A stretch of 59,691 nucleotides of DNA. Source: an uncultured Chloroflexota bacterium. Its GTDB lineage: Bacteria > Chloroflexota > Dehalococcoidia > Lucifugimonadales > UBA826. Below, piece by piece: positions 1-59,691 of this stretch. Position numbers and translations under genes: made by a program. The notes beneath the pieces were generated by a model that made no database searches, was not told the origin of the DNA, and saw only the letters and a program-made list of their open reading frames with translations. The stretch is from assembly GCA_913045625.1 (NCBI GenBank), contig CAJWPE010000003.1, forward strand, positions 1-59,691, read 5' to 3'. Each line of letters opens with the position of its first letter. The stretch's first letter is position 1.

Positions 1-2
1 AT

Positions 3-455
3 TCTCGGTCCCGTAAGAATGACCTTGAAAATCAACTGGGATTAATTTGGAAATCTAGTTTGGATGATATGTTGCAAGAATCTGATTATGTTTCAATTCA
101 TGTTCCCCTCAATGATGCTACAAAAAAAATTATTGGTAAACGCGAATTGGATTTGATGAAATCTGATTCTTTTTTGATTAATACTTCTAGAGGTGGAACT
201 ATTGACCAATTGGCTTTGACAAATGCATTAAAAAATCACCAAATTTCAGGGGCTGCTTTAGATGTTACTGATCCTGAACCTATTGCACATGATGATCCTT
301 TAGTTTCGATGGAAAATGTGATTATTACTCCCCATATTTCAAGTGCTAGTGCCGCTACTTTAAGAAATATGGGAATAATGGCAGCTGACAACATAATCAA
401 CTTCTTTACGGAAGGCAAGATGCTAGCATGTTTGAATCCCGAACTAATGAGTTAA
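3..455 (+). CDS. D-isomer-specific 2-hydroxyacid dehydrogenase (C-terminal part, cut by window edge)
   Basis: The reading frame is open from base 3 to a TAA at 453-455, so the gene begins outside the window; what remains is about 150 residues. Seen: the end of the NAD-binding Rossmann fold, followed by the family's ordered signature: an Asn-Thr-Ser-Arg-Gly-Gly segment (substrate-binding Arg), an Asp-Pro-Glu-Pro segment (Glu that tunes the catalytic His) and a Thr-Pro-His segment (catalytic His). Members reduce 2-keto acids such as glyoxylate or hydroxypyruvate with NAD(P)H in the cytosol. The substrate cannot be read from this fragment. It converges on the next gene with a 4-base overlap of stop codons. 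Confidence 0.9.
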   Translation, partial: SRSRKNDLENQLGLIWKSSLDDMLQESDYVSIHVPLNDATKKIIGKRELDLMKSDSFLINTSRGGTIDQLALTNALKNHQISGAALDVTDPEPIAHDDPLVSMENVIITPHISSASAATLRNMGIMAADNIINFFTEGKMLACLNPELMS

Positions 456-748
456 TTCTGATCAAATCCTTCAACAACAAAACTTTCACTAGTGGATGCT
501 CCTTGACGAATAGCAGCAACTGGTTTGTATTCTTCTGATTCACGAAACTCTTTCATTTGTTCTATAGTGGGGAATTCCAAAATTACGACTCTATTGGGTT
601 TCCATGTAGTCGTGTCTGAGTAAATTTCTCCACCCCTGACTATATATCTACCACCAAATTTTTTAATGATTGGTGGAACTAATCTCATATATTCGTTATA
701 TGCATCCCAATCTTTAACATTAATACTGGTAATTGAATAAACTGACAT
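452..748 (-). CDS. DUF1330-type small alpha/beta-barrel protein
   Basis: A 98-residue cytosolic protein that reads end to end as a DUF1330/antibiotic-biosynthesis-monooxygenase-like ferredoxin fold: an N-terminal strand, a helix rich in Tyr and Met, a Gly-Gly-Arg-Tyr turn, a strand with Val-Val-Ile-Leu-Glu-Phe, a helix and a short C-terminal strand. Family members are small dimers of unsettled function, often next to catabolic enzymes. It is the last gene of a minus-strand operon running from about 4179, 9 bases after the amidohydrolase. No catalytic residue can be assigned. Confidence 0.8.
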   Translation of the reverse strand: MSVYSITSINVKDWDAYNEYMRLVPPIIKKFGGRYIVRGGEIYSDTTTWKPNRVVILEFPTIEQMKEFRESEEYKPVAAIRQGASTSESFVVEGFDQN

Positions 749-757
749 TAAATCTCC

Positions 758-2131
758 TTATGTTGAAGTTGCTAGAATTCCTGTTCCTGGATATAGATTT
801 GTAATAATTTTTTTGTTGTGAATCAGGTGATTACCTCCTACTATGACGTTCGAAATTCCGTTAGGAGGTGAAGTGGGATTAGTATATGAAGAAGTATCTA
901 TAATCGTATTAGGATTGAATGTCACTATATCTGCATGAGCTCCTACTTGAAGTCTGCCCTTTTTTTTGAAAATTGGAGCTCTTTTTTCTAATCTTTGAGC
1001 AGGCATGATAGTCATTTTTTTTAGAGCATCTATAAGAGTAATTTGTTTTTTTTCTCGGACATATTCACCTAGAACTTTTGAAAAAGTTCCTGCAGTTCTA
1101 GGATGACCTTTTCCCTTTTCAATAATGCTATCTGTAGCAATCATTGTGAGAGGATGTTTAACCGCATAATCTAAATCGTTTTGTGGAGTAGAAAAAGCAA
1201 TAACCCATCCACCTGTTTCTCTATAAGTGTGAAATGTGGTTTCTGTTAAATATTCACCCGTGTCTGGACGCATAAGTTTGTCATAAGAAATTCCATATTG
1301 TGATTGCCACCCTTCTTCGAATAGTTTAGATTCAATTTTAGTCATTCCAGCAGTGTATGGGTAACACTCTGTTGAAACGTCTAACCCGGAATTTTTTGCT
1401 CCTTGGATCATATCTAAAAGTATTGGGACAGCTTTCATTCCTGTGCTATTGATATGCACCACATGTAGTGCAGCTCCAGTAATGGCAGATGCTGCTATCA
1501 CTTCCTCTAATGCTTCTATAGAGTTGTTAGGTTCCCTATGCCCTTTTCCTCTCAAGTGAACATGACAAGACACATTATATTTAGCAGCGATTTTAAAAAG
1601 TTCAATCACCTCTAATTTGGTACATGCTCTAGTGTAATCTAAGCCAAATCCTACAGCTAAAGCTCCCTGTTCTAATCCCTCAGTAATAAAATGTTTGATT
1701 TTTAAGATTTCATCATTAGAGGCTTCTCGACTTCCTGCATCCCCTGCTGGTACAAAATCTCCTGGATCATCCATCACCTTCATCCTTACAGGTATATGTC
1801 CGATACTTGCGCCAAAATTTATCCTAGATTGTCCTTCCCATTTTTTATAAAAGCTCTTAATGTCGGCAGTTCCGACTTCTAATTCTAGAGTAGTCGTAAC
1901 CCCATCAAATGCTTGTAATTCGAATATTTGATTGTCCTGAGGGTGTGAGTGTAGATCAATAAAACCGGGAGAGATGATTTCGTTTTTAGCATCGATGGTT
2001 TTTTCAGCATCAATGTGACCATCGGATATTTCAGTAATAATTCCATTGGTAATTCCAACATTTTTAAATGCAATTAATTCTGTTTCTGGATCAATGATTT
2101 GACCATTTATAATAGACAGATTATTTTTCAT
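758..2131 (-). CDS. N-acyl-D-amino-acid deacylase-like amidohydrolase
   Basis: 457 residues, the usual size for the D-aminoacylase branch of the amidohydrolase superfamily. Seen: N-terminal beta-sandwich strands, then the TIM-barrel metal motif His61-x-His63 in Asp-Leu-His-Ser-His, a histidine pair at 190/192 before Leu-Arg-Gly, His226 in Val-Val-His-Ile-Asn-Ser, Asp334 in Ala-Thr-Asp, and a C-terminal Gly-Ala-His-Ala-Asp-Ile-Val segment. The family removes the acyl group from N-acyl-D-amino acids using zinc. The strand after the barrel entry has Glu residues (83, 85) where classical D-aminoacylases have a metal-bridging Cys, so the metal site may differ. The start overlaps the stop of the upstream gene (TGATG), indicating translational coupling. 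Confidence 0.85.
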   Translation of the reverse strand: MKNNLSIINGQIIDPETELIAFKNVGITNGIITEISDGHIDAEKTIDAKNEIISPGFIDLHSHPQDNQIFELQAFDGVTTTLELEVGTADIKSFYKKWEGQSRINFGASIGHIPVRMKVMDDPGDFVPAGDAGSREASNDEILKIKHFITEGLEQGALAVGFGLDYTRACTKLEVIELFKIAAKYNVSCHVHLRGKGHREPNNSIEALEEVIAASAITGAALHVVHINSTGMKAVPILLDMIQGAKNSGLDVSTECYPYTAGMTKIESKLFEEGWQSQYGISYDKLMRPDTGEYLTETTFHTYRETGGWVIAFSTPQNDLDYAVKHPLTMIATDSIIEKGKGHPRTAGTFSKVLGEYVREKKQITLIDALKKMTIMPAQRLEKRAPIFKKKGRLQVGAHADIVTFNPNTIIDTSSYTNPTSPPNGISNVIVGGNHLIHNKKIITNLYPGTGILATST

Positions 2132-2451
2132 CAGTCACCCATAGTTTTTGGATCTACCATTTCATAAAATTCTATATGTTGACTTTCCAATAATGGCCTA
2201 TATTTTTTAGCAACTTCAATTACCTCAGCTGGAACTTTATTTCCTTCTCGACTAGGGGATTGAATGGATTCATCTTGCCATTCTAGTATTACGATATTTT
2301 GTTCGCCTGGAAGAGTGTAACCATTGTAGGAAACGGTAAAATCACCTCTGTGTCCTGCATCTCTGTAAATTTTGGCTTGTTCGTATACTAGTTTTGCTAC
2401 GTCAGAAGCAACTCCGGGTTGTGTTTTGTATACTCGTCGAATTCTATACAT
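2131..2451 (-). CDS. Small NIPSNAP/ABM-like protein, function unknown
   Basis: 106 residues with the strand-helix-strand layout of a small dimeric alpha/beta-barrel (NIPSNAP or antibiotic-biosynthesis-monooxygenase-like): a basic N-terminal strand, a helix with Lys-Leu-Val-Tyr-Glu-Gln, a central Val-Ile-Leu-Glu-Trp strand and a C-terminal Ile-Glu-Phe-Tyr-Glu strand. It lies inside the catabolic operon, 7 bases after the aldolase, and its stop overlaps the start of the amidohydrolase. It may bind a pathway intermediate, but this is inference; family assignment is from pattern only. Confidence 0.55.
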   Translation of the reverse strand: MYRIRRVYKTQPGVASDVAKLVYEQAKIYRDAGHRGDFTVSYNGYTLPGEQNIVILEWQDESIQSPSREGNKVPAEVIEVAKKYRPLLESQHIEFYEMVDPKTMGD

Positions 2452-2458
2452 TTTTTAC

Positions 2459-3223
2459 CTACTTTTTGATATTTTCATTTAAGCTTTTAGCACCTGTTTG
2501 AATCCAAGAAATCCAACTAAATGCAATAAAAGTAACTCCTAGATCTATGAAATCATTGATTTCATTTAATGGAGATAAAGTTCCGGCAATTTTGTTTTTT
2601 GATACTATTTTTTTGATAGTATTTTTAACAACTTGTTTGACTTCAGGATTGCTTGCGCCACCAAGAAAACCCATAGTTTGAGCTAAATCACCCGGTGCAA
2701 CAAAAAACACGTCAATGTTATCCACTTCTAAAATTTCATCAATATTGTTAACAGCTAAAATATCTTCTATCAAAACAATTACTAGTGTTTGATCGTTAGC
2801 TTTTGAAAAATAGTTTTCTACTCCAATTCCTTGTCTACTGGTGAACGAACCTCTATGACCAATCGGGTGAAATTTACTTGCGTCTACTACCGCTAATGCT
2901 TCTTCTTTTGTGTTTACATGAGGTACTACAATTCCTTGAGCGCCTAAATCTAATGTACGGTATATCACTCCAGGGTCGTTTTGATGTACTCGAACTATAG
3001 GAGTTAGATTGGATAAGTCACAAGATCTAGTAAGATCTGGTATTTTACTGAAATCAACAGGTCCATGTTCTCCCTCCAGCCATATTCCATCAAGATTTAA
3101 TGTTGAAAAATGTTCTATTAGGTCACTTGAAAAAGGTCCCAAAGGAACTTTAACAATTTCACTGTTATGTAATTTTTCTTTTGTTAAATTAATCCTCAAT
3201 TCTTTCATATCTTTTAAAACCAC
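2459..3223 (-). CDS. HpcH/HpaI aldolase family protein
   Basis: 254 residues if started at GTG 3221-3223, which overlaps the upstream stop; an ATG five codons in (3206-3208) is an alternative and neither has a clean ribosome site. Seen: TIM-barrel hallmarks of the class II pyruvate aldolase family, with a Glu-Gly-Glu-His-Gly-Pro segment near the N-terminus, a Gly-Ala-Gln-Gly-Ile-Val-Val-Pro-His segment, His-Arg-Gly after it, and a Leu-Ile-Glu-Asp metal-ligand strand. Such enzymes cleave or form C-C bonds in 2-keto-4-hydroxy acids, yielding pyruvate. A neighbouring 2-hydroxyacid dehydrogenase could handle the keto-acid product (inference). Confidence 0.85.
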   Translation of the reverse strand: MVLKDMKELRINLTKEKLHNSEIVKVPLGPFSSDLIEHFSTLNLDGIWLEGEHGPVDFSKIPDLTRSCDLSNLTPIVRVHQNDPGVIYRTLDLGAQGIVVPHVNTKEEALAVVDASKFHPIGHRGSFTSRQGIGVENYFSKANDQTLVIVLIEDILAVNNIDEILEVDNIDVFFVAPGDLAQTMGFLGGASNPEVKQVVKNTIKKIVSKNKIAGTLSPLNEINDFIDLGVTFIAFSWISWIQTGAKSLNENIKK

Positions 3224-4179
3224 TTTTCCTTATCTACAATATTAATTAATTCTTGGTTTTTCAAAAATAATTTGGCGTTGTTTTCCAAAATTTCATATCT
3301 TCTATTGTTCAGATTTGCAGCTTCAGCTACTGCAACATGAGGAGTTAACATTACATTGTCCAAAGACCATAGTTTATGATTATCGGGCAAGGGTTCAATT
3401 TCATATACATCTAAACCACATCCTGCAATTTCACTAGATTCTATTGCTTCAACTAAATCATCTAATTTACAGACCATGCCTCTTCCAACATTAATGAAGT
3501 ATGCTGAATTTTTCATAATTTTAAATGTTTTTGCGTTAAACATGAATTCAGTTTCAGGAGTATGTGGGACAGTAGAAATTACAAAATCAGCTTCTGGTAA
3601 ATATTTTTCTATATCTGTAGGCACATGCATTTCTACTCCGTCAATTTTATACTCTGGTCGAGGGTCAATGCCTATTACTCTCATTCCAAATTCTCTACAT
3701 AACCTTGCAGTTTCATGACCTATACCACCCACTCCATTAATTAAAACAGTTGCATCGCCTAGAAAAACGTAAGGAGTTTTTCTAGCATTTCTGTCCCATC
3801 TTTTTTCAGATTTTGATTTTGAATACCACGGTAATCCTCTTGAAAGACCTAAGAGAAACATCATTATGTGGTGTGAAATATGATCCCAATAAATTCCTCT
3901 AGGATTTGTAATAGTTAAATCATGTTTACAGAGATCTTCGTAGTAATATCCAAAAAAAGGTCCAGCATCGGGATTATGTAACCATTTAATCTGTTCTGCT
4001 TTTTTTAATGTTTCTGGTGGAATCCATCCCATTGCAGCATCTGCATCAACAATCAGATCTGAGGCTAGTTCATCAGTTTCAGGAGAATGGACTTCGAATT
4101 CCGGAAGAGTGTCTGAAAGTCTAGCTGCAAATTCTTTTTTTAAATCATCTTGTGGAGGCATAAAAACAAACTTAGGCAA
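3214..4179 (-). CDS. D-isomer-specific 2-hydroxyacid dehydrogenase
   Basis: A full-length NAD(P)-dependent 2-keto acid reductase. Counted from the TTG start chosen here it has 321 residues: dinucleotide motif Gly-Val-Gly-Gly-Ile-Gly at 149-154, substrate Arg233 in Val-Gly-Arg-Gly, Glu262 in the Glu-Pro-Leu-Pro segment and catalytic His281 in Thr-Pro-His. An ATG exists 12 codons upstream (4213-4215), but TTG 4177-4179 has a textbook AAGGAG (4186-4191) six bases before it. A likely extended -10 (TGTTAAAAT) ends only two bases before the ATG, so transcription probably starts inside the longer ORF. It is the first gene of the five-gene minus-strand operon and overlaps the aldolase by up to 10 bases. 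Confidence 0.85.
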   Translation of the reverse strand: MPKFVFMPPQDDLKKEFAARLSDTLPEFEVHSPETDELASDLIVDADAAMGWIPPETLKKAEQIKWLHNPDAGPFFGYYYEDLCKHDLTITNPRGIYWDHISHHIMMFLLGLSRGLPWYSKSKSEKRWDRNARKTPYVFLGDATVLINGVGGIGHETARLCREFGMRVIGIDPRPEYKIDGVEMHVPTDIEKYLPEADFVISTVPHTPETEFMFNAKTFKIMKNSAYFINVGRGMVCKLDDLVEAIESSEIAGCGLDVYEIEPLPDNHKLWSLDNVMLTPHVAVAEAANLNNRRYEILENNAKLFLKNQELINIVDKEKWF

Positions 4180-4263
4180 ATGTAACTCCTTATTGACCTT
4201 TGAAGTAAAAATCATTTATTTTAACAATGATGAGAATATAACATTATGTAGGAAATAATAGTA

Positions 4264-5133
4264 ATGGAAACACGAAGACTTGGTAAAACTGAACATCATA
4301 GTAGTGTTGTAACATTTGGTGCTTATTCAATTGGTAAAGTTACACAGAATGAAGCTGATACTGCAATTCAGATGTGTTTAGACTATGGTGTGAATCATAT
4401 AGATATTGCTCCAGGATATTCTGATTCTATGGAAAGAATTGCTCCATGGATGCCAGAATTGCGATCGAAAATGTTTCTTGGATGTAAAACTCCAATGAGA
4501 ACTCGTGATGAAGCTTGGAGAAATGTTGAAGATATTATGAGAAGAATGAATGTAGATTCTTTTGATTTGTTTCAGCTACATTCAGTAATTGATTTAGACA
4601 CCTTAGATATTGTAATGGGTCCAAATGGAGCCATTGAAACCTTAATAGAAATGAGAGATCAGGGACTGACAAATTATTTAGGAATTACTGGTCACGGTCC
4701 TACTGTTACCCAAACTCATTTAGAAGCTTTAAATAGATTTGATTTTGATACAGTAATGTTTCCAGTAAATGTTGCCATGTATAGAGGTAAAGAATATAGA
4801 AGTAATGCAACCAAATTAATCGATGAATGTCATATAAAAGATGTTGGCATACAATGTATCAAAATGATTGCAAGAGGTGGTTGGGGGGAGTCAAATAAAG
4901 AATGTGGAACTTGGTACGATCCATTTAGAACCCAGCCAGATATTGACGATGCACTTTGGTGGCAGCTTTCTCAAAATATTCATACTGCTCCGAGTTGTGG
5001 TGAGTACACTTTGCTTCCTAAAGTTTTAGATTCTGCTTCAAGGTTTCATCAGCTTTCAAGTGGTGATCAATTATCAATTTTAGATCGCTTAGTTCCTTCT
5101 AGACCTGAACCCAAATTGGCTATAGAAGTTTAA
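4264..5133 (+). CDS. Aldo/keto reductase family oxidoreductase
   Basis: 289 residues beginning at ATG 4264 with AGGAAA a few bases upstream. The family tetrad is visible: Asp47 in Ile-Asp-Ile-Ala-Pro, Tyr52 in Gly-Tyr-Ser, Lys75 in Gly-Cys-Lys-Thr and His106 in Gln-Leu-His-Ser. The N-terminal Arg-Arg-Leu-Gly-Lys-Thr is typical of the bacterial Tas/YghZ-like group. It is expected to reduce aldehydes or ketones with NADPH in the cytosol. It diverges from the 2-hydroxyacid dehydrogenase operon across about 80 bases that must hold both promoters, and its stop overlaps the convergent MFS gene by 4 bases. Confidence 0.88.
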   Translation: METRRLGKTEHHSSVVTFGAYSIGKVTQNEADTAIQMCLDYGVNHIDIAPGYSDSMERIAPWMPELRSKMFLGCKTPMRTRDEAWRNVEDIMRRMNVDSFDLFQLHSVIDLDTLDIVMGPNGAIETLIEMRDQGLTNYLGITGHGPTVTQTHLEALNRFDFDTVMFPVNVAMYRGKEYRSNATKLIDECHIKDVGIQCIKMIARGGWGESNKECGTWYDPFRTQPDIDDALWWQLSQNIHTAPSCGEYTLLPKVLDSASRFHQLSSGDQLSILDRLVPSRPEPKLAIEV

Positions 5134-6401
5134 GGGTATCGATAATTTCTTAATCCTGAAACAAATTTAAAAATTGCTAAAACAACACATATAGAAACTA
5201 CTCCTCCCAGTATCATGGTGTTTCCTGCTCCGATTCTAGAAGACATGAACCCTACATGAAAAGTTCCTATATTGTTTGCCCCCATTGCGCAAAAAGAATG
5301 AAAACTAACAGCTCTTCCTCTCATATTGTCAGGGGTAGTTAGTTGTACTGTGGTTTGTCTGGTAGTCATGCCTATAGCGTCTGTAGCTCCAAGTCCAGCT
5401 ATGATGATTGATCCAACAGTAAGTATGAAAATTGTATTGAGGTCTAGAAATTGTATTGACCCGAATGCGAACAACAATAATGCATATGTTCCAGTGGCAT
5501 ATAAGACTAACATTCCTTTTGATCTGTAATTAGCAAGAGACAAAACCAAGAAGCTACCTGCAACACCTCCCAATGAGTTAGCAGCTGACAAAGGACCAAT
5601 AGCCCATTGGCCTTGTCTGAATAATTTATCTACTATTAACGGCATGATTTCTCTATAAAAACTTACTACGGTAACGCCTATGTCTAGAGCATAAAGTCCG
5701 GGCAAAATCGGATGGTTTTTTACAAATTTAAACCCTTCATAAATTCTTTTGATCATTGACGTATTTTGGATATTTACATTGCCATCAATGTTGTATTTGA
5801 GATGTATAAATAATGGAAAGATTGTTGCAGGTATAGAAAAAATTACAGCAGTTAAAAATGCACCTTCCAGCCCTATCAGTTCAATAGTTGAAGAAAAAAG
5901 TAATGGAGTAAGTATCATGCTGATTTGAAAAGTTGCCGTATTTGAAGTTACTGCATGCATCATATGTGATGAAGGAATAACATTTGCAGTCAATGCAGAT
6001 CTGGCGGGAGCTCCTAAAGTACTTGTTACTCCTAAAATTCCAACAATTGAATATATATGCCAAGGTTGTAATTTATCAGTGACAAATAAAATTGTAGCTA
6101 ATCCTATTAAGAAAAAGCTAACGGATTGTGTGGATGCAATTAGTTTTCTTCGATCTAATTGATCAGCAAATGCTCCTCCAAATAGATTTGAGGGCATTTG
6201 AACCGCTAATTGTACTAATCCTAGTAGCCCTAGTTGTAAGCCGGAACCTGTTTCTTGATATAACCAAACTCCAAATGTGAGAATTCTTGTTTGCATAGTT
6301 ATAGATGCACATAACCCCGAAATCCACAGAAGTCTGAAATCTCTGAAAGAGAAAGCGGACCAAGCCTTTATATTGTTAGTTTCTTGGGAATTATTTGACA
6401 A
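5130..6401 (-). CDS. MFS transporter (12 TM, exporter-like)
   Basis: 423 residues, starting at TTG 6399-6401, with about twelve hydrophobic segments. Seen: the MFS_3/enterobactin-exporter pattern of an N-terminal Phe-Arg-Leu-Leu-Trp followed by helices, the loop 2-3 signature Gly-Gly-Ala-Phe-Ala-Asp-x-x-Asp-Arg-Arg, and a second-half loop near Arg-Gly-Arg-Ala-Val-Ser. Such proteins are proton-driven drug or metabolite exporters of the inner membrane. It stands alone on the minus strand between the aldo/keto reductase and the DUF454 gene. Substrate cannot be predicted. Confidence 0.85.
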   Translation of the reverse strand: MSNNSQETNNIKAWSAFSFRDFRLLWISGLCASITMQTRILTFGVWLYQETGSGLQLGLLGLVQLAVQMPSNLFGGAFADQLDRRKLIASTQSVSFFLIGLATILFVTDKLQPWHIYSIVGILGVTSTLGAPARSALTANVIPSSHMMHAVTSNTATFQISMILTPLLFSSTIELIGLEGAFLTAVIFSIPATIFPLFIHLKYNIDGNVNIQNTSMIKRIYEGFKFVKNHPILPGLYALDIGVTVVSFYREIMPLIVDKLFRQGQWAIGPLSAANSLGGVAGSFLVLSLANYRSKGMLVLYATGTYALLLFAFGSIQFLDLNTIFILTVGSIIIAGLGATDAIGMTTRQTTVQLTTPDNMRGRAVSFHSFCAMGANNIGTFHVGFMSSRIGAGNTMILGGVVSICVVLAIFKFVSGLRNYRYP

Positions 6402-6493
6402 AAGTTACACGATTTTCAATGAGATTTAGTATCTAAATTTATCACAAATCTATAATTTTGCGTGTTATGATTTTTATTAATAGAGTGGTGTTA

Positions 6494-6889
6494 ATGAAGC
6501 AAATAGATCCAATTCGTAAATATTTATATTATTTTGCAGGATTTTTATTCTTGGGAATCGGTATAGCAGGTTACTATTTACCAGTTTTACCCGGCACAGT
6601 ATTTTTAATTATTTCAGCTTCATGTTTTATTCGTTCTAGCGACAGGATGTATAAATGGGTTACTGAACATAAACTGTTCGGAGCACTAGTTAAGGATTAT
6701 TTAGATACTGGTGCTATACCTAAAAAAATTAAGTACGTTGCAATTTCATGTATTTGGATAGCTTCTTCTATATCCACTTTTACTATTTATTTAAGCAAAT
6801 ATGATTACTTTTACATTTTGTTAATCATTTTGATAGCTTTAGCTTCAATAGGTACTTGGTTTATTAGTTCCAGGCCAACAAAATCTTAG
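6494..6889 (+). CDS. DUF454 (YbaN-like) small inner-membrane protein
   Basis: 131 residues from ATG 6494; the frame extends upstream to a TTG at 6458 but no good ribosome site is seen for either. The DUF454 signature is clear: Leu-Pro-Val-Leu-Pro-Gly-Thr-Val-Phe at the end of helix one, then an Ala-Ser-Cys-Phe-Ile-Arg-Ser-Ser stretch, a Lys-Leu-Phe-Gly turn and a Gly-Ala-Ile-Pro-Lys-Lys segment before two more helices. About four membrane segments. Function of the family is unknown. It overlaps the convergent DUF6295 gene by 4 bases. Confidence 0.8.
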   Translation: MKQIDPIRKYLYYFAGFLFLGIGIAGYYLPVLPGTVFLIISASCFIRSSDRMYKWVTEHKLFGALVKDYLDTGAIPKKIKYVAISCIWIASSISTFTIYLSKYDYFYILLIILIALASIGTWFISSRPTKS

Positions 6890-7167
6890 TCTAATACTGA
6901 AATTTTTATTTGAGGATCTTTTTCGCCCTTCTCTAAGGCTTTGATGATTGTTTCAGCAAGTAACTTTGCAGACTCTGGACTAAGTTCAACAGAAACCCTA
7001 GAGCCTACTCCCATAGATTTATTGACAAAATCTATGTTGACACCATATTCCCAGGGAGCATGAAATGGGTGGTCATAAAAAACGTTTGCTTGCTCTAATG
7101 GAAACCAACCTTCAGTACCTTTTGCACTTCCTGTCATATTTGCTTGTTCACAAATCATAGTACACAT
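6886..7167 (-). CDS. DUF6295-type small protein
   Basis: 93 residues beginning Met-Cys-Thr. The body matches the DUF6295 pattern known from actinobacteria: a Gly-Ser-Ala-Lys-Gly segment, Gly-Trp-Phe-Pro-Leu, Tyr-Asp-His-Pro-Phe-His-Ala-Pro, then Asn-Ile-Asp-Phe and a C-terminal helix with Leu-Ala-Glu-Thr-Ile. The conserved His and Asp residues could bind a metal or small ligand, but the function is unknown. It is the last gene of a four-gene minus-strand operon, 7 bases after the dienelactone hydrolase, which suggests an accessory role there. Confidence 0.75.
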   Translation of the reverse strand: MCTMICEQANMTGSAKGTEGWFPLEQANVFYDHPFHAPWEYGVNIDFVNKSMGVGSRVSVELSPESAKLLAETIIKALEKGEKDPQIKISVLD

Positions 7168-7174
7168 ATATCAC

Positions 7175-7930
7175 CTACGAAATATTTTTTTCTAAAAATG
7201 TAAAAACTTTTTGCCAAGCGTCTACTGAAGAGCTTTGGTGGTAAATGGGTCTGTCGTAATACATAAATCCATGGCCGGCTTCAGGATACCTGTGGAATTC
7301 ATATTTTTTATTGGCAGATTTGAGCTCTTCTTCATGTTGATTAACTTGTTCCGGAGTTGGACTTTGATCTAAATCGCCAAATAATCCCAATAATGGAGCA
7401 TTAAGTTGTGAAGTGAACTCATTTGGAGACTTTGGTTGCTTGGCAGTTAATTGATCATAATTCATGATTACATTGCCTCCCCAGCACTCTACTATCGCAT
7501 CGAATATATCTAATCTACATCCAGCTAAAAAAGCATGTCTTCCACCTGAACAAGTACCAAAAGTACCTACTTTTCCATTGGAATTGGGTAAAGACAAAAC
7601 AAATTCTGCACTAGCTTGAAGATCTCCCATGCACTGATCATCAGAAACTCCACCTTCAGCCCTAACTGCAGCAGCTACATCTTCTGGGGTTCCTTTTCCT
7701 TCTCTAGAATAAAGATCAGGGCTAATTGCCAAGTAACCATGATGAGCAAATTTCCTTGTAAATTCTCTATATAGTTCATCCCAACCTGGTAAATGATGTA
7801 TTACAACTATTGCTGGAAATGGACCAGGGCCTTCTGGTCTAGCAAAGTATGCATTTATTTCATCCCCGTTATAGCCTTTAATAGTTGTTGTATTAGCTAT
7901 CATTCCTTCGAATTGATCGGTAGTGTACAT
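7175..7930 (-). CDS. Dienelactone hydrolase family protein
   Basis: 251-residue alpha/beta hydrolase. Seen: the strand Ile-Val-Val-Ile-His-His at about 41-46, nucleophile elbow Gly-Thr-Cys-Ser-Gly-Gly with Cys127, an acid in Gly-Asp-Leu-Asp at 185-188 and His220 in Ala-Gly-His-Gly-Phe, matching the Cys-Asp-His triad of dienelactone hydrolases. The class opens unsaturated lactones or cleaves related esters in aromatic and furan catabolism. Here it sits between an SDR and a DUF6295 gene downstream of an HpcH-type aldolase, consistent with a ring- or lactone-degrading route; the substrate is not readable. Confidence 0.87.
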   Translation of the reverse strand: MYTTDQFEGMIANTTTIKGYNGDEINAYFARPEGPGPFPAIVVIHHLPGWDELYREFTRKFAHHGYLAISPDLYSREGKGTPEDVAAAVRAEGGVSDDQCMGDLQASAEFVLSLPNSNGKVGTFGTCSGGRHAFLAGCRLDIFDAIVECWGGNVIMNYDQLTAKQPKSPNEFTSQLNAPLLGLFGDLDQSPTPEQVNQHEEELKSANKKYEFHRYPEAGHGFMYYDRPIYHQSSSVDAWQKVFTFLEKNIS

Positions 7931-7946
7931 AATTCCTCCTAATTAT

Positions 7947-8741
7947 TTACATAAATACAGCTGAACCTACTCCTCCTCCAGCTGCTATAGCCTCACCTGC
8001 AATAGATGATGAAATGGGAGAAGCTAAGAATGTTGCTACTACTGCTATGTCATTAGCAGTAGGTACTTTTCTAGTATCTAATCCCTGAGACGCGCGATTT
8101 TCAATTTCTTCTAAGGAAACACCATCCTGTTGTGCTTGTTGTGCTTGTTTAGGTTCAGTAGCCTCAGTTACAGTAATTCCTGGATGGATGATATTAACAT
8201 TGATGCCTTTAGGTCCTAATTCTGATGATAATGTTTTTGTCATATGGGTTAATGCCAGATTTCTCATTCCACTTAAAGCACCCCCACTTCGAGCTGCTAA
8301 TCCACCAATATTAATTATTCGTCCCCATCCATTGTTAATTAAATATGGAGCAGAGTATTTTGCAATCCTGAGATATCCAACTACTTTAGTGTCTATATCC
8401 TGAAGTAAATCAGATTCATTTGCAGTTTCTAAGGGGCCCATAACTAAACCTCCAGGAGCTGCCGCATTATTTACAACTATCTCAATTCCTCCTAAGAAAT
8501 CTGCTGAATCATTTATAAATTTTTTGACTTCTTCTGTTTTTAAAGTATCTGTAACAGAATAATTAACTTCTACTCCAAAAACTGAATTGATTTCTTGAGC
8601 AGTATTTTTAATACTATCTAGATTTCTTGAGCAAATTGATAAATTTACTCCCTCTTCTGCTAATGAAAATGCTATTGCTTTTCCAATTCCTCTGCTTGCA
8701 CCAGTAATGACTGCTTTTTTACCTTTTAAATCTAAGTCCAT
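7947..8741 (-). CDS. Short-chain dehydrogenase/reductase fold, catalytic residues missing
   Basis: 264 residues with a classical SDR Rossmann core: Thr-Gly-Ala-Ser-Arg-Gly-Ile-Gly at 13-20 and Asn-Asn-Ala-Ala at 91-94, so cofactor binding is expected. The active-site region departs from the family: where Tyr-x-x-x-Lys should stand the sequence reads Ser157-Gly-Met-Arg-Asn161, and the catalytic Ser position (about 146) is Gly in Ile-Gly-Gly. The flanking Leu-Ala-Leu and Leu-Thr/Thr-Lys-Thr-Leu helix pattern aligns well, so this is substitution rather than frameshift. It may be a lyase-like or non-catalytic SDR. Second gene of the operon, 2 bases after the aldolase. Confidence 0.85.
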   Translation of the reverse strand: MDLDLKGKKAVITGASRGIGKAIAFSLAEEGVNLSICSRNLDSIKNTAQEINSVFGVEVNYSVTDTLKTEEVKKFINDSADFLGGIEIVVNNAAAPGGLVMGPLETANESDLLQDIDTKVVGYLRIAKYSAPYLINNGWGRIINIGGLAARSGGALSGMRNLALTHMTKTLSSELGPKGINVNIIHPGITVTEATEPKQAQQAQQDGVSLEEIENRASQGLDTRKVPTANDIAVVATFLASPISSSIAGEAIAAGGGVGSAVFM

Positions 8742-8743
8742 TT

Positions 8744-9532
8744 TTATTCACCTTGTAATGCTCTGATAATTTTTTCACCCTCATTTTTCCAAAATGAATA
8801 AAGAATTGTAATATCTGTACCTACTGAAAAATGCCTCACTCCCATATCAAGGTACTTTTTTGTTTCGTCAGATGTGTTAATTTCTGCTCTAGGGTGAACG
8901 CCTTTTTCTAAAGCCATTTTGAATGTTTTCATTTGAGCATCTACAACTTCCGGGTCATTCATTTGTCTGGGTTTACCAATATTCATTGAGAAATCAGCCC
9001 CACCCCATTGAACCATTTCAACAGCCGGATTTTCAAGAATTTCTTCTAGATTATCTACTGCGCCTTTTTTTTCAATCATAAATGCTAAAACTACATCGGC
9101 TATGTTATCTACGTATTCTTGGCTTCCTCCATAACCCATGTATGAATTTCTTCTAGTTGCGACTCCATATAATCCCCTATGTTCTGGATGATCGGGTCTT
9201 GCCGCTCTAATACATTCTTGTACTTCTTCGACAGTCCTTACGTCAGTGAATAATATACTTTGATATCCGGCTCCAATTCCCCTTTGAGCTAAATACGGCA
9301 TTAAGCTTTGGTCAATTTTTAGCATACTTCCCATGTTAAAAAGTTCTGAGGTTCTGCACATATTGTCTAAATCATGTAAATCAGATGGCCCATATTCTGC
9401 AACGAATTCAACATAATCATATAATCCTGTGTATCCGATTGCTTCAATCTCAGCGGGCCAAACGCTGTGAATATGAGTACTTAATGTTGGTTCACCTGCT
9501 TCTAATTTTTGTCTGATAATGTTTTCACGCAT
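8744..9532 (-). CDS. HpcH/HpaI aldolase family protein (second paralogue)
   Basis: 262 residues from ATG 9530-9532, chosen because GAAGGAG lies about six bases upstream; the frame continues seven codons further to another ATG at 9553 but without a ribosome site. Barrel features of the family are visible: an N-terminal Arg-Gln-Lys-Leu-Glu-Ala-Gly-Glu-Pro, a Glu-Phe-Val-Ala-Glu strand, an Ile-Glu-Lys-Lys-Gly-Ala segment and a C-terminal Gly-Val-Arg-His-Phe-Ser-Val-Gly-Thr-Asp. It differs strongly from the paralogue at 2459-3223, so it is not a recent duplicate. First gene of the four-gene operon down to 6886. Confidence 0.83.
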   Translation of the reverse strand: MRENIIRQKLEAGEPTLSTHIHSVWPAEIEAIGYTGLYDYVEFVAEYGPSDLHDLDNMCRTSELFNMGSMLKIDQSLMPYLAQRGIGAGYQSILFTDVRTVEEVQECIRAARPDHPEHRGLYGVATRRNSYMGYGGSQEYVDNIADVVLAFMIEKKGAVDNLEEILENPAVEMVQWGGADFSMNIGKPRQMNDPEVVDAQMKTFKMALEKGVHPRAEINTSDETKKYLDMGVRHFSVGTDITILYSFWKNEGEKIIRALQGE

Positions 9533-9628
9533 TATATTCTCCTTCACATGCATAAATTTTTTAAAGCTTTGCTAGGTTAACAGAAAATATGATTGAGAAA
9601 TCATATTTTGATTTTGACATTTCAATAT

Positions 9629-9664
9629 ATTGTGTATTTTTTTTATAAGTCTATAATTCTCAAT
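9629..9664 (+). promoter_or_regulatory. Candidate promoter for the plus-strand transport/amidase operon
   Basis: A perfect TATAAT lies at 9652-9657, with a weak -35 (TTGTGT, 9630-9635) 16 bases before it. The expected transcript start near 9664 leaves a short leader before the AAAGGTGA ribosome site at 9678-9685. The rest of the 9533-9689 spacer also has to serve the divergent aldolase operon; I see no other clear site in it. Confidence 0.4.
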
Positions 9665-9689
9665 TAACTATATTGTTAAAGGTGACAAA

Positions 9690-9890
9690 ATTAATAAAGC
9701 TTGGGTTTTTGGAGTTCCAATACAATTCTTTCTAGTAGCACTATTTAGTTTTGTTTTGTTTATTTATTTTGTCGCAGCAATTGCAGATTCTAGAATTGAA
9801 GAACGTGCAAATACTTTAGTTAAATCAAACGATATTCAGTCCTCATATGCATGGGAAAAAGCTGCATTATGGGCTTGTCCTTTACATTAA
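9690..9890 (+). CDS. Small single-pass membrane protein with apparent ATT start
   Basis: An open frame from after TAA 9654-9656 to TAA 9888-9890 contains no ATG, GTG or TTG before the hydrophobic core. An ATT at 9690 sits five bases after an excellent AAAGGTGA, giving a 67-residue product (66 after the initiator): a short Asn-Lys-Ala-Trp head, one hydrophobic helix of about 23 residues (roughly 7-30) and a polar tail with Arg-Ile-Glu-Glu-Arg-Ala and Trp-Glu-Lys-Ala-Ala-Leu-Trp. The MFS gene begins one base after its stop. I recognise no family. It may be a transporter accessory peptide, or a gene whose ATG has mutated. Confidence 0.5.
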   Translation: MNKAWVFGVPIQFFLVALFSFVLFIYFVAAIADSRIEERANTLVKSNDIQSSYAWEKAALWACPLH

Positions 9891-9891
9891 T

Positions 9892-11247
9892 ATGACTGCT
9901 AACTACTCAGAAAAAACATTTTATTGGCATTATGCTTGGGTAATCCTTTTTATAATTTTCGGAATGCAAATAGTGGGTTCTTCTATACGAATGGCTTTTG
10001 GTGTGTTTGTAGACCCTCTAGAGCAAAGATTTGAATGGAGTCAGTCTAATATTGGAATTGCATATGCTGTAGGCATGATGGTTACGGCGATTTCATCTCC
10101 ATGGGCAGGAAGTCTAGGAGATCGTTTAGGTGCTAAAAAAACTATGTATTTTGGAATCATACTTTTTTTAGTGGGCATGATTCTCACTGCATTTATTAGG
10201 GAATGGTTTTCTTGGGAATTAAATTTATTTAATCTTAAAATTTCATTAGGATTATTACATTTTTGGATTTCTTATGGAGTAATTTTAGGTGTAGCTCAGT
10301 CAATATTTTTAGTGCCATTAATTCCTGCTGCCATGATTTGGTTTAGAAGGCATTTAGGTTTAGCTATGGGATTGATTATGACTTCATGGGGAATTGGACC
10401 AGCAATAGCAACACCTCTTGTGGCAATTCTTGTTGATTCAATGGGATGGAGGAATGCATTTTTATCTATAGGTTTTGTGTCCAGTTTTTTAATGATGATT
10501 ATGGTGTTTTATTTTCGAGATCGTCCTTCTGATATTGGAGTTTTAGAATATGGAAGCCGTCCGGGTGACGAACCAATCAGTACATCCTTGCCTCCAATAG
10601 TACTTTTAAATGAATTTCATAAACATATGAAGAAAACAGCTGCATATTGGAATATGAGTTCAATACATTTTTTGGGTTGTGTAGGGCATGCAGTTATATT
10701 AATTTGGATCATTCCCTTTGCTACTACAAAAGGATTGACTGTCCTAGAAGCTTCATTAATTTCGAGTTTAATGGCTATGATTAGCGTTTCTACCAGATTA
10801 GCAACTCCAATGTTGTGTGAAAGATTTGGAGTTCGGTCAGTAATGACAATTTTTTATGTTTTGCAAGGTTTGCCTGTATTGATTTTGTTTTTTACGTCAC
10901 TCCCATTTGCCTTCATTTTATTTGCGATAACTTTTGGTATTGGTTATGGTGGAGAAACAGGTGGGTTTCCTATTTTGAATCGGAAATATTTTGGTCATGC
11001 ACCAATGGGGAGAGCTCATGGATTTCAAATGTTGGGTGCAGGAATAGGAATGGCACTTGGAGGATGGATTGGAGGTCCTATTTATGATATATCGGGATCA
11101 TATAATTGGGCTTTGGCAATAAGTGTTGTTGCTAGTTTGGGTGGAGCAATTAGCATTGTGCTCTTAGAAGGGACTTCAAAATTATTAATTCCCGATTGGA
11201 AGAAAGAAGAAAAATCGTATTTTGAAGCTAATCCAGACATTATTTAA
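9892..11247 (+). CDS. MFS transporter, OFA/monocarboxylate-like
   Basis: 451 residues from ATG 9892; the frame runs back to an ATG at 9847, but that stretch overlaps the preceding small ORF in another frame and reads as non-protein-like. Twelve hydrophobic segments. The start (Trp-His-Tyr-Ala-Trp-Val-Ile-Leu), the loop Gly-Ser-Leu-Gly-Asp-Arg-Leu-Gly-Ala-Lys-Lys and the central Arg-Pro-Ser-Asp-Ile-Gly are typical of OFA/monocarboxylate MFS carriers, which import small carboxylates with protons. Followed 17 bases later by an amidase, so the imported compound may be an amide or its acid (inference). Confidence 0.87.
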   Translation: MTANYSEKTFYWHYAWVILFIIFGMQIVGSSIRMAFGVFVDPLEQRFEWSQSNIGIAYAVGMMVTAISSPWAGSLGDRLGAKKTMYFGIILFLVGMILTAFIREWFSWELNLFNLKISLGLLHFWISYGVILGVAQSIFLVPLIPAAMIWFRRHLGLAMGLIMTSWGIGPAIATPLVAILVDSMGWRNAFLSIGFVSSFLMMIMVFYFRDRPSDIGVLEYGSRPGDEPISTSLPPIVLLNEFHKHMKKTAAYWNMSSIHFLGCVGHAVILIWIIPFATTKGLTVLEASLISSLMAMISVSTRLATPMLCERFGVRSVMTIFYVLQGLPVLILFFTSLPFAFILFAITFGIGYGGETGGFPILNRKYFGHAPMGRAHGFQMLGAGIGMALGGWIGGPIYDISGSYNWALAISVVASLGGAISIVLLEGTSKLLIPDWKKEEKSYFEANPDII

Positions 11248-11264
11248 TTATAAAAGAGGAAATT

Positions 11265-12683
11265 ATGTCATATAAAGAAATAGTAAATTTTACTGCTACA
11301 AAAATGCGAAAATTGATTGCCGAAAAAAAAATTTCTTCCGTTGAGTTGATGCAAGCACATTTAAGTCAGATTGATGATGTGAATCCTAAGGTAAATGCCA
11401 TTATTACATTAGATCCTGAGATGGCTTTGAATAAAGCTAAAGAAGCAGATCAAATGTTGATGAGGAATGAAGAAATTGGAATTCTTCACGGTCTTCCAAC
11501 TGCGCATAAAGATTTAGTTCCTACTAAGGGAATTAAGACTACGTATGGATCTCTATTATTTAAAGATAACATCCCTGATTTTAATGGGTTAATTGTTGAT
11601 AGAATGCAATCTGCAGGTGCTATAACCATCGGTAAAACAAACACACCGGAATTTGGCGCAGGGTCTCAAACTTTCAATGAAGTATTTGGAGAAACTTTAA
11701 ATCCTTACGATTTAACTAAAACGTGTGGAGGTAGCAGTGGAGGGGCTGCAGTTTCTTTAGCTACAAGGATGTTGCCCATTGCTGATGGTAGTGATACTGG
11801 AGGCTCTCTTAGAAATCCAGCAAATTATTGTAACGTTGTTGGATTTAGAACATCTCCTGGTCGAGTACCAGTTTTTCCAACAAATGTTGGATGGAGTCCC
11901 ACATCAGTTCAAGGTCCTATGGCAAGAAATATAGAAGACTGTGCATTGTTGTTAGCTGCTATATCTGGACCAGATAATAGAGTCCCGATTTCTATTACAC
12001 AACCTGGTGAAATGTTTTTAAATTCATTAGACAGAAAATTTCAAGGAACAAAAATTGCTTGGAGTGCTGACTTAGGCGGACTTCCTGTTGATTCTAGAAC
12101 GACTGAAGTATTGGAATCTCAAAAAAATGTTTTTGAATCTCTTGGATGTCACATAGTTGATGATCAACCTGATTTTTCTGAAGCTGATGAAGTATTTAGA
12201 GTTTGGAGAGGATGGGGTAGAGAAATTAATCAAGGACAACTACTTAAAGATCATAGGGAAGTACTTAAAGACACTATGGTTTGGGACATTGAACAAGGTG
12301 TAAATTTGACTGGTCCACAAGTTGGATTGGCTGAAAAAAAACGAATGATGTTATTTCAGAAAATGAATGCCTTTTTTGATGACTATGATTTTTTGATTTG
12401 TCCGGTAAGTCAAGTTCCTCCTTTTGATATTAAACAAAGGTGGATTTCTGAAATTAATGGGATTCAGATGGGTGATTTTATTGAATGGATGAAATCCTGT
12501 TATTACATTACAGCTACTGCTCATCCAGCTATTTCAGTGCCATGTGGATTTACATCTGACGGATTGCCTGTTGGGATTCAAATTGTTGGAAGATATCGTG
12601 ATGAATTTGGAATATTGCAATTAGCAAAGGCATTTGAAGATTTGACTAGTTTTTGGAAAACTGTTCCTGAATTATCTAGGTGA
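11265..12683 (+). CDS. Amidase signature family hydrolase
   Basis: 472 residues, start ATG 11265 preceded by AAGAGGAAATT. The amidase-signature triad is complete: Lys82 in Ala-His-Lys-Asp, cis-Ser157 in Cys-Gly-Gly-Ser-Ser-Gly-Gly and nucleophile Ser181 in Asp-Thr-Gly-Gly-Ser-Leu-Arg. The C-terminal Pro-Val-Gly-Ile-Gln-Ile-Val-Gly is also typical. It hydrolyses an amide to a carboxylate and ammonia. No gatB or gatC lies nearby, the length and lack of Gat-specific context argue for a catabolic amidase rather than GatA. Lies between an MFS carrier and an enolase-family dehydratase in one operon. Confidence 0.9.
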   Translation: MSYKEIVNFTATKMRKLIAEKKISSVELMQAHLSQIDDVNPKVNAIITLDPEMALNKAKEADQMLMRNEEIGILHGLPTAHKDLVPTKGIKTTYGSLLFKDNIPDFNGLIVDRMQSAGAITIGKTNTPEFGAGSQTFNEVFGETLNPYDLTKTCGGSSGGAAVSLATRMLPIADGSDTGGSLRNPANYCNVVGFRTSPGRVPVFPTNVGWSPTSVQGPMARNIEDCALLLAAISGPDNRVPISITQPGEMFLNSLDRKFQGTKIAWSADLGGLPVDSRTTEVLESQKNVFESLGCHIVDDQPDFSEADEVFRVWRGWGREINQGQLLKDHREVLKDTMVWDIEQGVNLTGPQVGLAEKKRMMLFQKMNAFFDDYDFLICPVSQVPPFDIKQRWISEINGIQMGDFIEWMKSCYYITATAHPAISVPCGFTSDGLPVGIQIVGRYRDEFGILQLAKAFEDLTSFWKTVPELSR

Positions 12684-12697
12684 ATTAAGGAGATTTT

Positions 12698-13798
12698 ATG
12701 AAGATTACAAATGTGAAAATAGAATTATTTGATTGGGCTACAGAGCCTTGGAAAACTACAGATTGGACTCAGTTTGGTGGTACTTCTCAGCTTGGCGTAG
12801 TTACTGTTGAAACTGACGAAGGCATTAGTGGGAACTCTTTTTTAGGATCTTCTAGAGTTGGAGCTAATCATTTTGCTCAAGGTCTGATTGAGTTTATTAA
12901 GCCCATAATTATGGGAAGAAATCCTCAAGATATTGGTGCTATTTGGTGGGATTTATGGAAAATGAATCGTTCTGTTTCTACGTATGTTATTGGCGCTATA
13001 GATATTTGTCTTTGGGATATTAATGGCAAAATTGCAAACCAACCGATTCACAGACTATTGGGAACATGTAAAGAAACTGTTCCTGTCTATTCAAGCACTG
13101 CATACCATTCTACTAAAGAAGAATATGCGGAAGAGGCTATTAAATTTAAAGAAATGGGCTGGACTGCTCATAAAATTCATCCTCATGGAGATCCGAAATA
13201 TGACATAGAAATTTCTAAAGCTGTGCGTGAAGCTGTTGGAGATGATATGAAGTTAATGTTGGATTCTATGTGGGCTTACCAATACGAAGATGCTATGAGA
13301 GTAGGACGTGCGATTGAAGATTTGAATTTTTACTGGTACGAAGATCCATTAGTAGAAGAAGATATTTATAATTATATTAAACTCCACGACAAATTAGATA
13401 TTCCAATAATGTCAACTGAGTATGCTCCTGGAAGATATTATGGAATGACTCAATGGATCACCCAATATGCAACCGATATTTTACGAGGTGATGTTGCTGT
13501 TACTGGTGGAATTACTCCCATGATCAGGCTTAGTCATTTAGCTGAGGGTTTCAACATGAAATGTGAGATTCATCATGGTGGTAATTCATTAAATAATGTT
13601 GCAAATTTACATGTAACAATGGCAGTTCCAAATTGTGAGTTTTTTGAATTCTTTCCTTGTACTGGAGCAAATATGTTTGGATTAGTGGAAGATATTAAAT
13701 TTGACTCAGGTTATGTCCATGCCCCAACAAAACCAGGATTAGGTTATGAGATAGATTGGGAACTGTTACACAAAGGATTCAAAGGGAAGTTAGAGTAA
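12698..13798 (+). CDS. Enolase superfamily, mandelate racemase subgroup
   Basis: 366 residues with AAGGAGATTTT before ATG 12698. Seen: capping domain, then a barrel with Lys159-x-His161 on the second strand, metal ligands Asp189, Glu215 and Glu241, and the Asp265 / His292 (His-His-Gly-Gly) dyad that defines the mandelate racemase subgroup. These enzymes abstract an alpha-proton of a carboxylate and usually dehydrate or epimerise sugar acids. The Lys-x-His in place of Lys-x-Lys limits the base chemistry on one face, so a dehydratase is more likely than a racemase (inference). Product would be a 2-keto acid, fitting the aldolases nearby. Confidence 0.9.
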   Translation: MKITNVKIELFDWATEPWKTTDWTQFGGTSQLGVVTVETDEGISGNSFLGSSRVGANHFAQGLIEFIKPIIMGRNPQDIGAIWWDLWKMNRSVSTYVIGAIDICLWDINGKIANQPIHRLLGTCKETVPVYSSTAYHSTKEEYAEEAIKFKEMGWTAHKIHPHGDPKYDIEISKAVREAVGDDMKLMLDSMWAYQYEDAMRVGRAIEDLNFYWYEDPLVEEDIYNYIKLHDKLDIPIMSTEYAPGRYYGMTQWITQYATDILRGDVAVTGGITPMIRLSHLAEGFNMKCEIHHGGNSLNNVANLHVTMAVPNCEFFEFFPCTGANMFGLVEDIKFDSGYVHAPTKPGLGYEIDWELLHKGFKGKLE

Positions 13799-13822
13799 AA
13801 TCATCCTTTATAGAAATGTGAT

Positions 13823-15082
13823 ATGAAAATCCCTAGAATTCAAACTTTTGATTCTCTGATTGCTCATAAAAATTATCGTAATTTATGGATGGGTAATTTT
13901 TGTGCAAACACCTCCATATGGCTTCAATTATTGACTCTTGGCTGGTTGGTTAAATACTTAACAGATTCTAATGACAGTTCAGCTTTTTTAGTAGTTGGAG
14001 TTGGGGGCATTACTGCTTTACCAGGCTTAATTATAGGTCCGTTTGTTGCAGTATTAGGAGATAAGCTCGATAGAAGAAGATTAGTTATATTTGTAGAATT
14101 ATTAATGTTCTGCGTGGTTATAATATTTGGTTTTTTAACTACTACTGATCTCATTGAAGTTTGGCATGTATATTTATATGCATTTTTAGCTGGTACTAGA
14201 GAAGCAATTACTTTTCCAGTAAGACAAGCATTGATCGCAAATACAGTACCAAAATCTCATTTAAGTAATGCTTATGCCACAAGTGTAGTCACAATTCCTG
14301 GTACTAGAATGTTGGGACCTTTTATGGGTGGGATTTTATTAAATTCTACGGGATTTTTTTGGAATTTTATGTTGGAAGGATGTTTATATCTTGGTGTTGT
14401 TATATCTTTTTGGGGTATGAAAACACCTTATACAGAGAAAGAAAATTTTAATTTTGATTCACCCAAATTTTCAATATTTCAAACTTTATTTGGTGATGTA
14501 ATTGCAGGATTGAAATATCTTTGGTTCAAGCAGAGAGTAATACCTTTACTGTATTTTTTAGCCATAATTCCAAATGGAATTCTACATCCAGTTTTATTTC
14601 TTTTGCCAATGTACACATCCGAAGTTTTACTTGAGGGACCTGATTATGGAGGATATTTGATGGCTATGAACGGAGTCGGAGGGTTTCTCATGGTTTTGAT
14701 GTTTTCGGCTTTTGGATTCCCTTCTAAAAAAGGAATTGCTTGTCTTTTAGCAGCTCTTGCCGGAGCGATTGTAACAATGTCGCTAAGTTTTAATTTAGGT
14801 TTGATTTATGCTTTTATAGTCTTAGCATTTTTAGGTATTTCACAAACTGTTTTTAGAACTACCACTGGTTTAATTACTCAAACTCTAGTACATGATGAAT
14901 ATAGAGTTAGGGCTATGAGTTTATATAGATTGTCAAATGGGTCTATAGTATTTTTTGTGTTACTAGTTGGCTGGTTAGCTACAAACTATTCCGTGTCTTT
15001 AACTTTATTGGGGATGGGGCTATTAGGCGTAATACTTTCATCGATTTTCTTTTTTTCTAGTAGAATCAGAAATCAATTTTAA
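13823..15082 (+). CDS. MFS transporter (MFS_3-like)
   Basis: 419 residues, twelve hydrophobic segments. Features shared with exporter-like MFS_3 proteins: Tyr-Arg-Asn-Leu-Trp-Met-Gly-Asn near the N-terminus, a loop Gly-Asp-Lys-Leu-Asp-Arg-Arg-Arg, and Phe-Pro-Val-Arg-Gln-Ala in helix four. Resembles in layout the minus-strand MFS gene at 5130-6401. It starts 24 bases after the enolase-family gene with a weak ribosome site, and could export a pathway by-product or be a second importer. Substrate unknown. Confidence 0.85.
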   Translation: MKIPRIQTFDSLIAHKNYRNLWMGNFCANTSIWLQLLTLGWLVKYLTDSNDSSAFLVVGVGGITALPGLIIGPFVAVLGDKLDRRRLVIFVELLMFCVVIIFGFLTTTDLIEVWHVYLYAFLAGTREAITFPVRQALIANTVPKSHLSNAYATSVVTIPGTRMLGPFMGGILLNSTGFFWNFMLEGCLYLGVVISFWGMKTPYTEKENFNFDSPKFSIFQTLFGDVIAGLKYLWFKQRVIPLLYFLAIIPNGILHPVLFLLPMYTSEVLLEGPDYGGYLMAMNGVGGFLMVLMFSAFGFPSKKGIACLLAALAGAIVTMSLSFNLGLIYAFIVLAFLGISQTVFRTTTGLITQTLVHDEYRVRAMSLYRLSNGSIVFFVLLVGWLATNYSVSLTLLGMGLLGVILSSIFFFSSRIRNQF

Positions 15083-15155
15083 AAGTTACTTTTTGGATAC
15101 ATTTTAGAGTAGAATCCTAATTGAAAATTATTGAATTACTTATTCTAGGCTCATA

Positions 15156-16418
15156 TTGAAAAATCGTTTCAAACCAGTTTTTTATGGATGGTATTTATTA
15201 CCTGTTTTTGGTGCAGTAATGTTGTGTGCAACAGTTCCTTTATTCCATGCTATGGGAATTTGGGCTGTAGCTATGGAACGAGCTTTTGGTTGGAATCGCA
15301 CTAAATTATCACTCGCTTTATCTTTTACTAGAATTGAGGGAGGAATTTTAGGTCCAGTAGAAGGATACTTAGTTGATAAATTTGGTACTCGTTTGATGGT
15401 CTTAATTGGATTAATCATTATGGGAGTTGGTTGGGTTTTTTTTAGTAGAATTAATAATATTTGGATGTTTTATGTATCTTATTTAGTGATTGCGTTAGGG
15501 CAAGGTCTGGGAAGCTGGTTAGCTTTAAATACAATGTTAAATAATTGGTTTATTAGAAGACGTACTTTTGCTATGGGGATATCAAATGCGTTAGCTAGAG
15601 TAGGTACATTGTTTTTAATTCCTATTTTGGCATGGATGGTAGATCCAGATTTTCCTCAACGTCCAGGCTGGAGCTCGACAGCTTTGTTATTAGGTATTGT
15701 AATTCTTATTATTGCATTTCCGCTGACTAGGCTAATTCGGAATCGTCCAGAAGATTATGGCCTTCTTCCAGATGGTGATTCTCCAGATTTAGATGAAAAA
15801 TCTAGGGATGTTAAATCATCTTCAATTGAAAATGATTTTACCGTGAAACAAGCTTTGAAAACAAAATCTTTTTGGTTGATTAGTTTGGGACATGGGTTGA
15901 CTTCTATGGTTTTGCTGGCATTGATGCTTCACTTAGCTCCTATGATGACTGATATGAATTACAGCTTACAAACAGCATCTTTTGTAGTAACTGCATATAC
16001 TGCCGTTTCTATGGTTTTTCAAACTGTTGGAGGTTATGCAGGAGATAGGATGCCCAAGAATTGGGTTTTGATGATTTTTTCAATGAGTCAGGCTATAGGG
16101 GTGTTGATTTTAACTATAGGTCCTCCTGGTTTGTTGAGTGCATATGGTTTTGCCTTGTTTTTTGGAATTGGGTTTGGTGGTCGTAATCCCATTAATGCAT
16201 CAATCAGAGGAGAATATTTTGGGCGTAAAAATTTCGGGAAAATTATGGGGATTTCACAAGTACCTATGAATATTCTTTTGCTCATCGGCCCTGTTTTTGC
16301 TGGTGTTTTAAGAGATGTTACAGGTAGTTATACTTTTGCATTTGGAGTTTTAGGGGTTTTATGTGCAGTTGGTGGATTGTGTTTTCTGTTTTCTACTAAA
16401 CCTAGTTTACCAAATTAA
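15156..16418 (+). CDS. MFS transporter, OFA/monocarboxylate-like (second)
   Basis: 420 residues from a TTG at 15156; there is no earlier start and the next residues (Tyr-Gly-Trp-Tyr-Leu-Leu-Pro-Val) match the expected beginning of OFA-type carriers. Twelve hydrophobic segments with Asp-Lys-Phe-Gly-Thr-Arg in the 2-3 loop and Asn-Arg-Pro-Glu-Asp-Tyr-Gly-Leu before the central loop. Distantly related to the carrier at 9892-11247. Separated from the previous gene by 73 bases, so it may have its own promoter. Overlaps the convergent flavin oxidoreductase by 17 bases. Confidence 0.85.
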   Translation: MKNRFKPVFYGWYLLPVFGAVMLCATVPLFHAMGIWAVAMERAFGWNRTKLSLALSFTRIEGGILGPVEGYLVDKFGTRLMVLIGLIIMGVGWVFFSRINNIWMFYVSYLVIALGQGLGSWLALNTMLNNWFIRRRTFAMGISNALARVGTLFLIPILAWMVDPDFPQRPGWSSTALLLGIVILIIAFPLTRLIRNRPEDYGLLPDGDSPDLDEKSRDVKSSSIENDFTVKQALKTKSFWLISLGHGLTSMVLLALMLHLAPMMTDMNYSLQTASFVVTAYTAVSMVFQTVGGYAGDRMPKNWVLMIFSMSQAIGVLILTIGPPGLLSAYGFALFFGIGFGGRNPINASIRGEYFGRKNFGKIMGISQVPMNILLLIGPVFAGVLRDVTGSYTFAFGVLGVLCAVGGLCFLFSTKPSLPN

Positions 16419-17475
16419 TCGGCGAGTTTTTTTGAGTATTATTGAATATTTTACTGACTAATTCGTAAGAATTCATACGATCTTCAAAATAGTAGCAATT
16501 TGAAACAATCCCAATTTCATTGGTTTCATATCGTTCAGATGATTTGATAATTCCGTCTTCTACTTGAGAAGGGTCGCCTTCTATAAAGCTTTGAGTTGAT
16601 TGTTCCAAATATGCTTTTTCTTGGGAAGTAAGATTCCATCGTGTAGCTTCTTCTGGAGGCATTAATCCATCTTGAGCTTGACCAGTTAATGATAGGATTT
16701 TATTTATACTTCTAGAGGATCCTATAAATTTTGCTTTTTCTTCAGTTTCAGCACAAAAAACTTGTAATCCTATGTGCACTTTTGGTGCTGATAAATATTG
16801 AGATGGTTGAAATTGTTCTCTGTAAATTTGCGTTATCTTAGGACCGTAGTCAGATGTGTTTCCGAAAAAATCTGCAAAACTAAATGGGAGACCAAGTTGT
16901 GCTGCAAGCTTAGCGCTGAAATCACTAGAGCCCAATAACCAAATTTCTGGGAAAGTCGATTTTGAAGAAGGTTGAGCTTGAATTCCATATAAAGGATTAT
17001 CAGGACTGATTGTTGAATTAAGAAAACCTAAAAGATCATTTACCATTTGAGGAAAGTCATTAAAAACATCCATGGTTGGTCTAGGGAAAGTTAGTGCTGC
17101 TGCTGTTCTTCTATCACTTCCAGGAGCTCTTCCAATTCCTAGATCTATTCTATTTGGGTGAAAAGAATCTAGAATACTGAATTGTTCAGCTACTTTTAAA
17201 GCTGAATAATGACTTAGCATCACCCCACCACTTCCCACTCGGATAGTTTTTGTATTTGCAGCAATTTGTGCAATTAAAATTTCGGGGCTAGTTCCAGAAA
17301 ACGAATTTGAATTATGATGTTCTGATACCCAGTATCTTGTGTACCCTAAAGATTCTGCATGTTGTGCTAATCTAACGGTCTCATTTAACGCATCTACTGC
17401 CGAACCTTCTTTTCTTGTAGGAGATTGGTCTACAACGCTTAGATTTATTTCATTTTTTATAGTTTTTATAGTCAT
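16402..17475 (-). CDS. Luciferase-like flavin-dependent oxidoreductase (MsnO8-type)
   Basis: 357-residue TIM barrel of the bacterial luciferase-like (LLM) family. Seen: Ser-Val-Val-Asp-Gln-Ser-Pro near the start, Tyr-Trp-Val-Ser-Glu-His-His at about 44-50, Ile-Arg-Val-Gly-Ser-Gly-Gly-Val-Met-Leu, Arg-Ile-Asp-Leu-Gly-Ile-Gly-Arg-Ala-Pro-Gly-Ser-Asp and Trp-Leu-Leu-Gly-Ser-Ser. These match the MsnO8 subgroup of FMN-dependent monooxygenases, which use reduced flavin supplied by a separate reductase and molecular oxygen. The promoter suggests a leaderless mRNA. Substrate unknown. Confidence 0.88.
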   Translation of the reverse strand: MTIKTIKNEINLSVVDQSPTRKEGSAVDALNETVRLAQHAESLGYTRYWVSEHHNSNSFSGTSPEILIAQIAANTKTIRVGSGGVMLSHYSALKVAEQFSILDSFHPNRIDLGIGRAPGSDRRTAAALTFPRPTMDVFNDFPQMVNDLLGFLNSTISPDNPLYGIQAQPSSKSTFPEIWLLGSSDFSAKLAAQLGLPFSFADFFGNTSDYGPKITQIYREQFQPSQYLSAPKVHIGLQVFCAETEEKAKFIGSSRSINKILSLTGQAQDGLMPPEEATRWNLTSQEKAYLEQSTQSFIEGDPSQVEDGIIKSSERYETNEIGIVSNCYYFEDRMNSYELVSKIFNNTQKNSPINLVN

Positions 17476-17481
17476 ATGTAA

Positions 17482-17510
17482 TTTATAAGCGATTCATTGA
17501 AAAGATACAA
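17482..17510 (-). promoter_or_regulatory. Promoter of luciferase-like gene, leaderless
   Basis: On the minus strand TTGTAT (17510-17505) and TATAAA (17487-17482) are separated by exactly 17 bases, and only six bases separate the -10 from the ATG at 17475. Transcription would start at or next to the A of the start codon. Confidence 0.5.
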
Positions 17511-17548
17511 GATAATTAAGTTAGAATGCACTTAAACAAAAGTTAGTT

Positions 17549-18481
17549 ATGAAACTTAAAAAAGAACAAAGACGTCCAGCTGGTTTTTATCCCAGTGTAT
17601 TTCAAATTTTATTATCAATGTTATGGGGAGGTAACCATACTAGTATTAAAGTTGCTTTAGATTATTCTCCACCTTTACAAATTGGTTGGATGAGATTTGT
17701 TTCAGGTGGAATTGTTACAGTCATTTATATGATTTTAAAACGTGAAAGTTTTTTGATTAAAAAGTCAGAAATTTTCCCCTTGGCTTTAATAGGCTTCTTA
17801 TTTTCAATTCAAATAGTATTCATGAATTATGGCCAATATTTAACTACTGCTGGTCATGCAACTGCTTTAAATGCCACTTTCCCTATATGGGCTGCTTCTC
17901 TGGCACATTTCTTGGTGCCAAATGATTCCATGACTAAATATAAATTTTTGGCAATTATTCTTTCATACTTAGGAGTTCTCTCAATAGTATTTTTAGATAC
18001 GGGATTAATCACTCCAGGAATTTCGTTGTCAGGTGATTTGTTAAGTATTACATCTGCAGCTTTTTTAGGACTTCGCCTAGTTTTAACTTCAAATTTTGCT
18101 CAAAATATGTCAGAAGTTAAATTGATGCTAGGTCAATTAATTATGGGAACTGCAGTTTTTTTAATTGCTAGTCAAATTATTGAAACAACTAAATTCTCTT
18201 ATGAATTCAATTATTGGATGGCAATTTTTTATCAAGGCAGTGTCATTGCTGGATTTGGTTTTCTTGCTAATGCTTGGTTAATGAAAAGGTACTTACCCTC
18301 GACGATTACTTTTTTTTCATTCATTCAACCGTTGTCGGGAGTTACAGTTGCTTGGATAATTTTAGGAGAAAATCCAGGGAGAGGTTTAATAGTTGGATTA
18401 GTATTAATAGTAGTAGGCGCGATTATATTTAGCGGGGAAACTTATTATAAATCTACAAGACTTTCTGCTAAGAAGTTGTAA
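17549..18481 (+). CDS. DMT superfamily transporter (EamA)
   Basis: 310 residues with ten hydrophobic segments in two EamA repeats. The first repeat begins Leu-Leu-Ser-Met-Leu-Trp-Gly-Gly-Asn-His and contains Trp-Met-Arg-Phe, the second ends with Ile-Gln-Pro-Leu-Ser-Gly-Val-Thr-Val-Ala-Trp and Gly-Glu-Asn-Pro-Gly, all typical of drug/metabolite exporters. It diverges from the luciferase-like gene and overlaps the next minus-strand gene by 14 bases at its end. Substrate unknown; amino acids or metabolites are typical for the family. Confidence 0.88.
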   Translation: MKLKKEQRRPAGFYPSVFQILLSMLWGGNHTSIKVALDYSPPLQIGWMRFVSGGIVTVIYMILKRESFLIKKSEIFPLALIGFLFSIQIVFMNYGQYLTTAGHATALNATFPIWAASLAHFLVPNDSMTKYKFLAIILSYLGVLSIVFLDTGLITPGISLSGDLLSITSAAFLGLRLVLTSNFAQNMSEVKLMLGQLIMGTAVFLIASQIIETTKFSYEFNYWMAIFYQGSVIAGFGFLANAWLMKRYLPSTITFFSFIQPLSGVTVAWIILGENPGRGLIVGLVLIVVGAIIFSGETYYKSTRLSAKKL

Positions 18482-19091
18482 GCAATTCACGCACTATATT
18501 TCTCTCTAATTCTAATCCTAAGTTGGTAACTAATTCTGTTCTTCCATGGTCTCCCACGGTGACTATAAAAGATACTCCTAAAAGTCGTCCTAAACTAAAA
18601 TCTATTACTGTGGTTGATAAAATTCCTTCTTCTCCGTCTTGAATAGCTCTTACTCCAATAGATCTAGAGTAGAAGTCATCAATTTCTAATTTCTCTACAG
18701 CTACTAATTTTTGGTTTTCTCCAACTTCATGGCCAATATTATCCAAAAATTGTTTTATGAAAATTTCCTCCATCCAATTTTTAGTAGATTTTTCATCTTT
18801 AAATAGATGGACTACTGTGGCAGCAACGATATCCCCGCCATCTTTTTTTTGGGGTATTGCTGAAGCGGAAGCGAATTCTCTTAGGTAGCCTGTAATTCTA
18901 CCGATGTTGTGATAATCCTCTTCAGATTTCCCTGGAAATCCATGGGTTGCCATAGTTTTGTTTGATAAAGTGCTCTCTCGCAACAAAGTAAATCCAGAAA
19001 GGTTTTCTGGTAATTGATGAAGTTGTAAGGGCATTCCTTTTAACGATTCTTCTGAAACTTCATAAGTGACTTGATCAATAGCTTTAGTCAT
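18468..19091 (-). CDS. Protein of unknown function, 207 residues
   Basis: A soluble, codon-normal protein without signal peptide or membrane segment. It shows mixed alpha/beta patterning, a Gly-Arg-Ile-Thr-Gly-Tyr-Leu-Arg-Glu segment in the middle and a C-terminal half with strands such as Val-Ser-Phe-Ile-Val-Thr-Val-Gly. I do not recognise the family. It lies downstream of fmt on the same strand with 36 bases between, and ends inside the convergent DMT gene. The long uninterrupted frame and acidic/basic balance support a real gene. Confidence 0.65.
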   Translation of the reverse strand: MTKAIDQVTYEVSEESLKGMPLQLHQLPENLSGFTLLRESTLSNKTMATHGFPGKSEEDYHNIGRITGYLREFASASAIPQKKDGGDIVAATVVHLFKDEKSTKNWMEEIFIKQFLDNIGHEVGENQKLVAVEKLEIDDFYSRSIGVRAIQDGEEGILSTTVIDFSLGRLLGVSFIVTVGDHGRTELVTNLGLELERNIVRELLTTS

Positions 19092-19104
19092 ATTATTTAA
19101 ACTC

Positions 19105-19130
19105 TAACAAATATATTTATATATTTGTTA
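19105..19130. repeat. AT-rich palindrome between fmt and the 207-residue gene
   Basis: TAACAAATATAT and ATATATTTGTTA form 12-base arms around a 2-base centre; the fmt stop codon is its outer edge. No T-run follows a GC stem, so it is a poor intrinsic terminator. It could be an operator for the downstream gene or a weak RNA hairpin. Confidence 0.4.
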
Positions 19131-20054
19131 TCTTACACCTAAAATTTTTCCGTTTAAAGATGAATTGCCTCTCATAAAATCTGCAGAATTTAAAACCTTT
19201 TTACCTTCAAGTTGTAATTTGTGCACTATTATTTTACCTTTTTTTGTACCTATAGAAATATTCTGATCAAAATTAATTCGTCCAACATCTACGTTTGAAT
19301 CATTTTCAAAAGATACAGAAATGATTTTTAAAAGTTTTTGATCTGAATATGTGTATGATCCTGGCCAAGGATCAAATGCACGAATTTTGGAAACTATAAT
19401 TTCAGCAGGTAATTCCCAGTTTATCTCCCCATCTTTTTTAGAAAATAGTTTTGTGAAGGACGCATGTTTATGAATTTGCTCAATAGGAGAAATGTTTCCA
19501 TCAACCCATTCTTTAATTGTGTTAGACATTAGAATAGATCCTTCAACAAAAAGTCGATTTGTTAATTCTCCCGCAGTTTCATTTGCCAATATTGGATGTT
19601 TTTCCTGAGAAAGAATAGGACCACTATCCATTCCTTGATCAAGTAGCATGATTGAAACACCTGTTTCTGAATCATTATTCAGAATAGCTGAAGATACGGG
19701 GGACGGGCCTCTATATTTTGGTAATAATGATGGATGTAAATTTAAACAACCGAATTTAAAAGTCTCTAAAATTTCTTTGGGAAGTAAAATTCCATATGCT
19801 GCTACAACTGCAAGATCTGCCTTCCAACTTTTTAATTCCTTAATATCAATTTCCGATTTGAAATTTTTTGGTTGGATTACAGGGATATTGTGTTTAACAC
19901 CAAAATCTTTTACTAGATTTTGGTGTTTTTTTTGGCCTCGTCCTGATAATTGATCCTGTTTAGTGTAGATCGAGATTATTTCGTGACCATCAGCTATGAT
20001 TTTTTTAAGAACATGTAAAGAGAACACTGGAGTTCCCATAAATATAATTTTCAT
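19128..20054 (-). CDS. fmt: Methionyl-tRNA formyltransferase
   Basis: 308 residues, the normal length. It formylates the amino group of initiator Met-tRNA with 10-formyl-tetrahydrofolate. Seen: N-terminal Phe-Met-Gly-Thr-Pro strand, catalytic Asn105 and His107 in Cys-Leu-Asn-Leu-His-Pro-Ser-Leu-Leu-Pro, the Tyr-Arg-Gly-Pro-Ser-Pro loop, Asp143 in Gly-Met-Asp-Ser-Gly, and a smaller C-terminal OB-type domain. Start ATG 20054 has a GGAG four bases upstream. The usual partner def (peptide deformylase) is not adjacent. Confidence 0.97.
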   Translation of the reverse strand: MKIIFMGTPVFSLHVLKKIIADGHEIISIYTKQDQLSGRGQKKHQNLVKDFGVKHNIPVIQPKNFKSEIDIKELKSWKADLAVVAAYGILLPKEILETFKFGCLNLHPSLLPKYRGPSPVSSAILNNDSETGVSIMLLDQGMDSGPILSQEKHPILANETAGELTNRLFVEGSILMSNTIKEWVDGNISPIEQIHKHASFTKLFSKKDGEINWELPAEIIVSKIRAFDPWPGSYTYSDQKLLKIISVSFENDSNVDVGRINFDQNISIGTKKGKIIVHKLQLEGKKVLNSADFMRGNSSLNGKILGVR

Positions 20055-20121
20055 GATGCTCCATTATCAAAAAAAGTAATTTAATTTATTTAATTTTAAC
20101 AGTTACGAAACCTTTGATTCT

Positions 20122-22947
20122 GTGAGATTATTTTCATATAAGTATTTTCTAGGAATAAATTTGAAATTATCGAATTGGAATTTTGAAATAGCTAGTTTTT
20201 TATCAACCCGTCCGAATTTATCAATAATTTCTGCGCTGATTTTAACTGGGATTTTCATTTTTCCTATGTTTATTTTTGCTCCTACTGAACAAGCTGGACC
20301 TAATCCTCCGGGTGAAGTCTATGACTTACAAAAAGATATCGATGGGAAATTTCCCACCCCTGTACATTACGCAAGTTTTGTAGTGGAGGCAAAAAATGGT
20401 GATGTTCTAACAAAAGATGTTTTGAATGAGTTAGATCAAAATATTTTTTTGCTGCTTGAAAAAGATGAAGTAGGTGAACTAGCTGCTAACACTTTAGATG
20501 TGCAACCGTATTTGTTTTCTTACTATGATTTTGATTTGGGCCAAAATGTTAACGGCGTAGCCTCTATTATTGGTCCAATCAAGTTAATTTTAGAGCAAAT
20601 GGGTACAGATCTTGAATCTGCCTCAAATGATCAAGTTAAATTTGCAGTTTCCCAGATGATGTCCAATGAAAACTTTAAAGAAGTCTGGGATTTTCTTGCA
20701 TCTCAAACTTCTTCTTCAAAAAAAATAGTGATGGGCCAAGAAATTGATTATTGGACTTCTCCTGCTATGACTTTAGCTGTAATGGCGGATAATAAAAAAT
20801 TGGGCGGAAGTGGATTAGAAATTGGATTGGGCGGTGGAGAAGAAATCGTAAATAAAGAATATTTAAATAGAAATTTTGGTTCAGTGATAGCTGGGAATCA
20901 AGAAAACTTTTTGTTGCTTGGAATTGCTAATGATGTCAATTTAGAAGCTGAAGAGCAAGGTCAAACTGCTGGGCCATACATCATGCTTACAGTTATAGCT
21001 GCTGTATTAGTTGTGGGAGCCAGTTCAGGATCTTACTGGGTAACAGCCGTCACTGGAATTGGTATTGGAATTATGATGGTTTGGTTGAAGGGTATTTCTG
21101 CTTTAATTGGATTAAAAATGGGACTAGTAATTGATCTAATTGTTCCTATTAGCATGGTTGCTTTAGGAGTAGATTTTGTTGTTCATGCGATTAGAAGATA
21201 TAAAGAAGAATTAAACGATGGTAATTTTCCTAGAGATGCTTTAAGGATAGGGTATGCGGGTGTAGTTGGCGCTCTATTATTAGCTATGGCAAGTGATAGC
21301 ATAGCTTTTTTGTCCAATCTTTCTTCTAATATTGAAGCTGTAATTCATTTTGGTGCTGCTGCAGGTATTGCGGTTTTATCTTCTTATTTTATTCTAGGAG
21401 TAATTGCTCCTGTATTTGTAATGCAAACTGATCAATTGATTTTAAAAACTGGAGAAACTTTTCAGGGCAGATTCTGGAACCTATTTAGAGTGTTAGGTTC
21501 GTTTTTGGCAGCTATAGCTTCTGGAGCTGCCGTCATAATGATTGTTGCATTGGATAAGACTCTAGGACTTTTGCTTCTTTCAGGGTGCTCAATTTTCTTT
21601 ATTTTGATCCCTGTTTTGGTGATGTCAAGATTTGCTGGCAATAATGAAAGTTCTGCTATTCAATCACAACTACCTTCTCTTGTTTCTGATAGCAAGTTAG
21701 TGAGAATTACAGAAATATTGGTTTCTGTATCATCACAAAGATCAATTGTAGTTTTGGTAATTGCCACTTTCGTGACCATCTTAGCTACTTACTACGCAGT
21801 ACAATTGAGACCTTCATTTGATGTGAAAGATTTTTTTGATTCAAATTCTGAATTTGTATTAGGCTTAGATAAATTTGATGAATATATGGGAGAGCAAGGT
21901 GGAGAGCCGGGTATAGCTTATGTGAGAGGAGATTTAACTGATCCCTCTGCTCTGAATGAAATAAATTTATTTATAGAAAAACTAAGGGGTGTGGAGTATG
22001 TTGCAGTTACTCCAAGTGGAGAAGTTACTTTTGGACCTCATGTAATCAATTTGATCCAATCAGTGATGAATAGTCCGGTGGCTATAGAATTGATATCTCA
22101 ATCTCAAGGAATTGGGATATCTGACTTGGATAATGATGGATTTCCAGATGCACCTGGTCAAGTACAGGCTATTTATGATTATGCTTTAATTAATGGCGTT
22201 ATAGGTGAAGGAAATCAACTAATTGCGTCGCCTGATCAAGTAAAAGGATCAGTATATTACAGACAAAATGAAGAAAATTTGACTGCTATTTCTTTTCAAA
22301 TTCCAGGAACTAGAGATCAAAAAATTGTTACTAAAACCAAAGAATTAATTGATCCTTTACTTAGTGAACTAGAGAAACATCCCTCAATTTCTCGTGCAGC
22401 ATTAACAGGTTCTCCTTTTACTAGAGATTTGCAGCTTGAGGCATCTGCAAATACTCTTTTTACAGCATTACCTATTGCAATTATTGCTGCAATAATTTTA
22501 CTTATTGTGACTATGAAATCATTTAAATATGCGATTGTTACTGTCATTCCTGTTGGATTAGTAGCTGCTTGGCTATATGGAATCATGTATGTTTTTGGTT
22601 TTTCTTTAAATTTTGTTACTGCAATGATCGGGGCAATTTCTATTGGAGTTGGTATAGACTATTCTATTCATATGACTGAACGATTTCGTGAAGAGCTTAG
22701 AAGAAACCCAACTAAATTATCTGCTATTATGCGTGCTGCAAGAGGTACAGGGGTTGCATTAGTTGCATCTGCTGTATCAAGCATCGCAGGTTTTGTGATT
22801 CTTGGATTTGCCCCAATGCCTATGTTTGCTGCATACGGTCAATTAACTGCGGCTATGATTTTGTTTGCTCTTTTGGCATCCTTGATAGTGTTACCGTCCC
22901 TGTTAATGGTCATAACTAAAGAAATTAAGAATACTGTGGATTTTTAA
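20122..22947 (+). CDS. RND superfamily (MMPL-like) transporter
   Basis: 941 residues with the two-fold RND layout: one N-terminal helix, a large extracytoplasmic domain, a block of about five helices, and the same again. The second-half helix has Gly-Val-Gly-Ile-Asp-Tyr-Ser-Ile-His-Met, the MMPL/patched proton-relay pattern, and the first half has Ala-Leu-Gly-Val-Asp-Phe-Val-Val-His. The family exports lipids or hydrophobic molecules using proton force. The second extracytoplasmic domain holds an EF-hand-like loop, Asp668-Leu-Asp-Asn-Asp-Gly-Phe-Pro-Asp676. GTG start. No adaptor or outer-membrane partner is present, as in other MMPL-type systems. Confidence 0.87.
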   Translation: MRLFSYKYFLGINLKLSNWNFEIASFLSTRPNLSIISALILTGIFIFPMFIFAPTEQAGPNPPGEVYDLQKDIDGKFPTPVHYASFVVEAKNGDVLTKDVLNELDQNIFLLLEKDEVGELAANTLDVQPYLFSYYDFDLGQNVNGVASIIGPIKLILEQMGTDLESASNDQVKFAVSQMMSNENFKEVWDFLASQTSSSKKIVMGQEIDYWTSPAMTLAVMADNKKLGGSGLEIGLGGGEEIVNKEYLNRNFGSVIAGNQENFLLLGIANDVNLEAEEQGQTAGPYIMLTVIAAVLVVGASSGSYWVTAVTGIGIGIMMVWLKGISALIGLKMGLVIDLIVPISMVALGVDFVVHAIRRYKEELNDGNFPRDALRIGYAGVVGALLLAMASDSIAFLSNLSSNIEAVIHFGAAAGIAVLSSYFILGVIAPVFVMQTDQLILKTGETFQGRFWNLFRVLGSFLAAIASGAAVIMIVALDKTLGLLLLSGCSIFFILIPVLVMSRFAGNNESSAIQSQLPSLVSDSKLVRITEILVSVSSQRSIVVLVIATFVTILATYYAVQLRPSFDVKDFFDSNSEFVLGLDKFDEYMGEQGGEPGIAYVRGDLTDPSALNEINLFIEKLRGVEYVAVTPSGEVTFGPHVINLIQSVMNSPVAIELISQSQGIGISDLDNDGFPDAPGQVQAIYDYALINGVIGEGNQLIASPDQVKGSVYYRQNEENLTAISFQIPGTRDQKIVTKTKELIDPLLSELEKHPSISRAALTGSPFTRDLQLEASANTLFTALPIAIIAAIILLIVTMKSFKYAIVTVIPVGLVAAWLYGIMYVFGFSLNFVTAMIGAISIGVGIDYSIHMTERFREELRRNPTKLSAIMRAARGTGVALVASAVSSIAGFVILGFAPMPMFAAYGQLTAAMILFALLASLIVLPSLLMVITKEIKNTVDF

Positions 22948-25313
22948 ATTAATGTGACTTTTGTGGATCCTACTTCACCTCTAGAGTCAGTTTCTTGATT
23001 GAATGTTTTGACAAGTGGGTGCTTTGAAAGTGTTTCTTTGACAGTAGATCTTAAAGCTCCACTACCTTTGCCATGAATTATACGAACTTGATTTAATCCT
23101 TCTCTTAGACTTTGGTCTAAAAAAACTTCCAATTTTTCTTGAACTTCAGATGCCCTAATACCTCTAATGTCAATTTCAAGATTTTGAATATTTGTTGAAG
23201 AAATTAAATTAATTTTTGCTAAATTTGATTTTGATTGATCAGAATCATTTTCTATTATAGAAATTTGATTTCCTAAAACTTTATAAGAAATTTTACCAAC
23301 TTGTACTTCCACAGTTTTATCAGAATGGTTTATAGCTTTGATATTCCCCACCCAACTGTAAACTTTACTTTGAACTTTTGATCCGATGTGGAAATTTGTG
23401 GGAATAATGTAATTTGCCTTAGGTTCTGATTCAATTAAACTTGAAAGATTTTTAGTGTTATTTTCAATTTTTTCTATCTCGCTGATTACTTGATTTTGAT
23501 TGTGTGTAGATTTTTTAACCCAAGAAAGTGCTGATTTAGATCTTTCAAGATTTTCTAATATTTCAGAATATTTTGATTGTGCAATATTTCTAGCAGAGGT
23601 AAGAATTTCTTCAGTGTTGTTTTTTAAATAATTTAGTTGAACTGTGAGATTTTGTCTTATCAAAGAAATTTTGGATAATTCTAAAGAAATTTCATGGGTT
23701 TTTGATTCTAAAATTTCATGTTTCTTTGCTATCTCATTAAGCCATTTTTGAGTATTTTTTGAATTTGTAGACATATTTTGATTTGCTAATTTTAAAATTG
23801 ATTCGGGTAATCCTAATTCTTTTGCAACATTCATAGCATAGCTATTTCCAATTACCCCAAATGTCATTGAGTAAGTTGGCTTTAAAGTTTTATTATCTAA
23901 AGTAAAACTGGCGTTTCTCATTTGGATTGATCCTTCTGCCATTATTGCTAGAGATCTATGATGAGTAGTTACAATTGTAAGTACGCCTTGTTCGCTCAAA
24001 TTTTTTAATAATGCCATTGCGATTGCAGCACCTTCTTCTGGATCAGTACTGGATCCTATTTCATCTAAAAGTACGAGAGATTTTTCTGTCGAGAATTTTA
24101 AGATTTTAGTAATGTTTTGTATGTGAGAACTAAATGTAGAAACAGAATTTTCTATACTTTGCTGATCACCTATATCGGAAAATATTCCATCAAATACTGG
24201 TATAAATGACCCTCTTGCAGCTGGAATCTGAATTCCTGATTGGTTCATTAAAGATAATAATCCTATTGTTTTTAATGCTACTGTTTTACCTCCTGTATTT
24301 GGTCCAGTAATTACTAGAACATTCCATGAATCGTCAATTTCTATAGAGAATGGAATGGAATTTTGTGGTAGTAGGGGATGTGTAGAGTTATCGAATTTTA
24401 ATTTGACACTTTTTTTAGTTTGAGGTTCAAATCTTAATCCATTCCATGATTGACTTAATTTCGATTTAGCTATTATTAAATCTAATTCTGAAGATAATTG
24501 AATATTAGTGAGAATTTTATCTGACAAAATTCCAACTTGGTCAGATAAATTTTTCAGAATAGCTGTTACTTCACGATTTTCTTCCAAGGCTAGTTCTCTC
24601 CAAGAGTTACATAAGCTAATTGTTGAAAATGGTTCAATAAAAAGTGTCATTCCAGTATTTGAAGCATCGTGTACTACACCTGGTACTCTACTTCTCAAGT
24701 TGGCTTTTACTTGTAATACTAATCTGTCTCCTCTGACTGAAATAACATTGTCTTGAATAGCTGATTCAACTTGAGGTTTTTTAAGAATATTTTGTAATGC
24801 GGATGTAAGTCTTTCGTAGGCATTTCTAACATCTTTTCTCAAATCAGAAAGTATAGGAGATGCAGAATCTTTAACTAATCCATTGGGTGCTATCTGGTTT
24901 TTTATAGAATAACTGAGATAGTTTAAGTCAGAAATTTTGGTTGCAAATGTCCCTAAATTCTCAAACTGATTTTTGTGATTTAAAATTTTTGATTTTAGAT
25001 CTAAAAACGTGTCTAATGTGTTAGAAATTTCAATTAAATCTTTACCAAATAGTATTCCATTTAATTTGGCATGTTTAATGGATTCCTCTATGTTGGAAAT
25101 TCCCCTCAAATTGAAATTCCCCTCAATTTCTAGTAATTGTCTTCCTTCTTCAGTTTGTTTTAATAGTTTGATTACTTCATCATTAGAAAAACTGGGAGAC
25201 AAATTTAAAGCTTTTTCTTTTGATTTATAAAAAGTACATTTTTCAACTAGTTTGTTGATTATGTGGTTAAAATCTAAATCATTTAAGGTGTTTTTTAAGA
25301 GTTCTTTTGACAT
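22944..25313 (-). CDS. mutS2: DNA mismatch repair-like protein MutS2
   Basis: 789 residues: N-terminal lever region, MutS-type ATPase with Walker A Gly337-Pro-Asn-Thr-Gly-Gly-Lys-Thr344, Walker B Leu-Leu-Asp-Glu-Ile-Gly-Ser, a Thr-His-His segment, then a long coiled coil and a C-terminal Smr nuclease domain with Ile-Asp-Ile-Arg-Gly and Ile-His-Gly-Lys-Gly. MutS2 lacks the mismatch-recognition domain of MutS and acts on branched DNA or collided ribosomes. All motifs intact. Overlaps the RND gene by 4 bases at its end. Confidence 0.96.
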   Translation of the reverse strand: MSKELLKNTLNDLDFNHIINKLVEKCTFYKSKEKALNLSPSFSNDEVIKLLKQTEEGRQLLEIEGNFNLRGISNIEESIKHAKLNGILFGKDLIEISNTLDTFLDLKSKILNHKNQFENLGTFATKISDLNYLSYSIKNQIAPNGLVKDSASPILSDLRKDVRNAYERLTSALQNILKKPQVESAIQDNVISVRGDRLVLQVKANLRSRVPGVVHDASNTGMTLFIEPFSTISLCNSWRELALEENREVTAILKNLSDQVGILSDKILTNIQLSSELDLIIAKSKLSQSWNGLRFEPQTKKSVKLKFDNSTHPLLPQNSIPFSIEIDDSWNVLVITGPNTGGKTVALKTIGLLSLMNQSGIQIPAARGSFIPVFDGIFSDIGDQQSIENSVSTFSSHIQNITKILKFSTEKSLVLLDEIGSSTDPEEGAAIAMALLKNLSEQGVLTIVTTHHRSLAIMAEGSIQMRNASFTLDNKTLKPTYSMTFGVIGNSYAMNVAKELGLPESILKLANQNMSTNSKNTQKWLNEIAKKHEILESKTHEISLELSKISLIRQNLTVQLNYLKNNTEEILTSARNIAQSKYSEILENLERSKSALSWVKKSTHNQNQVISEIEKIENNTKNLSSLIESEPKANYIIPTNFHIGSKVQSKVYSWVGNIKAINHSDKTVEVQVGKISYKVLGNQISIIENDSDQSKSNLAKINLISSTNIQNLEIDIRGIRASEVQEKLEVFLDQSLREGLNQVRIIHGKGSGALRSTVKETLSKHPLVKTFNQETDSRGEVGSTKVTLI

Positions 25314-25362
25314 ATGAAAATATAATTTTTTTATAAATTATAACGTTATTACAAAAGTACAG

Positions 25363-25371
25363 TGATATAAT
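25363..25371 (+). promoter_or_regulatory. Extended -10 promoter of thrB-lysC
   Basis: TGATATAAT is a perfect extended -10, 11 bases before the thrB ATG; no -35 of quality is seen. The leader would be about five bases, and there is no ribosome site, so thrB is probably translated from a leaderless or near-leaderless mRNA. Confidence 0.55.
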
Positions 25372-25382
25372 TTGTAGCTATT

Positions 25383-26303
25383 ATGACTTTAGAATATACA
25401 ATAAAAATACCTGCAACATCTGCTAATCTTGGTTCAGGTTTTGATTCAATTGGATTGGCAATAGATTTGTGGAACTTTGTTACTATAAAAGATGGCCCAT
25501 TTCAGATAAATTTAAAAGGTTATGGTGAAGACGAATTACCGAATGATAGTAACAATTTGGTGTACCAAAGCTTCTCGCGATTATTTCAAGAAATTGGCAA
25601 ATCTGTTCCTGAAGTATCTATGGAATGTGAAAATAATATTCCTGTTGCTCGTGGATTGGGTAGCAGTTCAGCTGCTTTAGTTGGTGGATTGTATCTTGCA
25701 AATATTTTCGCAGACAACCCATTAAATCAGTCTGATTTACTTGATTTAGCTGCTCAATTAGAAGGACATCCTGACAATGTCGCCCCTGCAATTTTAGGTG
25801 GAATTCAGATAGGGATTTATGATAATCAAAGTCTCATTACTTCTTCAGTAAGCTATCCACCAAATATTTCCTTAGTGCTTTTTATACCTGATTCTAAAAT
25901 GTCTACAGATAGTGCAAGAAATATTCTTGGAGAGAATGTACCTAGAAAAGACGCAGTATTTAATCTCGGTAGATTTGGTTTATTAGTAAACAGTTTTTCA
26001 AAAGGTGATTTGACTAATTTAAAATATGCAACTCAAGACTTATTGCACCAGCCTCAGAGGCAAAAAATTTTTTTCCCAATGAAAAATATAATTAAAGGTG
26101 CATTAGACGCTGGTGCGTATGGTGCTTTTTTGTCGGGCGCGGGTTCTACAGTAATGGCGATTACTGATTCAAGAGAATATACGATTGGTTATGAAATGGC
26201 TGATGCTGCAATGAAATCTGGAATTGAAGGTAGTATTGTTGTTTCATCTATTGTGAATCAAGGAGTTCAATTGGTTGGGCAAAGTGAAACCAAATGTCAC
26301 TAA
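25383..26303 (+). CDS. thrB: Homoserine kinase
   Basis: 306 residues of the GHMP kinase family. Seen: N-terminal Pro-Ala-Thr-Ser-Ala-Asn-Leu-Gly-Ser-Gly-Phe-Asp, which is specific for homoserine kinases, ATP-binding Pro87-Val-Ala-Arg-Gly-Leu-Gly-Ser-Ser-Ser-Ala, Glu-Gly-His-Pro-Asp-Asn-Val and a C-terminal Leu-Ser-Gly-Ala-Gly-Ser-Thr. It phosphorylates homoserine for threonine synthesis. It overlaps lysC by 10 bases, so both are one transcript; hom lies 12 kb away and thrC is not in the window. Confidence 0.96.
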   Translation: MTLEYTIKIPATSANLGSGFDSIGLAIDLWNFVTIKDGPFQINLKGYGEDELPNDSNNLVYQSFSRLFQEIGKSVPEVSMECENNIPVARGLGSSSAALVGGLYLANIFADNPLNQSDLLDLAAQLEGHPDNVAPAILGGIQIGIYDNQSLITSSVSYPPNISLVLFIPDSKMSTDSARNILGENVPRKDAVFNLGRFGLLVNSFSKGDLTNLKYATQDLLHQPQRQKIFFPMKNIIKGALDAGAYGAFLSGAGSTVMAITDSREYTIGYEMADAAMKSGIEGSIVVSSIVNQGVQLVGQSETKCH

Positions 26304-27526
26304 TTGTCCAAAAATATGGAGGATCATCTTTAGCTAACCCAGATTTAATTCGTAATGTAGCAAATAGAATATCTAATGCATCAGAAGATGGGAATCAGAT
26401 TGTTGTTACAGTGTCAGCTATGGGAGATTCAACTGATAATTTAATGGATATTGCTACTAAAATTACCAATTCTCCTAACCCTAGAGAGCTGGATGTATTA
26501 CTTTCTACTGGAGAACTTCAATCTTGTGCATTAGTTTGCATGGCTTTACAAGAATTAGGTAAAAATGCTGTTAGCTTGAGCGGTGCACAAGCTGGAATTA
26601 TGACTGATTCACGATTTGGAAATGCGAAGATTTCTAAGTTAGCTACAGATAGAATAGAAATGGAGTTAAATAAAGGTAATATTGTAGTAGTTGCAGGATT
26701 TCAGGGGATTACCGATGAATTTGATATTACAACTTTAGGTCGTGGAGCATCAGATTTGACAGCTGTTGCACTAGCTGCAGGATTAAAAGCTGAGAGATGC
26801 GAAATTTACACTGATGTTGATGGAATCTTTACAGTTGATCCTCGATTAGTTCCAAATGCCCATAAAATGGATGAGATTGGTTTTGAGGAAATGTTAGAGA
26901 TGGCAAGTCATGGTGCAAAAATGAATCCAAGATCTATAGAATTAGGAATGGTTTTTAATGTTCCCATTTTGGTTGCATCAAGTATGAATGAATCGTCAGG
27001 AACACTTATTCGTGAGGTAAATGATATGGATATGAAAGTTGGAGAAATAAGAAATAGAGTAAGAGGAATAGCTACCGAGAAAGATGTTGCCAAAATTATA
27101 GTGTATTCGGTAGTAGACAGGCCTGGGATTGCCTCTAGTTTATTTGAGCCGTTAGCTCAAGCTGATATTAGTGTTGATGTGATCGTTCAGAATTCAAGTG
27201 TACAAGGAACAACTGATCTGACATTTACAGTTAAGCAATCTCAATTGAACAATGCCACTTCAGTTGTAAAAAAAGTCGCAGATGACTTAGGTAGTGGTCA
27301 AATTGGAGTTGATGAAGACTTAGCTAAAGTAAGTGTAGTTGGGACAGGAATGCAAGATTCCCCAGGATATGCCGCAAAAATGTTTAAAACTTTGGCTTCA
27401 GCCGGTATAAATATTGAAATGATTACCACTTCAGAAATTCGAATAACTTGTATTGTAAAAGTTTCAGAGTTAAGTAAGGCAGCCTCTGCATTACATGATG
27501 CTTTTGAGATGGATTTCAACTATTAA
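26294..27526 (+). CDS. lysC: Aspartate kinase
   Basis: 410 residues with kinase domain beginning Gln-Lys-Tyr-Gly-Gly-Ser-Ser, an Ile-Thr-Thr-Leu-Gly-Arg-Gly-Ala-Ser-Asp type substrate/ATP segment, Glu-Ile-Tyr-Thr-Asp-Val-Asp-Gly-Ile, and two C-terminal ACT domains (about 265-410) with Asn-Ile-Glu-Met-Ile-Thr-Thr-Ser. It catalyses the first step to lysine, methionine and threonine, and the ACT pair implies feedback control by lysine and/or threonine. Joined to thrB by overlap; a glycosyltransferase follows 3 bases later. Confidence 0.97.
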   Translation: MSLIVQKYGGSSLANPDLIRNVANRISNASEDGNQIVVTVSAMGDSTDNLMDIATKITNSPNPRELDVLLSTGELQSCALVCMALQELGKNAVSLSGAQAGIMTDSRFGNAKISKLATDRIEMELNKGNIVVVAGFQGITDEFDITTLGRGASDLTAVALAAGLKAERCEIYTDVDGIFTVDPRLVPNAHKMDEIGFEEMLEMASHGAKMNPRSIELGMVFNVPILVASSMNESSGTLIREVNDMDMKVGEIRNRVRGIATEKDVAKIIVYSVVDRPGIASSLFEPLAQADISVDVIVQNSSVQGTTDLTFTVKQSQLNNATSVVKKVADDLGSGQIGVDEDLAKVSVVGTGMQDSPGYAAKMFKTLASAGINIEMITTSEIRITCIVKVSELSKAASALHDAFEMDFNY

Positions 27527-27529
27527 ATA

Positions 27530-28249
27530 ATGAATGAAATTTTTTTGTCAGTAATAATTCCAACTTTTAATGAACAAAAGCGAATTGTTCAAACATTAGA
27601 TCAACTACTTTTTTATTTTTCATCACAAGATTATTCATGGGAAATTGTAGTTTCTGATGATGGTAGTACTGATTTAACTGTTAGATTAATAGAAGAGTGG
27701 TCTCAAAAACATTCTAATGTTCAAATTCTTTCTTTGATTCATAAAGGAAAAGGGTGGGCAGTGAAAAATGGAATGCTGAAATCATCAGGTAAATATAGGC
27801 TGATGTTTGATGCTGATATGTCTATGCATCCTAATCAAATTCAGAAGTTTTTAGATAGTTTTCAAAATGATTGTGATGTAGTCATTGGATCAAGAAATTT
27901 ACAGGGATCTATAAAGAAAAATGAGCCTTTTTTAAGAAAGATGATGGGGAGATTTTTCAATTTATTTGTTCAAGTTTTTGCAGTTAAAGGCTATTTGGAC
28001 ACTCAATGTGGGTATAAATGTTTTACATCAAAATGTGCTGAACAAATATTTGCAATCCAGAAAATTTGGGGTTGGGGTTTTGATGTAGAAATTTTAATGT
28101 TGTGTAAAAGATATCAATTTAATGTAGAAGAGATTCCTATTAATTGGCATCATCAATTAGATAGTAAAGTAAATGTTTTTAATTCTACAATTTCCATTGT
28201 TCAAGATGTGCTTCTAACTAAGTACAGGATTTTGAGTAATAAATATTAA
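27530..28249 (+). CDS. Glycosyltransferase family 2 (dolichyl/polyprenyl-phosphate glucosyltransferase-like)
   Basis: 239 residues. Seen: Ile-Ile-Pro-Thr-Phe-Asn-Glu, Ser-Asp-Asp-Gly-Ser-Thr-Asp, Lys-Gly-Lys-Gly-Trp-Ala-Val, the metal-binding Asp-Ala-Asp of Phe-Asp-Ala-Asp-Met and a Cys-Gly-Tyr-Lys-Cys-Phe segment. The pattern is that of ALG5/DPG-synthase-like enzymes that transfer a sugar from a nucleotide sugar to a lipid phosphate at the inner membrane. No C-terminal membrane helices, so it acts from the cytosolic face. Probably co-transcribed with thrB-lysC by proximity only. Confidence 0.87.
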   Translation: MNEIFLSVIIPTFNEQKRIVQTLDQLLFYFSSQDYSWEIVVSDDGSTDLTVRLIEEWSQKHSNVQILSLIHKGKGWAVKNGMLKSSGKYRLMFDADMSMHPNQIQKFLDSFQNDCDVVIGSRNLQGSIKKNEPFLRKMMGRFFNLFVQVFAVKGYLDTQCGYKCFTSKCAEQIFAIQKIWGWGFDVEILMLCKRYQFNVEEIPINWHHQLDSKVNVFNSTISIVQDVLLTKYRILSNKY

Positions 28250-28284
28250 TTTTATAAAATCCTATTTTTTTGTGTAAAAAAACA

Positions 28285-28328
28285 TTGATTCACGATCAAT
28301 CAACTGTAAGAATTTCAAAAATTTACAG
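28285..28328 (+). promoter_or_regulatory. Tandem hairpins in leader of TPR gene
   Basis: Two adjacent inverted repeats: TTGATT/AATCAA (28285-28303) and CTGTAA/TTACAG (28304-28328). The second ends seven bases before the GGAG ribosome site at 28336. They could shape initiation, or act as a protein site. No T-run, so not a terminator. Confidence 0.3.
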
Positions 28329-28345
28329 ATTATTTGGAGATTAAG

Positions 28346-29371
28346 GTGGATATAAAGGTCCTTACTAATAAAATTAGTTTCAGAAAAGAAAAAACTTTGG
28401 AGATTAAATCTTTGTTTAATTCCAAGTCTTTTGAAGATGCAGAGCAAATGGGTTTAGACTTGATTCAGGAATTTCCCAATGATTTTCAAACGCATATGAT
28501 TGTGTCAAAAATTTATTTTGAACAAGATAAAAGTTATGAAGCTCAATTGTACTTACATAATGCTTCTACATTAGAAAAATCTATAAAAGAACAAACACGT
28601 CAATCAATTGAATTTGCAATGCAATCTGATTGGATTAATGCTATAGAAAGCAATCAAATTATCATTGAATCCTTTCCATGGGAACTTGAAGCATATAATC
28701 GTTTAGGAAAAGCTTTTCTTGAAAGAGGCAATAAAAAGGAATCATTGATTGCTTTTAAGTGTGCTCTAGTTATTTCTCCTACAAGCAAAATTGCTCAAAA
28801 AAATATAGAGAGACTACAAAAAACTTCCAAAAATAAAGTGACTATTGGTTCACAGCCTAATAATTTAGGACAAGCATTTATTCAAGAAACTGGTAAAACT
28901 TGTGTTACAAAATTAGTAAATATACCTGTTGGATTTGACCTAACTGCTTTAATTTCTGGGCATCAGGTTAATTTAAGCCAAAATGAAAGAGGAATATCAA
29001 TTACTGACCAAAATAATTCTAGGTTAGGAAATTTGGAACCTAAATTAGGTATGCGGTTAAGTCGCTTGATTTCTGGAGGAAATGAATATCAAGCTAATAT
29101 TACTCATGTTGGTGAGAATAATATAAATTTGATAATTAGAGAAACTTTTAAGCATCCCTCACAATCTACCAAATCTTCTTTTCCAGCAAAAATAGACATG
29201 ATGAATGATATTTCTACTCAGATGATTCCTTATGAAATTAATGATGGAGGTAAATTAATGGATTTGAAGGATTGGAGCGATGATGATACTGAATCTGGAG
29301 ACGATAATATGTTTACTCCTAGAATTCCTCAATTAATTGCTGATAAGTCACCTTTTGATGATGATTTTTAA
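28346..29371 (+). CDS. TPR-repeat protein with acidic C-terminus
   Basis: 341 residues from GTG 28346, preferred over the upstream TTG (28334) because GGAG at 28336-28339 is correctly spaced for it. The N-terminal half is helical with TPR-like units, e.g. Glu-Ala-Tyr-Asn-Arg-Leu-Gly-Lys-Ala-Phe-Leu-Glu-Arg-Gly. A second domain of about 75 residues has strands around Leu-Gly-Asn-Leu-Glu-Pro-Lys and Arg-Leu-Ser-Arg-Leu-Ile-Ser-Gly-Gly-Asn. The end is Asp-rich. TPRs mediate protein contacts; the partner is unknown. It overlaps the next minus-strand gene by 4 bases. Confidence 0.75.
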   Translation: MDIKVLTNKISFRKEKTLEIKSLFNSKSFEDAEQMGLDLIQEFPNDFQTHMIVSKIYFEQDKSYEAQLYLHNASTLEKSIKEQTRQSIEFAMQSDWINAIESNQIIIESFPWELEAYNRLGKAFLERGNKKESLIAFKCALVISPTSKIAQKNIERLQKTSKNKVTIGSQPNNLGQAFIQETGKTCVTKLVNIPVGFDLTALISGHQVNLSQNERGISITDQNNSRLGNLEPKLGMRLSRLISGGNEYQANITHVGENNINLIIRETFKHPSQSTKSSFPAKIDMMNDISTQMIPYEINDGGKLMDLKDWSDDDTESGDDNMFTPRIPQLIADKSPFDDDF

Positions 29372-29622
29372 TCATAATTAGAGTCCAATTCTTTTACACG
29401 AAAATATATCCCCCATTTTTGCATAAGACTTTCAATTTTTGAATCATTAAGTTCAACTAAATCTGAAAAAAATCCTGAAATAGCATGTGGTGTCATTAAT
29501 TCTTTTTGGCATACCCAATTTGATTCGCTAGGAATAATGTAAGCAATGCTGTTTTGATGCGGGCATTGAAGTTTAATCGTAAATCCTGTTGAATCTTCTT
29601 TTATGTTCAGTCCATCGTTCAT
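29368..29622 (-). CDS. Small protein of unknown function, 84 residues
   Basis: A soluble 84-residue ORF with normal codon use, a Cys-Pro-His segment near residue 20, a Trp-Val-Cys segment near 42 and an acidic C-terminal helix. I recognise no family. It is convergent with the TPR gene (4-base overlap) and divergent from the metallo-hydrolase gene. The two cysteines are not in a zinc-ribbon spacing. Confidence 0.5.
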   Translation of the reverse strand: MNDGLNIKEDSTGFTIKLQCPHQNSIAYIIPSESNWVCQKELMTPHAISGFFSDLVELNDSKIESLMQKWGIYFRVKELDSNYD

Positions 29623-29690
29623 TTTTTTGCCTTGTAATATATATTTGTTTAATAGAGAATGTTTTTAAAATATTCTAGCATTTGCATAAT

Positions 29691-30332
29691 ATGAAACCTC
29701 ATTTTAAAAGTTCTACTTTCTTATTACATAAAATCAAATGTGGTCCATTTGACAATAATGCTTACGTTTTAGTGTGTCGCAAAACTAATCAAAGTATATT
29801 AATTGACACTCCAGCTGATCCTAATGTCTTCATTGCTATAGCTGAGTCTACTAAAGTTAATCGGATATTAATTACTCATAATCATAGTGATCATATTGCA
29901 GGTTTTGATGATGTAATTAATGCGTTTAATGTTCCAGTAAGTATGTCTAATTATGATTCTGGGGTATTAGATTATGATTTACTAGATGATTTACAAGATG
30001 ATTCGATCATCTCTTTTGGGAATTTAAATCTCCAAGTTTTATTTACTCCGGGACACACTCCAGGTTCTACGTGTTTTTACTTAGAGGGACATTTGTTTTC
30101 GGGGGATACGCTTTTTCCGGGAGGACCAGGTAAGACTCAGTCTGCAGAAAAATTAGAACAAATCATTGATAGCATTACAAAAAAATTATTTATTCTTCCC
30201 CCATCAACTATTTTTTATCCCGGTCATGGGGATGATGGAGAATTGTTTGTTTCTATTTCAGAATACGAAATGTATAAAAGTAAAAATGTTCATTCACAAA
30301 CATTTGGTGATATTGATTGGTTAAAAAGTTAA
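29691..30332 (+). CDS. MBL-fold metallo-hydrolase (glyoxalase II-like)
   Basis: 213 residues from ATG 29691 (a TTG three codons upstream is possible). Seen: Cys-Gly-Pro-Phe-Asp-Asn-Asn-Ala-Tyr, a metal motif Thr-His-Asn-His-Ser-Asp-His (HxHxDH), Phe-Thr-Pro-Gly-His-Thr-Pro-Gly, Ser-Gly-Asp-Thr-Leu-Phe and Pro-Gly-His-Gly. All ligands for a binuclear zinc site are present. It most resembles YcbL/glyoxalase II-type thioesterases. First gene of a run leading through a CPBP protease to trpA and aroH. Confidence 0.88.
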   Translation: MKPHFKSSTFLLHKIKCGPFDNNAYVLVCRKTNQSILIDTPADPNVFIAIAESTKVNRILITHNHSDHIAGFDDVINAFNVPVSMSNYDSGVLDYDLLDDLQDDSIISFGNLNLQVLFTPGHTPGSTCFYLEGHLFSGDTLFPGGPGKTQSAEKLEQIIDSITKKLFILPPSTIFYPGHGDDGELFVSISEYEMYKSKNVHSQTFGDIDWLKS

Positions 30333-30982
30333 TTCAGATTAATTTATTTTTCCCACTTTGGATTATCCTAACATTAGTTGTAACTTACTCTTTGATTTTA
30401 ATTTTGAGAAATATATTTCTTACAGAAACAGATTTCATTTATCCTAGTAAATTTTATCCTTGGATTTTAGTGATTCCACAAGTATTTATGTTGTTATTTT
30501 CAATTAAATACTTAAAAAATTGGACGCAATTATTTTTAAATGTGAGATTTAAAAATTATTTATTGGCAATTTTATTATTAATAATTAATTTGAGTTTTTA
30601 TTTCTTTTATGCACAAATAGTTAACTTTTTTAGTTTACAAACAATGTATTTGCCAGATATTTCTAAATATATTTTAGGAGAAGGAATATTTATATTCATA
30701 AATATTTTTGCTATTTGTGTTTGGGTTCCTGTTATTGAAGAAATATTTTTTAGGGGAACGATTCTTAGTCAATTAAGAAAATCGTATGGAAATTGGATAG
30801 CAATTCTTTCATCTAGTTTTTTGTTTTGTATTGTTCATGGGAATCTTGGTTTACTAGTGCCAGTTTTTTTTAGTTCTATTTCTATTTCGATATTATTTGT
30901 GATTTGTAAATCAATTTTACCTTGTATCATGCTCCACTCTTTTCAAAATTTTTTTGTATGTATAGTTGCTACTTTTGCATAA
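30317..30982 (+). CDS. CPBP-family intramembrane metalloprotease
   Basis: 221 residues, about six to seven membrane helices. The CAAX-protease/bacteriocin-processing motifs are present: Glu-Glu-Ile-Phe-Phe-Arg-Gly (EExxxR), a His in Cys-Ile-Val-His-Gly, and a final His in Met-Leu-His-Ser-Phe-Gln-Asn. Members cleave membrane proteins or confer bacteriocin self-immunity. The frame starts with TTG 30317, overlapping the upstream gene by 16 bases; the exact start is uncertain. Confidence 0.83.
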   Translation: MVKKLIQINLFFPLWIILTLVVTYSLILILRNIFLTETDFIYPSKFYPWILVIPQVFMLLFSIKYLKNWTQLFLNVRFKNYLLAILLLIINLSFYFFYAQIVNFFSLQTMYLPDISKYILGEGIFIFINIFAICVWVPVIEEIFFRGTILSQLRKSYGNWIAILSSSFLFCIVHGNLGLLVPVFFSSISISILFVICKSILPCIMLHSFQNFFVCIVATFA

Positions 30983-31011
30983 ATTAAAGACAATTACCCC
31001 AAGGTGATATA

Positions 31012-31800
31012 TTGAAAAATAGAATTAACATTCGATTTGAAAAATTAAAGCAAAATAATAATTCAGCACTCGTTCCATATTTGACTGCAGGTTTTCCTGA
31101 TCAAGAAACTTTTGTGGATTTATCTTTGCAAATTTTGGCTAATGGGGCTGATATGCTAGAAATTGGAGTACCTTTTAGTGATCCTCTAGCTGATGGCCCC
31201 ACTATTCAAAGAACAAACTTTCAAGCAATTCAAAATGGAATTACGCTTAATGGGTGCATAGATCTGTTGAGATTAATTAGAAATTCTAATACCGAATCTC
31301 CTGCTATTTTTATGGGATATTTCAATCCTTTTCTAGCATATGGCATAGATAAATTTTTACAAGAAAGTTCTAATGCAGGGTTAGACGGATTAATTGTTCC
31401 TGATTTACCTATATCTGAATCAAGGGAAATTTCTGAAAAGTGTATTGATAATGGAATACATTTAATTCCATTATTGGCTCCCACAAGTACCGATGAAACT
31501 ATTCATAAAGCATGTGAGCAAGCAAAAGGATTTATTTATTGTGTTAGTTTAACTGGAGTGACTGGGGCTCGAAAAAATTTATCTTTAGGGGTTGAGACTT
31601 TAGTTAAAAAAATTAAATCTTATACAGATGTTCCTGTTTTGGTAGGTTTTGGAGTGTCAAAGAAAGAAGATGTAGTAAACATATCAAAATTTTCTGATGG
31701 GGCAGTAGTTGGGAGTGCATTTTTAGATTCAATAGAAAATTCTGATAATAATAAAAAAATTGAAGCTGGTGTTAAGTTTGTAAAAAATCTGGCTAATTAA
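31012..31800 (+). CDS. trpA: Tryptophan synthase alpha chain
   Basis: 262 residues from TTG 31012 with AAGGTGATA just upstream. Catalytic Glu50 (Leu-Glu-Ile-Gly-Val-Pro-Phe-Ser-Asp-Pro) and Asp61 (Ala-Asp-Gly-Pro) are both present, with the phosphate-binding Val-Gly-Phe-Gly-Val and Ser-Leu-Thr-Gly-Val-Thr-Gly. It cleaves indole-3-glycerol phosphate and channels indole to TrpB. trpB and the other trp genes are not adjacent, so the alpha chain is separated from its partner's gene. aroH follows after 18 bases. Confidence 0.96.
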   Translation: MKNRINIRFEKLKQNNNSALVPYLTAGFPDQETFVDLSLQILANGADMLEIGVPFSDPLADGPTIQRTNFQAIQNGITLNGCIDLLRLIRNSNTESPAIFMGYFNPFLAYGIDKFLQESSNAGLDGLIVPDLPISESREISEKCIDNGIHLIPLLAPTSTDETIHKACEQAKGFIYCVSLTGVTGARKNLSLGVETLVKKIKSYTDVPVLVGFGVSKKEDVVNISKFSDGAVVGSAFLDSIENSDNNKKIEAGVKFVKNLAN

Positions 31801-31818
31801 AATTAATGAGGTAAATAA

Positions 31819-32196
31819 ATGGGAAAGGTCATTGCTATTAGGGGTGCAACTACTGCTGCAACGAATACCAAAGAATCAATTGTGCAAGCAACTACTGAGA
31901 TGTTAGAAGAGTTGGTTAGTGCTAATGATTTATATGTTGAAGATATAATCAGTGCTTTTTTTACTACTACTAGAGATTTAAATACTCAATTTCCTGCAGT
32001 TGCTGCTCGTAAAATTGGATGGGAATATGTTGCCTTAATGTGTTCTCATGAAATGTTTATAGACGATGCTCAACCAATGTGTATTAGGGTAATGGTGCAC
32101 GTCAATTCAGAAAAAGACGTTAAGTCGATTATCAATGTTTATCTTAATGATGCAATTAATTTAAGAAAAAGAGGATTTGAAACTGAAAAGAATTAA
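31819..32196 (+). CDS. aroH: Chorismate mutase, AroH type
   Basis: 125 residues, the monofunctional trimeric AroH class. Active-site residues match the Bacillus enzyme almost position for position: Arg8 (Ile-Arg-Gly-Ala-Thr-Thr), Cys75 and Glu78 (Cys-Ser-His-Glu-Met), Arg90 (Ile-Arg-Val-Met-Val-His). It turns chorismate into prephenate for phenylalanine and tyrosine. Start ATG has GAGG upstream. Pairing with trpA places the Trp and Phe/Tyr branches in one transcript. Overlaps the convergent VOC gene by 4 bases. Confidence 0.96.
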   Translation: MGKVIAIRGATTAATNTKESIVQATTEMLEELVSANDLYVEDIISAFFTTTRDLNTQFPAVAARKIGWEYVALMCSHEMFIDDAQPMCIRVMVHVNSEKDVKSIINVYLNDAINLRKRGFETEKN

Positions 32197-32552
32197 GGTT
32201 GTTGCAAAATTTGGATTATATTTCCATCTGGGTCTTTAAAAGTTGCCACTATTCCCCCCCAATGTTCTATTTCAGGTTCTCTCAAAATTTCTACATTATT
32301 AGCTTTTAATTTGTTAAAGGTTGAATCAATTTCACCTACATTCAAATTTATCATAAATCTATAAGGATCCTGGTTTAGTTTATTTGTGATATTTGAATGT
32401 TCTCCAATACTGAATTTGAAATCTTTCCATCTGAAAGATATAAATTTATTGTTTACATAATGTGCTTCTAAACCAAATAAGTCCTCATAAAATTTTTGGA
32501 GATTTGAAATTTTTTCTGTCCATAGAATTATTCCTGAGAATTTAGCAAACAT
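32193..32552 (-). CDS. VOC (glyoxalase/bleomycin-resistance) superfamily protein
   Basis: 119 residues, one full VOC module of two beta-alpha-beta-beta-beta units: Trp-Thr-Glu-Lys-Ile-Ser followed by Phe-Tyr-Glu-Asp-Leu-Phe-Gly-Leu, and the C-terminal Phe-Lys-Asp-Pro-Asp-Gly-Asn-Ile-Ile-Gln. Members bind a metal and act on vicinal oxygens or sequester drugs. Metal ligands are not conserved enough here to name a reaction. AGAGGAAA precedes the ATG. Confidence 0.83.
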   Translation of the reverse strand: MFAKFSGIILWTEKISNLQKFYEDLFGLEAHYVNNKFISFRWKDFKFSIGEHSNITNKLNQDPYRFMINLNVGEIDSTFNKLKANNVEILREPEIEHWGGIVATFKDPDGNIIQILQQP

Positions 32553-32604
32553 ATTTTCCTCTATAAAGTATTGAAGTATTACTGTAAATATTTTCCTGAA
32601 AGTT

Positions 32605-32610
32605 TATAAT
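32605..32610 (+). promoter_or_regulatory. -10 element for the small RNA
   Basis: A perfect TATAAT at 32605-32610, seven bases before the first stable stem of the RNA. No good -35 is visible at 16-18 bases. Confidence 0.45.
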
Positions 32611-32616
32611 GAAAGT

Positions 32617-32772
32617 AGAGACAGTGATGTGAAGGGAAAGCTTAAAAATGGGTCTCAAAAAAGGAGGGTAGTAACATTGGATAGTAGTAGTAGGAGGCGT
32701 TTCAGGTAGGTGTTCCTTGGAATGCCTCCACATAACAGGGTCCTTATCTATTAGGTAAGGACCTATTTTTTT
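32617..32772 (+). ncRNA. Candidate structured small RNA with intrinsic terminator
   Basis: A spacer of 218 bases between two minus-strand genes holds, on the plus strand, TATAAT, then a purine-rich transcript of about 150 bases, then a strong terminator. Seen: GAGAC (32618-32622) complementary to GTCTC (32652-32656), ATGTG near 32628-32632 complementary to CACAT (32729-32733), which together would cross as a pseudoknot, and an 11-pair hairpin 32693-32703 with 32719-32729 capped by a 15-base loop. A TAGTAGTAGTAG run sits at about 32682-32693. It has no signature of 4.5S/SRP, 6S, tmRNA or RNase P RNA. No convincing ORF lies within. Identity unknown. Confidence 0.6.
32739..32772 (+). terminator. 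Intrinsic terminator of the small RNA
   Basis: GGTCCTTA (32739-32746) pairs with TAAGGACC (32756-32763); three more pairs extend toward a 3-base loop. A run of seven T (32766-32772) follows on the plus strand. It lies at the 3' end of the convergent phosphotriesterase-like gene. Confidence 0.8.
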
Positions 32773-33721
32773 AAGATTCAAAAAACTTTTTAGGGTTATT
32801 TATTAAAATATCTTCTATTTGTTCTTGAGTTATGCCTGAATTTTTTAAATATGGAATGACGTTTCTGTGTATAAATAAATAATCATCAGGATTATATTTG
32901 TTTCTGCTAGTTTCAGTATCATTAGAAGCTATATTTAAAGTTACAGACCAATCGTGTCCAATCATAAGTTTTTTACCATAACCATCAGAAATCAATTTGA
33001 TTAGTGTTTCAGTTCTTTCTTCCCATTTTGGGGTGCCCATTTCTCTGCCTCCTGGATATCTGTCTAATCCAACCCATGCACCTTTGTCCATTAATCCTTC
33101 AAGATAGAAAATATCAGTAGTATCGTTACTATGTCCGATATAAACTTTATTTAAGTCAACTTTTTCATCTTCAAAAATTCTAATTTGTTGTTCTCCAACT
33201 CTTTCTGGAGCCCATGTGTGAGCCGAAATGGGAGTATTAGTAGATTTTGATGCTCTAGCAGCAGCTCGTAAAATTATTTCTCCTTCTCTAGAAACCCCGC
33301 CTTTATCATTAGCTACTTTAATTATTCCAGCTTTAATATTTGTATCTTCAATTCCTTGAGTGATTTCTCTTTTGTACAAGTTAGCTACTGCATCAGGCGT
33401 GCTATTCCAAAAAGCTCTAGGTATATCTCTCCAAGTGCCTGTTGCGCAAATTATATTTACCCCCGACTCTCTTGAAACGGTCTCTATTAATTTGATATCA
33501 CGTCCTAAATCAAGTGTTGTGACGTCAACTATTGTGTCTACGCCTTCTTTCTTAGCCTCTGATAGACGTGCAATTCCTTTGTTGATTGATTCATCTCTCT
33601 TTATAAATTCTGGGTAAATTTGTGGGATTCCGCCTGAACTGACGATTACATGTTCATGAGAGAGTGTTTGTCCTAGTTTGGAGGTATCTATAGGGCCTAA
33701 TACTGTTTGGATTGAAGTCAT
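32771..33721 (-). CDS. Phosphotriesterase family protein (lactonase-like)
   Basis: 316-residue binuclear amidohydrolase of the phosphotriesterase/resiniferatoxin-binding group. Metal ligands: His22-x-His24 (Ser-His-Glu-His-Val), Lys135 in Ile-Ile-Lys-Val-Ala, His168 (Ser-Ala-His-Thr-Trp), His197 (Ile-Gly-His-Ser) and Asp257 (Gly-His-Asp-Trp-Ser). Most members of the group are lactonases. It follows the FAH-family gene by 9 bases with GGAG at the proper distance, so a lactone-opening then C-C or C-O cleaving pair is plausible (inference). Confidence 0.88.
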   Translation of the reverse strand: MTSIQTVLGPIDTSKLGQTLSHEHVIVSSGGIPQIYPEFIKRDESINKGIARLSEAKKEGVDTIVDVTTLDLGRDIKLIETVSRESGVNIICATGTWRDIPRAFWNSTPDAVANLYKREITQGIEDTNIKAGIIKVANDKGGVSREGEIILRAAARASKSTNTPISAHTWAPERVGEQQIRIFEDEKVDLNKVYIGHSNDTTDIFYLEGLMDKGAWVGLDRYPGGREMGTPKWEERTETLIKLISDGYGKKLMIGHDWSVTLNIASNDTETSRNKYNPDDYLFIHRNVIPYLKNSGITQEQIEDILINNPKKFFES

Positions 33722-33730
33722 AAAATCTCC

Positions 33731-34519
33731 TTATGAATCAATTTTTTTAACATAATTTTTTAAAGTGCCAATTCCTGATATTGTAATTTCACAGATGTCA
33801 CCATCCTTCATGTTTTTCCCTTCACCATCTGTTCCCATCCAAATCATATCGCCTGGATATAAGGTGATATATTTTGTGATTTCATGGATGTATTTTTCAA
33901 CGCCAAATATCATTTCATTGGTTTTGAATTCTATAGTTTTTTCTCCATTTAGATGTACTGAAGTAATCATGTCATCTAAATTTACTTGTGTTTCTATTAA
34001 GGGGCCCATTGGTTTGAAAGTATCAGCATTTTTTGCTCTCCAAAGAGTTCTGTCTAATTTTTGCCAGGATCTTTCACTAACATCATTTCCAATTGTGTAT
34101 CCAAATACGTATTTTAAAGCGTCAGATTCTTTTACTTGGAAAGCCTTTTTACCTATTACAACCACAAGCTCTGCTTCGTACTGTACTTTTTCAGTCGCAT
34201 CTTTCGGGATGATGATAGTTTCATCGTGGGCTATTAAAGCATTGTTAGCACGATAACCAATATCAGCTTTTTCAGGAATATTTGGTTGTTCTCCTATTAA
34301 TTCTGCTACTTTTCTAATATGTTCTTCATAATTAGTCCCTGCGGCATAAAAAGTCTTTGGTTCAAAAGGTGTTAGTAGTTTGATATCAGCAAATGACACA
34401 ACCTCTTTAGGTTCGTAATCTTCAAATGGGTTTCCATTTACTTCAGTTACAGATTGATTTTGCAAATCTGCTATTCCATAATAAATATTCTTTCCTCTGT
34501 AGTATCTAATCCACTTCAT
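33731..34519 (-). CDS. Fumarylacetoacetate hydrolase family protein
   Basis: 262 residues with the FAH C-terminal fold: Glu-Ala-Glu-Leu-Val-Val-Val-Ile-Gly-Lys (metal Glu residues), Ile-Gly-Asn-Asp-Val-Ser-Glu-Arg-Ser-Trp-Gln and Pro-Gly-Asp-Met-Ile-Trp-Met-Gly-Thr. Relatives include 2-hydroxyhepta-2,4-diene-1,7-dioate isomerases and 2,4-diketo-3-deoxy-sugar-acid hydrolases. Start ATG 34519 has AAGGAAAT upstream and an extended -10 (TGCTAATAT) about 35 bases before it. First gene of the FAH-phosphotriesterase pair. Confidence 0.88.
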   Translation of the reverse strand: MKWIRYYRGKNIYYGIADLQNQSVTEVNGNPFEDYEPKEVVSFADIKLLTPFEPKTFYAAGTNYEEHIRKVAELIGEQPNIPEKADIGYRANNALIAHDETIIIPKDATEKVQYEAELVVVIGKKAFQVKESDALKYVFGYTIGNDVSERSWQKLDRTLWRAKNADTFKPMGPLIETQVNLDDMITSVHLNGEKTIEFKTNEMIFGVEKYIHEITKYITLYPGDMIWMGTDGEGKNMKDGDICEITISGIGTLKNYVKKIDS

Positions 34520-34584
34520 TTGATTTCCTTGAATGTTTGAATAGATGCGTATATTAGCATGGAAATTTAGTTATTAAGAATTAT

Positions 34585-35229
34585 TCATTTAGTCCATTCA
34601 AGAGCTTGAGAGACATTTGGGAATTGTTGTGTAAAAATTGATTTGATTTCTTGAGCTACATCCATATGCTCTTTTTGAGTGCCATGAGCCGACCTTAGGT
34701 CAATATAATGAATCCAAGAACGTACATTTCCAGTCATGTAAATTCGAGTTGGTGTTGCAAGAGGAAGTACAAATCTGGCGCATTCTTTTGCGATTCCTCC
34801 TTGGATTAGCTCATTATATAGATCCATTGCATTAGCAAAATGTGCTGCTATTTTAGATTGTAGATTTTCTTTTGTTGTTGTTGGAATATCATCAATACTG
34901 TTTTGTCTGTTTTTACTGTCTTGGCTACGAAGATCTGGAACATCAATTTTATTGTCTAATAGATTAGTGTCGGCATATCTTTGACTAAACTCTTGGAATG
35001 TAAATGATCTGTGACGTAATATTTGAGCAGCTAGTCCTCTGGTGGTATTTATTTCTACTGTCATGAATGCTTGTTCAAATACAGACCAGTGACCATGTTT
35101 AATACAATATTTTAGTAATCCAGCAAATTTGTCATTATTTTGATTGTTAGGGTTACTCACTCTAGCTACATATGCCATGTGTTGCTCAGCCTCAGCAGTC
35201 ACACTGATCAATTTGACTTTAGGTCCCAT
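34585..35229 (-). CDS. thyX: Flavin-dependent thymidylate synthase
   Basis: 214 residues. The ThyX motif RHRx7S is intact (Arg72-His-Arg74 ... Ser82-Gln-Arg84), together with the C-terminal Arg-Ser-Ala-His-Gly-Thr-Gln-Lys-Glu. It makes dTMP from dUMP using FAD, NADPH and methylene-tetrahydrofolate, without needing dihydrofolate reductase recycling as ThyA does. GGAG lies eight bases upstream of the ATG. Monocistronic by spacing. Confidence 0.96.
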   Translation of the reverse strand: MGPKVKLISVTAEAEQHMAYVARVSNPNNQNNDKFAGLLKYCIKHGHWSVFEQAFMTVEINTTRGLAAQILRHRSFTFQEFSQRYADTNLLDNKIDVPDLRSQDSKNRQNSIDDIPTTTKENLQSKIAAHFANAMDLYNELIQGGIAKECARFVLPLATPTRIYMTGNVRSWIHYIDLRSAHGTQKEHMDVAQEIKSIFTQQFPNVSQALEWTK

Positions 35230-35286
35230 TTCATATCTCCAATAAACTGTACTACTAAGTTTATAACATTTGTTTTGTAAGAATTG

Positions 35287-36990
35287 CTACATTGGCTCAG
35301 GAGTGTGACTTTTCCATTTAGTGACAGCAGCTTCAGCTCTTGGGCTTATAGAATTAGATATTTGAATGTTTAGTAACGATGGTAGATTTTGACTAATTGC
35401 TCTATTCAAAGCATTTTTCAGATCTCCGGGGTCAGTGATATGCTCAGAATATCCACCCAATCCTGAAACCACTTTGTCATATCTAGAAGGTAATAATTTA
35501 GTAGCTACAGTTTTACCGAAAACTTTTTCCTGAATATGCTTGTCAATTCCCCATGTAGAATCATTCCCCATGATTCCTATAAAAGGTAGATTATGTCTTA
35601 CAGCAGTGTCGTATTCAAATCCATTAAATCCGAATGCTCCATCTCCAGTAAACATAAAAACACGCTTATTAGGATGAGCAATTTTAGCTGCTAGTGCTGT
35701 GGGTATAGCTTGCCCTAGCATTCCTGATGTAGGTAAATACCACCAAGATTTTGGTGAATTTGCTTGATGAAATGCTCTTCCAAAATGGCAAAAATCTCCT
35801 CCATCAAAAACTAAAATATCATCATCAGTTAATATTTTACCTACAGTTTTGTGAACGAAAGATGCGTGCATTGGATTTTGATTTTGGGCATTAATTTCAA
35901 GTTGTTCTTTTTGTGTTTTTTGAGCCTCTTTTAATTCGTCTATCCATTCTAAATTATTCCATTTTTGTTTTTTGGCTTCTGATAGGATTTGGGGAATGAT
36001 GCTATTAATGTCTCCAGTAATTCCAACGTCTACTTTGCGATTTCGGCCGATGACTGATCCGTCAGGATCTATTTGAATTACTTTTGCAGAACTTGGGACT
36101 ACAGGACTCATTGCATAGCCTATGATTAAATCCTGTTTTCTTCCTATTAATATCAGTAAATCTGTTTCCCTGATTTTTTTTGCTGCAAGATTTAATCCAT
36201 TATCAAAAAATCCACAACTAAATTCATGTGAATCTGGAATCATTCCTCTTGCATCCCCTTCAGTCATTACAGGAAACTTGATCGTTTTGATTAACTCATT
36301 AATGGATTCTGTGGAGTCTGAATATGCGGCGGCACTACCTAAAATAATGAGTGGTTTTTTTGCATTTTTCATTAAGTCAATCATGCTTGATAATTGAGAA
36401 TTTGTAGCAGGAATTGAATTTTGAATGGAAAATGTTTCTGTTAAAAATTCATAATTTTCGTAATCATCTACTTCCATTTGTTGGACATCTACAGGAATTG
36501 TTATATGAACTGGTCCTCTTCTTCCAGAGTATGCAACTCGAATCGCGTGACCTATCATGTCAGGAATTCTTCTTGGGTCTGTTATCATCCAGCTTCCTTT
36601 AGTAATTGGTTTAGCCATCCCCACTTGATCTATTTCTTGCATGGCTCCTCTTCCAAGTTCAGCTAATTCTGCAGATCCACTAATCGATAATAGTGGTGAT
36701 TCAGAGTGGATAGCATTAGCTAGTCCTGGAATAGCATTTGATAATCCAGGAGTAGTGTAGATTGAAACTCCTAACTTACCAGTGATTCTTCCCCATGCAT
36801 CAGCCATGTGCACCGCAGCTTGTTCGTGTCGAGTATCCCAAATTTTAAAATTTTCAGTTCCTATTACGTCCAATGCGGGTAAGACGTGGTCTCCTGCAAG
36901 TGTAAAAATATTCTCCACGCCTGCTTTTTCAAGTGATTTTGCTATTAAATGACTACCTGTAATTTTATTGTTTTGCATATTAGTTCCCAT
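35287..36990 (-). CDS. Thiamine-pyrophosphate-dependent enzyme (acetolactate synthase-like)
   Basis: 567 residues (563 if the ATG at 36978 is used). Three domains: N-terminal Pyr domain with the catalytic Glu in His-Glu-Gln-Ala-Ala, central FAD/nucleotide-like domain, and C-terminal PP domain with the cofactor motif Gly-Asp-Gly-Ala-Phe-Gly-Phe ... Gly-Asn-Asp. The family includes acetolactate synthase, oxalyl-CoA decarboxylase and benzoylformate decarboxylase. No small regulatory IlvH subunit is adjacent, so a catabolic 2-keto acid decarboxylase or ligase is as likely as IlvB. Divergent from the rpsF operon. Confidence 0.85.
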   Translation of the reverse strand: MGTNMQNNKITGSHLIAKSLEKAGVENIFTLAGDHVLPALDVIGTENFKIWDTRHEQAAVHMADAWGRITGKLGVSIYTTPGLSNAIPGLANAIHSESPLLSISGSAELAELGRGAMQEIDQVGMAKPITKGSWMITDPRRIPDMIGHAIRVAYSGRRGPVHITIPVDVQQMEVDDYENYEFLTETFSIQNSIPATNSQLSSMIDLMKNAKKPLIILGSAAAYSDSTESINELIKTIKFPVMTEGDARGMIPDSHEFSCGFFDNGLNLAAKKIRETDLLILIGRKQDLIIGYAMSPVVPSSAKVIQIDPDGSVIGRNRKVDVGITGDINSIIPQILSEAKKQKWNNLEWIDELKEAQKTQKEQLEINAQNQNPMHASFVHKTVGKILTDDDILVFDGGDFCHFGRAFHQANSPKSWWYLPTSGMLGQAIPTALAAKIAHPNKRVFMFTGDGAFGFNGFEYDTAVRHNLPFIGIMGNDSTWGIDKHIQEKVFGKTVATKLLPSRYDKVVSGLGGYSEHITDPGDLKNALNRAISQNLPSLLNIQISNSISPRAEAAVTKWKSHTPEPM

Positions 36991-37015
36991 AATTTCTGAT
37001 ATTGAAGAGTAAATC

Positions 37016-37044
37016 TTGGTGCTTATTCTACCTCATGCTATACT
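37016..37044 (+). promoter_or_regulatory. Promoter of rpsF-ssb-rpsR
   Basis: TTGGTG (37016-37021) and TATACT (37039-37044) are 17 bases apart, and TG three bases before the -10 makes it an extended type. It lies inside the longest possible rpsF frame, showing that translation begins downstream. Confidence 0.65.
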
Positions 37045-37093
37045 TAGGAACGCTGAAAATCCTGCATTAAGGAAAAGAAGGAAAGGTTTAAAT

Positions 37094-37384
37094 TTGGATC
37101 AAATACGAAAATATGAGTTGGTAATGGCAATTACTCCTATGTCTAATGAACAGGAGATTAATTCTATAGTTGAAAAAGTAGAATCATATATCAATGATAA
37201 TGGTGGTGATTTAACTGAAAAAGACAATTGGGGTATTAAAAGATTATCTTACCCAATTCAAAAGTCTAATGAAGGTAACTATGTAAGAGCCGCATTTTCT
37301 TTACAAGCATCTGCAGTTAAAGAATTAGAAAGAATGTTAAATCTTACTGAAGAAGTTTTGTTGCACATGGTTTCAAAGGTGTAA
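37094..37384 (+). CDS. rpsF: 30S ribosomal protein S6
   Basis: 96 residues from TTG 37094, the normal S6 length; AAGGAAAGG (37078-37086) precedes it. The frame extends to 37016 but that part covers the promoter. Seen: Ile-Arg-Lys-Tyr-Glu-Leu-Val-Met near the start, Glu-Lys-Asp-Asn-Trp-Gly-Ile-Lys-Arg-Leu-Ser-Tyr-Pro-Ile in the middle and a C-terminal helix with Leu-Glu-Arg-Met-Leu. S6 binds S18 and 16S rRNA in the small subunit platform. The gene order S6-SSB-S18 is the conserved bacterial one. Confidence 0.94.
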   Translation: MDQIRKYELVMAITPMSNEQEINSIVEKVESYINDNGGDLTEKDNWGIKRLSYPIQKSNEGNYVRAAFSLQASAVKELERMLNLTEEVLLHMVSKV

Positions 37385-37393
37385 ATATATAAA

Positions 37394-37813
37394 ATGACTA
37401 TGAACAAAATTATTATCATAGGTAATTTAGGCTCAGATCCTGAAATGAGATACACCCCCAAAGGTGCTCCTGTTACGTCATTCAGCTTAGCAACAAACCG
37501 GCGTTATACAACATCTGATGGAGAAAATAGAGAAGAGACTGAATGGTTTCGAATAAGTGCATGGAATAGATTGGCTGAAACTTGTAATAATTATTTACAG
37601 AAAGGTAGTAAAGTGTACGTTGAAGGTCGTCTTTCTAGTCGAACATACGTGGGAAATGACGGGCAGACTAGGGTTTCTTTGGAAGTTAATGCAGCGAACT
37701 TAACGTTTTTGGATAGTCGTGGTAATACTTCTAATTTAGAAAATAGTGAAAATTTTCCTCAATTTTCTTCAGAAACACCTGATGAACCTGCAAATGATGA
37801 TTTGCCTTGGTAA
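37394..37813 (+). CDS. ssb: Single-stranded DNA-binding protein
   Basis: 139 residues: OB-fold with Ile-Ile-Gly-Asn-Leu-Gly-Ser-Asp-Pro-Glu, Trp-Phe-Arg-Ile-Ser-Ala-Trp and Lys-Gly-Ser-Lys-Val-Tyr-Val-Glu-Gly-Arg, then a short disordered linker and the acidic tail ending Asp-Asp-Asp-Leu-Pro-Trp, where SSB partners normally see a terminal Pro-Phe; Trp replaces the final Phe. Binds single-stranded DNA as a tetramer in replication and repair. Start ATG 37394 (another two codons in); an AAAGGTG lies 11 bases upstream. Confidence 0.95.
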   Translation: MTMNKIIIIGNLGSDPEMRYTPKGAPVTSFSLATNRRYTTSDGENREETEWFRISAWNRLAETCNNYLQKGSKVYVEGRLSSRTYVGNDGQTRVSLEVNAANLTFLDSRGNTSNLENSENFPQFSSETPDEPANDDLPW

Positions 37814-37844
37814 AATAAACATTAATTATTAATTTGGAGATAAT

Positions 37845-38129
37845 ATGACATCACAGGCACCTAAAAAAACAGGTCAAAAACGATTTTATAGTAGAAGAAA
37901 AGTTTGTCAGCCATGTGCTGATAAAAAACAAGACCTGGATTACAAGGATGTAGATTATCTAAAGAAATTTTTGTCAGATAGATATATGATCGAAGCTCGT
38001 AGGAAAAGTGGTATGTGTGCAAAGTGTCAAAGAACTTTTGCTAGAGCCGTAAAAAGGGCAAGGCAAATTGGATTGATACCATACACTCCAGCCCATAGGG
38101 GAGTTAATCCCATCAATTTTAGACGTTAA
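37845..38129 (+). CDS. rpsR: 30S ribosomal protein S18
   Basis: 94 residues, ATG with GGAG upstream. Core S18 motifs: Asp-Tyr-Lys-Asp-Val-Asp-Tyr-Leu and Ala-Val-Lys-Arg-Ala-Arg-Gln-Ile-Gly-Leu-Ile-Pro-Tyr. Two Cys pairs, Val-Cys-Gln-Pro-Cys near residue 20 and Met-Cys-Ala-Lys-Cys near 65, could bind zinc, as in cysteine-bearing versions of several ribosomal proteins. Final Arg-Arg tail. Partner of S6. Confidence 0.95.
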   Translation: MTSQAPKKTGQKRFYSRRKVCQPCADKKQDLDYKDVDYLKKFLSDRYMIEARRKSGMCAKCQRTFARAVKRARQIGLIPYTPAHRGVNPINFRR

Positions 38130-38155
38130 TTTCAAGTTAACAATTAGGTGGATAA

Positions 38156-39286
38156 TTGGCTAAATTAACATCTGTGAACCCTAAAAACTTATCTAACGAT
38201 AGTCGTCATGCTACTATTCAAGACCCTAATTTAAAAAAGAAAAATAGACTTGTATTTTTATCTTTGGGTATTTCTTGTTCAATAATTTTGATAATGATCT
38301 TTATCGGATTTTTACTAGTTTTTGTACTGCCCCCACGACATTTAGTTGTTAGCATTAATGATGTTAAATATACAAGAGGTGATTTGGTAGAGACAGTAAG
38401 AGTAAATAAAACTACTGAAATATTTTTAGGCCCTGATGTTGATAAAGGATCGACTATTTTTGATACGTTACAAAAAATAGTCGAAAATGAAATAATCTCT
38501 CAATCTGCTCCTTCGTACGGTGTGAGTGTAACCAATACTGAAATTGATAACATCATCGAATATGTTATGCAGTCGACTGATGATCAAAATTCGGGTAAAA
38601 CTAATCAGCAAATTCAACTAGAAACTCGAGAAAGATATTTGAGATATTTAAATCAAGTTCAAGTAGATGAAGATTCCCATAAAGAACAATTGCGAAAAGC
38701 TTTATTAAGAGAAAAAATGAAACAATGGTCTGGTGAGACTGTTCCTTATGTTACTGAACAAGTTCATTTGTTTAGAATGTTGATTCCGCTTTCTGGAGAG
38801 TATGAAATTATGCAAACTAACTATAATGATGCTGTAAAAAATGCCCTAACTTCAGAAGACTATGAAGAAGCATTTAAAATTTTGGCCAGAGAATTCTCTG
38901 TAGATGATCCTGTTATGATCAGGCAAGGTGGTGATATGGGGTGGATTCCTAAAGGAGTCATAGAATATGAAAGAGACTTTTTTGATTTGGAAATAGGTAA
39001 ATTGAGCGATCCAATTAAAAATAAAGATAATCCATCCACAATGATATTTTTTATGATTTCTGACCAAGAAACTGCTGCTGAATTAGATGACTCTATGAGA
39101 GAAAAACTAAAAACTAATGCTTTACAAAAATGGGTAAATACAGAAAGAAGTAGGCATGATATTTTTGCTGAATTTAATTCAGATGTCTATGCGTGGGTCG
39201 GTGAGCAACTAAGATTAAATGATAGGTCACCTACTCCCACACCTAACCCGGATCCTTTACAACAATTTATTTCAGGTGGAAATTAA
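38156..39286 (+). CDS. Membrane-anchored parvulin-type (PpiC/SurA-like) foldase
   Basis: 376 residues from TTG 38156 with AGGTGG six bases upstream. Seen: a basic N-terminus, one hydrophobic anchor at about 36-58, a SurA-N-like helical region with many charged residues, then a PpiC-type domain (about 195-300) with Gly-Gly-Asp-Met-Gly-Trp-Ile-Pro and a final Pro-rich tail (Pro-Thr-Pro-Thr-Pro). It should isomerise prolines or chaperone secreted proteins outside the membrane. hom begins one base after its stop, and rpsR ends 26 bases before it. Confidence 0.82.
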   Translation: MAKLTSVNPKNLSNDSRHATIQDPNLKKKNRLVFLSLGISCSIILIMIFIGFLLVFVLPPRHLVVSINDVKYTRGDLVETVRVNKTTEIFLGPDVDKGSTIFDTLQKIVENEIISQSAPSYGVSVTNTEIDNIIEYVMQSTDDQNSGKTNQQIQLETRERYLRYLNQVQVDEDSHKEQLRKALLREKMKQWSGETVPYVTEQVHLFRMLIPLSGEYEIMQTNYNDAVKNALTSEDYEEAFKILAREFSVDDPVMIRQGGDMGWIPKGVIEYERDFFDLEIGKLSDPIKNKDNPSTMIFFMISDQETAAELDDSMREKLKTNALQKWVNTERSRHDIFAEFNSDVYAWVGEQLRLNDRSPTPTPNPDPLQQFISGGN

Positions 39287-39287
39287 A

Positions 39288-40574
39288 ATGGCAGAAGATA
39301 TTGGTGTTTCTTTATTGGGTTTGGGAGTAGTTGGATCTGGAATTGCAGAACAATTAATTGCAAAAGAACATACATATCAACAACAAGTAGGATCAAAACT
39401 TGTGTTAAATCATGTTCTAGTTAAGGATAAGGATAAGAATAGAGAAATTGAAATTCCTCAACAATTGTTTGTGGATTCTTTTGATGAAATCATAAATGAT
39501 GATAAAACTTCTATCGTAATTGAAGTGATTGGTGGAGAAGAGCCGGCAAAATCATTTATCGTTGCAGCTTTAAATAACAAAAAACATGTTGTTACTGCTA
39601 ATAAAGAATTAATTGCAAAGCACGGTCCTGAATTGATTTCTCTTGCTAAGAAAAATAATGTTAGGCTATTGTTTGAAGCTAGTGTAGCTGGGGGAACACC
39701 GATAATTGCTCCAGTACTTAGAGATTTTTCAGCTAATAATATTACTTCTATAAAAGCAATTCTTAATGGTACTACCAATTATATTTTGTCACGTATGTCC
39801 ACAGAGAATGCTGATTATTTTGAAGTATTAAAAGATGCACAAAAATTAGGATATGCAGAATCTGATCCCACTAATGATGTTGAAGGTATTGATGCCGCAT
39901 ATAAATTGGCGATTTTGTCTTCTTTAAGCTATAAATCATTTGTAAAAGATTCAGATGTCTATTGTGAAGGTATTACGAGTATTTCCGCTAAAGATTTTCA
40001 AATTGCCAAAGAATTGGGCTATGAAATTAAACTTATAGCTTTCTCGGAATTGAAAGATAATCAAATTTCAGCAAGAGTCCATCCTACTTTAATTTCAAAG
40101 AATGAAATGCTTGCTAATGTACATGGAGTTCTTAATTCAGTTCAAATAGAAACTGATTTGATAGGAAATGTTCTTTTTCATGGTGCAGGTGCAGGTTCTT
40201 TCCCTACTGCTAGTGCTGTTTTGGCTGATGTCATTGATATTTCTAGAAATATCTCATCAGGATTTGTTTATTTAGATCACATGAATATAGATCTAAACTC
40301 ATCAATTGGAGATATTTCAAATTTGAGTACGAAATATTATATTCGAGTTTCTGCTAATGACGAACCAGGTGTTTTGTCTAGAATTTCGACTATTCTTGCT
40401 GATCATCAAATTAGTATCGCTTCGTTTATTCAAAAGAGTTCACATGAAGGAATAGCTGAATTAGTGATCATGACTCATGAGGCACTTGAGAGATCCGTTC
40501 AAGAAGCCTTAAATCAGATTAAAAATTTAAGTGCAGTAAAAGCTATAGAAAATTCTATTAGAGTAATGAATTGA
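39288..40574 (+). CDS. hom: Homoserine dehydrogenase
   Basis: 428 residues from ATG 39288, preceded by AGGTGGAA at good spacing; the frame reaches 39219 but that part overlaps the foldase. Seen: Gly-Leu-Gly-Val-Val-Gly-Ser-Gly for NAD(P), Thr-Ala-Asn-Lys-Glu-Leu, Ala-Ser-Val-Ala-Gly-Gly-Thr-Pro-Ile, Leu-Asn-Gly-Thr-Thr-Asn-Tyr, and a C-terminal ACT domain with Asn-Asp-Glu-Pro-Gly-Val-Leu. Reduces aspartate semialdehyde to homoserine. Ends with TGA at 40572-40574, overlapped by the proposed start of the ArsC-like gene. Confidence 0.96.
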   Translation: MAEDIGVSLLGLGVVGSGIAEQLIAKEHTYQQQVGSKLVLNHVLVKDKDKNREIEIPQQLFVDSFDEIINDDKTSIVIEVIGGEEPAKSFIVAALNNKKHVVTANKELIAKHGPELISLAKKNNVRLLFEASVAGGTPIIAPVLRDFSANNITSIKAILNGTTNYILSRMSTENADYFEVLKDAQKLGYAESDPTNDVEGIDAAYKLAILSSLSYKSFVKDSDVYCEGITSISAKDFQIAKELGYEIKLIAFSELKDNQISARVHPTLISKNEMLANVHGVLNSVQIETDLIGNVLFHGAGAGSFPTASAVLADVIDISRNISSGFVYLDHMNIDLNSSIGDISNLSTKYYIRVSANDEPGVLSRISTILADHQISIASFIQKSSHEGIAELVIMTHEALERSVQEALNQIKNLSAVKAIENSIRVMN

Positions 40575-40927
40575 TAAATATAGAATTTTTTTATTGGAAT
40601 AAATGAAGCTCATGTAAAAAAGTGAAAGAGTCTCTTTTACATAAAGACTTTCACTTTTCATTAGAGAGAGACTTTTTTATCAATCGTTTTGCTAGAAAAG
40701 AATTACTCGATTTGTTTGACAATCATGACGTATTTGATTTTTTATCTATAAAAAGTCCTTCATTTAAAAAACTCCAAATTGATTTAGAAAAGCTTTCTAT
40801 AGAAGATGTTATTGATTTGATGGTTGATGAACCTAGATTGATTAGAAGACCATTAGTGAAAATTGGAAATCAAATATTTATTGGAGACATTAAATTAAGT
40901 TTTATGGATGAGTTGGATTTGGCATAA
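40571..40927 (+). CDS. ArsC/Spx-like thioredoxin-fold protein with in-frame TGA (candidate selenoprotein)
   Basis: A GTG at 40622 gives only a 101-residue product that begins after the first strand of the fold. Reading back in frame across TGA 40604-40606 restores a standard ArsC-family N-terminus: TTG 40571, Ile-Asn-Ile-Glu-Phe-Phe-Tyr-Trp-Asn-Lys, then TGA-Ser-Ser-Cys-Lys-Lys, so TGA falls exactly on the first Cys of the CxxC redox motif. The whole product is 118 residues, the usual size. The rest is intact: Glu-Arg-Asp-Phe-Phe, Lys-Ser-Pro-Ser-Phe-Lys-Lys-Leu and Pro-Arg-Leu-Ile-Arg-Arg-Pro-Leu. TGA is a stop elsewhere here, including in hom. Selenocysteine is the attractive reading; a nonsense mutation of TGT or TGC is the alternative. 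Followed by a terminator. Confidence 0.7.
40612..40654 (+). promoter_or_regulatory. Overlapping hairpins downstream of the in-frame TGA (possible SECIS)
   Basis: Two mutually exclusive stems: ATGTAAAA (40612-40619) with TTTTACAT (40635-40642), beginning five bases after the TGA; and GTGAAAG (40622-40628) with CTTTCAC (40648-40654), extended by TCTTT/AAAGA (40633-40637 with 40643-40647), a 4-base bulge and a 5-base loop. Bacterial SECIS elements lie at this distance. The fit to a G in the apical loop and a bulged U is not clear by eye. Confidence 0.35.
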
Positions 40928-40932
40928 AAAAA

Positions 40933-40959
40933 GGGCACCTATAACAGGTGCCCTTTTTT
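40933..40959. terminator. Bidirectional intrinsic terminator
   Basis: GGGCACCT (40933-40940) and AGGTGCCC (40946-40953) form a perfect 8-pair GC-rich stem, followed by six T on the plus strand and preceded by a run of A, so it can end both the ArsC-like gene and the minus-strand surface-protein gene. Confidence 0.9.
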
Positions 40960-40977
40960 AATATATTTAGGTAGATT

Positions 40978-42069
40978 TTAATTTTTCTTGAAAATCAGTA
41001 TTCCACCACTAGTAACTACTAGCAATGCACCTAATACTAGAGACAATTGCATAGTGATTGTTAAAAATTTATCTCCTACACTAGGAAGGCCTAGACCTAA
41101 CACAGATGCGTTAACTTGTTGACCATTAAGTTCGTATGATGCTTCTGATTCAGGTAACTCGCCCTCTATTACAGATAAAGCACCTAATTCTTGAGCTGCT
41201 ACTATTGCTTTGTGAATTCCACCAGCACCTGGTATTTCAACTCTGTCACCGGTCGAATTATATTCAAATTTGTCCTCAAGGCCGTTAAGGATTGCGTGTG
41301 AGTCAGCAACAGATCCACCAGATGCACTTCCGACATATGTCTGAGCTACTGCAAGTGAAGAGGTTCCAGACACGCTTGAGTTATTGGCTTCAATGGAAGC
41401 AATCCAAGTATTGATGTTATTTACGATGGCGTCTATTGCAGACACATCTAAACTTTCATCTGTACTTTTGACCTCAGCACTGGCAGATGAAATATTTGCA
41501 ACTGCTGTTTTTAAGTCACTGATGTCTGAATTAGAACTATTAACACTTGTTTGAATAGATTCTAATGTTGTTGAAGAGCTTGCTGTTTCTAGGTTTGTTT
41601 TAAGGGAATTTGCACTCGCCTTAGCATCATGGATATTAGAAACTAAAGCAGAAATAGATGCAGTATTTTCAGCATTATTACTAGCACTGTATGTGTTTGA
41701 TTCATTTTTTAACTGAAATCTACTATATGTTGACAGTAAATCAGTACCTTCGTGAGCAGCGCTTGAAGAGTCAAATGTAAAATCTATTGACCCTGTACTC
41801 TGAACTACTCCTTGTAGAGTTTCTACATTAACATCTACAACAGAAAGCTCAATAGACTGTTGTCCATCTGAAGAAATTAAAGATGCTGCGTAGCTTCCAG
41901 GAGCTATTCCTGAAACTGAAATGATTGCTGAGTCATTTGCTCCAGCATCATCCGCAAATGTCACTGTACCGTATATAACAGGATCATTAGCCTCGGCAAT
42001 TGATCCAAATGGTATTGCAAATGTAAATATAGTAAGAGCAAATATGGCTATAGTCTTGATTCTGAACAT
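40978..42069 (-). CDS. Secreted, C-terminally anchored Ser/Ala-rich surface protein
   Basis: 363 residues. Seen: a signal peptide (basic start, hydrophobic 7-20, Ala-Glu-Ala cleavage site near 27), an N-terminal beta-type domain, a long low-complexity Ser/Ala/Asn-rich helical middle (about 120-260), and a C-terminus Gly-Leu-Pro-Ser-Val-Gly-Asp followed by a hydrophobic segment and Lys-Lys-Asn. This tail looks like a sortase-type sorting signal (LPxxG, helix, basic end; 36 residues) but could be a simple membrane anchor. A very strong AAGGAGG stands 12 bases upstream. Function unknown; a structural or envelope protein is likely. Confidence 0.7.
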   Translation of the reverse strand: MFRIKTIAIFALTIFTFAIPFGSIAEANDPVIYGTVTFADDAGANDSAIISVSGIAPGSYAASLISSDGQQSIELSVVDVNVETLQGVVQSTGSIDFTFDSSSAAHEGTDLLSTYSRFQLKNESNTYSASNNAENTASISALVSNIHDAKASANSLKTNLETASSSTTLESIQTSVNSSNSDISDLKTAVANISSASAEVKSTDESLDVSAIDAIVNNINTWIASIEANNSSVSGTSSLAVAQTYVGSASGGSVADSHAILNGLEDKFEYNSTGDRVEIPGAGGIHKAIVAAQELGALSVIEGELPESEASYELNGQQVNASVLGLGLPSVGDKFLTITMQLSLVLGALLVVTSGGILIFKKN

Positions 42070-42140
42070 AGCGACGTGTTGCCTCCTTGACCGCTAATTT
42101 TTATGCACGTGCTGTTAGAGCTACATGCGGTTATACCCTA
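42070..42140 (-). promoter_or_regulatory. Structured mRNA leader of the surface-protein gene
   Basis: The leader is more GC-rich than its surroundings. On the minus strand ACCGC and GCGGT can close a stem-loop enclosing GCATG/CGTGC, and TATAAC about 70 bases upstream of the ATG can serve as -10. AAGGAGG follows the stem. A stabilising leader for an abundant mRNA is plausible. Confidence 0.35.
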
Positions 42141-42203
42141 TCACAAACATTAACTTGATTGTATATCGTTTATGCCAAGATTATGAACAATTTTATATCA
42201 TTT

Positions 42204-42212
42204 TGTTAAAAT
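42204..42212 (+). promoter_or_regulatory. Extended -10 of rsmG, near-leaderless
   Basis: TGTTAAAAT, an extended -10, ends 9 bases before the ATG at 42222, so the mRNA leader would be only two or three bases. No -35 or ribosome site is apparent. Confidence 0.45.
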
Positions 42213-42221
42213 CCTTTCTTG

Positions 42222-42968
42222 ATGAGTATTTTTGATATAAATAAAAATTATGATTTTGGTGATTTTTTACCAAGTATTTCTAAGTTGGGCATCAATCCAA
42301 CTCAATCTCAGTTGAATTCAATTGCTGTTTTTTTTGAATTATTGGTTGATGAAAACAAATCAATTAATCTCACTTCAATTGTCGAATGGGAAGCTTTTTT
42401 GTTACGCCATATATTAGATTCTGCTTGTCTAAATCTTGTTTTTTCTGAAAATGATTATAAGAGTAATTTATTAGATATTGGTTCAGGTGCAGGAATTCCG
42501 GGATTTCCTATAAAAATTTTTAATCCTGGTTTAAAAGTACAAATGATGGATTCTACAAAGAAAAAAATTGGATTTATAGATAAAGTTGTATCCCAATTAG
42601 GTCTTACGGATACCTACTCTCATCATGCTCGTGCTGAAGAACTTGGACATGATTCTGAATTTAGATCTCAGTTTGATTATGTTACTTCAAGAGCTGTAGC
42701 TGAGTTACCTACTCTCCTTGAATTGATGCTTCCATTTGTCAAACAAGGTGGTTATGCAATTGCTATGAAAGGAGAATCTGTAAATCAGGAAATCCAAAAA
42801 TCTACCAAAGCTTTAAATGAATTAGGTGGCAGAATTATAAAAATTGTTGATCCTTCTGAATTCATTGAAAATTATCCGGGTTTTCTAGTTGTTATAGAGA
42901 AAATTATTGAAACGCCTAAGCGATATCCTAGAAGAAATGGGGTTCCTATGAAGTCTCCATTGATTTGA
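42222..42968 (+). CDS. rsmG: 16S rRNA (guanine(527)-N(7))-methyltransferase
   Basis: 248 residues. Seen: Asn-Leu-Thr-Ser-Ile near 45, the His-Ile-Leu-Asp-Ser segment, SAM-binding Leu-Asp-Ile-Gly-Ser-Gly-Ala-Gly-Ile-Pro-Gly, Asp-Ser-Thr-Lys-Lys-Lys, Val-Thr-Ser-Arg-Ala-Val-Ala and a C-terminal Pro-Arg-Arg-Asn-Gly-Val-Pro. RsmG methylates G527 of 16S rRNA; its loss gives low-level streptomycin resistance. It is not next to mnmG or parAB as in many bacteria. Confidence 0.95.
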   Translation: MSIFDINKNYDFGDFLPSISKLGINPTQSQLNSIAVFFELLVDENKSINLTSIVEWEAFLLRHILDSACLNLVFSENDYKSNLLDIGSGAGIPGFPIKIFNPGLKVQMMDSTKKKIGFIDKVVSQLGLTDTYSHHARAEELGHDSEFRSQFDYVTSRAVAELPTLLELMLPFVKQGGYAIAMKGESVNQEIQKSTKALNELGGRIIKIVDPSEFIENYPGFLVVIEKIIETPKRYPRRNGVPMKSPLI

Positions 42969-43050
42969 TGTGGGGAGCGTTTTGAAAATATAGAATCTTT
43001 AGACTTTTTAGATTAAAATCAATTTTATTTACAATTGAGAGGAATATGAT

Positions 43051-44742
43051 ATGGCCACAAACGCTAAAGATCTTTCATTATTGAAACACAAATCTGGCAT
43101 TGTTAGTTTAGGTCCTGATAGAGCACCAGCAAGATCCATGTTAAGGGCAGTAGGTTTAAATGACGATGACATGGAAAAACCTTTTGTTGCTGTATCTAAT
43201 TTAGCTAGTGATGTTACGCCCTGTAATGTGCATTTAACTCGTATAGCAGACAAAGTTAAAGAAGGTTTATGGGATGCAAAATCTGTTCCTTTTATGTTTG
43301 GAACAATCACGATTAGTGATGGGATTTCTATGGGAACTGAAGGGATGAAAGGCTCTTTGGTGAGCAGAGAGGTAATTGCAGATTCAATTGAAACAGTTTG
43401 TTTTACAGAAGGAATGGATGGTTTAGTTGTTGTAGCTGCTTGTGATAAAAATATGCCTGGGGCAATGATGTCTATGGCTAGGTTGAATATTCCTTCTATA
43501 TTTGTGTACGGTGGAGCTATTTTGCCTGGAAAATATATGGAAAAAGATATTAACATTCAAGATATGTTTGAAGCTGTTGGGGCTTATTCTAAGAAACAGA
43601 TAACATACGAAGAATTGATTAACATGGAGCGTGTCGCTTGTCCTGGAGAAGGAGCCTGTTCAGGGATGTTTACTGCTAATACTATGGCTTCAGCTATTGA
43701 AGCTATGGGAATGTCATTACCTGGAGCATCATCTATTCCAGCAGTTGACGATAGGAATCTTGCTGTAGCTCATGAGGCAGGACAACATATGTACGCAATG
43801 TTGGAGAAAGGGATAAAACCAAGAGATATTATGACCAGAGATGCATTTGAAAATGCTCTAAGGTTGGTGTTGTCCATGGGTGGTTCAACGAATGCAGTTT
43901 TGCATTTACTAGCGATAGCTAGAGAAGCTGAGGTTGAATTGACTATTGATGATTTTGATAAATTTAGTAGAGAAACTCCTTATTTGACTGATTTGAGACC
44001 TGGTGGAAAATATGTGATGTCAGATGTAGATCGTTCCGGTGGAGTTCAGGTTGTCATGAAAGAATTGTTAAGGGGTGGATTATTACATGGAGATGCCATG
44101 ACAATTAATGGTAAATCTATTGCAGAGAACTTAGAGTCGGTTGAAACTTTACCTGATGAAAGAGTTATATTTTCAATTCCTAATGCGAAAAGCACTACTG
44201 GTGGGTTGGCTATTTTGAAAGGAAACTTAGCTCCAGATGGTGCTGTCATCAAAGTTGCTGGGACTAGTATTAAGAAACATGAAGGTCCTGCAAAAGTATT
44301 TGACGGCGAAAGACTGGCTTTTGAGGCTATTACTAATGGTGAAATAGAACATGGTGATGTTGTGGTAATAAGATATGAAGGTCCAAAAGGTGGGCCCGGA
44401 ATGCAAGAAATGCTAGCAGTTACTGGAGCCATAATGGGTGCTGGGTTAGGGGATTCTACTATATTAATTACTGATGGTAGATTTTCTGGCGCAACAAGAG
44501 GCGGTTCAATTGGACACGTAGCGCCTGAAGCTGCCGTTGGAGGTCCAATAGGCTTGATACAAAATGGAGACATAATTACCTTAGATATTGAGACAAGGCT
44601 ACTAAACGTGAAGATTTCTGATGAAGAAATGGAAAAAAGAAAAGAATCATGGACCCCTAGGAAACCAAATTACACTAGAGGAGTGCTTGCAAAATATGCC
44701 AAATTGGTCTCTTCAGCATCTGAAGGTGCAGTAACTAGTTAG
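43051..44742 (+). CDS. ilvD: Dihydroxy-acid dehydratase
   Basis: 563 residues, GAGG upstream of ATG 43051. The Fe-S cysteines are present: Cys58 (Thr-Pro-Cys-Asn), Cys131 (Ala-Ala-Cys-Asp-Lys-Asn-Met-Pro-Gly) and Cys203 (Gly-Glu-Gly-Ala-Cys-Ser-Gly-Met-Phe). Also [10 protein letters not shown] near the C-terminus. It converts dihydroxy-isovalerate and dihydroxy-methylvalerate to the keto acids for valine, leucine and isoleucine. Other ilv genes are not adjacent. The family also includes sugar-acid dehydratases, but length and motifs favour IlvD. Confidence 0.94.
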
Positions 44743-44798
44743 TGTGTGATCATAATCACAATGATACAATTAGAGTAATTATTATTTAGAGGTAAATT

Positions 44799-45479
44799 TT
44801 GATTCGAAACGGTCTATTTGTTCTTAGTTGTGTATCAACATTACTATTGATTTACTTGATTTTTATGTGGGTACCTACAGAACGTACTTTAGGAATTTCA
44901 CAAAGAATTTTTTATGTTCACGTTCCTATTGGCTGGGTTGGAATGGTTTCAATTGTTGTAGTTGGTGTTGCTAGTGTTGTTCACTTAATTACTAGGAATA
45001 ATTTTTGGGATGCGATTGCTTATTCAGCTGCTGAACTGGGAATAATTTTTGCTACGTTAATTCTTTTAACGGGTGCTATTTGGGCTAAGCCTGCTTGGGG
45101 AGTATGGTGGACTTGGGATCCCAAATTAACAACCACTCTAATTCTTTGGTTTATTTATGTAGGCTATTTAATGGTAAGGTCATTTTCTCAAGGTACTAGA
45201 GGTCGAATGTATGCTTCTGCTGTAGCTTTATTGGGAGCTATTGATGCTCCTATTATTTATCTTGCATCTGTTTGGTGGCGATCTGCACACCCACCATTAA
45301 ATATAGGACCTCTTGCAGAACAAGAAATGAGCTTAGATTCAAAAATGTTAATCACTTTGTTTGTTGCAATCATTACTTTCACTATTTTTTATGTATATTT
45401 AATGGTTGAACGGTTTAGTTTTAGAAGAGTAGAAGACAAATTAGATGAGGTACATCAATATGTTTCAATTAATTTATAA
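44799..45479 (+). CDS. ccmC: Haem exporter/cytochrome c maturation protein CcmC
   Basis: 226 residues from TTG 44799 with GAGG upstream; six hydrophobic segments and the tryptophan-rich WWD haem-handling loop Pro-Ala-Trp-Gly-Val-Trp-Trp-Thr-Trp-Asp-Pro-Lys. An early His (Tyr-Val-His-Val-Pro) and a late His (Ser-Ala-His-Pro) can be the two haem ligands. CcmC hands haem to CcmE outside the membrane. It overlaps the ccmD-like gene and is followed by ccmE, but ccmA, ccmB and ccmF are not in the window. Confidence 0.93.
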   Translation: MIRNGLFVLSCVSTLLLIYLIFMWVPTERTLGISQRIFYVHVPIGWVGMVSIVVVGVASVVHLITRNNFWDAIAYSAAELGIIFATLILLTGAIWAKPAWGVWWTWDPKLTTTLILWFIYVGYLMVRSFSQGTRGRMYASAVALLGAIDAPIIYLASVWWRSAHPPLNIGPLAEQEMSLDSKMLITLFVAIITFTIFYVYLMVERFSFRRVEDKLDEVHQYVSINL

Positions 45480-45729
45480 CAATGTTTTTATAAGAATTTC
45501 TATGATTATCCTTATTTTGTTGGGATTTTACTTACTTTTTCCTATTCAATCTGTTTCTGCAGATAGTCACTCTACCAGCGATGCTAATTCAGGATTATCT
45601 TATTTGTTTGCTGTATTCATGGTTATTTGGATTTTATTTTTTGGGTATACATTTTTTTTAACTAGAAGGATAAAAGAAATGAAAAATGAAGTAGATTTTT
45701 TAAAAGAAGAATTAGCGAAGAAAGAATAG
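45445..45729 (+). CDS. ccmD: CcmD-like protein with N-terminal signal segment
   Basis: 94 residues (89 if the ATG at 45460 is used). Two hydrophobic stretches: an N-terminal one ending near Ser-Val-Ser-Ala-Asp, like a signal peptide, and a second with Tyr-Leu-Phe-Ala-Val-Phe-Met-Val-Ile-Trp followed by a charged coiled helix, which is the CcmD pattern. CcmD helps release holo-CcmE from CcmC. Position between ccmC (35-base overlap) and ccmE (3 bases) supports the call. Confidence 0.75.
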   Translation: MRYINMFQLIYNNVFIRISMIILILLGFYLLFPIQSVSADSHSTSDANSGLSYLFAVFMVIWILFFGYTFFLTRRIKEMKNEVDFLKEELAKKE

Positions 45730-45732
45730 TTA

Positions 45733-46188
45733 ATGGAACCTATAACTGATATTGAACAAAGCCATTTTTTAAACAGGAATAAAGTTAGGATATTTTTAGC
45801 TTCCTTAGTTTTAATTGGGGCTTTAATTTATTTTTCTGTAATCACTTTTCAAAGTGCTATGGTCTATTACTACACCGTTAGTGAAATTCAAGAGGAACCC
45901 GCAACATTACCAGGTCGAATGGTTAGAGTTAGTGGTAAATTGGTACCTGAATCATTTAATAGAACTCAAGGTTCTACTGTTGCCTTTTTTGAATTAACAG
46001 ATGGTGAAAATGTATTAATCGCTCAACATGATGGAATTATTCCAGATCTGTTTTTTAATGAGCACTCAGAGATTATTTTAGAGGGGTCTCATAATCCAGC
46101 GGATAATTTTACTAGTCATAATGTGATAGTAAAATGTCCATCAAAATATGTTGCAATGGAAGAAGAATCTAAATTAGATACCCAGTAA
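45733..46188 (+). CDS. ccmE: Haem chaperone CcmE, Cys-type
   Basis: 151 residues: a cytosolic head, one membrane helix at about 18-40, and an OB-fold outside with Pro-Gly-Arg-Met-Val-Arg-Val-Ser-Gly and Val-Ala-Phe-Phe-Glu-Leu-Thr-Asp. Haem-binding site reads Lys-Cys135-Pro-Ser-Lys-Tyr139, so Cys replaces the classical covalent His of the HxxxY motif; this CxxxY type is known from some anaerobes and archaea. CcmE carries haem from CcmC to the ligation complex. Overlaps the convergent DUF6282 gene by 15 bases. Confidence 0.93.
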   Translation: MEPITDIEQSHFLNRNKVRIFLASLVLIGALIYFSVITFQSAMVYYYTVSEIQEEPATLPGRMVRVSGKLVPESFNRTQGSTVAFFELTDGENVLIAQHDGIIPDLFFNEHSEIILEGSHNPADNFTSHNVIVKCPSKYVAMEEESKLDTQ

Positions 46189-47007
46189 AGTTTTAGGGTT
46201 TTCTTTTACTATTTCTGAAATTTTTTCTGCTTCTAATCCAGCTTCCAAAAGTAAGCTTATTGCCATTCTCATCCCCTCTGCTGGAGTTGGATTCATCCAT
46301 TGTCCAAAATCAGTTGTGATAACGCAATTTTGCGTACCTAGAGTGTTTAAGATATCAATTAATCCATTAATAGATAGAGTATTGATGTTTGGCATGCAAG
46401 TTTGGAAAGTATATTCAATATATACACCTAGTTCTGTTAAATATTTTTGTTCATCTAAAGACATTACTTGGTAAGGATGAGTAGCAATCATTTTTTTGAC
46501 ACCACGTCTTTTTGCTTCTTCAAATAATGCTTTCACCTCAGGTGGAGAAACATGTCCTGAAGCTAGAAGAATGTCATGTTCAGCTATAATTTCAATGACT
46601 TCAATTGTTTCATTTGTTAGTTGGTCATTATCATCAAAAATTCTTAAACCTTTTGCGTTTGAATCTTTTTGAACCCAATGGTGAGCGGAGAATGTTGGCA
46701 TCCAAATGACTTTAGCTCCAAGTTTTGCTGACGTTTCTGCAGCTATAGGATTTACTCCACCAACTTCTCTGTTAAGGGCTATTGCTCCAAATACGTTGAT
46801 TCCTGGGTAGATTTTGTCCAATAAATCAGCTAGAGGCGCAGTGGAATATTCGTGAGATTTAAGTACAAACCCACCCATTTGTGATTCGTAAGCATATTTG
46901 ACAGTTTCTAGAGCATCCATTCTTCTTTCTTGCGTATCTGGAGCAGCATGTACGTGAAGATCGTAAGACCCTTCTAAAATTTCTTTTATTTCTGATGTTT
47001 TACTCAT
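46174..47007 (-). CDS. DUF6282 (amidohydrolase-like) family protein
   Basis: 277 residues of an amidohydrolase/PHP-like barrel: metal motif Asp-Leu-His-Val-His-Ala-Ala-Pro at about 16-23, Lys-Ser-His in Val-Leu-Lys-Ser-His-Glu, Ser-Gly-His-Val-Ser, Ala-Thr-His-Pro-Tyr and a late Asp in Thr-Thr-Asp-Phe-Gly-Gln. These match the DUF6282 family, hydrolase-like enzymes of unknown substrate. It follows the HAD phosphatase by 5 bases on the same strand. Confidence 0.78.
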   Translation of the reverse strand: MSKTSEIKEILEGSYDLHVHAAPDTQERRMDALETVKYAYESQMGGFVLKSHEYSTAPLADLLDKIYPGINVFGAIALNREVGGVNPIAAETSAKLGAKVIWMPTFSAHHWVQKDSNAKGLRIFDDNDQLTNETIEVIEIIAEHDILLASGHVSPPEVKALFEEAKRRGVKKMIATHPYQVMSLDEQKYLTELGVYIEYTFQTCMPNINTLSINGLIDILNTLGTQNCVITTDFGQWMNPTPAEGMRMAISLLLEAGLEAEKISEIVKENPKTLLGI

Positions 47008-47012
47008 TTTAA

Positions 47013-47699
47013 TTACAAATGATCAATTATATTGATCAAATCCTTCATTGATGAAAAAGTTTTTCCTTTATTTGATGGAATAAGATGATTATACCCAAAT
47101 TGATCGAAGGCGAGGACTTTCATGTTTGCTTTTAGCGCTGCCTCTATTCCGGCGGGAGAATCTTCAATGACTACTGAATTGGTAGGGTCAGAATTCATTT
47201 TACTTGCAGCATGTAAAAATAAATCTGGTGCTGGTTTACCATTTTTAACATCAACGGCACTAAATATGTTCCCTTCAAAAAAAGATAACAGTTGTGTGCT
47301 TCCCAACGTCTTATAGATTTTTTCATATGGTCCACTTGATGCAACACATTTTGGGAAATTTAAATTATTAAGTACTTGAGAGATTCCTTTGATAGGCTCA
47401 AGATCTGTTTCAAATAGCTTGAACATTCTCTTCATATACTCGTCAAAAAGATTTTTCGGAGGTTTTTTACCTAGAAGTGATTCTATAGTTTTTAAGCTAT
47501 CTTGCCAGGATTTACCTAGAAATAATTCAAGAGATTTTTCAAAAGTAGTAGGTAACCCTATTTCTGTTAATAGTTCTGACAGAACTTGATTAGAAATAGG
47601 TTCACTATCAACTAATACACCATCACAATCAAAAATTACTAAATCAGGTTTCAGATTTCGCCTCACAATATTAATTAAGTTATTATATGCAATCATCAA
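47013..47699 (-). CDS. HAD-superfamily phosphatase / beta-phosphoglucomutase-like
   Basis: About 227 residues; starts at TTG 47699 or ATG 47696, neither with a ribosome site. HAD motifs: Val-Ile-Phe-Asp-Cys-Asp-Gly-Val-Leu-Val-Asp-Ser-Glu (I), Ala-Ser-Ser-Gly (II), Lys-Pro-Ala-Pro-Asp (III) and Val-Ile-Glu-Asp-Ser-Pro-Ala-Gly (IV). The cap is the helical C1 type of phosphoglycolate phosphatases and beta-phosphoglucomutases. Cytosolic; substrate unknown. Confidence 0.88.
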   Translation of the reverse strand: MMIAYNNLINIVRRNLKPDLVIFDCDGVLVDSEPISNQVLSELLTEIGLPTTFEKSLELFLGKSWQDSLKTIESLLGKKPPKNLFDEYMKRMFKLFETDLEPIKGISQVLNNLNFPKCVASSGPYEKIYKTLGSTQLLSFFEGNIFSAVDVKNGKPAPDLFLHAASKMNSDPTNSVVIEDSPAGIEAALKANMKVLAFDQFGYNHLIPSNKGKTFSSMKDLINIIDHL

Positions 47700-47713
47700 C
47701 GAAAGGAATCAAT

Positions 47714-48316
47714 ATGGTGAGAATAAGTAATAAAAACTTTTCTATAGAAAATGATGGAACTGCTCCTCCTGGTCAAATCATTACAGAAAAATTTCCAGTT
47801 TTAACCTTTGGAAATACGCCTTCAATTGATCTAGATAATTGGAAATTTTCAATAACTGGTTCTATTTCTAAAAACTTAGAGTTTGATTATCAGTCATTTT
47901 TAGGTTTAGGAGAAATTACTTTATCCTCTGAATTTCACTGTGTGACTCAATGGAGTAACTTAGATAATCAATGGTCAGGAATTCCTTTTAAAACTCTTTT
48001 TAACCAAGTTCAAATTTCTAGAGATACTAAGTTTGCAATGATTCATTGTTATGGAGGCTATTCTACAAATTTGTCTTTAGATGTTTTGTTGGACGATGAT
48101 GTCTTATTTGCTACAAAACATAATGGTGAAACCTTGTCTGCAGATCATGGAGCACCTTTAAGATTGATAGTTCCCAAAAGGTATGGATGGAAGAGTGCTA
48201 AATGGGCTAACGGTATAGAGTTTATGGAAAAAGATGCTCCCGGGTTTTGGGAGATGAGAGGTTACCATATGGAAGGTGATCCTCATAAAGAGCAAAGGTT
48301 TGATTCTGATAAATAA
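47714..48316 (+). CDS. Small sulfite-oxidase-fold molybdopterin oxidoreductase
   Basis: 200 residues from ATG 47714, chosen because AAAGGAA lies six bases before it; an ATG at 47687 has none. Seen: molybdopterin domain with catalytic Cys76 in Glu-Phe-His-Cys-Val-Thr-Gln-Trp-Ser, Trp-Ser-Gly-Ile-Pro-Phe, and Asp-His-Gly-Ala-Pro-Leu-Arg-Leu-Ile-Val-Pro. No signal peptide and no dimerisation domain, so a cytosolic stand-alone version. Relatives reduce or oxidise sulfur or protein methionine sulfoxide. A MOSC protein is 8 kb away. Confidence 0.87.
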   Translation: MVRISNKNFSIENDGTAPPGQIITEKFPVLTFGNTPSIDLDNWKFSITGSISKNLEFDYQSFLGLGEITLSSEFHCVTQWSNLDNQWSGIPFKTLFNQVQISRDTKFAMIHCYGGYSTNLSLDVLLDDDVLFATKHNGETLSADHGAPLRLIVPKRYGWKSAKWANGIEFMEKDAPGFWEMRGYHMEGDPHKEQRFDSDK

Positions 48317-48320
48317 AAAA

Positions 48321-48347
48321 AGCCCCGAATTATTTCGAGGCTTTTTT
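48321..48347. terminator. Intrinsic terminator after the molybdopterin gene
   Basis: AGCCCCGAA and TTCGAGGCT pair with one mismatch, followed by TTTTTT on the plus strand and preceded by A7, so it may also stop the convergent lipoprotein transcript. Confidence 0.8.
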
Positions 48348-48381
48348 GTTTACTTACTAAACTTTTACTTTGACAGATTGG

Positions 48382-50031
48382 TTACTGTTTAATAGGTGGA
48401 AGATTTATTGCTTTATCAAGTTTATCGTTAAATTGTTTTTCAGTAAGCTTCCCGTCTTTCATATCTTGAACTATATCTGTAACTGATTGCTGTGCCTCAT
48501 TCTTTTCAATACCGTAATTGTCAGAAGGTTTAAACATGGAAGGGTCCATGAATACTGGTTCTATAACCATGGCCCCAGCATTTGAAAAATCATCATAAGC
48601 TTCATCTTTACAACTATTTCTCATATCAGGATCGAATCCATTTGACTTCATGCATGCTCTAATCTTGTCTGAAACGGCATGTTCGTGACCTTTTTGAAGC
48701 ATACTGACAAAATCTTTGTTACCAGTAACTCCTTCAACCATAGCTTCTTTGGCAGCATTTTTTACAAAATCTTGTTTTGAATCAAAATTATTACCACCTT
48801 TGTCATATGATTTGTGAGCTTCAACTACAGCATCTTTAGTTGATTTAATAAAATTTTCGATCTGAGGTTCATCTATTACGATTGGAGTTATAGTTTTAAA
48901 TGTTTTCTTTGCTTCAGCCATACAAGTTTGAGTTGCAACATCAGAAATTGATGGATCTCCTTGCGCTAAAGAGACACATTCTGATAATTCTGAAGACACC
49001 TTGTCTGCAGCCGCGTCAATAATGATTTGTTGAACTATAAGTTCATCATCAGTAATACCAGCTGCTTTATATTCATTTTTAGCTTGAGTTTCACAAGCAA
49101 TTTTTGATTTTCCTGATTGCATACAGTTATCTGCAGCATTAGATGCAGATACACCTGCTGCTGTTTCAACAGATGACTCAGTAATCATTTTTGTGAGTTC
49201 TTTTGCATCTTCTTTATCTATATTTTTATCGTATAGTAAATCTTCTACTGCTTCTTTGAAATTAGGATTTCCTACTTCGTCATTAGCTAAGATAATTTGA
49301 TTTCTAGCTTCTCTAGCTTCTTTTGTGTCAGCCTGGAGAGCAGTACTTAAAGCTTCTGGGTTAGCACCAATAATTTGTTGCATTACATGAATCATTTTTT
49401 CGGATTCTTCACCCAAGCCTTTTAGTTCGTCTTTTGCAAATTGATCCATACCTGAATCGAAGTGCATTTCGTCAATTTCCTGATACAACTCTTGTATGTG
49501 TTGATCAAGGAGAGCTAATTCAGTATGGAGGCCATCTATTTCTAATCTTTGAATTCTTTCAAGCTCAGTTTCTTTAGGTTCCATTAAGATCTGCATTAAT
49601 CGATCTTTAAGTGCATTTGTTTCTTGAGAGAATGCTTGCTGTGATTCGTTTTGATCTAATCCAGATAAATAGGCGTGACCAATATCCATCACTTCTGAAA
49701 ATTCAGGGTGGACGATCATTGGGGATTCATCTTGTAAGATAATTCCTGTTGTTGATGTGTTGTCTGGCATCATAGAGTCAGGGTTTATCCCGTTTAGTCT
49801 ATCAATCATTTGAGTAATTACATCTCTAGCTTCATTCATTTCTTGATGTAAATTTTGAACTTCTTCTGTGTGTCTTTGATCTATTTCAATAAGAATTGTT
49901 TGTAATTCATCTTCATTAGTGACAACTTCACCTTCTCCAGTAGCAAGTCCTACTGCTGAACCGCATGCTAAAGATGCAATAGCTGTAACACTCATCGCTG
50001 CAAAAACTAATAAGTACTTAATGCTTTTCAT
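48382..50031 (-). CDS. Large lipoprotein with coiled coil and three Cys-pair modules
   Basis: 549 residues from ATG 50031 (GAGGG five bases upstream); a second ATG lies four codons earlier. Seen: signal peptide with lipobox-like Ser-Leu-Ala-Cys23, a long charged coiled-coil region (about 45-240), then a helical part with three modules of Cys-x(10-18)-Cys followed by x-x-Ala and an aromatic or Lys-rich helix, at about nt 49080-49140, 48900-48990 and 48600-48680. I know no such family. Probably an envelope-anchored protein with disulfide-stabilised helical hairpins; convergent with the molybdopterin gene. Confidence 0.7.
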   Translation of the reverse strand: MKSIKYLLVFAAMSVTAIASLACGSAVGLATGEGEVVTNEDELQTILIEIDQRHTEEVQNLHQEMNEARDVITQMIDRLNGINPDSMMPDNTSTTGIILQDESPMIVHPEFSEVMDIGHAYLSGLDQNESQQAFSQETNALKDRLMQILMEPKETELERIQRLEIDGLHTELALLDQHIQELYQEIDEMHFDSGMDQFAKDELKGLGEESEKMIHVMQQIIGANPEALSTALQADTKEAREARNQIILANDEVGNPNFKEAVEDLLYDKNIDKEDAKELTKMITESSVETAAGVSASNAADNCMQSGKSKIACETQAKNEYKAAGITDDELIVQQIIIDAAADKVSSELSECVSLAQGDPSISDVATQTCMAEAKKTFKTITPIVIDEPQIENFIKSTKDAVVEAHKSYDKGGNNFDSKQDFVKNAAKEAMVEGVTGNKDFVSMLQKGHEHAVSDKIRACMKSNGFDPDMRNSCKDEAYDDFSNAGAMVIEPVFMDPSMFKPSDNYGIEKNEAQQSVTDIVQDMKDGKLTEKQFNDKLDKAINLPPIKQ

Positions 50032-50125
50032 TAGAACCCTCATATAAGCTAAATAAATTTTTCTACGTATATAATACTGCTTTGTTTATTATGATGATAC
50101 AGTGATTTCACCTGTAAGCTACAAA

Positions 50126-50977
50126 TCACATTTTATTTTTGATTTCTGTATATATATAACCCATTGAATCTTCAAGTTTGTCGAAAGATCTCCAGCCTGC
50201 AAAATCTTTTCTTAAATATTCATATACTGAACTAGAAGCGGTTTCTAAATCTTGTCCATCTGAGATTTTATTTTTGAATTCTCCAACAATTATGTCTATG
50301 AACTCTTTATCACTTTTTAAGCTGTCACGATCTCCTATAATCCCATGTCCTCCCATGTACACATCTGCACCAATTTCTAGGATTTTTGCATCGGTTTCTG
50401 GCCATTCATTAGGATAGCCATCTCCCATGAAAGGCACTCCTCTATTTTGTGCGACGTCACCGGTAAATAACAAATATTCTGAAGGGATATTTATAAATAT
50501 ATCTCCACTTGTGTGAGCTTTACCCAGGTACATCAAATCTATTTGACGTCCTCCAAAATAAAGACTCATTTTATTGTCAAATGTTAGGTTTGGTGGAGTG
50601 ATTTGAACTGTTTTGGCTTCTTCTGACCAAGGATCATTAGCTTTAACTATTTTGTTTAACCATATTTCTTGTGCTTCTACATCTATCATTTCGTCATAAC
50701 AATTCTGATGTCCGATAATCGTGGCTTCAGGAAAAACTTCGTTCCCCCATGAATGATCCCAATGAGAATGTGTATCAATTACATATTGGATAGGCTTATC
50801 AGTAATTAATTTAACGTCTTCATATAGATCACGAGCAAAAGATGGGACCCTGAGGGAGTCAATGATCATTACTCCATGGTCACCCACTAGAATGCCAGCA
50901 TTGGTGAGGTTTTCATGTAGCCTTGCGTATATTCCTGAGGCTAGTTCAACAATTTCAGTACCTGGTGTTTGAGCCAT
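50126..50977 (-). CDS. MBL-fold metallo-hydrolase
   Basis: 283 residues from ATG 50977 with GGAG six bases upstream; the longer frame to 51031 crosses a palindrome and lacks a ribosome site. Metal site: Asp-Thr-His70-Ser-His72-Trp-Asp-His75, a later Gly-Lys-Ala-His-Thr-Ser-Gly-Asp and Gly-Gly-His-Gly-Ile. It resembles the quinoprotein-relay/SoxH-like and class B hydrolases acting on small esters or thioesters. No signal peptide. Divergent from hspR. Confidence 0.85.
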   Translation of the reverse strand: MAQTPGTEIVELASGIYARLHENLTNAGILVGDHGVMIIDSLRVPSFARDLYEDVKLITDKPIQYVIDTHSHWDHSWGNEVFPEATIIGHQNCYDEMIDVEAQEIWLNKIVKANDPWSEEAKTVQITPPNLTFDNKMSLYFGGRQIDLMYLGKAHTSGDIFINIPSEYLLFTGDVAQNRGVPFMGDGYPNEWPETDAKILEIGADVYMGGHGIIGDRDSLKSDKEFIDIIVGEFKNKISDGQDLETASSSVYEYLRKDFAGWRSFDKLEDSMGYIYTEIKNKM

Positions 50978-51004
50978 ATCAATCTCCATTTTAATTTTGT
51001 CCAC

Positions 51005-51035
51005 TATATTGATTGATACGCGATCGATCAATATA
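51005..51035. promoter_or_regulatory. 13-base inverted repeat between divergent MBL and hspR genes
   Basis: TATATTGATTGAT and ATCGATCAATATA form 13-base arms (one G-T wobble position) around five bases. It lies 28 bases before the MBL start and 23 bases before the hspR -35. Its symmetry suggests a dimeric repressor site. It is not the known HspR element (CTTGAGT-N7-ACTCAAG). Confidence 0.5.
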
Positions 51036-51057
51036 GCGGTTTAGAGTATTACTAAAG

Positions 51058-51086
51058 TTGACACGCATCGAATCAACTTATATCAT
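51058..51086 (+). promoter_or_regulatory. Sigma-70-type promoter of hspR-grpE-dnaK
   Basis: Perfect TTGACA (51058-51063), 17-base spacer, TATCAT (51081-51086). This is the closest match to the consensus promoter I found in the window. Expected start near 51093, leader about 20 bases. Confidence 0.75.
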
Positions 51087-51111
51087 TTGTTCATATTGAA
51101 AGGAAATATTT

Positions 51112-51528
51112 TTGAATCAAAATACTCCAAATCAAAATTTTAAAAGAGTAATCAGAGTCAGTGTTCCAACAAGAGTTACTGAAGTTTATTCTAACCCTGA
51201 CGGCTTATACGTAATTAGTGTAGCTGCTCGATTGTTAGAAATGCATCCTCAGACTTTAAGAAAGTATGAGAGAGTTGGATTAGTTAGTCCATCTCGAACT
51301 GTTGGAATGTTGAGGCTTTATTCTGAAGAAGACATAGTTCGACTTCGATTAATTAAACATTTGGTAGGGGATTTGGGATTAAATATGGCTGGGGTAGAGC
51401 TTTCTCTCAATATGTTTAATCAGGTATTAAAAATGCGTTCAGGTCTAGATCAGGCTGAGCCCAGTGACCTGAAAAAATATTTAGAAGATTGTCTCGAAGA
51501 AATGTTTGAGATTTTAAAAGGTAATTAA
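51112..51528 (+). CDS. hspR: MerR-family heat-shock regulator HspR
   Basis: 138 residues from TTG 51112 with AAAGGAAA upstream. The MerR helix-turn-helix is plain: Val-Ala-Ala-Arg-Leu-Leu-Glu-Met-His-Pro-Gln-Thr-Leu-Arg-Lys-Tyr-Glu, Gly-Leu-Val-Ser-Pro, then Leu-Tyr-Ser-Glu-Glu-Asp-Ile. HspR represses the dnaK operon in actinobacteria and relatives; here it heads the grpE-dnaK transcript, so feedback control is expected. A 40-residue N-terminal arm precedes the domain. No HAIR element could be seen upstream. Confidence 0.88.
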   Translation: MNQNTPNQNFKRVIRVSVPTRVTEVYSNPDGLYVISVAARLLEMHPQTLRKYERVGLVSPSRTVGMLRLYSEEDIVRLRLIKHLVGDLGLNMAGVELSLNMFNQVLKMRSGLDQAEPSDLKKYLEDCLEEMFEILKGN

Positions 51529-51540
51529 GTCGGAGTAAAT

Positions 51541-52095
51541 GTGTCTGAAGAAAACGATTTAGAAAAAGAATCTGTCGAAGAAGAATTGATAGAAGAGAAT
51601 ATTCAAGATGATCTTGATCCTATTGAAGAGGTAATTAAAGACAGGGATAACTACAAATCTATAGCTCAAAGAGCTCAAGCTGATTTAGTAAATTATCGTA
51701 CTCGTGCTGCTCAAGAATTAGAAGAAACAAGAAGAAATCTCAAAATGTCTATTTTTCATAGAGTAATTTCTGTTGCTGATGATTTATCTAGGGCTGTTGA
51801 CAGTATTCCTGAAGATTCTGATGCTCAATGGTCAGATGGAGTCAAATTAGTTTTAAGGAACTTTGAAAACTTTTTAGATATTGAAGGAGTTAAGAAAATT
51901 GAATCTTTGGGAGCTATGTTTGACCCTAATTTTCATGAAGCGTTGATGTATGAAGATGATGAAGTAAACGATGAGGGGACTATTATTTCTATTATTCAGG
52001 AAGGATATCAAATTGATGACAAGCTACTTAGACCTGCAAGAGTTGTTGTAGCTAAAAGACCAGAAATACAAACAGAACAAGAACAGGAGGAATAA
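51541..52095 (+). CDS. grpE: Nucleotide exchange factor GrpE
   Basis: 184 residues from GTG 51541 with GGAG upstream. Acidic disordered N-terminus, long helix with [10 protein letters not shown], Asp-Asp-Leu-Ser-Arg-Ala-Val, then the beta wing with Phe-Asp-Pro-Asn-Phe-His-Glu-Ala and [10 protein letters not shown]. It speeds ADP release from DnaK, whose gene starts one base after the stop. Confidence 0.95.
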
Positions 52096-52096
52096 A

Positions 52097-54001
52097 ATGC
52101 CGAAAATTCTCGGTATTGATTTAGGTACCACAAATTCATGTATGGCAATTATTGAAGCTGGTGAGCCCAGAGTCATTGAGAATGCTGAAGGAAATCGAAC
52201 TACTCCATCAGTAGTTGGAATTAATGTCAGGTCAAATGAGAGATATGTCGGAACTACAGCTAAAAGGCAAGCTGTAACTAATCCAGAAAATACAGTTTTT
52301 TCTGCAAAGAGATTTATGGGAATGAAACATACTGATGAATCAGTAAGTAGGAATATTAATTTAGTTCCATATTCTGTAGTAGCTCATAGTAATGGTGATG
52401 CTCACGTAGCGATGGGAGATAAAACCTTTGCTCCGCCTGAAATAGCTGCAATGGTTCTTCAAAAAATGAAACAAGACGCAGAATCTAAGTTGGGTGAAAC
52501 TATTACACAGGCTGTAATCACTGTTCCTGCTTATTTCAATGATAGTCAAAGAAATGCAACTAGAGATGCTGGAAAAATTGCTGGTTTAGAAGTAATGAGA
52601 ATTATCAATGAACCTACTGCAGCAGCCTTAGCTTATGGTTTGGATAACAATAAAGAACAAACCATCGCAGTCTACGACTTAGGTGGTGGGACATTTGATA
52701 TAACGATTCTACAAATGGGTGACGGAGTATTTGAAGTTAAAGCTACTAATGGTGATACTCACTTGGGTGGTGATGATTTTGACCAGGTAATTATTGATTG
52801 GATCTGTGACAAGTTTAAACAAGATCAAGGAATAGATTTGACTGCTGATCGAATGGCATTACAGCGCTTGAGAGAATCTGCGGAACGAGCAAAGATTGAA
52901 CTTTCTACTTTGATGCAAACTGAAATTAATTTGCCCTTCATCACTGCTGATGCCTCTGGTCCAAAACATTTAGTAGAGACTTTAGATAGAGCAACAATGG
53001 AACAACTTGTGGGTGTTTTGATTCAAAACTCTATTGAACCATGTAAGAAGGCAATTGAAGATGCTGGAGTAAACATTTCAGAGATTAATGAAGTGATATT
53101 AGTAGGTGGAATGACTCGAATGCCATCTGTTCAAAAAGCCGTAGCGGACTTTTTTGGCAAAGAATCACATCAGGGAGTTAATCCAGATGAAGTTGTGGCT
53201 GTTGGAGCTGCAGTTCAGGCAGGTGTGTTACAAGGAGATGTACAGGATATTTTGTTACTGGACGTTACTCCATTAACTTTAGGTATAGAGACTCTAGGTG
53301 GTGTTACTACTCCATTAATTCAACGAAATACAACGATTCCTACTTCTAAAACAGAAACATTTACTACTGCAGCAGATAATCAACCTTCAGTTGAAGTCCA
53401 TGTTTTACAAGGTGAAAGGCCTATGGCAAACGAGAATAAAACTATCGGTAGGTTTAATCTCGATGGAATACTCCCGGCAGCTCGTGGAATTCCTCAAATT
53501 GAAGTCACTTTTGATATTGATGCTAATGGAATTCTTAATGTGTCTGCAAAAGATAAAGGTACTAACAAAGAACAAAGTATCACTATTACTGCTAGTTCCG
53601 GGCTTTCTCAAGATGAAATTGATCAAATGATTAATGATGCCGAACTTCATGCTGACGAAGATCAAAAGAAACGTGAAAATGTTGAATTGAAAAATAATGC
53701 TCAAGGAACTATTTTTGCTGCCGAAACAATGTTGAAAGATAATGGAGATAAAATTTCTGATGAAATGAAGGAAGAAATTCAAGGAAAAATAACTGAATTA
53801 TCTACGGCATTAAACTCTGATGATTCAGCATCTATAGAAGCTTCACTTCAAAATTTAAATGCATCTATACAGCAGGTAGGACAAGAAATTTATAGTAATC
53901 CAGAGAATGCATCTGAAGAACCTCCTCAAGATGAACCATCTGACGCATCTTCAGATTCTGAAGATGACAATACAGTTGAAGGTGAATTTAGACAGGTATA
54001 A
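52097..54001 (+). CDS. dnaK: Chaperone DnaK (Hsp70)
   Basis: 634 residues with AGGAGGAATAAA before the ATG. ATPase domain with Gly-Ile-Asp-Leu-Gly-Thr-Thr-Asn-Ser, [10 protein letters not shown], Asn-Glu-Pro-Thr-Ala-Ala-Ala and [10 protein letters not shown]; substrate domain from Leu-Leu-Asp-Val-Thr-Pro-Leu; helical lid and acidic disordered end. Folds proteins in the cytosol with GrpE and DnaJ; dnaJ is not downstream. Intact. Confidence 0.98.
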
Positions 54002-54014
54002 ATTTTTTTTATTC

Positions 54015-54049
54015 AATCGGGTAGTATATTGCTACCCGATTTGTCTTTT
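54015..54049 (+). terminator. Intrinsic terminator of hspR-grpE-dnaK
   Basis: AATCGGGTAG (54015-54024) pairs perfectly with CTACCCGATT (54032-54041) around a 7-base loop, followed by TGTCTTTT. Confidence 0.85.
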
Positions 54050-55040
54050 AGAGAACGTGATATTCTAAAAGATGTTTCCTGATTACATCTTCACCAAAAT
54101 CATTGTCTACATCTCTCCATACCGAATGAATATGATTAGCTCCATTCTGTCTGTTATCAAATTCAACTACAAAATTTCCACCATGAATTCTGTAGTAATG
54201 CTCTTCTCCTATTTCAGTAGGACCGCCCCATGCAAAATAAACATTATCTAATCCAAATTGTCTTAGTTCTTGAAATTTTCTTTCTGCGAGTTGTTCTGGG
54301 ACTTGATTGATGTACTCTGCTATCAAAGATTCTATGATGTTTTTTTGTGTCTGGTTCATTTTACTAATCGCTAATCCTTCTTCAGCTGGCAAGGATGCTT
54401 TTGAGCTGTTGTAAGTAAGGATGTCCCAAGGAGCTTTGTCGTAAATAATTGCCTTTTTTAATTGGCCCTCATCAAAATTATTCATTAAGTCGTAAGCAAT
54501 ATCTTCTCTATCACTTAAGATTCTTAATCCGTTCTTGGGGCCTTGTCTTACCTCAGCAGGATTAGCTCCAAAGAAAAATGGCGTCATAGAGATGACTTGT
54601 TCACCTAAAACGCTATAGTGTAAAGATATGTGGTGTCCCTCTGCGCTCCATCCCCAAGCATCTTTTTGGCCGGGTGTTCCAAAAATTCTAAAGTAGTAGA
54701 GCTCAGGATTTCTATCGAACCAAGTAGCTCCTCCATTAGCATTTTCCTTCTCAATGGGACCTAAAACTGATTCTAAATCAATTATTTGTAGTGCTTGTTT
54801 ATATGAAGTTTCTGTAAGACCGGTAGACATTAATTTTAGAGCTAACTTTCTTTGATTATCATTCAAATCCCTCAAAGAGATTCCATGTCTATTTATTGGA
54901 GGGTAATACCAAAATAACCTTTCCCCATCCATATAGTTGAAACATGCTTTGTTTTTCTGATCTTCAGATAAGCTATTTAAAAATTCCAAACCAGCTTGAT
55001 TCATTCTTTCAACTACTGAGTTAGCTTGAGATGTTGCCAT
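54048..55040 (-). CDS. DUF3500 family protein
   Basis: 330 residues matching the DUF3500 layout: Phe-Leu-Asn-Ser-Leu-Ser near 22, Tyr-Pro-Pro-Ile-Asn-Arg-His-Gly-Ile, Leu-Asn-Asp-Asn-Gln-Arg, Tyr-Tyr-Phe-Arg-Ile-Phe-Gly, Gly-Trp-Ser-Ala-Glu-Gly-His-His-Ile-Ser and Phe-Phe-Gly-Ala-Asn-Pro-Ala-Glu-Val, and a C-terminal His-Gly-Gly-Asn-Phe-Val-Val-Glu-Phe-Asp. Family function is unknown; conserved His and Glu suggest hydrolysis. No signal peptide in this copy. AGGTAGGAC precedes the ATG. Confidence 0.85.
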   Translation of the reverse strand: MATSQANSVVERMNQAGLEFLNSLSEDQKNKACFNYMDGERLFWYYPPINRHGISLRDLNDNQRKLALKLMSTGLTETSYKQALQIIDLESVLGPIEKENANGGATWFDRNPELYYFRIFGTPGQKDAWGWSAEGHHISLHYSVLGEQVISMTPFFFGANPAEVRQGPKNGLRILSDREDIAYDLMNNFDEGQLKKAIIYDKAPWDILTYNSSKASLPAEEGLAISKMNQTQKNIIESLIAEYINQVPEQLAERKFQELRQFGLDNVYFAWGGPTEIGEEHYYRIHGGNFVVEFDNRQNGANHIHSVWRDVDNDFGEDVIRKHLLEYHVL

Positions 55041-55098
55041 TTTGTCCTACCTTTTATCTATTATGTTTGCGAAGATTAGCATTATCTAATCTAATCTT

Positions 55099-56049
55099 CT
55101 ATAGTTTTTTAAGTTTTTGAAAGCTTCTAGGAAAATCTGGAGGAGTTTCTATATGGCTGATATTGGTTTTTGAAACCTCAGCTACATACATATTCAATTT
55201 GGAATCTAGACATAATCCATGTGGAGCAGTGAATTGCCCTAAATTAGTTCCATAACCTTGGTTTCCAACTCTTTGTAATAGTTTTCCATATGAGTTAAAA
55301 ATTGAAATTCTAGGTCCAATGTTTGGCATTTCTCTGTTAATTTTAGTTGCCCATCCTAATTCTGCTACGTATATAACATCATTTGAATCAATATAAATTG
55401 CACATGGACGGTGAACATTTGACCATTGTGCTTGAAATTTACCTTCCATGTCGAAAATTTGAATTCTATGATTTTCTCTATCGCAGACATAAAGATATCC
55501 TTTAGAGTCAAGAGCTAAATTATGTACTATATTGAATTCGCCTTCATCTACTCCTGGAGAGCCCCAAGATTTGATTAGTTTTCCATCAGGAGAATATTTA
55601 TGTACTTTGGAATTTTGATAGCCATCTGAAACAAATATATTTCCTGTTTTAAAATCTACAGCAGTATGTGTGCATCTATTAAAAGGTATTCCACTAAATG
55701 GTTTTGAAGGATTTCCAGGATTACCTATTGTCATTAGTACATTGCCATCTAAATCGCATTGCCTTACTGAATGATCTCCATCATCGCTACAAAAAATTGT
55801 ATTATCAGGTCCTTGGCTTAAGCCATGAGCCCTTACAAAAATGTTTTCACCCCATGATTTTATAAAATTACCATCAGAATCAAACACAATCATTGGGTGG
55901 GCACCCCTGTTAAAAACATAAACATTATCTTGATTATCGGTAATTACACTGGCTGTTTCAGGCCATTTGTACTCATCAGGTAATTTTTCCCAATTTTCAA
56001 TGATCTCGTATTTATAATTTCCTTCACCTAAAATTGTATTTGAGCTCAT
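55099..56049 (-). CDS. NHL-repeat six-bladed beta-propeller protein
   Basis: 316 residues of repeating strands: units ending in Asp-Asn-Val-Tyr-Val-Phe-Asn-Arg, Val-Phe-Asp-Ser-Asp-Gly-Asn-Phe, Ile-Gln-Ile-Phe-Asp-Met-Glu-Gly and His-Gly-Leu-Cys-Leu-Asp. This is the NHL propeller of peptidyl-glycine alpha-amidating lyase-like and 6-phosphogluconolactonase-like proteins. No signal peptide. It lies 58 bases upstream of DUF3500 on the same strand, so both may be one transcript. A binding or lactonase role is possible. Confidence 0.82.
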   Translation of the reverse strand: MSSNTILGEGNYKYEIIENWEKLPDEYKWPETASVITDNQDNVYVFNRGAHPMIVFDSDGNFIKSWGENIFVRAHGLSQGPDNTIFCSDDGDHSVRQCDLDGNVLMTIGNPGNPSKPFSGIPFNRCTHTAVDFKTGNIFVSDGYQNSKVHKYSPDGKLIKSWGSPGVDEGEFNIVHNLALDSKGYLYVCDRENHRIQIFDMEGKFQAQWSNVHRPCAIYIDSNDVIYVAELGWATKINREMPNIGPRISIFNSYGKLLQRVGNQGYGTNLGQFTAPHGLCLDSKLNMYVAEVSKTNISHIETPPDFPRSFQKLKKL

Positions 56050-56142
56050 GTTTTTATTCCTAAAGTTTAATTTTTATAAGAAATTCGGATTATACATGGA
56101 TTTTTTTGTAGAATGGCACAATAAGAATGTAAGGAGAAGGGA

Positions 56143-56616
56143 ATGCAAAACGGTACAGTGGTTTCATTGAGGATCTGTGAAAAAAGTCGTGCTCCAATGA
56201 AGGAGGTTGATGATGCTAATTTCATTACTTATGAAGGAATTGAAGGTGATAGACATAGAAAATCAGCCGAACAAATACAGTATTCATCTGTGGCATCAGT
56301 ATCATCTGTTCCTAAGAGACAAGTTTTGTTGATGGATTTAGAAACATTAAAAGAATTTGATTTATTTTCAGGTCAAGTGCGTGAAAATGTTACTGTTGAA
56401 GGTTTAGATTTTTCTAAAATTAATACTGGAGATACGCTTACTTTTGAATCTGGAGTAATTTTAGAAATTACTGGAATTTGTGATCCTTGTTCTTTCATGG
56501 AGGGAATTAGAGAAGGTTTAAGAGATGATATTGATGGAAGGAGAGGGTTATTAGCGTTTGTACAAAATGGGGGATCTGTTCAAGTAGGTAATTCTATAAA
56601 TGTGGAATCCGCTTAA
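56143..56616 (+). CDS. MOSC-domain protein
   Basis: 157 residues with AAGGAGAAGGG upstream. Seen: Gly-Ile-Glu-Gly-Asp-Arg-His-Arg at about 37-44, Arg-Gln-Val-Leu-Leu-Met-Asp, Arg-Glu-Asn-Val-Thr-Val-Glu-Gly-Leu-Asp and the conserved Cys of Gly-Ile-Cys-Asp-Pro-Cys, typical of MOSC domains that carry sulfur or bind molybdenum cofactor. Stand-alone MOSC proteins resemble YiiM and act on N-hydroxylated substrates. Could serve the molybdopterin enzyme at 47714 (inference). Overlaps the next minus-strand gene by 4 bases. Confidence 0.87.
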   Translation: MQNGTVVSLRICEKSRAPMKEVDDANFITYEGIEGDRHRKSAEQIQYSSVASVSSVPKRQVLLMDLETLKEFDLFSGQVRENVTVEGLDFSKINTGDTLTFESGVILEITGICDPCSFMEGIREGLRDDIDGRRGLLAFVQNGGSVQVGNSINVESA

Positions 56617-57365
56617 TAAGTTGCTCTTCCGCCACTGGCGTCATATGCAGCACCAGTACTAAATGAACATTCCTCAGAGCATAACCATGAGACTAGAGCA
56701 GCAATTTCTTTGATCTCTCCGGTTCTTCCCATGGGTATTTTGTCTGTCATGTATTTAATTTGTTCTGGAGTAAACTCTTCTAGTAATTTTGTTTGAACAA
56801 CTGCAGGCGTCACGCAATTTACCAGTACATTAGTTGCGGCCAATTCTTTTCCGACTGATTTTGTTAATGCTATGACAGCTGCCTTTGTGCTTGAGTATGG
56901 CACCATTCTAGGATTTCCTTCTTTTCCTGCTGTCGATGCCATATTAACTATTCTTCCAAAGTTGTTATCAACCATATGTGGAATGACTGCCTGACAGAAT
57001 AAAAATACTCCTCTTAGGTTGATTTGATATACTCTGTCTAATTCTTCAACATCTAATTCCCATATATTCCCATTAATTCCGCCTATTCCGGCGTTATTAA
57101 CTAGGATATCTATTTTGCCCCATGTGTCTAATGTGTTTTTTACTGCATCAAGTGATGTTTTTGGTTGAGAAACATCGCCTACAGTTAATCTTACATTTCC
57201 AGGATTTTTTGAATCGATTTCGTTCACTGATTGAGATCCTATTTCGGAATTAAAGTCTACAACCATCACATTAGCGCCTTCACTAGATAGTCTTTCTGTA
57301 ATGCCATATCCAATACCGTCGCCACCACCAGTTACGATTGCTACTTTATTTTCAAATCTCATCAT
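56613..57365 (-). CDS. Short-chain dehydrogenase/reductase
   Basis: 250 residues with the complete classical SDR site: Thr-Gly-Gly-Gly-Asp-Gly-Ile-Gly at 12-19, Asn-Asn-Ala-Gly, catalytic Ser in Met-Ala-Ser-Thr-Ala-Gly, Tyr-Ser-Ser-Thr-Lys (YxxxK), and Gly-Arg-Thr-Gly-Glu near the end. NAD(P)-dependent alcohol or keto oxidoreductase. Its start overlaps the stop of the aminotransferase by 4 bases, so they are coupled; together they may handle an amino acid and its keto/hydroxy product. Confidence 0.9.
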   Translation of the reverse strand: MMRFENKVAIVTGGGDGIGYGITERLSSEGANVMVVDFNSEIGSQSVNEIDSKNPGNVRLTVGDVSQPKTSLDAVKNTLDTWGKIDILVNNAGIGGINGNIWELDVEELDRVYQINLRGVFLFCQAVIPHMVDNNFGRIVNMASTAGKEGNPRMVPYSSTKAAVIALTKSVGKELAATNVLVNCVTPAVVQTKLLEEFTPEQIKYMTDKIPMGRTGEIKEIAALVSWLCSEECSFSTGAAYDASGGRATY

Positions 57366-58573
57366 GATTTTTTCTTTCCGGGGTATGTGTTGTAAATTTT
57401 TGTAGCTTCAGCAACTGCTGCTCCCTGAGCTACTTCGTATCCAACTCTAGATAAAATACTTTCTATAGCAGACAAAAATGTTAGTACATATTCTTGTTTA
57501 CTAGATTCACCCATTAGACCAACGCGCCAAACTTTTCCTGAAAAATCACCTAGCCCTCTTCCTAGCTCAATAGAAAATTCGTTAAGGAGCATGTCTCTTA
57601 CTTCCATGTCATCTACTCCATCTGGGATCCAAACTGGTGTAATTTGTTCTAATCGACTCCCTTGAGGTGCTACGGCATTTAATCCAATAGCCTGTAGTCC
57701 AGCATTTAATGCTTCTGCATTTATTCTGTGTCTTTCAAATCTAGTTTCTAGTCCTTCTTCCATCACAATTCTCAATGCCTCATTAATTCCATAAAGCATT
57801 GAGACTGGTGCTGTGTGGTGATAAACCCTTTCTTCTCCCCAGTATTTACACAGCAATTCTAAATCTAGATACCAAGAAACAGGTTTAGTTTTTCTGTTTC
57901 GAATAGTTTCTAAAGCTCGATCACTTACAACAGCTGGAGATAATCCGGGAGGAGCACCTAAGCATTTTTGAGATGCTGAATAAGCGTAATCAATATTCCA
58001 ATTGTCTATTTCTATATTTCTTCCTGAGAAAGTTGTGACAGCATCAACCATAAATAAAGCATCATGTTGTTTGGCAATTTTTGAAATTCCCTCAAGAGGT
58101 TGAGCAATTCCAGTAGACGTCTCTCCATGAATTGCAGTTACAAGTTTTACATCGGAATGTTTTTTGATTTCTTCCTCCAGCAGTTCTTCTGGAAAAGGAG
58201 CTCCCCATTCTGCTCTAATTGGAATGACGTTTGCTCCAATTCTCTCGCCCATCTCAACCATTCGCTCACAAAAAAATCCGTAAATACACATTATGACTTT
58301 GTCCCCCGGTTCTAACAGGCTTGAAAGTCCTGCTTCCATTCCTGCAGATCCAGTACCCGGGATTGCCAAAGTTGACTGGTTGGTTTTGTAGACATTTTTT
58401 AGGTGACCCGATATTTCATCCAAAACTTCTATGAAGTCTGGATCTAAATATCCAATCATGCTTTGCATCATAGCCTGTAAAACTCTTGGATGGGCCATGC
58501 TAGGTCCAGGGCCTAGTAAAATTTTATTTGGCATTGGTTGAGCGGTAATTACTTTTTCTGCGTATTGTGTCAT
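57362..58573 (-). CDS. Class V aminotransferase (alanine-glyoxylate / serine-pyruvate type)
   Basis: 403 residues from ATG 58573 with GGAG five bases upstream; the longer frame to 58621 overlaps the upstream gene. Seen: Leu-Leu-Gly-Pro-Gly-Pro-Ser at about 19-25, Pro-Gly-Thr-Gly-Ser-Ala-Gly-Met-Glu-Ala, His-Gly-Glu-Thr-Ser-Thr-Gly, Val-Asp-Ala-Val-Thr, the PLP lysine in Ser-Ala-Ser-Gln-Lys-Cys-Leu-Gly and a C-terminal Trp-Arg-Val-Gly-Leu-Met-Gly. Transfers amino groups to glyoxylate or pyruvate. It connects with the 2-hydroxyacid enzymes at the left end (inference). Confidence 0.92.
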   Translation of the reverse strand: MTQYAEKVITAQPMPNKILLGPGPSMAHPRVLQAMMQSMIGYLDPDFIEVLDEISGHLKNVYKTNQSTLAIPGTGSAGMEAGLSSLLEPGDKVIMCIYGFFCERMVEMGERIGANVIPIRAEWGAPFPEELLEEEIKKHSDVKLVTAIHGETSTGIAQPLEGISKIAKQHDALFMVDAVTTFSGRNIEIDNWNIDYAYSASQKCLGAPPGLSPAVVSDRALETIRNRKTKPVSWYLDLELLCKYWGEERVYHHTAPVSMLYGINEALRIVMEEGLETRFERHRINAEALNAGLQAIGLNAVAPQGSRLEQITPVWIPDGVDDMEVRDMLLNEFSIELGRGLGDFSGKVWRVGLMGESSKQEYVLTFLSAIESILSRVGYEVAQGAAVAEATKIYNTYPGKKKS

Positions 58574-58583
58574 TCTTACTCCA

Positions 58584-59691
58584 TCATTTACTAGAGTTTG
58601 TTCTAGCGTATTTATCTTCAAATCTAGTTATATCGTCCTCTTCTAAATATACCCCAGTTTGTATTTCTAGGAGGCATAAATTTTCATGGTTGAAATTTTC
58701 AATTCTATGTTTAGATCCTTTGGGAATATATATTGAATCATTTTGATTTAAATTGAACATTTCATTTTCTACTGTAACTTTAGCGATTCCATGAGTAATT
58801 ATCCAGTGTTCAGATCTGAATTGATGAGTTTGAAGGGATGTAGACTCGCCTGAAAAAATTGTCAGTTTTTTAATTTGTTGCCCAGGAGTTTTACTTAAAA
58901 TCTCATAATATCCCCATGGTTTATCGAATTTTTGTGAAATTTGATTGGACTGTATCAATATATCTCCATTATTTTCTACAACAAAAACATCTGTAATATT
59001 ATTAGCTGTTATCGATTTGTTTTGAGAAATAATCAAAGAATTTTGAACATTTGAATGAGAAATATTTCCTTTAAAATAATTATTATTATCTGTGTTGAAA
59101 AATTTCCAAATTGATGCCCACTCTCCTAAATCGGTCCATAAAGAATTTAATTTTATTGCACACAATTTAGATTTGTAATCATTTGCTTTTTGCATATTTT
59201 CTAGGACTGCATTATCAATCGATATTGATTGGATTTTTGAAAAATGAGATATATCTAAATTGACTATTTTGGATTTTGGATTGGAATTTTTTAAAGATAA
59301 TTCACAATGTTTTAATATTTCCGGAGCGAATTCTTCCATTAATTTTAACCACAAGCTTGATTTAAGAATGAAGTTTCCAGAATTCCATAGATAATTTTTG
59401 CTATTTATCATTTTTGCTGCTTCATCAACAGATGGTTTTTCTACAAATTTTTTCACTGTATATTCATTATTGGATGAATTAATTGGATCGATTTTAAGAT
59501 AACCGTATCCAGTATTAGGCTCTGTAGGCTCAACACCAACTAGTACAACATTGTTTTCCAATGCAATTTTGACTCCTTGAGAAATATCCTGAGCAAAACT
59601 ATTTTCATTCGAAATCCATTGGTCAGAATGCATTGAAATCATTATTCCGTCTCCAAATTGTTTTCTTATGAGGATTGCGGCTAAAGTCAAA
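58584..59691 (-). CDS. Mannose-1-phosphate guanylyltransferase / mannose-6-phosphate isomerase (5' end cut)
   Basis: Open at the right window edge on the minus strand; about 369 residues of the C-terminal part remain. Seen: nucleotidyltransferase continuation Leu-Ala-Ala-Ile-Leu, Gly-Val-Glu-Pro-Thr-Glu-Pro-Asn-Thr-Gly-Tyr-Gly, Phe-Val-Glu-Lys-Pro, Asn-Ser-Gly-Asn-Phe and Trp-Thr-Asp-Leu-Gly-Glu-Trp; then a cupin domain with Lys-Pro-Trp-Gly-Tyr-Tyr-Glu, His-Gln-Phe-Arg-Ser-Glu-His-Trp and Ile-Pro-Lys-Gly-Ser-Lys-His. This two-domain form (ManC/AlgA type) makes GDP-mannose for polysaccharides. Confidence 0.9.
   Translation of the reverse strand, partial: LTLAAILIRKQFGDGIMISMHSDQWISNENSFAQDISQGVKIALENNVVLVGVEPTEPNTGYGYLKIDPINSSNNEYTVKKFVEKPSVDEAAKMINSKNYLWNSGNFILKSSLWLKLMEEFAPEILKHCELSLKNSNPKSKIVNLDISHFSKIQSISIDNAVLENMQKANDYKSKLCAIKLNSLWTDLGEWASIWKFFNTDNNNYFKGNISHSNVQNSLIISQNKSITANNITDVFVVENNGDILIQSNQISQKFDKPWGYYEILSKTPGQQIKKLTIFSGESTSLQTHQFRSEHWIITHGIAKVTVENEMFNLNQNDSIYIPKGSKHRIENFNHENLCLLEIQTGVYLEEDDITRFEDKYARTNSSK

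Follow-up and report, generated by a model that had tools for sequence, protein, structure and literature searches.

The reading frame at positions 40571-40927 of the window (the whole 59,691-nucleotide stretch of DNA analysed here) is almost certainly a genuine selenoprotein gene, in which UGA 40604 would be decoded in vivo as selenocysteine (Sec) by SelB and Sec-tRNA, with a hairpin at 40622-40640 serving as its bacterial SECIS. Its product would be a thiol/disulfide-type reductase in which Sec12 is the nucleophile and Cys15 the resolving residue. The original prediction had proposed a UxxC selenoprotein of the ArsC/Spx fold, and the Pfam ArsC match, the sel machinery of the genome and the conservation of the TGA with its flanks all agree with it. 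Neither outcome that it had named as adverse, missing sel genes or Cys in close strains with decay in this copy, was seen. The features are as follows.

39288..40574, + strand: hom (homoserine dehydrogenase), directly upstream and overlapping the TTG start (ORF list; homologous upstream ORF in 17 neighbourhoods)
40571..40927, + strand: gene of an ArsC/Spx-like selenoprotein of 118 aa with Sec as residue 12, running from the TTG start to the TAA stop (translation with TGA as U, Pfam ArsC, alignment of 35 homologues, structure model)
40604..40606, + strand: UGA codon predicted to be read as selenocysteine, at the position of the active-site nucleophile (TGA in ~71 genomes, Cys in 6, machinery in the genome)
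40613..40615, + strand: codon of Cys15, second residue of UxxC and probable resolving Cys (invariant in the 35-sequence alignment)
40622..40640, + strand: putative bacterial SECIS hairpin inside the coding sequence, 8-bp stem GTGAAAGA / TCTTTTAC around loop GTC (synonymous-recoding test, covariation, local fold of -6.4 kcal/mol)
40847..40852, + strand: codons of Arg93-Pro94, corresponding to ArsC Arg94 / Spx Arg92 and the Pro next to it (invariant in the alignment)
40927..40959, + strand: strong intrinsic terminator directly behind the gene (-21.4 kcal/mol, z -4.95; terminator scan)

Reading frame and selenocysteine machinery

The frame reads as first described when rechecked against the sequence, in its coordinates, its start, its TGA, its motif and its length of 118 residues. 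The TTG start (40571-40573) overlaps the hom stop codon TGA (40572-40574), codon 12 is the TGA at 40604-40606, the only one inside the frame, and the TAA stop lies at 40925-40927. Translated with TGA as U, the product reads LINIEFFYWNKUSSCKK...EPRLIRRPLVKIGNQIFIGD... and carries the motif U-S-S-C. Standard gene calling on the window returns only a 101-aa ORF from GTG 40622, a start with which the active site is lost. When the whole window was searched for ORFs extended through a TGA, 40571-40927 alone had a SECIS-like stem exceeding 5 bp.

The source bin (1.42 Mb, 96 contigs, 94.6% complete, 7.5% contaminated) holds all four components whose presence the original prediction had made its first check: SelA (contig C39, 435 bits), SelB (contig C2, 358 bits), SelD (contig C18, 375 bits) and a tRNA-Sec with a UCA anticodon (contig C48). 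In view of this slight contamination, the machinery was also looked for in relatives. SelA matches occur in 57 of 60 relatives (E <= 0.001), some of them merely partial or distant, and both same-genus bins have a full SelA and a tRNA-Sec. The SelD gene of the genome (L043, G000:C18:15966-16886) has an in-frame TGA of its own (...LATCAGUASKLSP...) and is itself a selenoprotein candidate. The tRNA-Sec gene (L003 1501-1598) sits between a thioredoxin gene and an ORF reading like an EVE-domain protein.

An open frame through TGA would also be expected if the codon were read as some other amino acid, by a change of code or a near-cognate suppressor. This reading has a negligible probability: the genome encodes a tRNA-Sec that matches the codon, homologues carry Cys there, and the hairpin described below is specific to TGA genes. 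TGA also terminates hom directly upstream, which upholds the earlier argument that the codon is still a stop elsewhere and that a change of code is excluded.

Conservation of the codon and its hairpin

Of 60 relatives, 41 have a homologue of the gene, and inspection gave TGA for 38 of these and Cys for three (G046, G055, G056). The same TGA is found in the copy of a sister species (83% identity) and in a third copy, ~70% identical, with protein sequence conserved on either side. Contig JAKUTY010000002.1 of a SAR202 bacterium gave an equal match of 83%, and from this nearest relative the window most likely belongs to the SAR202 cluster, class Dehalococcoidia. Scanning of genome contigs returned one close relative, L041 of SAR202 bacterium ALOHA_A2.5_119; the second match, L042 in a Cellvibrionaceae bin, covers just 15 residues and was set aside. 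The class-wide sample (294 genomes, 44 with a match) adds 33 TGA genomes, 12 of them read by eye and the rest taken from an automated count of stops within the match, and three Cys genomes (G089, G197, G337). These figures leave out genomes already counted and G120, which was rejected as a family member on being recognised as a CxxC glutaredoxin. The totals are TGA in ~71 genomes and Cys in six. Both comparisons suggested at the outset gave the expected result, TGA in close relatives with conservation on both sides and, in six other genomes, Cys at the TGA position.

The in-frame TGA is flanked on both sides by conserved coding sequence, as expected of a bacterial selenoprotein. Invariant in the alignment of 35 sequences are U/C12, C15, L22, R33, D34, F36, S62, E87, P88, R89, R93 and P94. 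Over the 11 codons before the TGA, the window gene differs from its two closest homologues at one and three codons, and just one of these differences changes a residue; judged by this comparison, the codons upstream of the TGA are under protein constraint. If the TGA were instead a recent lesion in a Cys gene (a pseudogene, a nonsense mutation or a sequencing error), translation would begin at GTG 40622 or not occur at all, in keeping with the single 101-aa ORF of standard gene calling and with the draft quality of a bin with 7.5% contamination. The sharing of the same TGA by ~71 genomes, the constraint on the upstream codons, the covariation of the hairpin and the full Sec machinery leave next to no probability for such a lesion, and conservation of the TGA and its flanks across many lineages refutes it for practical purposes.

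SelA accompanies the TGA form in 66 of 71 genomes (35/38 among the relatives, 31/33 in the class-wide addition), and the five TGA genomes without it are incomplete bins of 55-90% completeness. The Cys genomes are mixed. G046, G056 and G089 have neither a full SelA nor a tRNA-Sec at the thresholds used; G055, whose bin is 83% complete, has a tRNA-Sec without a full SelA; G197 and G337 have both. The strict prediction that the Cys form occurs only where Sec coding has been lost thus failed. G055 (L017), G197 (L066) and G337 (L067) are cases of Sec/Cys exchange without loss of Sec coding.

Three loci deserve separate mention. In the sister bin G002, a second block of hom, selenoprotein gene and surface-protein gene, ~70% identical and likewise with TGA, lies on a short contig (L052, G002:C37:1185-1529; L012) and probably represents a second species mixed into the bin. 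G007 carries the gene together with its neighbours twice, nearly identical and on separate contigs (L013, L053; G007:C9, G007:C28), likely strain redundancy of a bin with 9% contamination. L069 (G168:C10) is a family member with the TGA and a full 8-bp hairpin, in which an apparent frameshift ~30 codons further on looks like a sequencing error or a decaying gene.

The original prediction made no mention of a conserved SECIS hairpin. Its stem begins 15 nt after the TGA and its loop 23 nt after it, with G as the first loop base. When 39 TGA genes were compared at this fixed position with no gaps, all 8 pairs formed in 29 genes, 7 in seven, 6 in one and 4 in two (G034, G027). The mean is 7.6 of 8 pairs, as opposed to 4.5 expected under synonymous recoding with matched third-position G+C, and the mean hairpin energy is -9.9 as opposed to -3.6 kcal/mol. 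The window gene has 8 pairs (P ~0.02) and -6.4 kcal/mol (P ~0.004) under the same recoding. In the three Cys genes tested, the hairpin was not found (2-3 pairs, no better than expected). Pair counting gave 93.9% of cells paired versus 34-62% in slid registers; both sides had changed in 40 cells, versus a shuffled mean of 11.4. Because the structure was discovered on these same, mutually related sequences, the counts are not probabilities, and the contrast with slid registers, synonymous recoding and Cys genes is the stronger argument. On comparative grounds, the conservation of the hairpin, with its compensatory changes, exceeds what the encoded protein demands and points to a bacterial SECIS.

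The published bSECIS model comprises an upper stem of 4-16 bp, a loop of 3-9 nt with G in the first two positions, a distance of 16-37 nt from the UGA and an energy <= -7.5 kcal/mol. The window hairpin fits this geometry with its 8-bp stem, GTC loop and 23 nt from UGA to loop. This A+T-rich copy is weak, at -6.4 kcal/mol against the -7.5 of the model, a value that may rest on another stretch or program. Folding of 61 nt of the window copy gives a different, longer hairpin that is more stable than the SECIS candidate, and folding the full 48 nt that start at the TGA as a single sequence gives an unremarkable result (z -0.56). The case for a SECIS therefore depends on the local hairpin together with the comparative data. 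Near the gene, Rfam returned nothing above its gathering score, and its weak matches fall on the terminator or close to it.

Fold, family and probable function

Residues 9-105 match Pfam ArsC PF03960 with 52.5 bits (cut-off 24), which places the protein in the ArsC superfamily. An AlphaFold model from the natural alignment, with Sec represented as Cys, has a mean pLDDT of 90.3. Its best solved structures are tied, with Z scores of 15.8 for Spx, 15.7 for an ArsC-type protein and 15.5 for YffB; E. coli ArsC scores 13.3. By sequence, the closest solved structures are those of Spx. In ArsC, Arg60, Arg94 and Arg107 are catalytic residues. The residue at position 93 of the window protein, equivalent to ArsC Arg94 and Spx Arg92, is an invariant Arg in the 35-sequence alignment. 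Spx Gly52 is the residue for contact with the α-CTD of RNA polymerase.

Superfamily, fold and the invariant equivalent of catalytic Arg94 would suit a Sec-dependent arsenate reductase, which would detoxify arsenate with Sec12 as nucleophile. The protein resembles E. coli plasmid ArsC (PDB 1i9d; sequence verified against PDB for the residue comparison) in fold and in the positions of the nucleophile and Arg94, but differs in having UxxC in place of CxxS and in two further catalytic residues. Cys12 (as U/C) and Arg94 of the TIGR00014 set are present, whereas Arg60 is replaced by Ser, Ala or Asn throughout the 35 members and Arg107 has no aligned equivalent. TIGR00014, the model for glutaredoxin-linked arsenate reductase ArsC, scores 25.7 bits against a cut-off of 106.05. 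Among the neighbours, identified by reading alone (hom, an SDR-like gene and others), no ars gene was recognised. On balance, arsenate reduction is an improbable function.

Spx (B. subtilis, PDB 1z3e / 3gfk) shares the fold, the position of the CxxC and the RRP motif with its Arg92 equivalent. As the nearest solved structure by sequence, and at the top of the structural list in a tie with ArsC-type proteins, it raises the reading of a Spx-type regulator whose Sec12-Cys15 pair would be a redox switch for RNA polymerase binding; one Cys homologue, G056, just passes the Spx/MgsR model (77.3 vs 75.05 bits). The window protein itself differs from Spx in carrying Sec for Cys10, in a loop two residues shorter and in Asp at the Gly52 position, where none of the 35 members has Gly. 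It also falls below both curated Spx cut-offs (NF002459, 55.6 vs 123 bits; TIGR01617, 52.7 vs 75.05 bits). This reading is very improbable. Equally slight is the chance that the clade forms its own Spx-like selenoprotein subfamily within SAR202 and other Dehalococcoidia, whose Sec12-Cys15 pair would not be enzymatic but would serve as a redox switch for RNA polymerase or some other partner; if true, it would amount to a selenium-based regulatory switch.

The NF041106 model (ArsC_rel_Se_1, "ArsC family (seleno)protein"; PMC13188914) has ArsC family membership and UxxC in common with the window clade, and 28 of the 35 members match it at E <= 0.001. The window protein stays below its cut-off (25.5 vs 85 bits), and the best E-value of any member is 2e-10; the clade is probably a sister subfamily. 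Because the curated ArsC, Spx and NF041106 models are unsatisfied and residues are missing, the protein is classed as a UxxC selenoprotein of the ArsC superfamily, with neither arsenate reductase nor Spx identity proven.

Gene neighbourhoods add little on function. In 17 of the neighbourhoods compared, the gene is preceded by an ORF homologous to hom, and co-transcription of hom with the selenoprotein gene is probable; downstream, an ORF reading like a short-chain dehydrogenase occurs in 10. Beyond the taxonomic family the gene has different neighbours, and context thus gives no hint of the substrate, and the neighbourhoods compared indicate neither substrate nor redox partner. In this genus only, among the neighbourhoods compared, a convergent ORF (40978-42069, - strand; 363 aa) shares the terminator with the selenoprotein gene. 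Its signal-like N-terminal segment and hydrophobic C-terminal segment make it a probable surface protein.

By analogy with thioredoxin-fold chemistry, the most likely function is that of a Sec-dependent thiol/disulfide-type oxidoreductase. The product would have a thioredoxin fold of the ArsC/Spx form, with the Sec12 selenolate attacking as nucleophile and Cys15 resolving the intermediate through an Se-S bond. Arg93 probably serves to stabilise either the selenolate or the substrate once bound, and a thioredoxin-type donor would recharge the protein.

Precedents and significance

The kind of protein is already described. Catalogues have included ArsC-like UxxC selenoproteins since 2006/2008, with ocean metagenomes among the sources. 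A 2006 listing for bacteria names "ArsC-like" selenoproteins (PMC1794560), ocean sampling added "Arsenate reductase 2, cd03032, UxxC" with 42 sequences in 2008 (PMC2398784), and further entries appear as COG1393 in a 2022 review (PMC9312934) and as NF041106 (PMC13188914). The ocean-sampling family has in common with the window protein the ArsC-type fold family, UxxC, a marine origin and TGA with Cys homologues (PMC2398784), and the "Arsenate reductase-like protein" of the review has the same fold family and motif (PMC9312934). Both were compared by description and UxxC motif, not by sequence, and subfamily identity is thus not implied. In a literature search that was not exhaustive, no paper linking SAR202 with selenoproteins was found, and the assignment to the SAR202/Dehalococcoidia lineage may be new.

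The analysis places an ArsC/Spx-like selenoprotein in SAR202/Dehalococcoidia, bacteria in which Sec coding is widespread. With ~71 Sec genes, six Cys genes and a SECIS missing from the Cys genes tested, the family offers a natural set for the study of Sec/Cys exchange.
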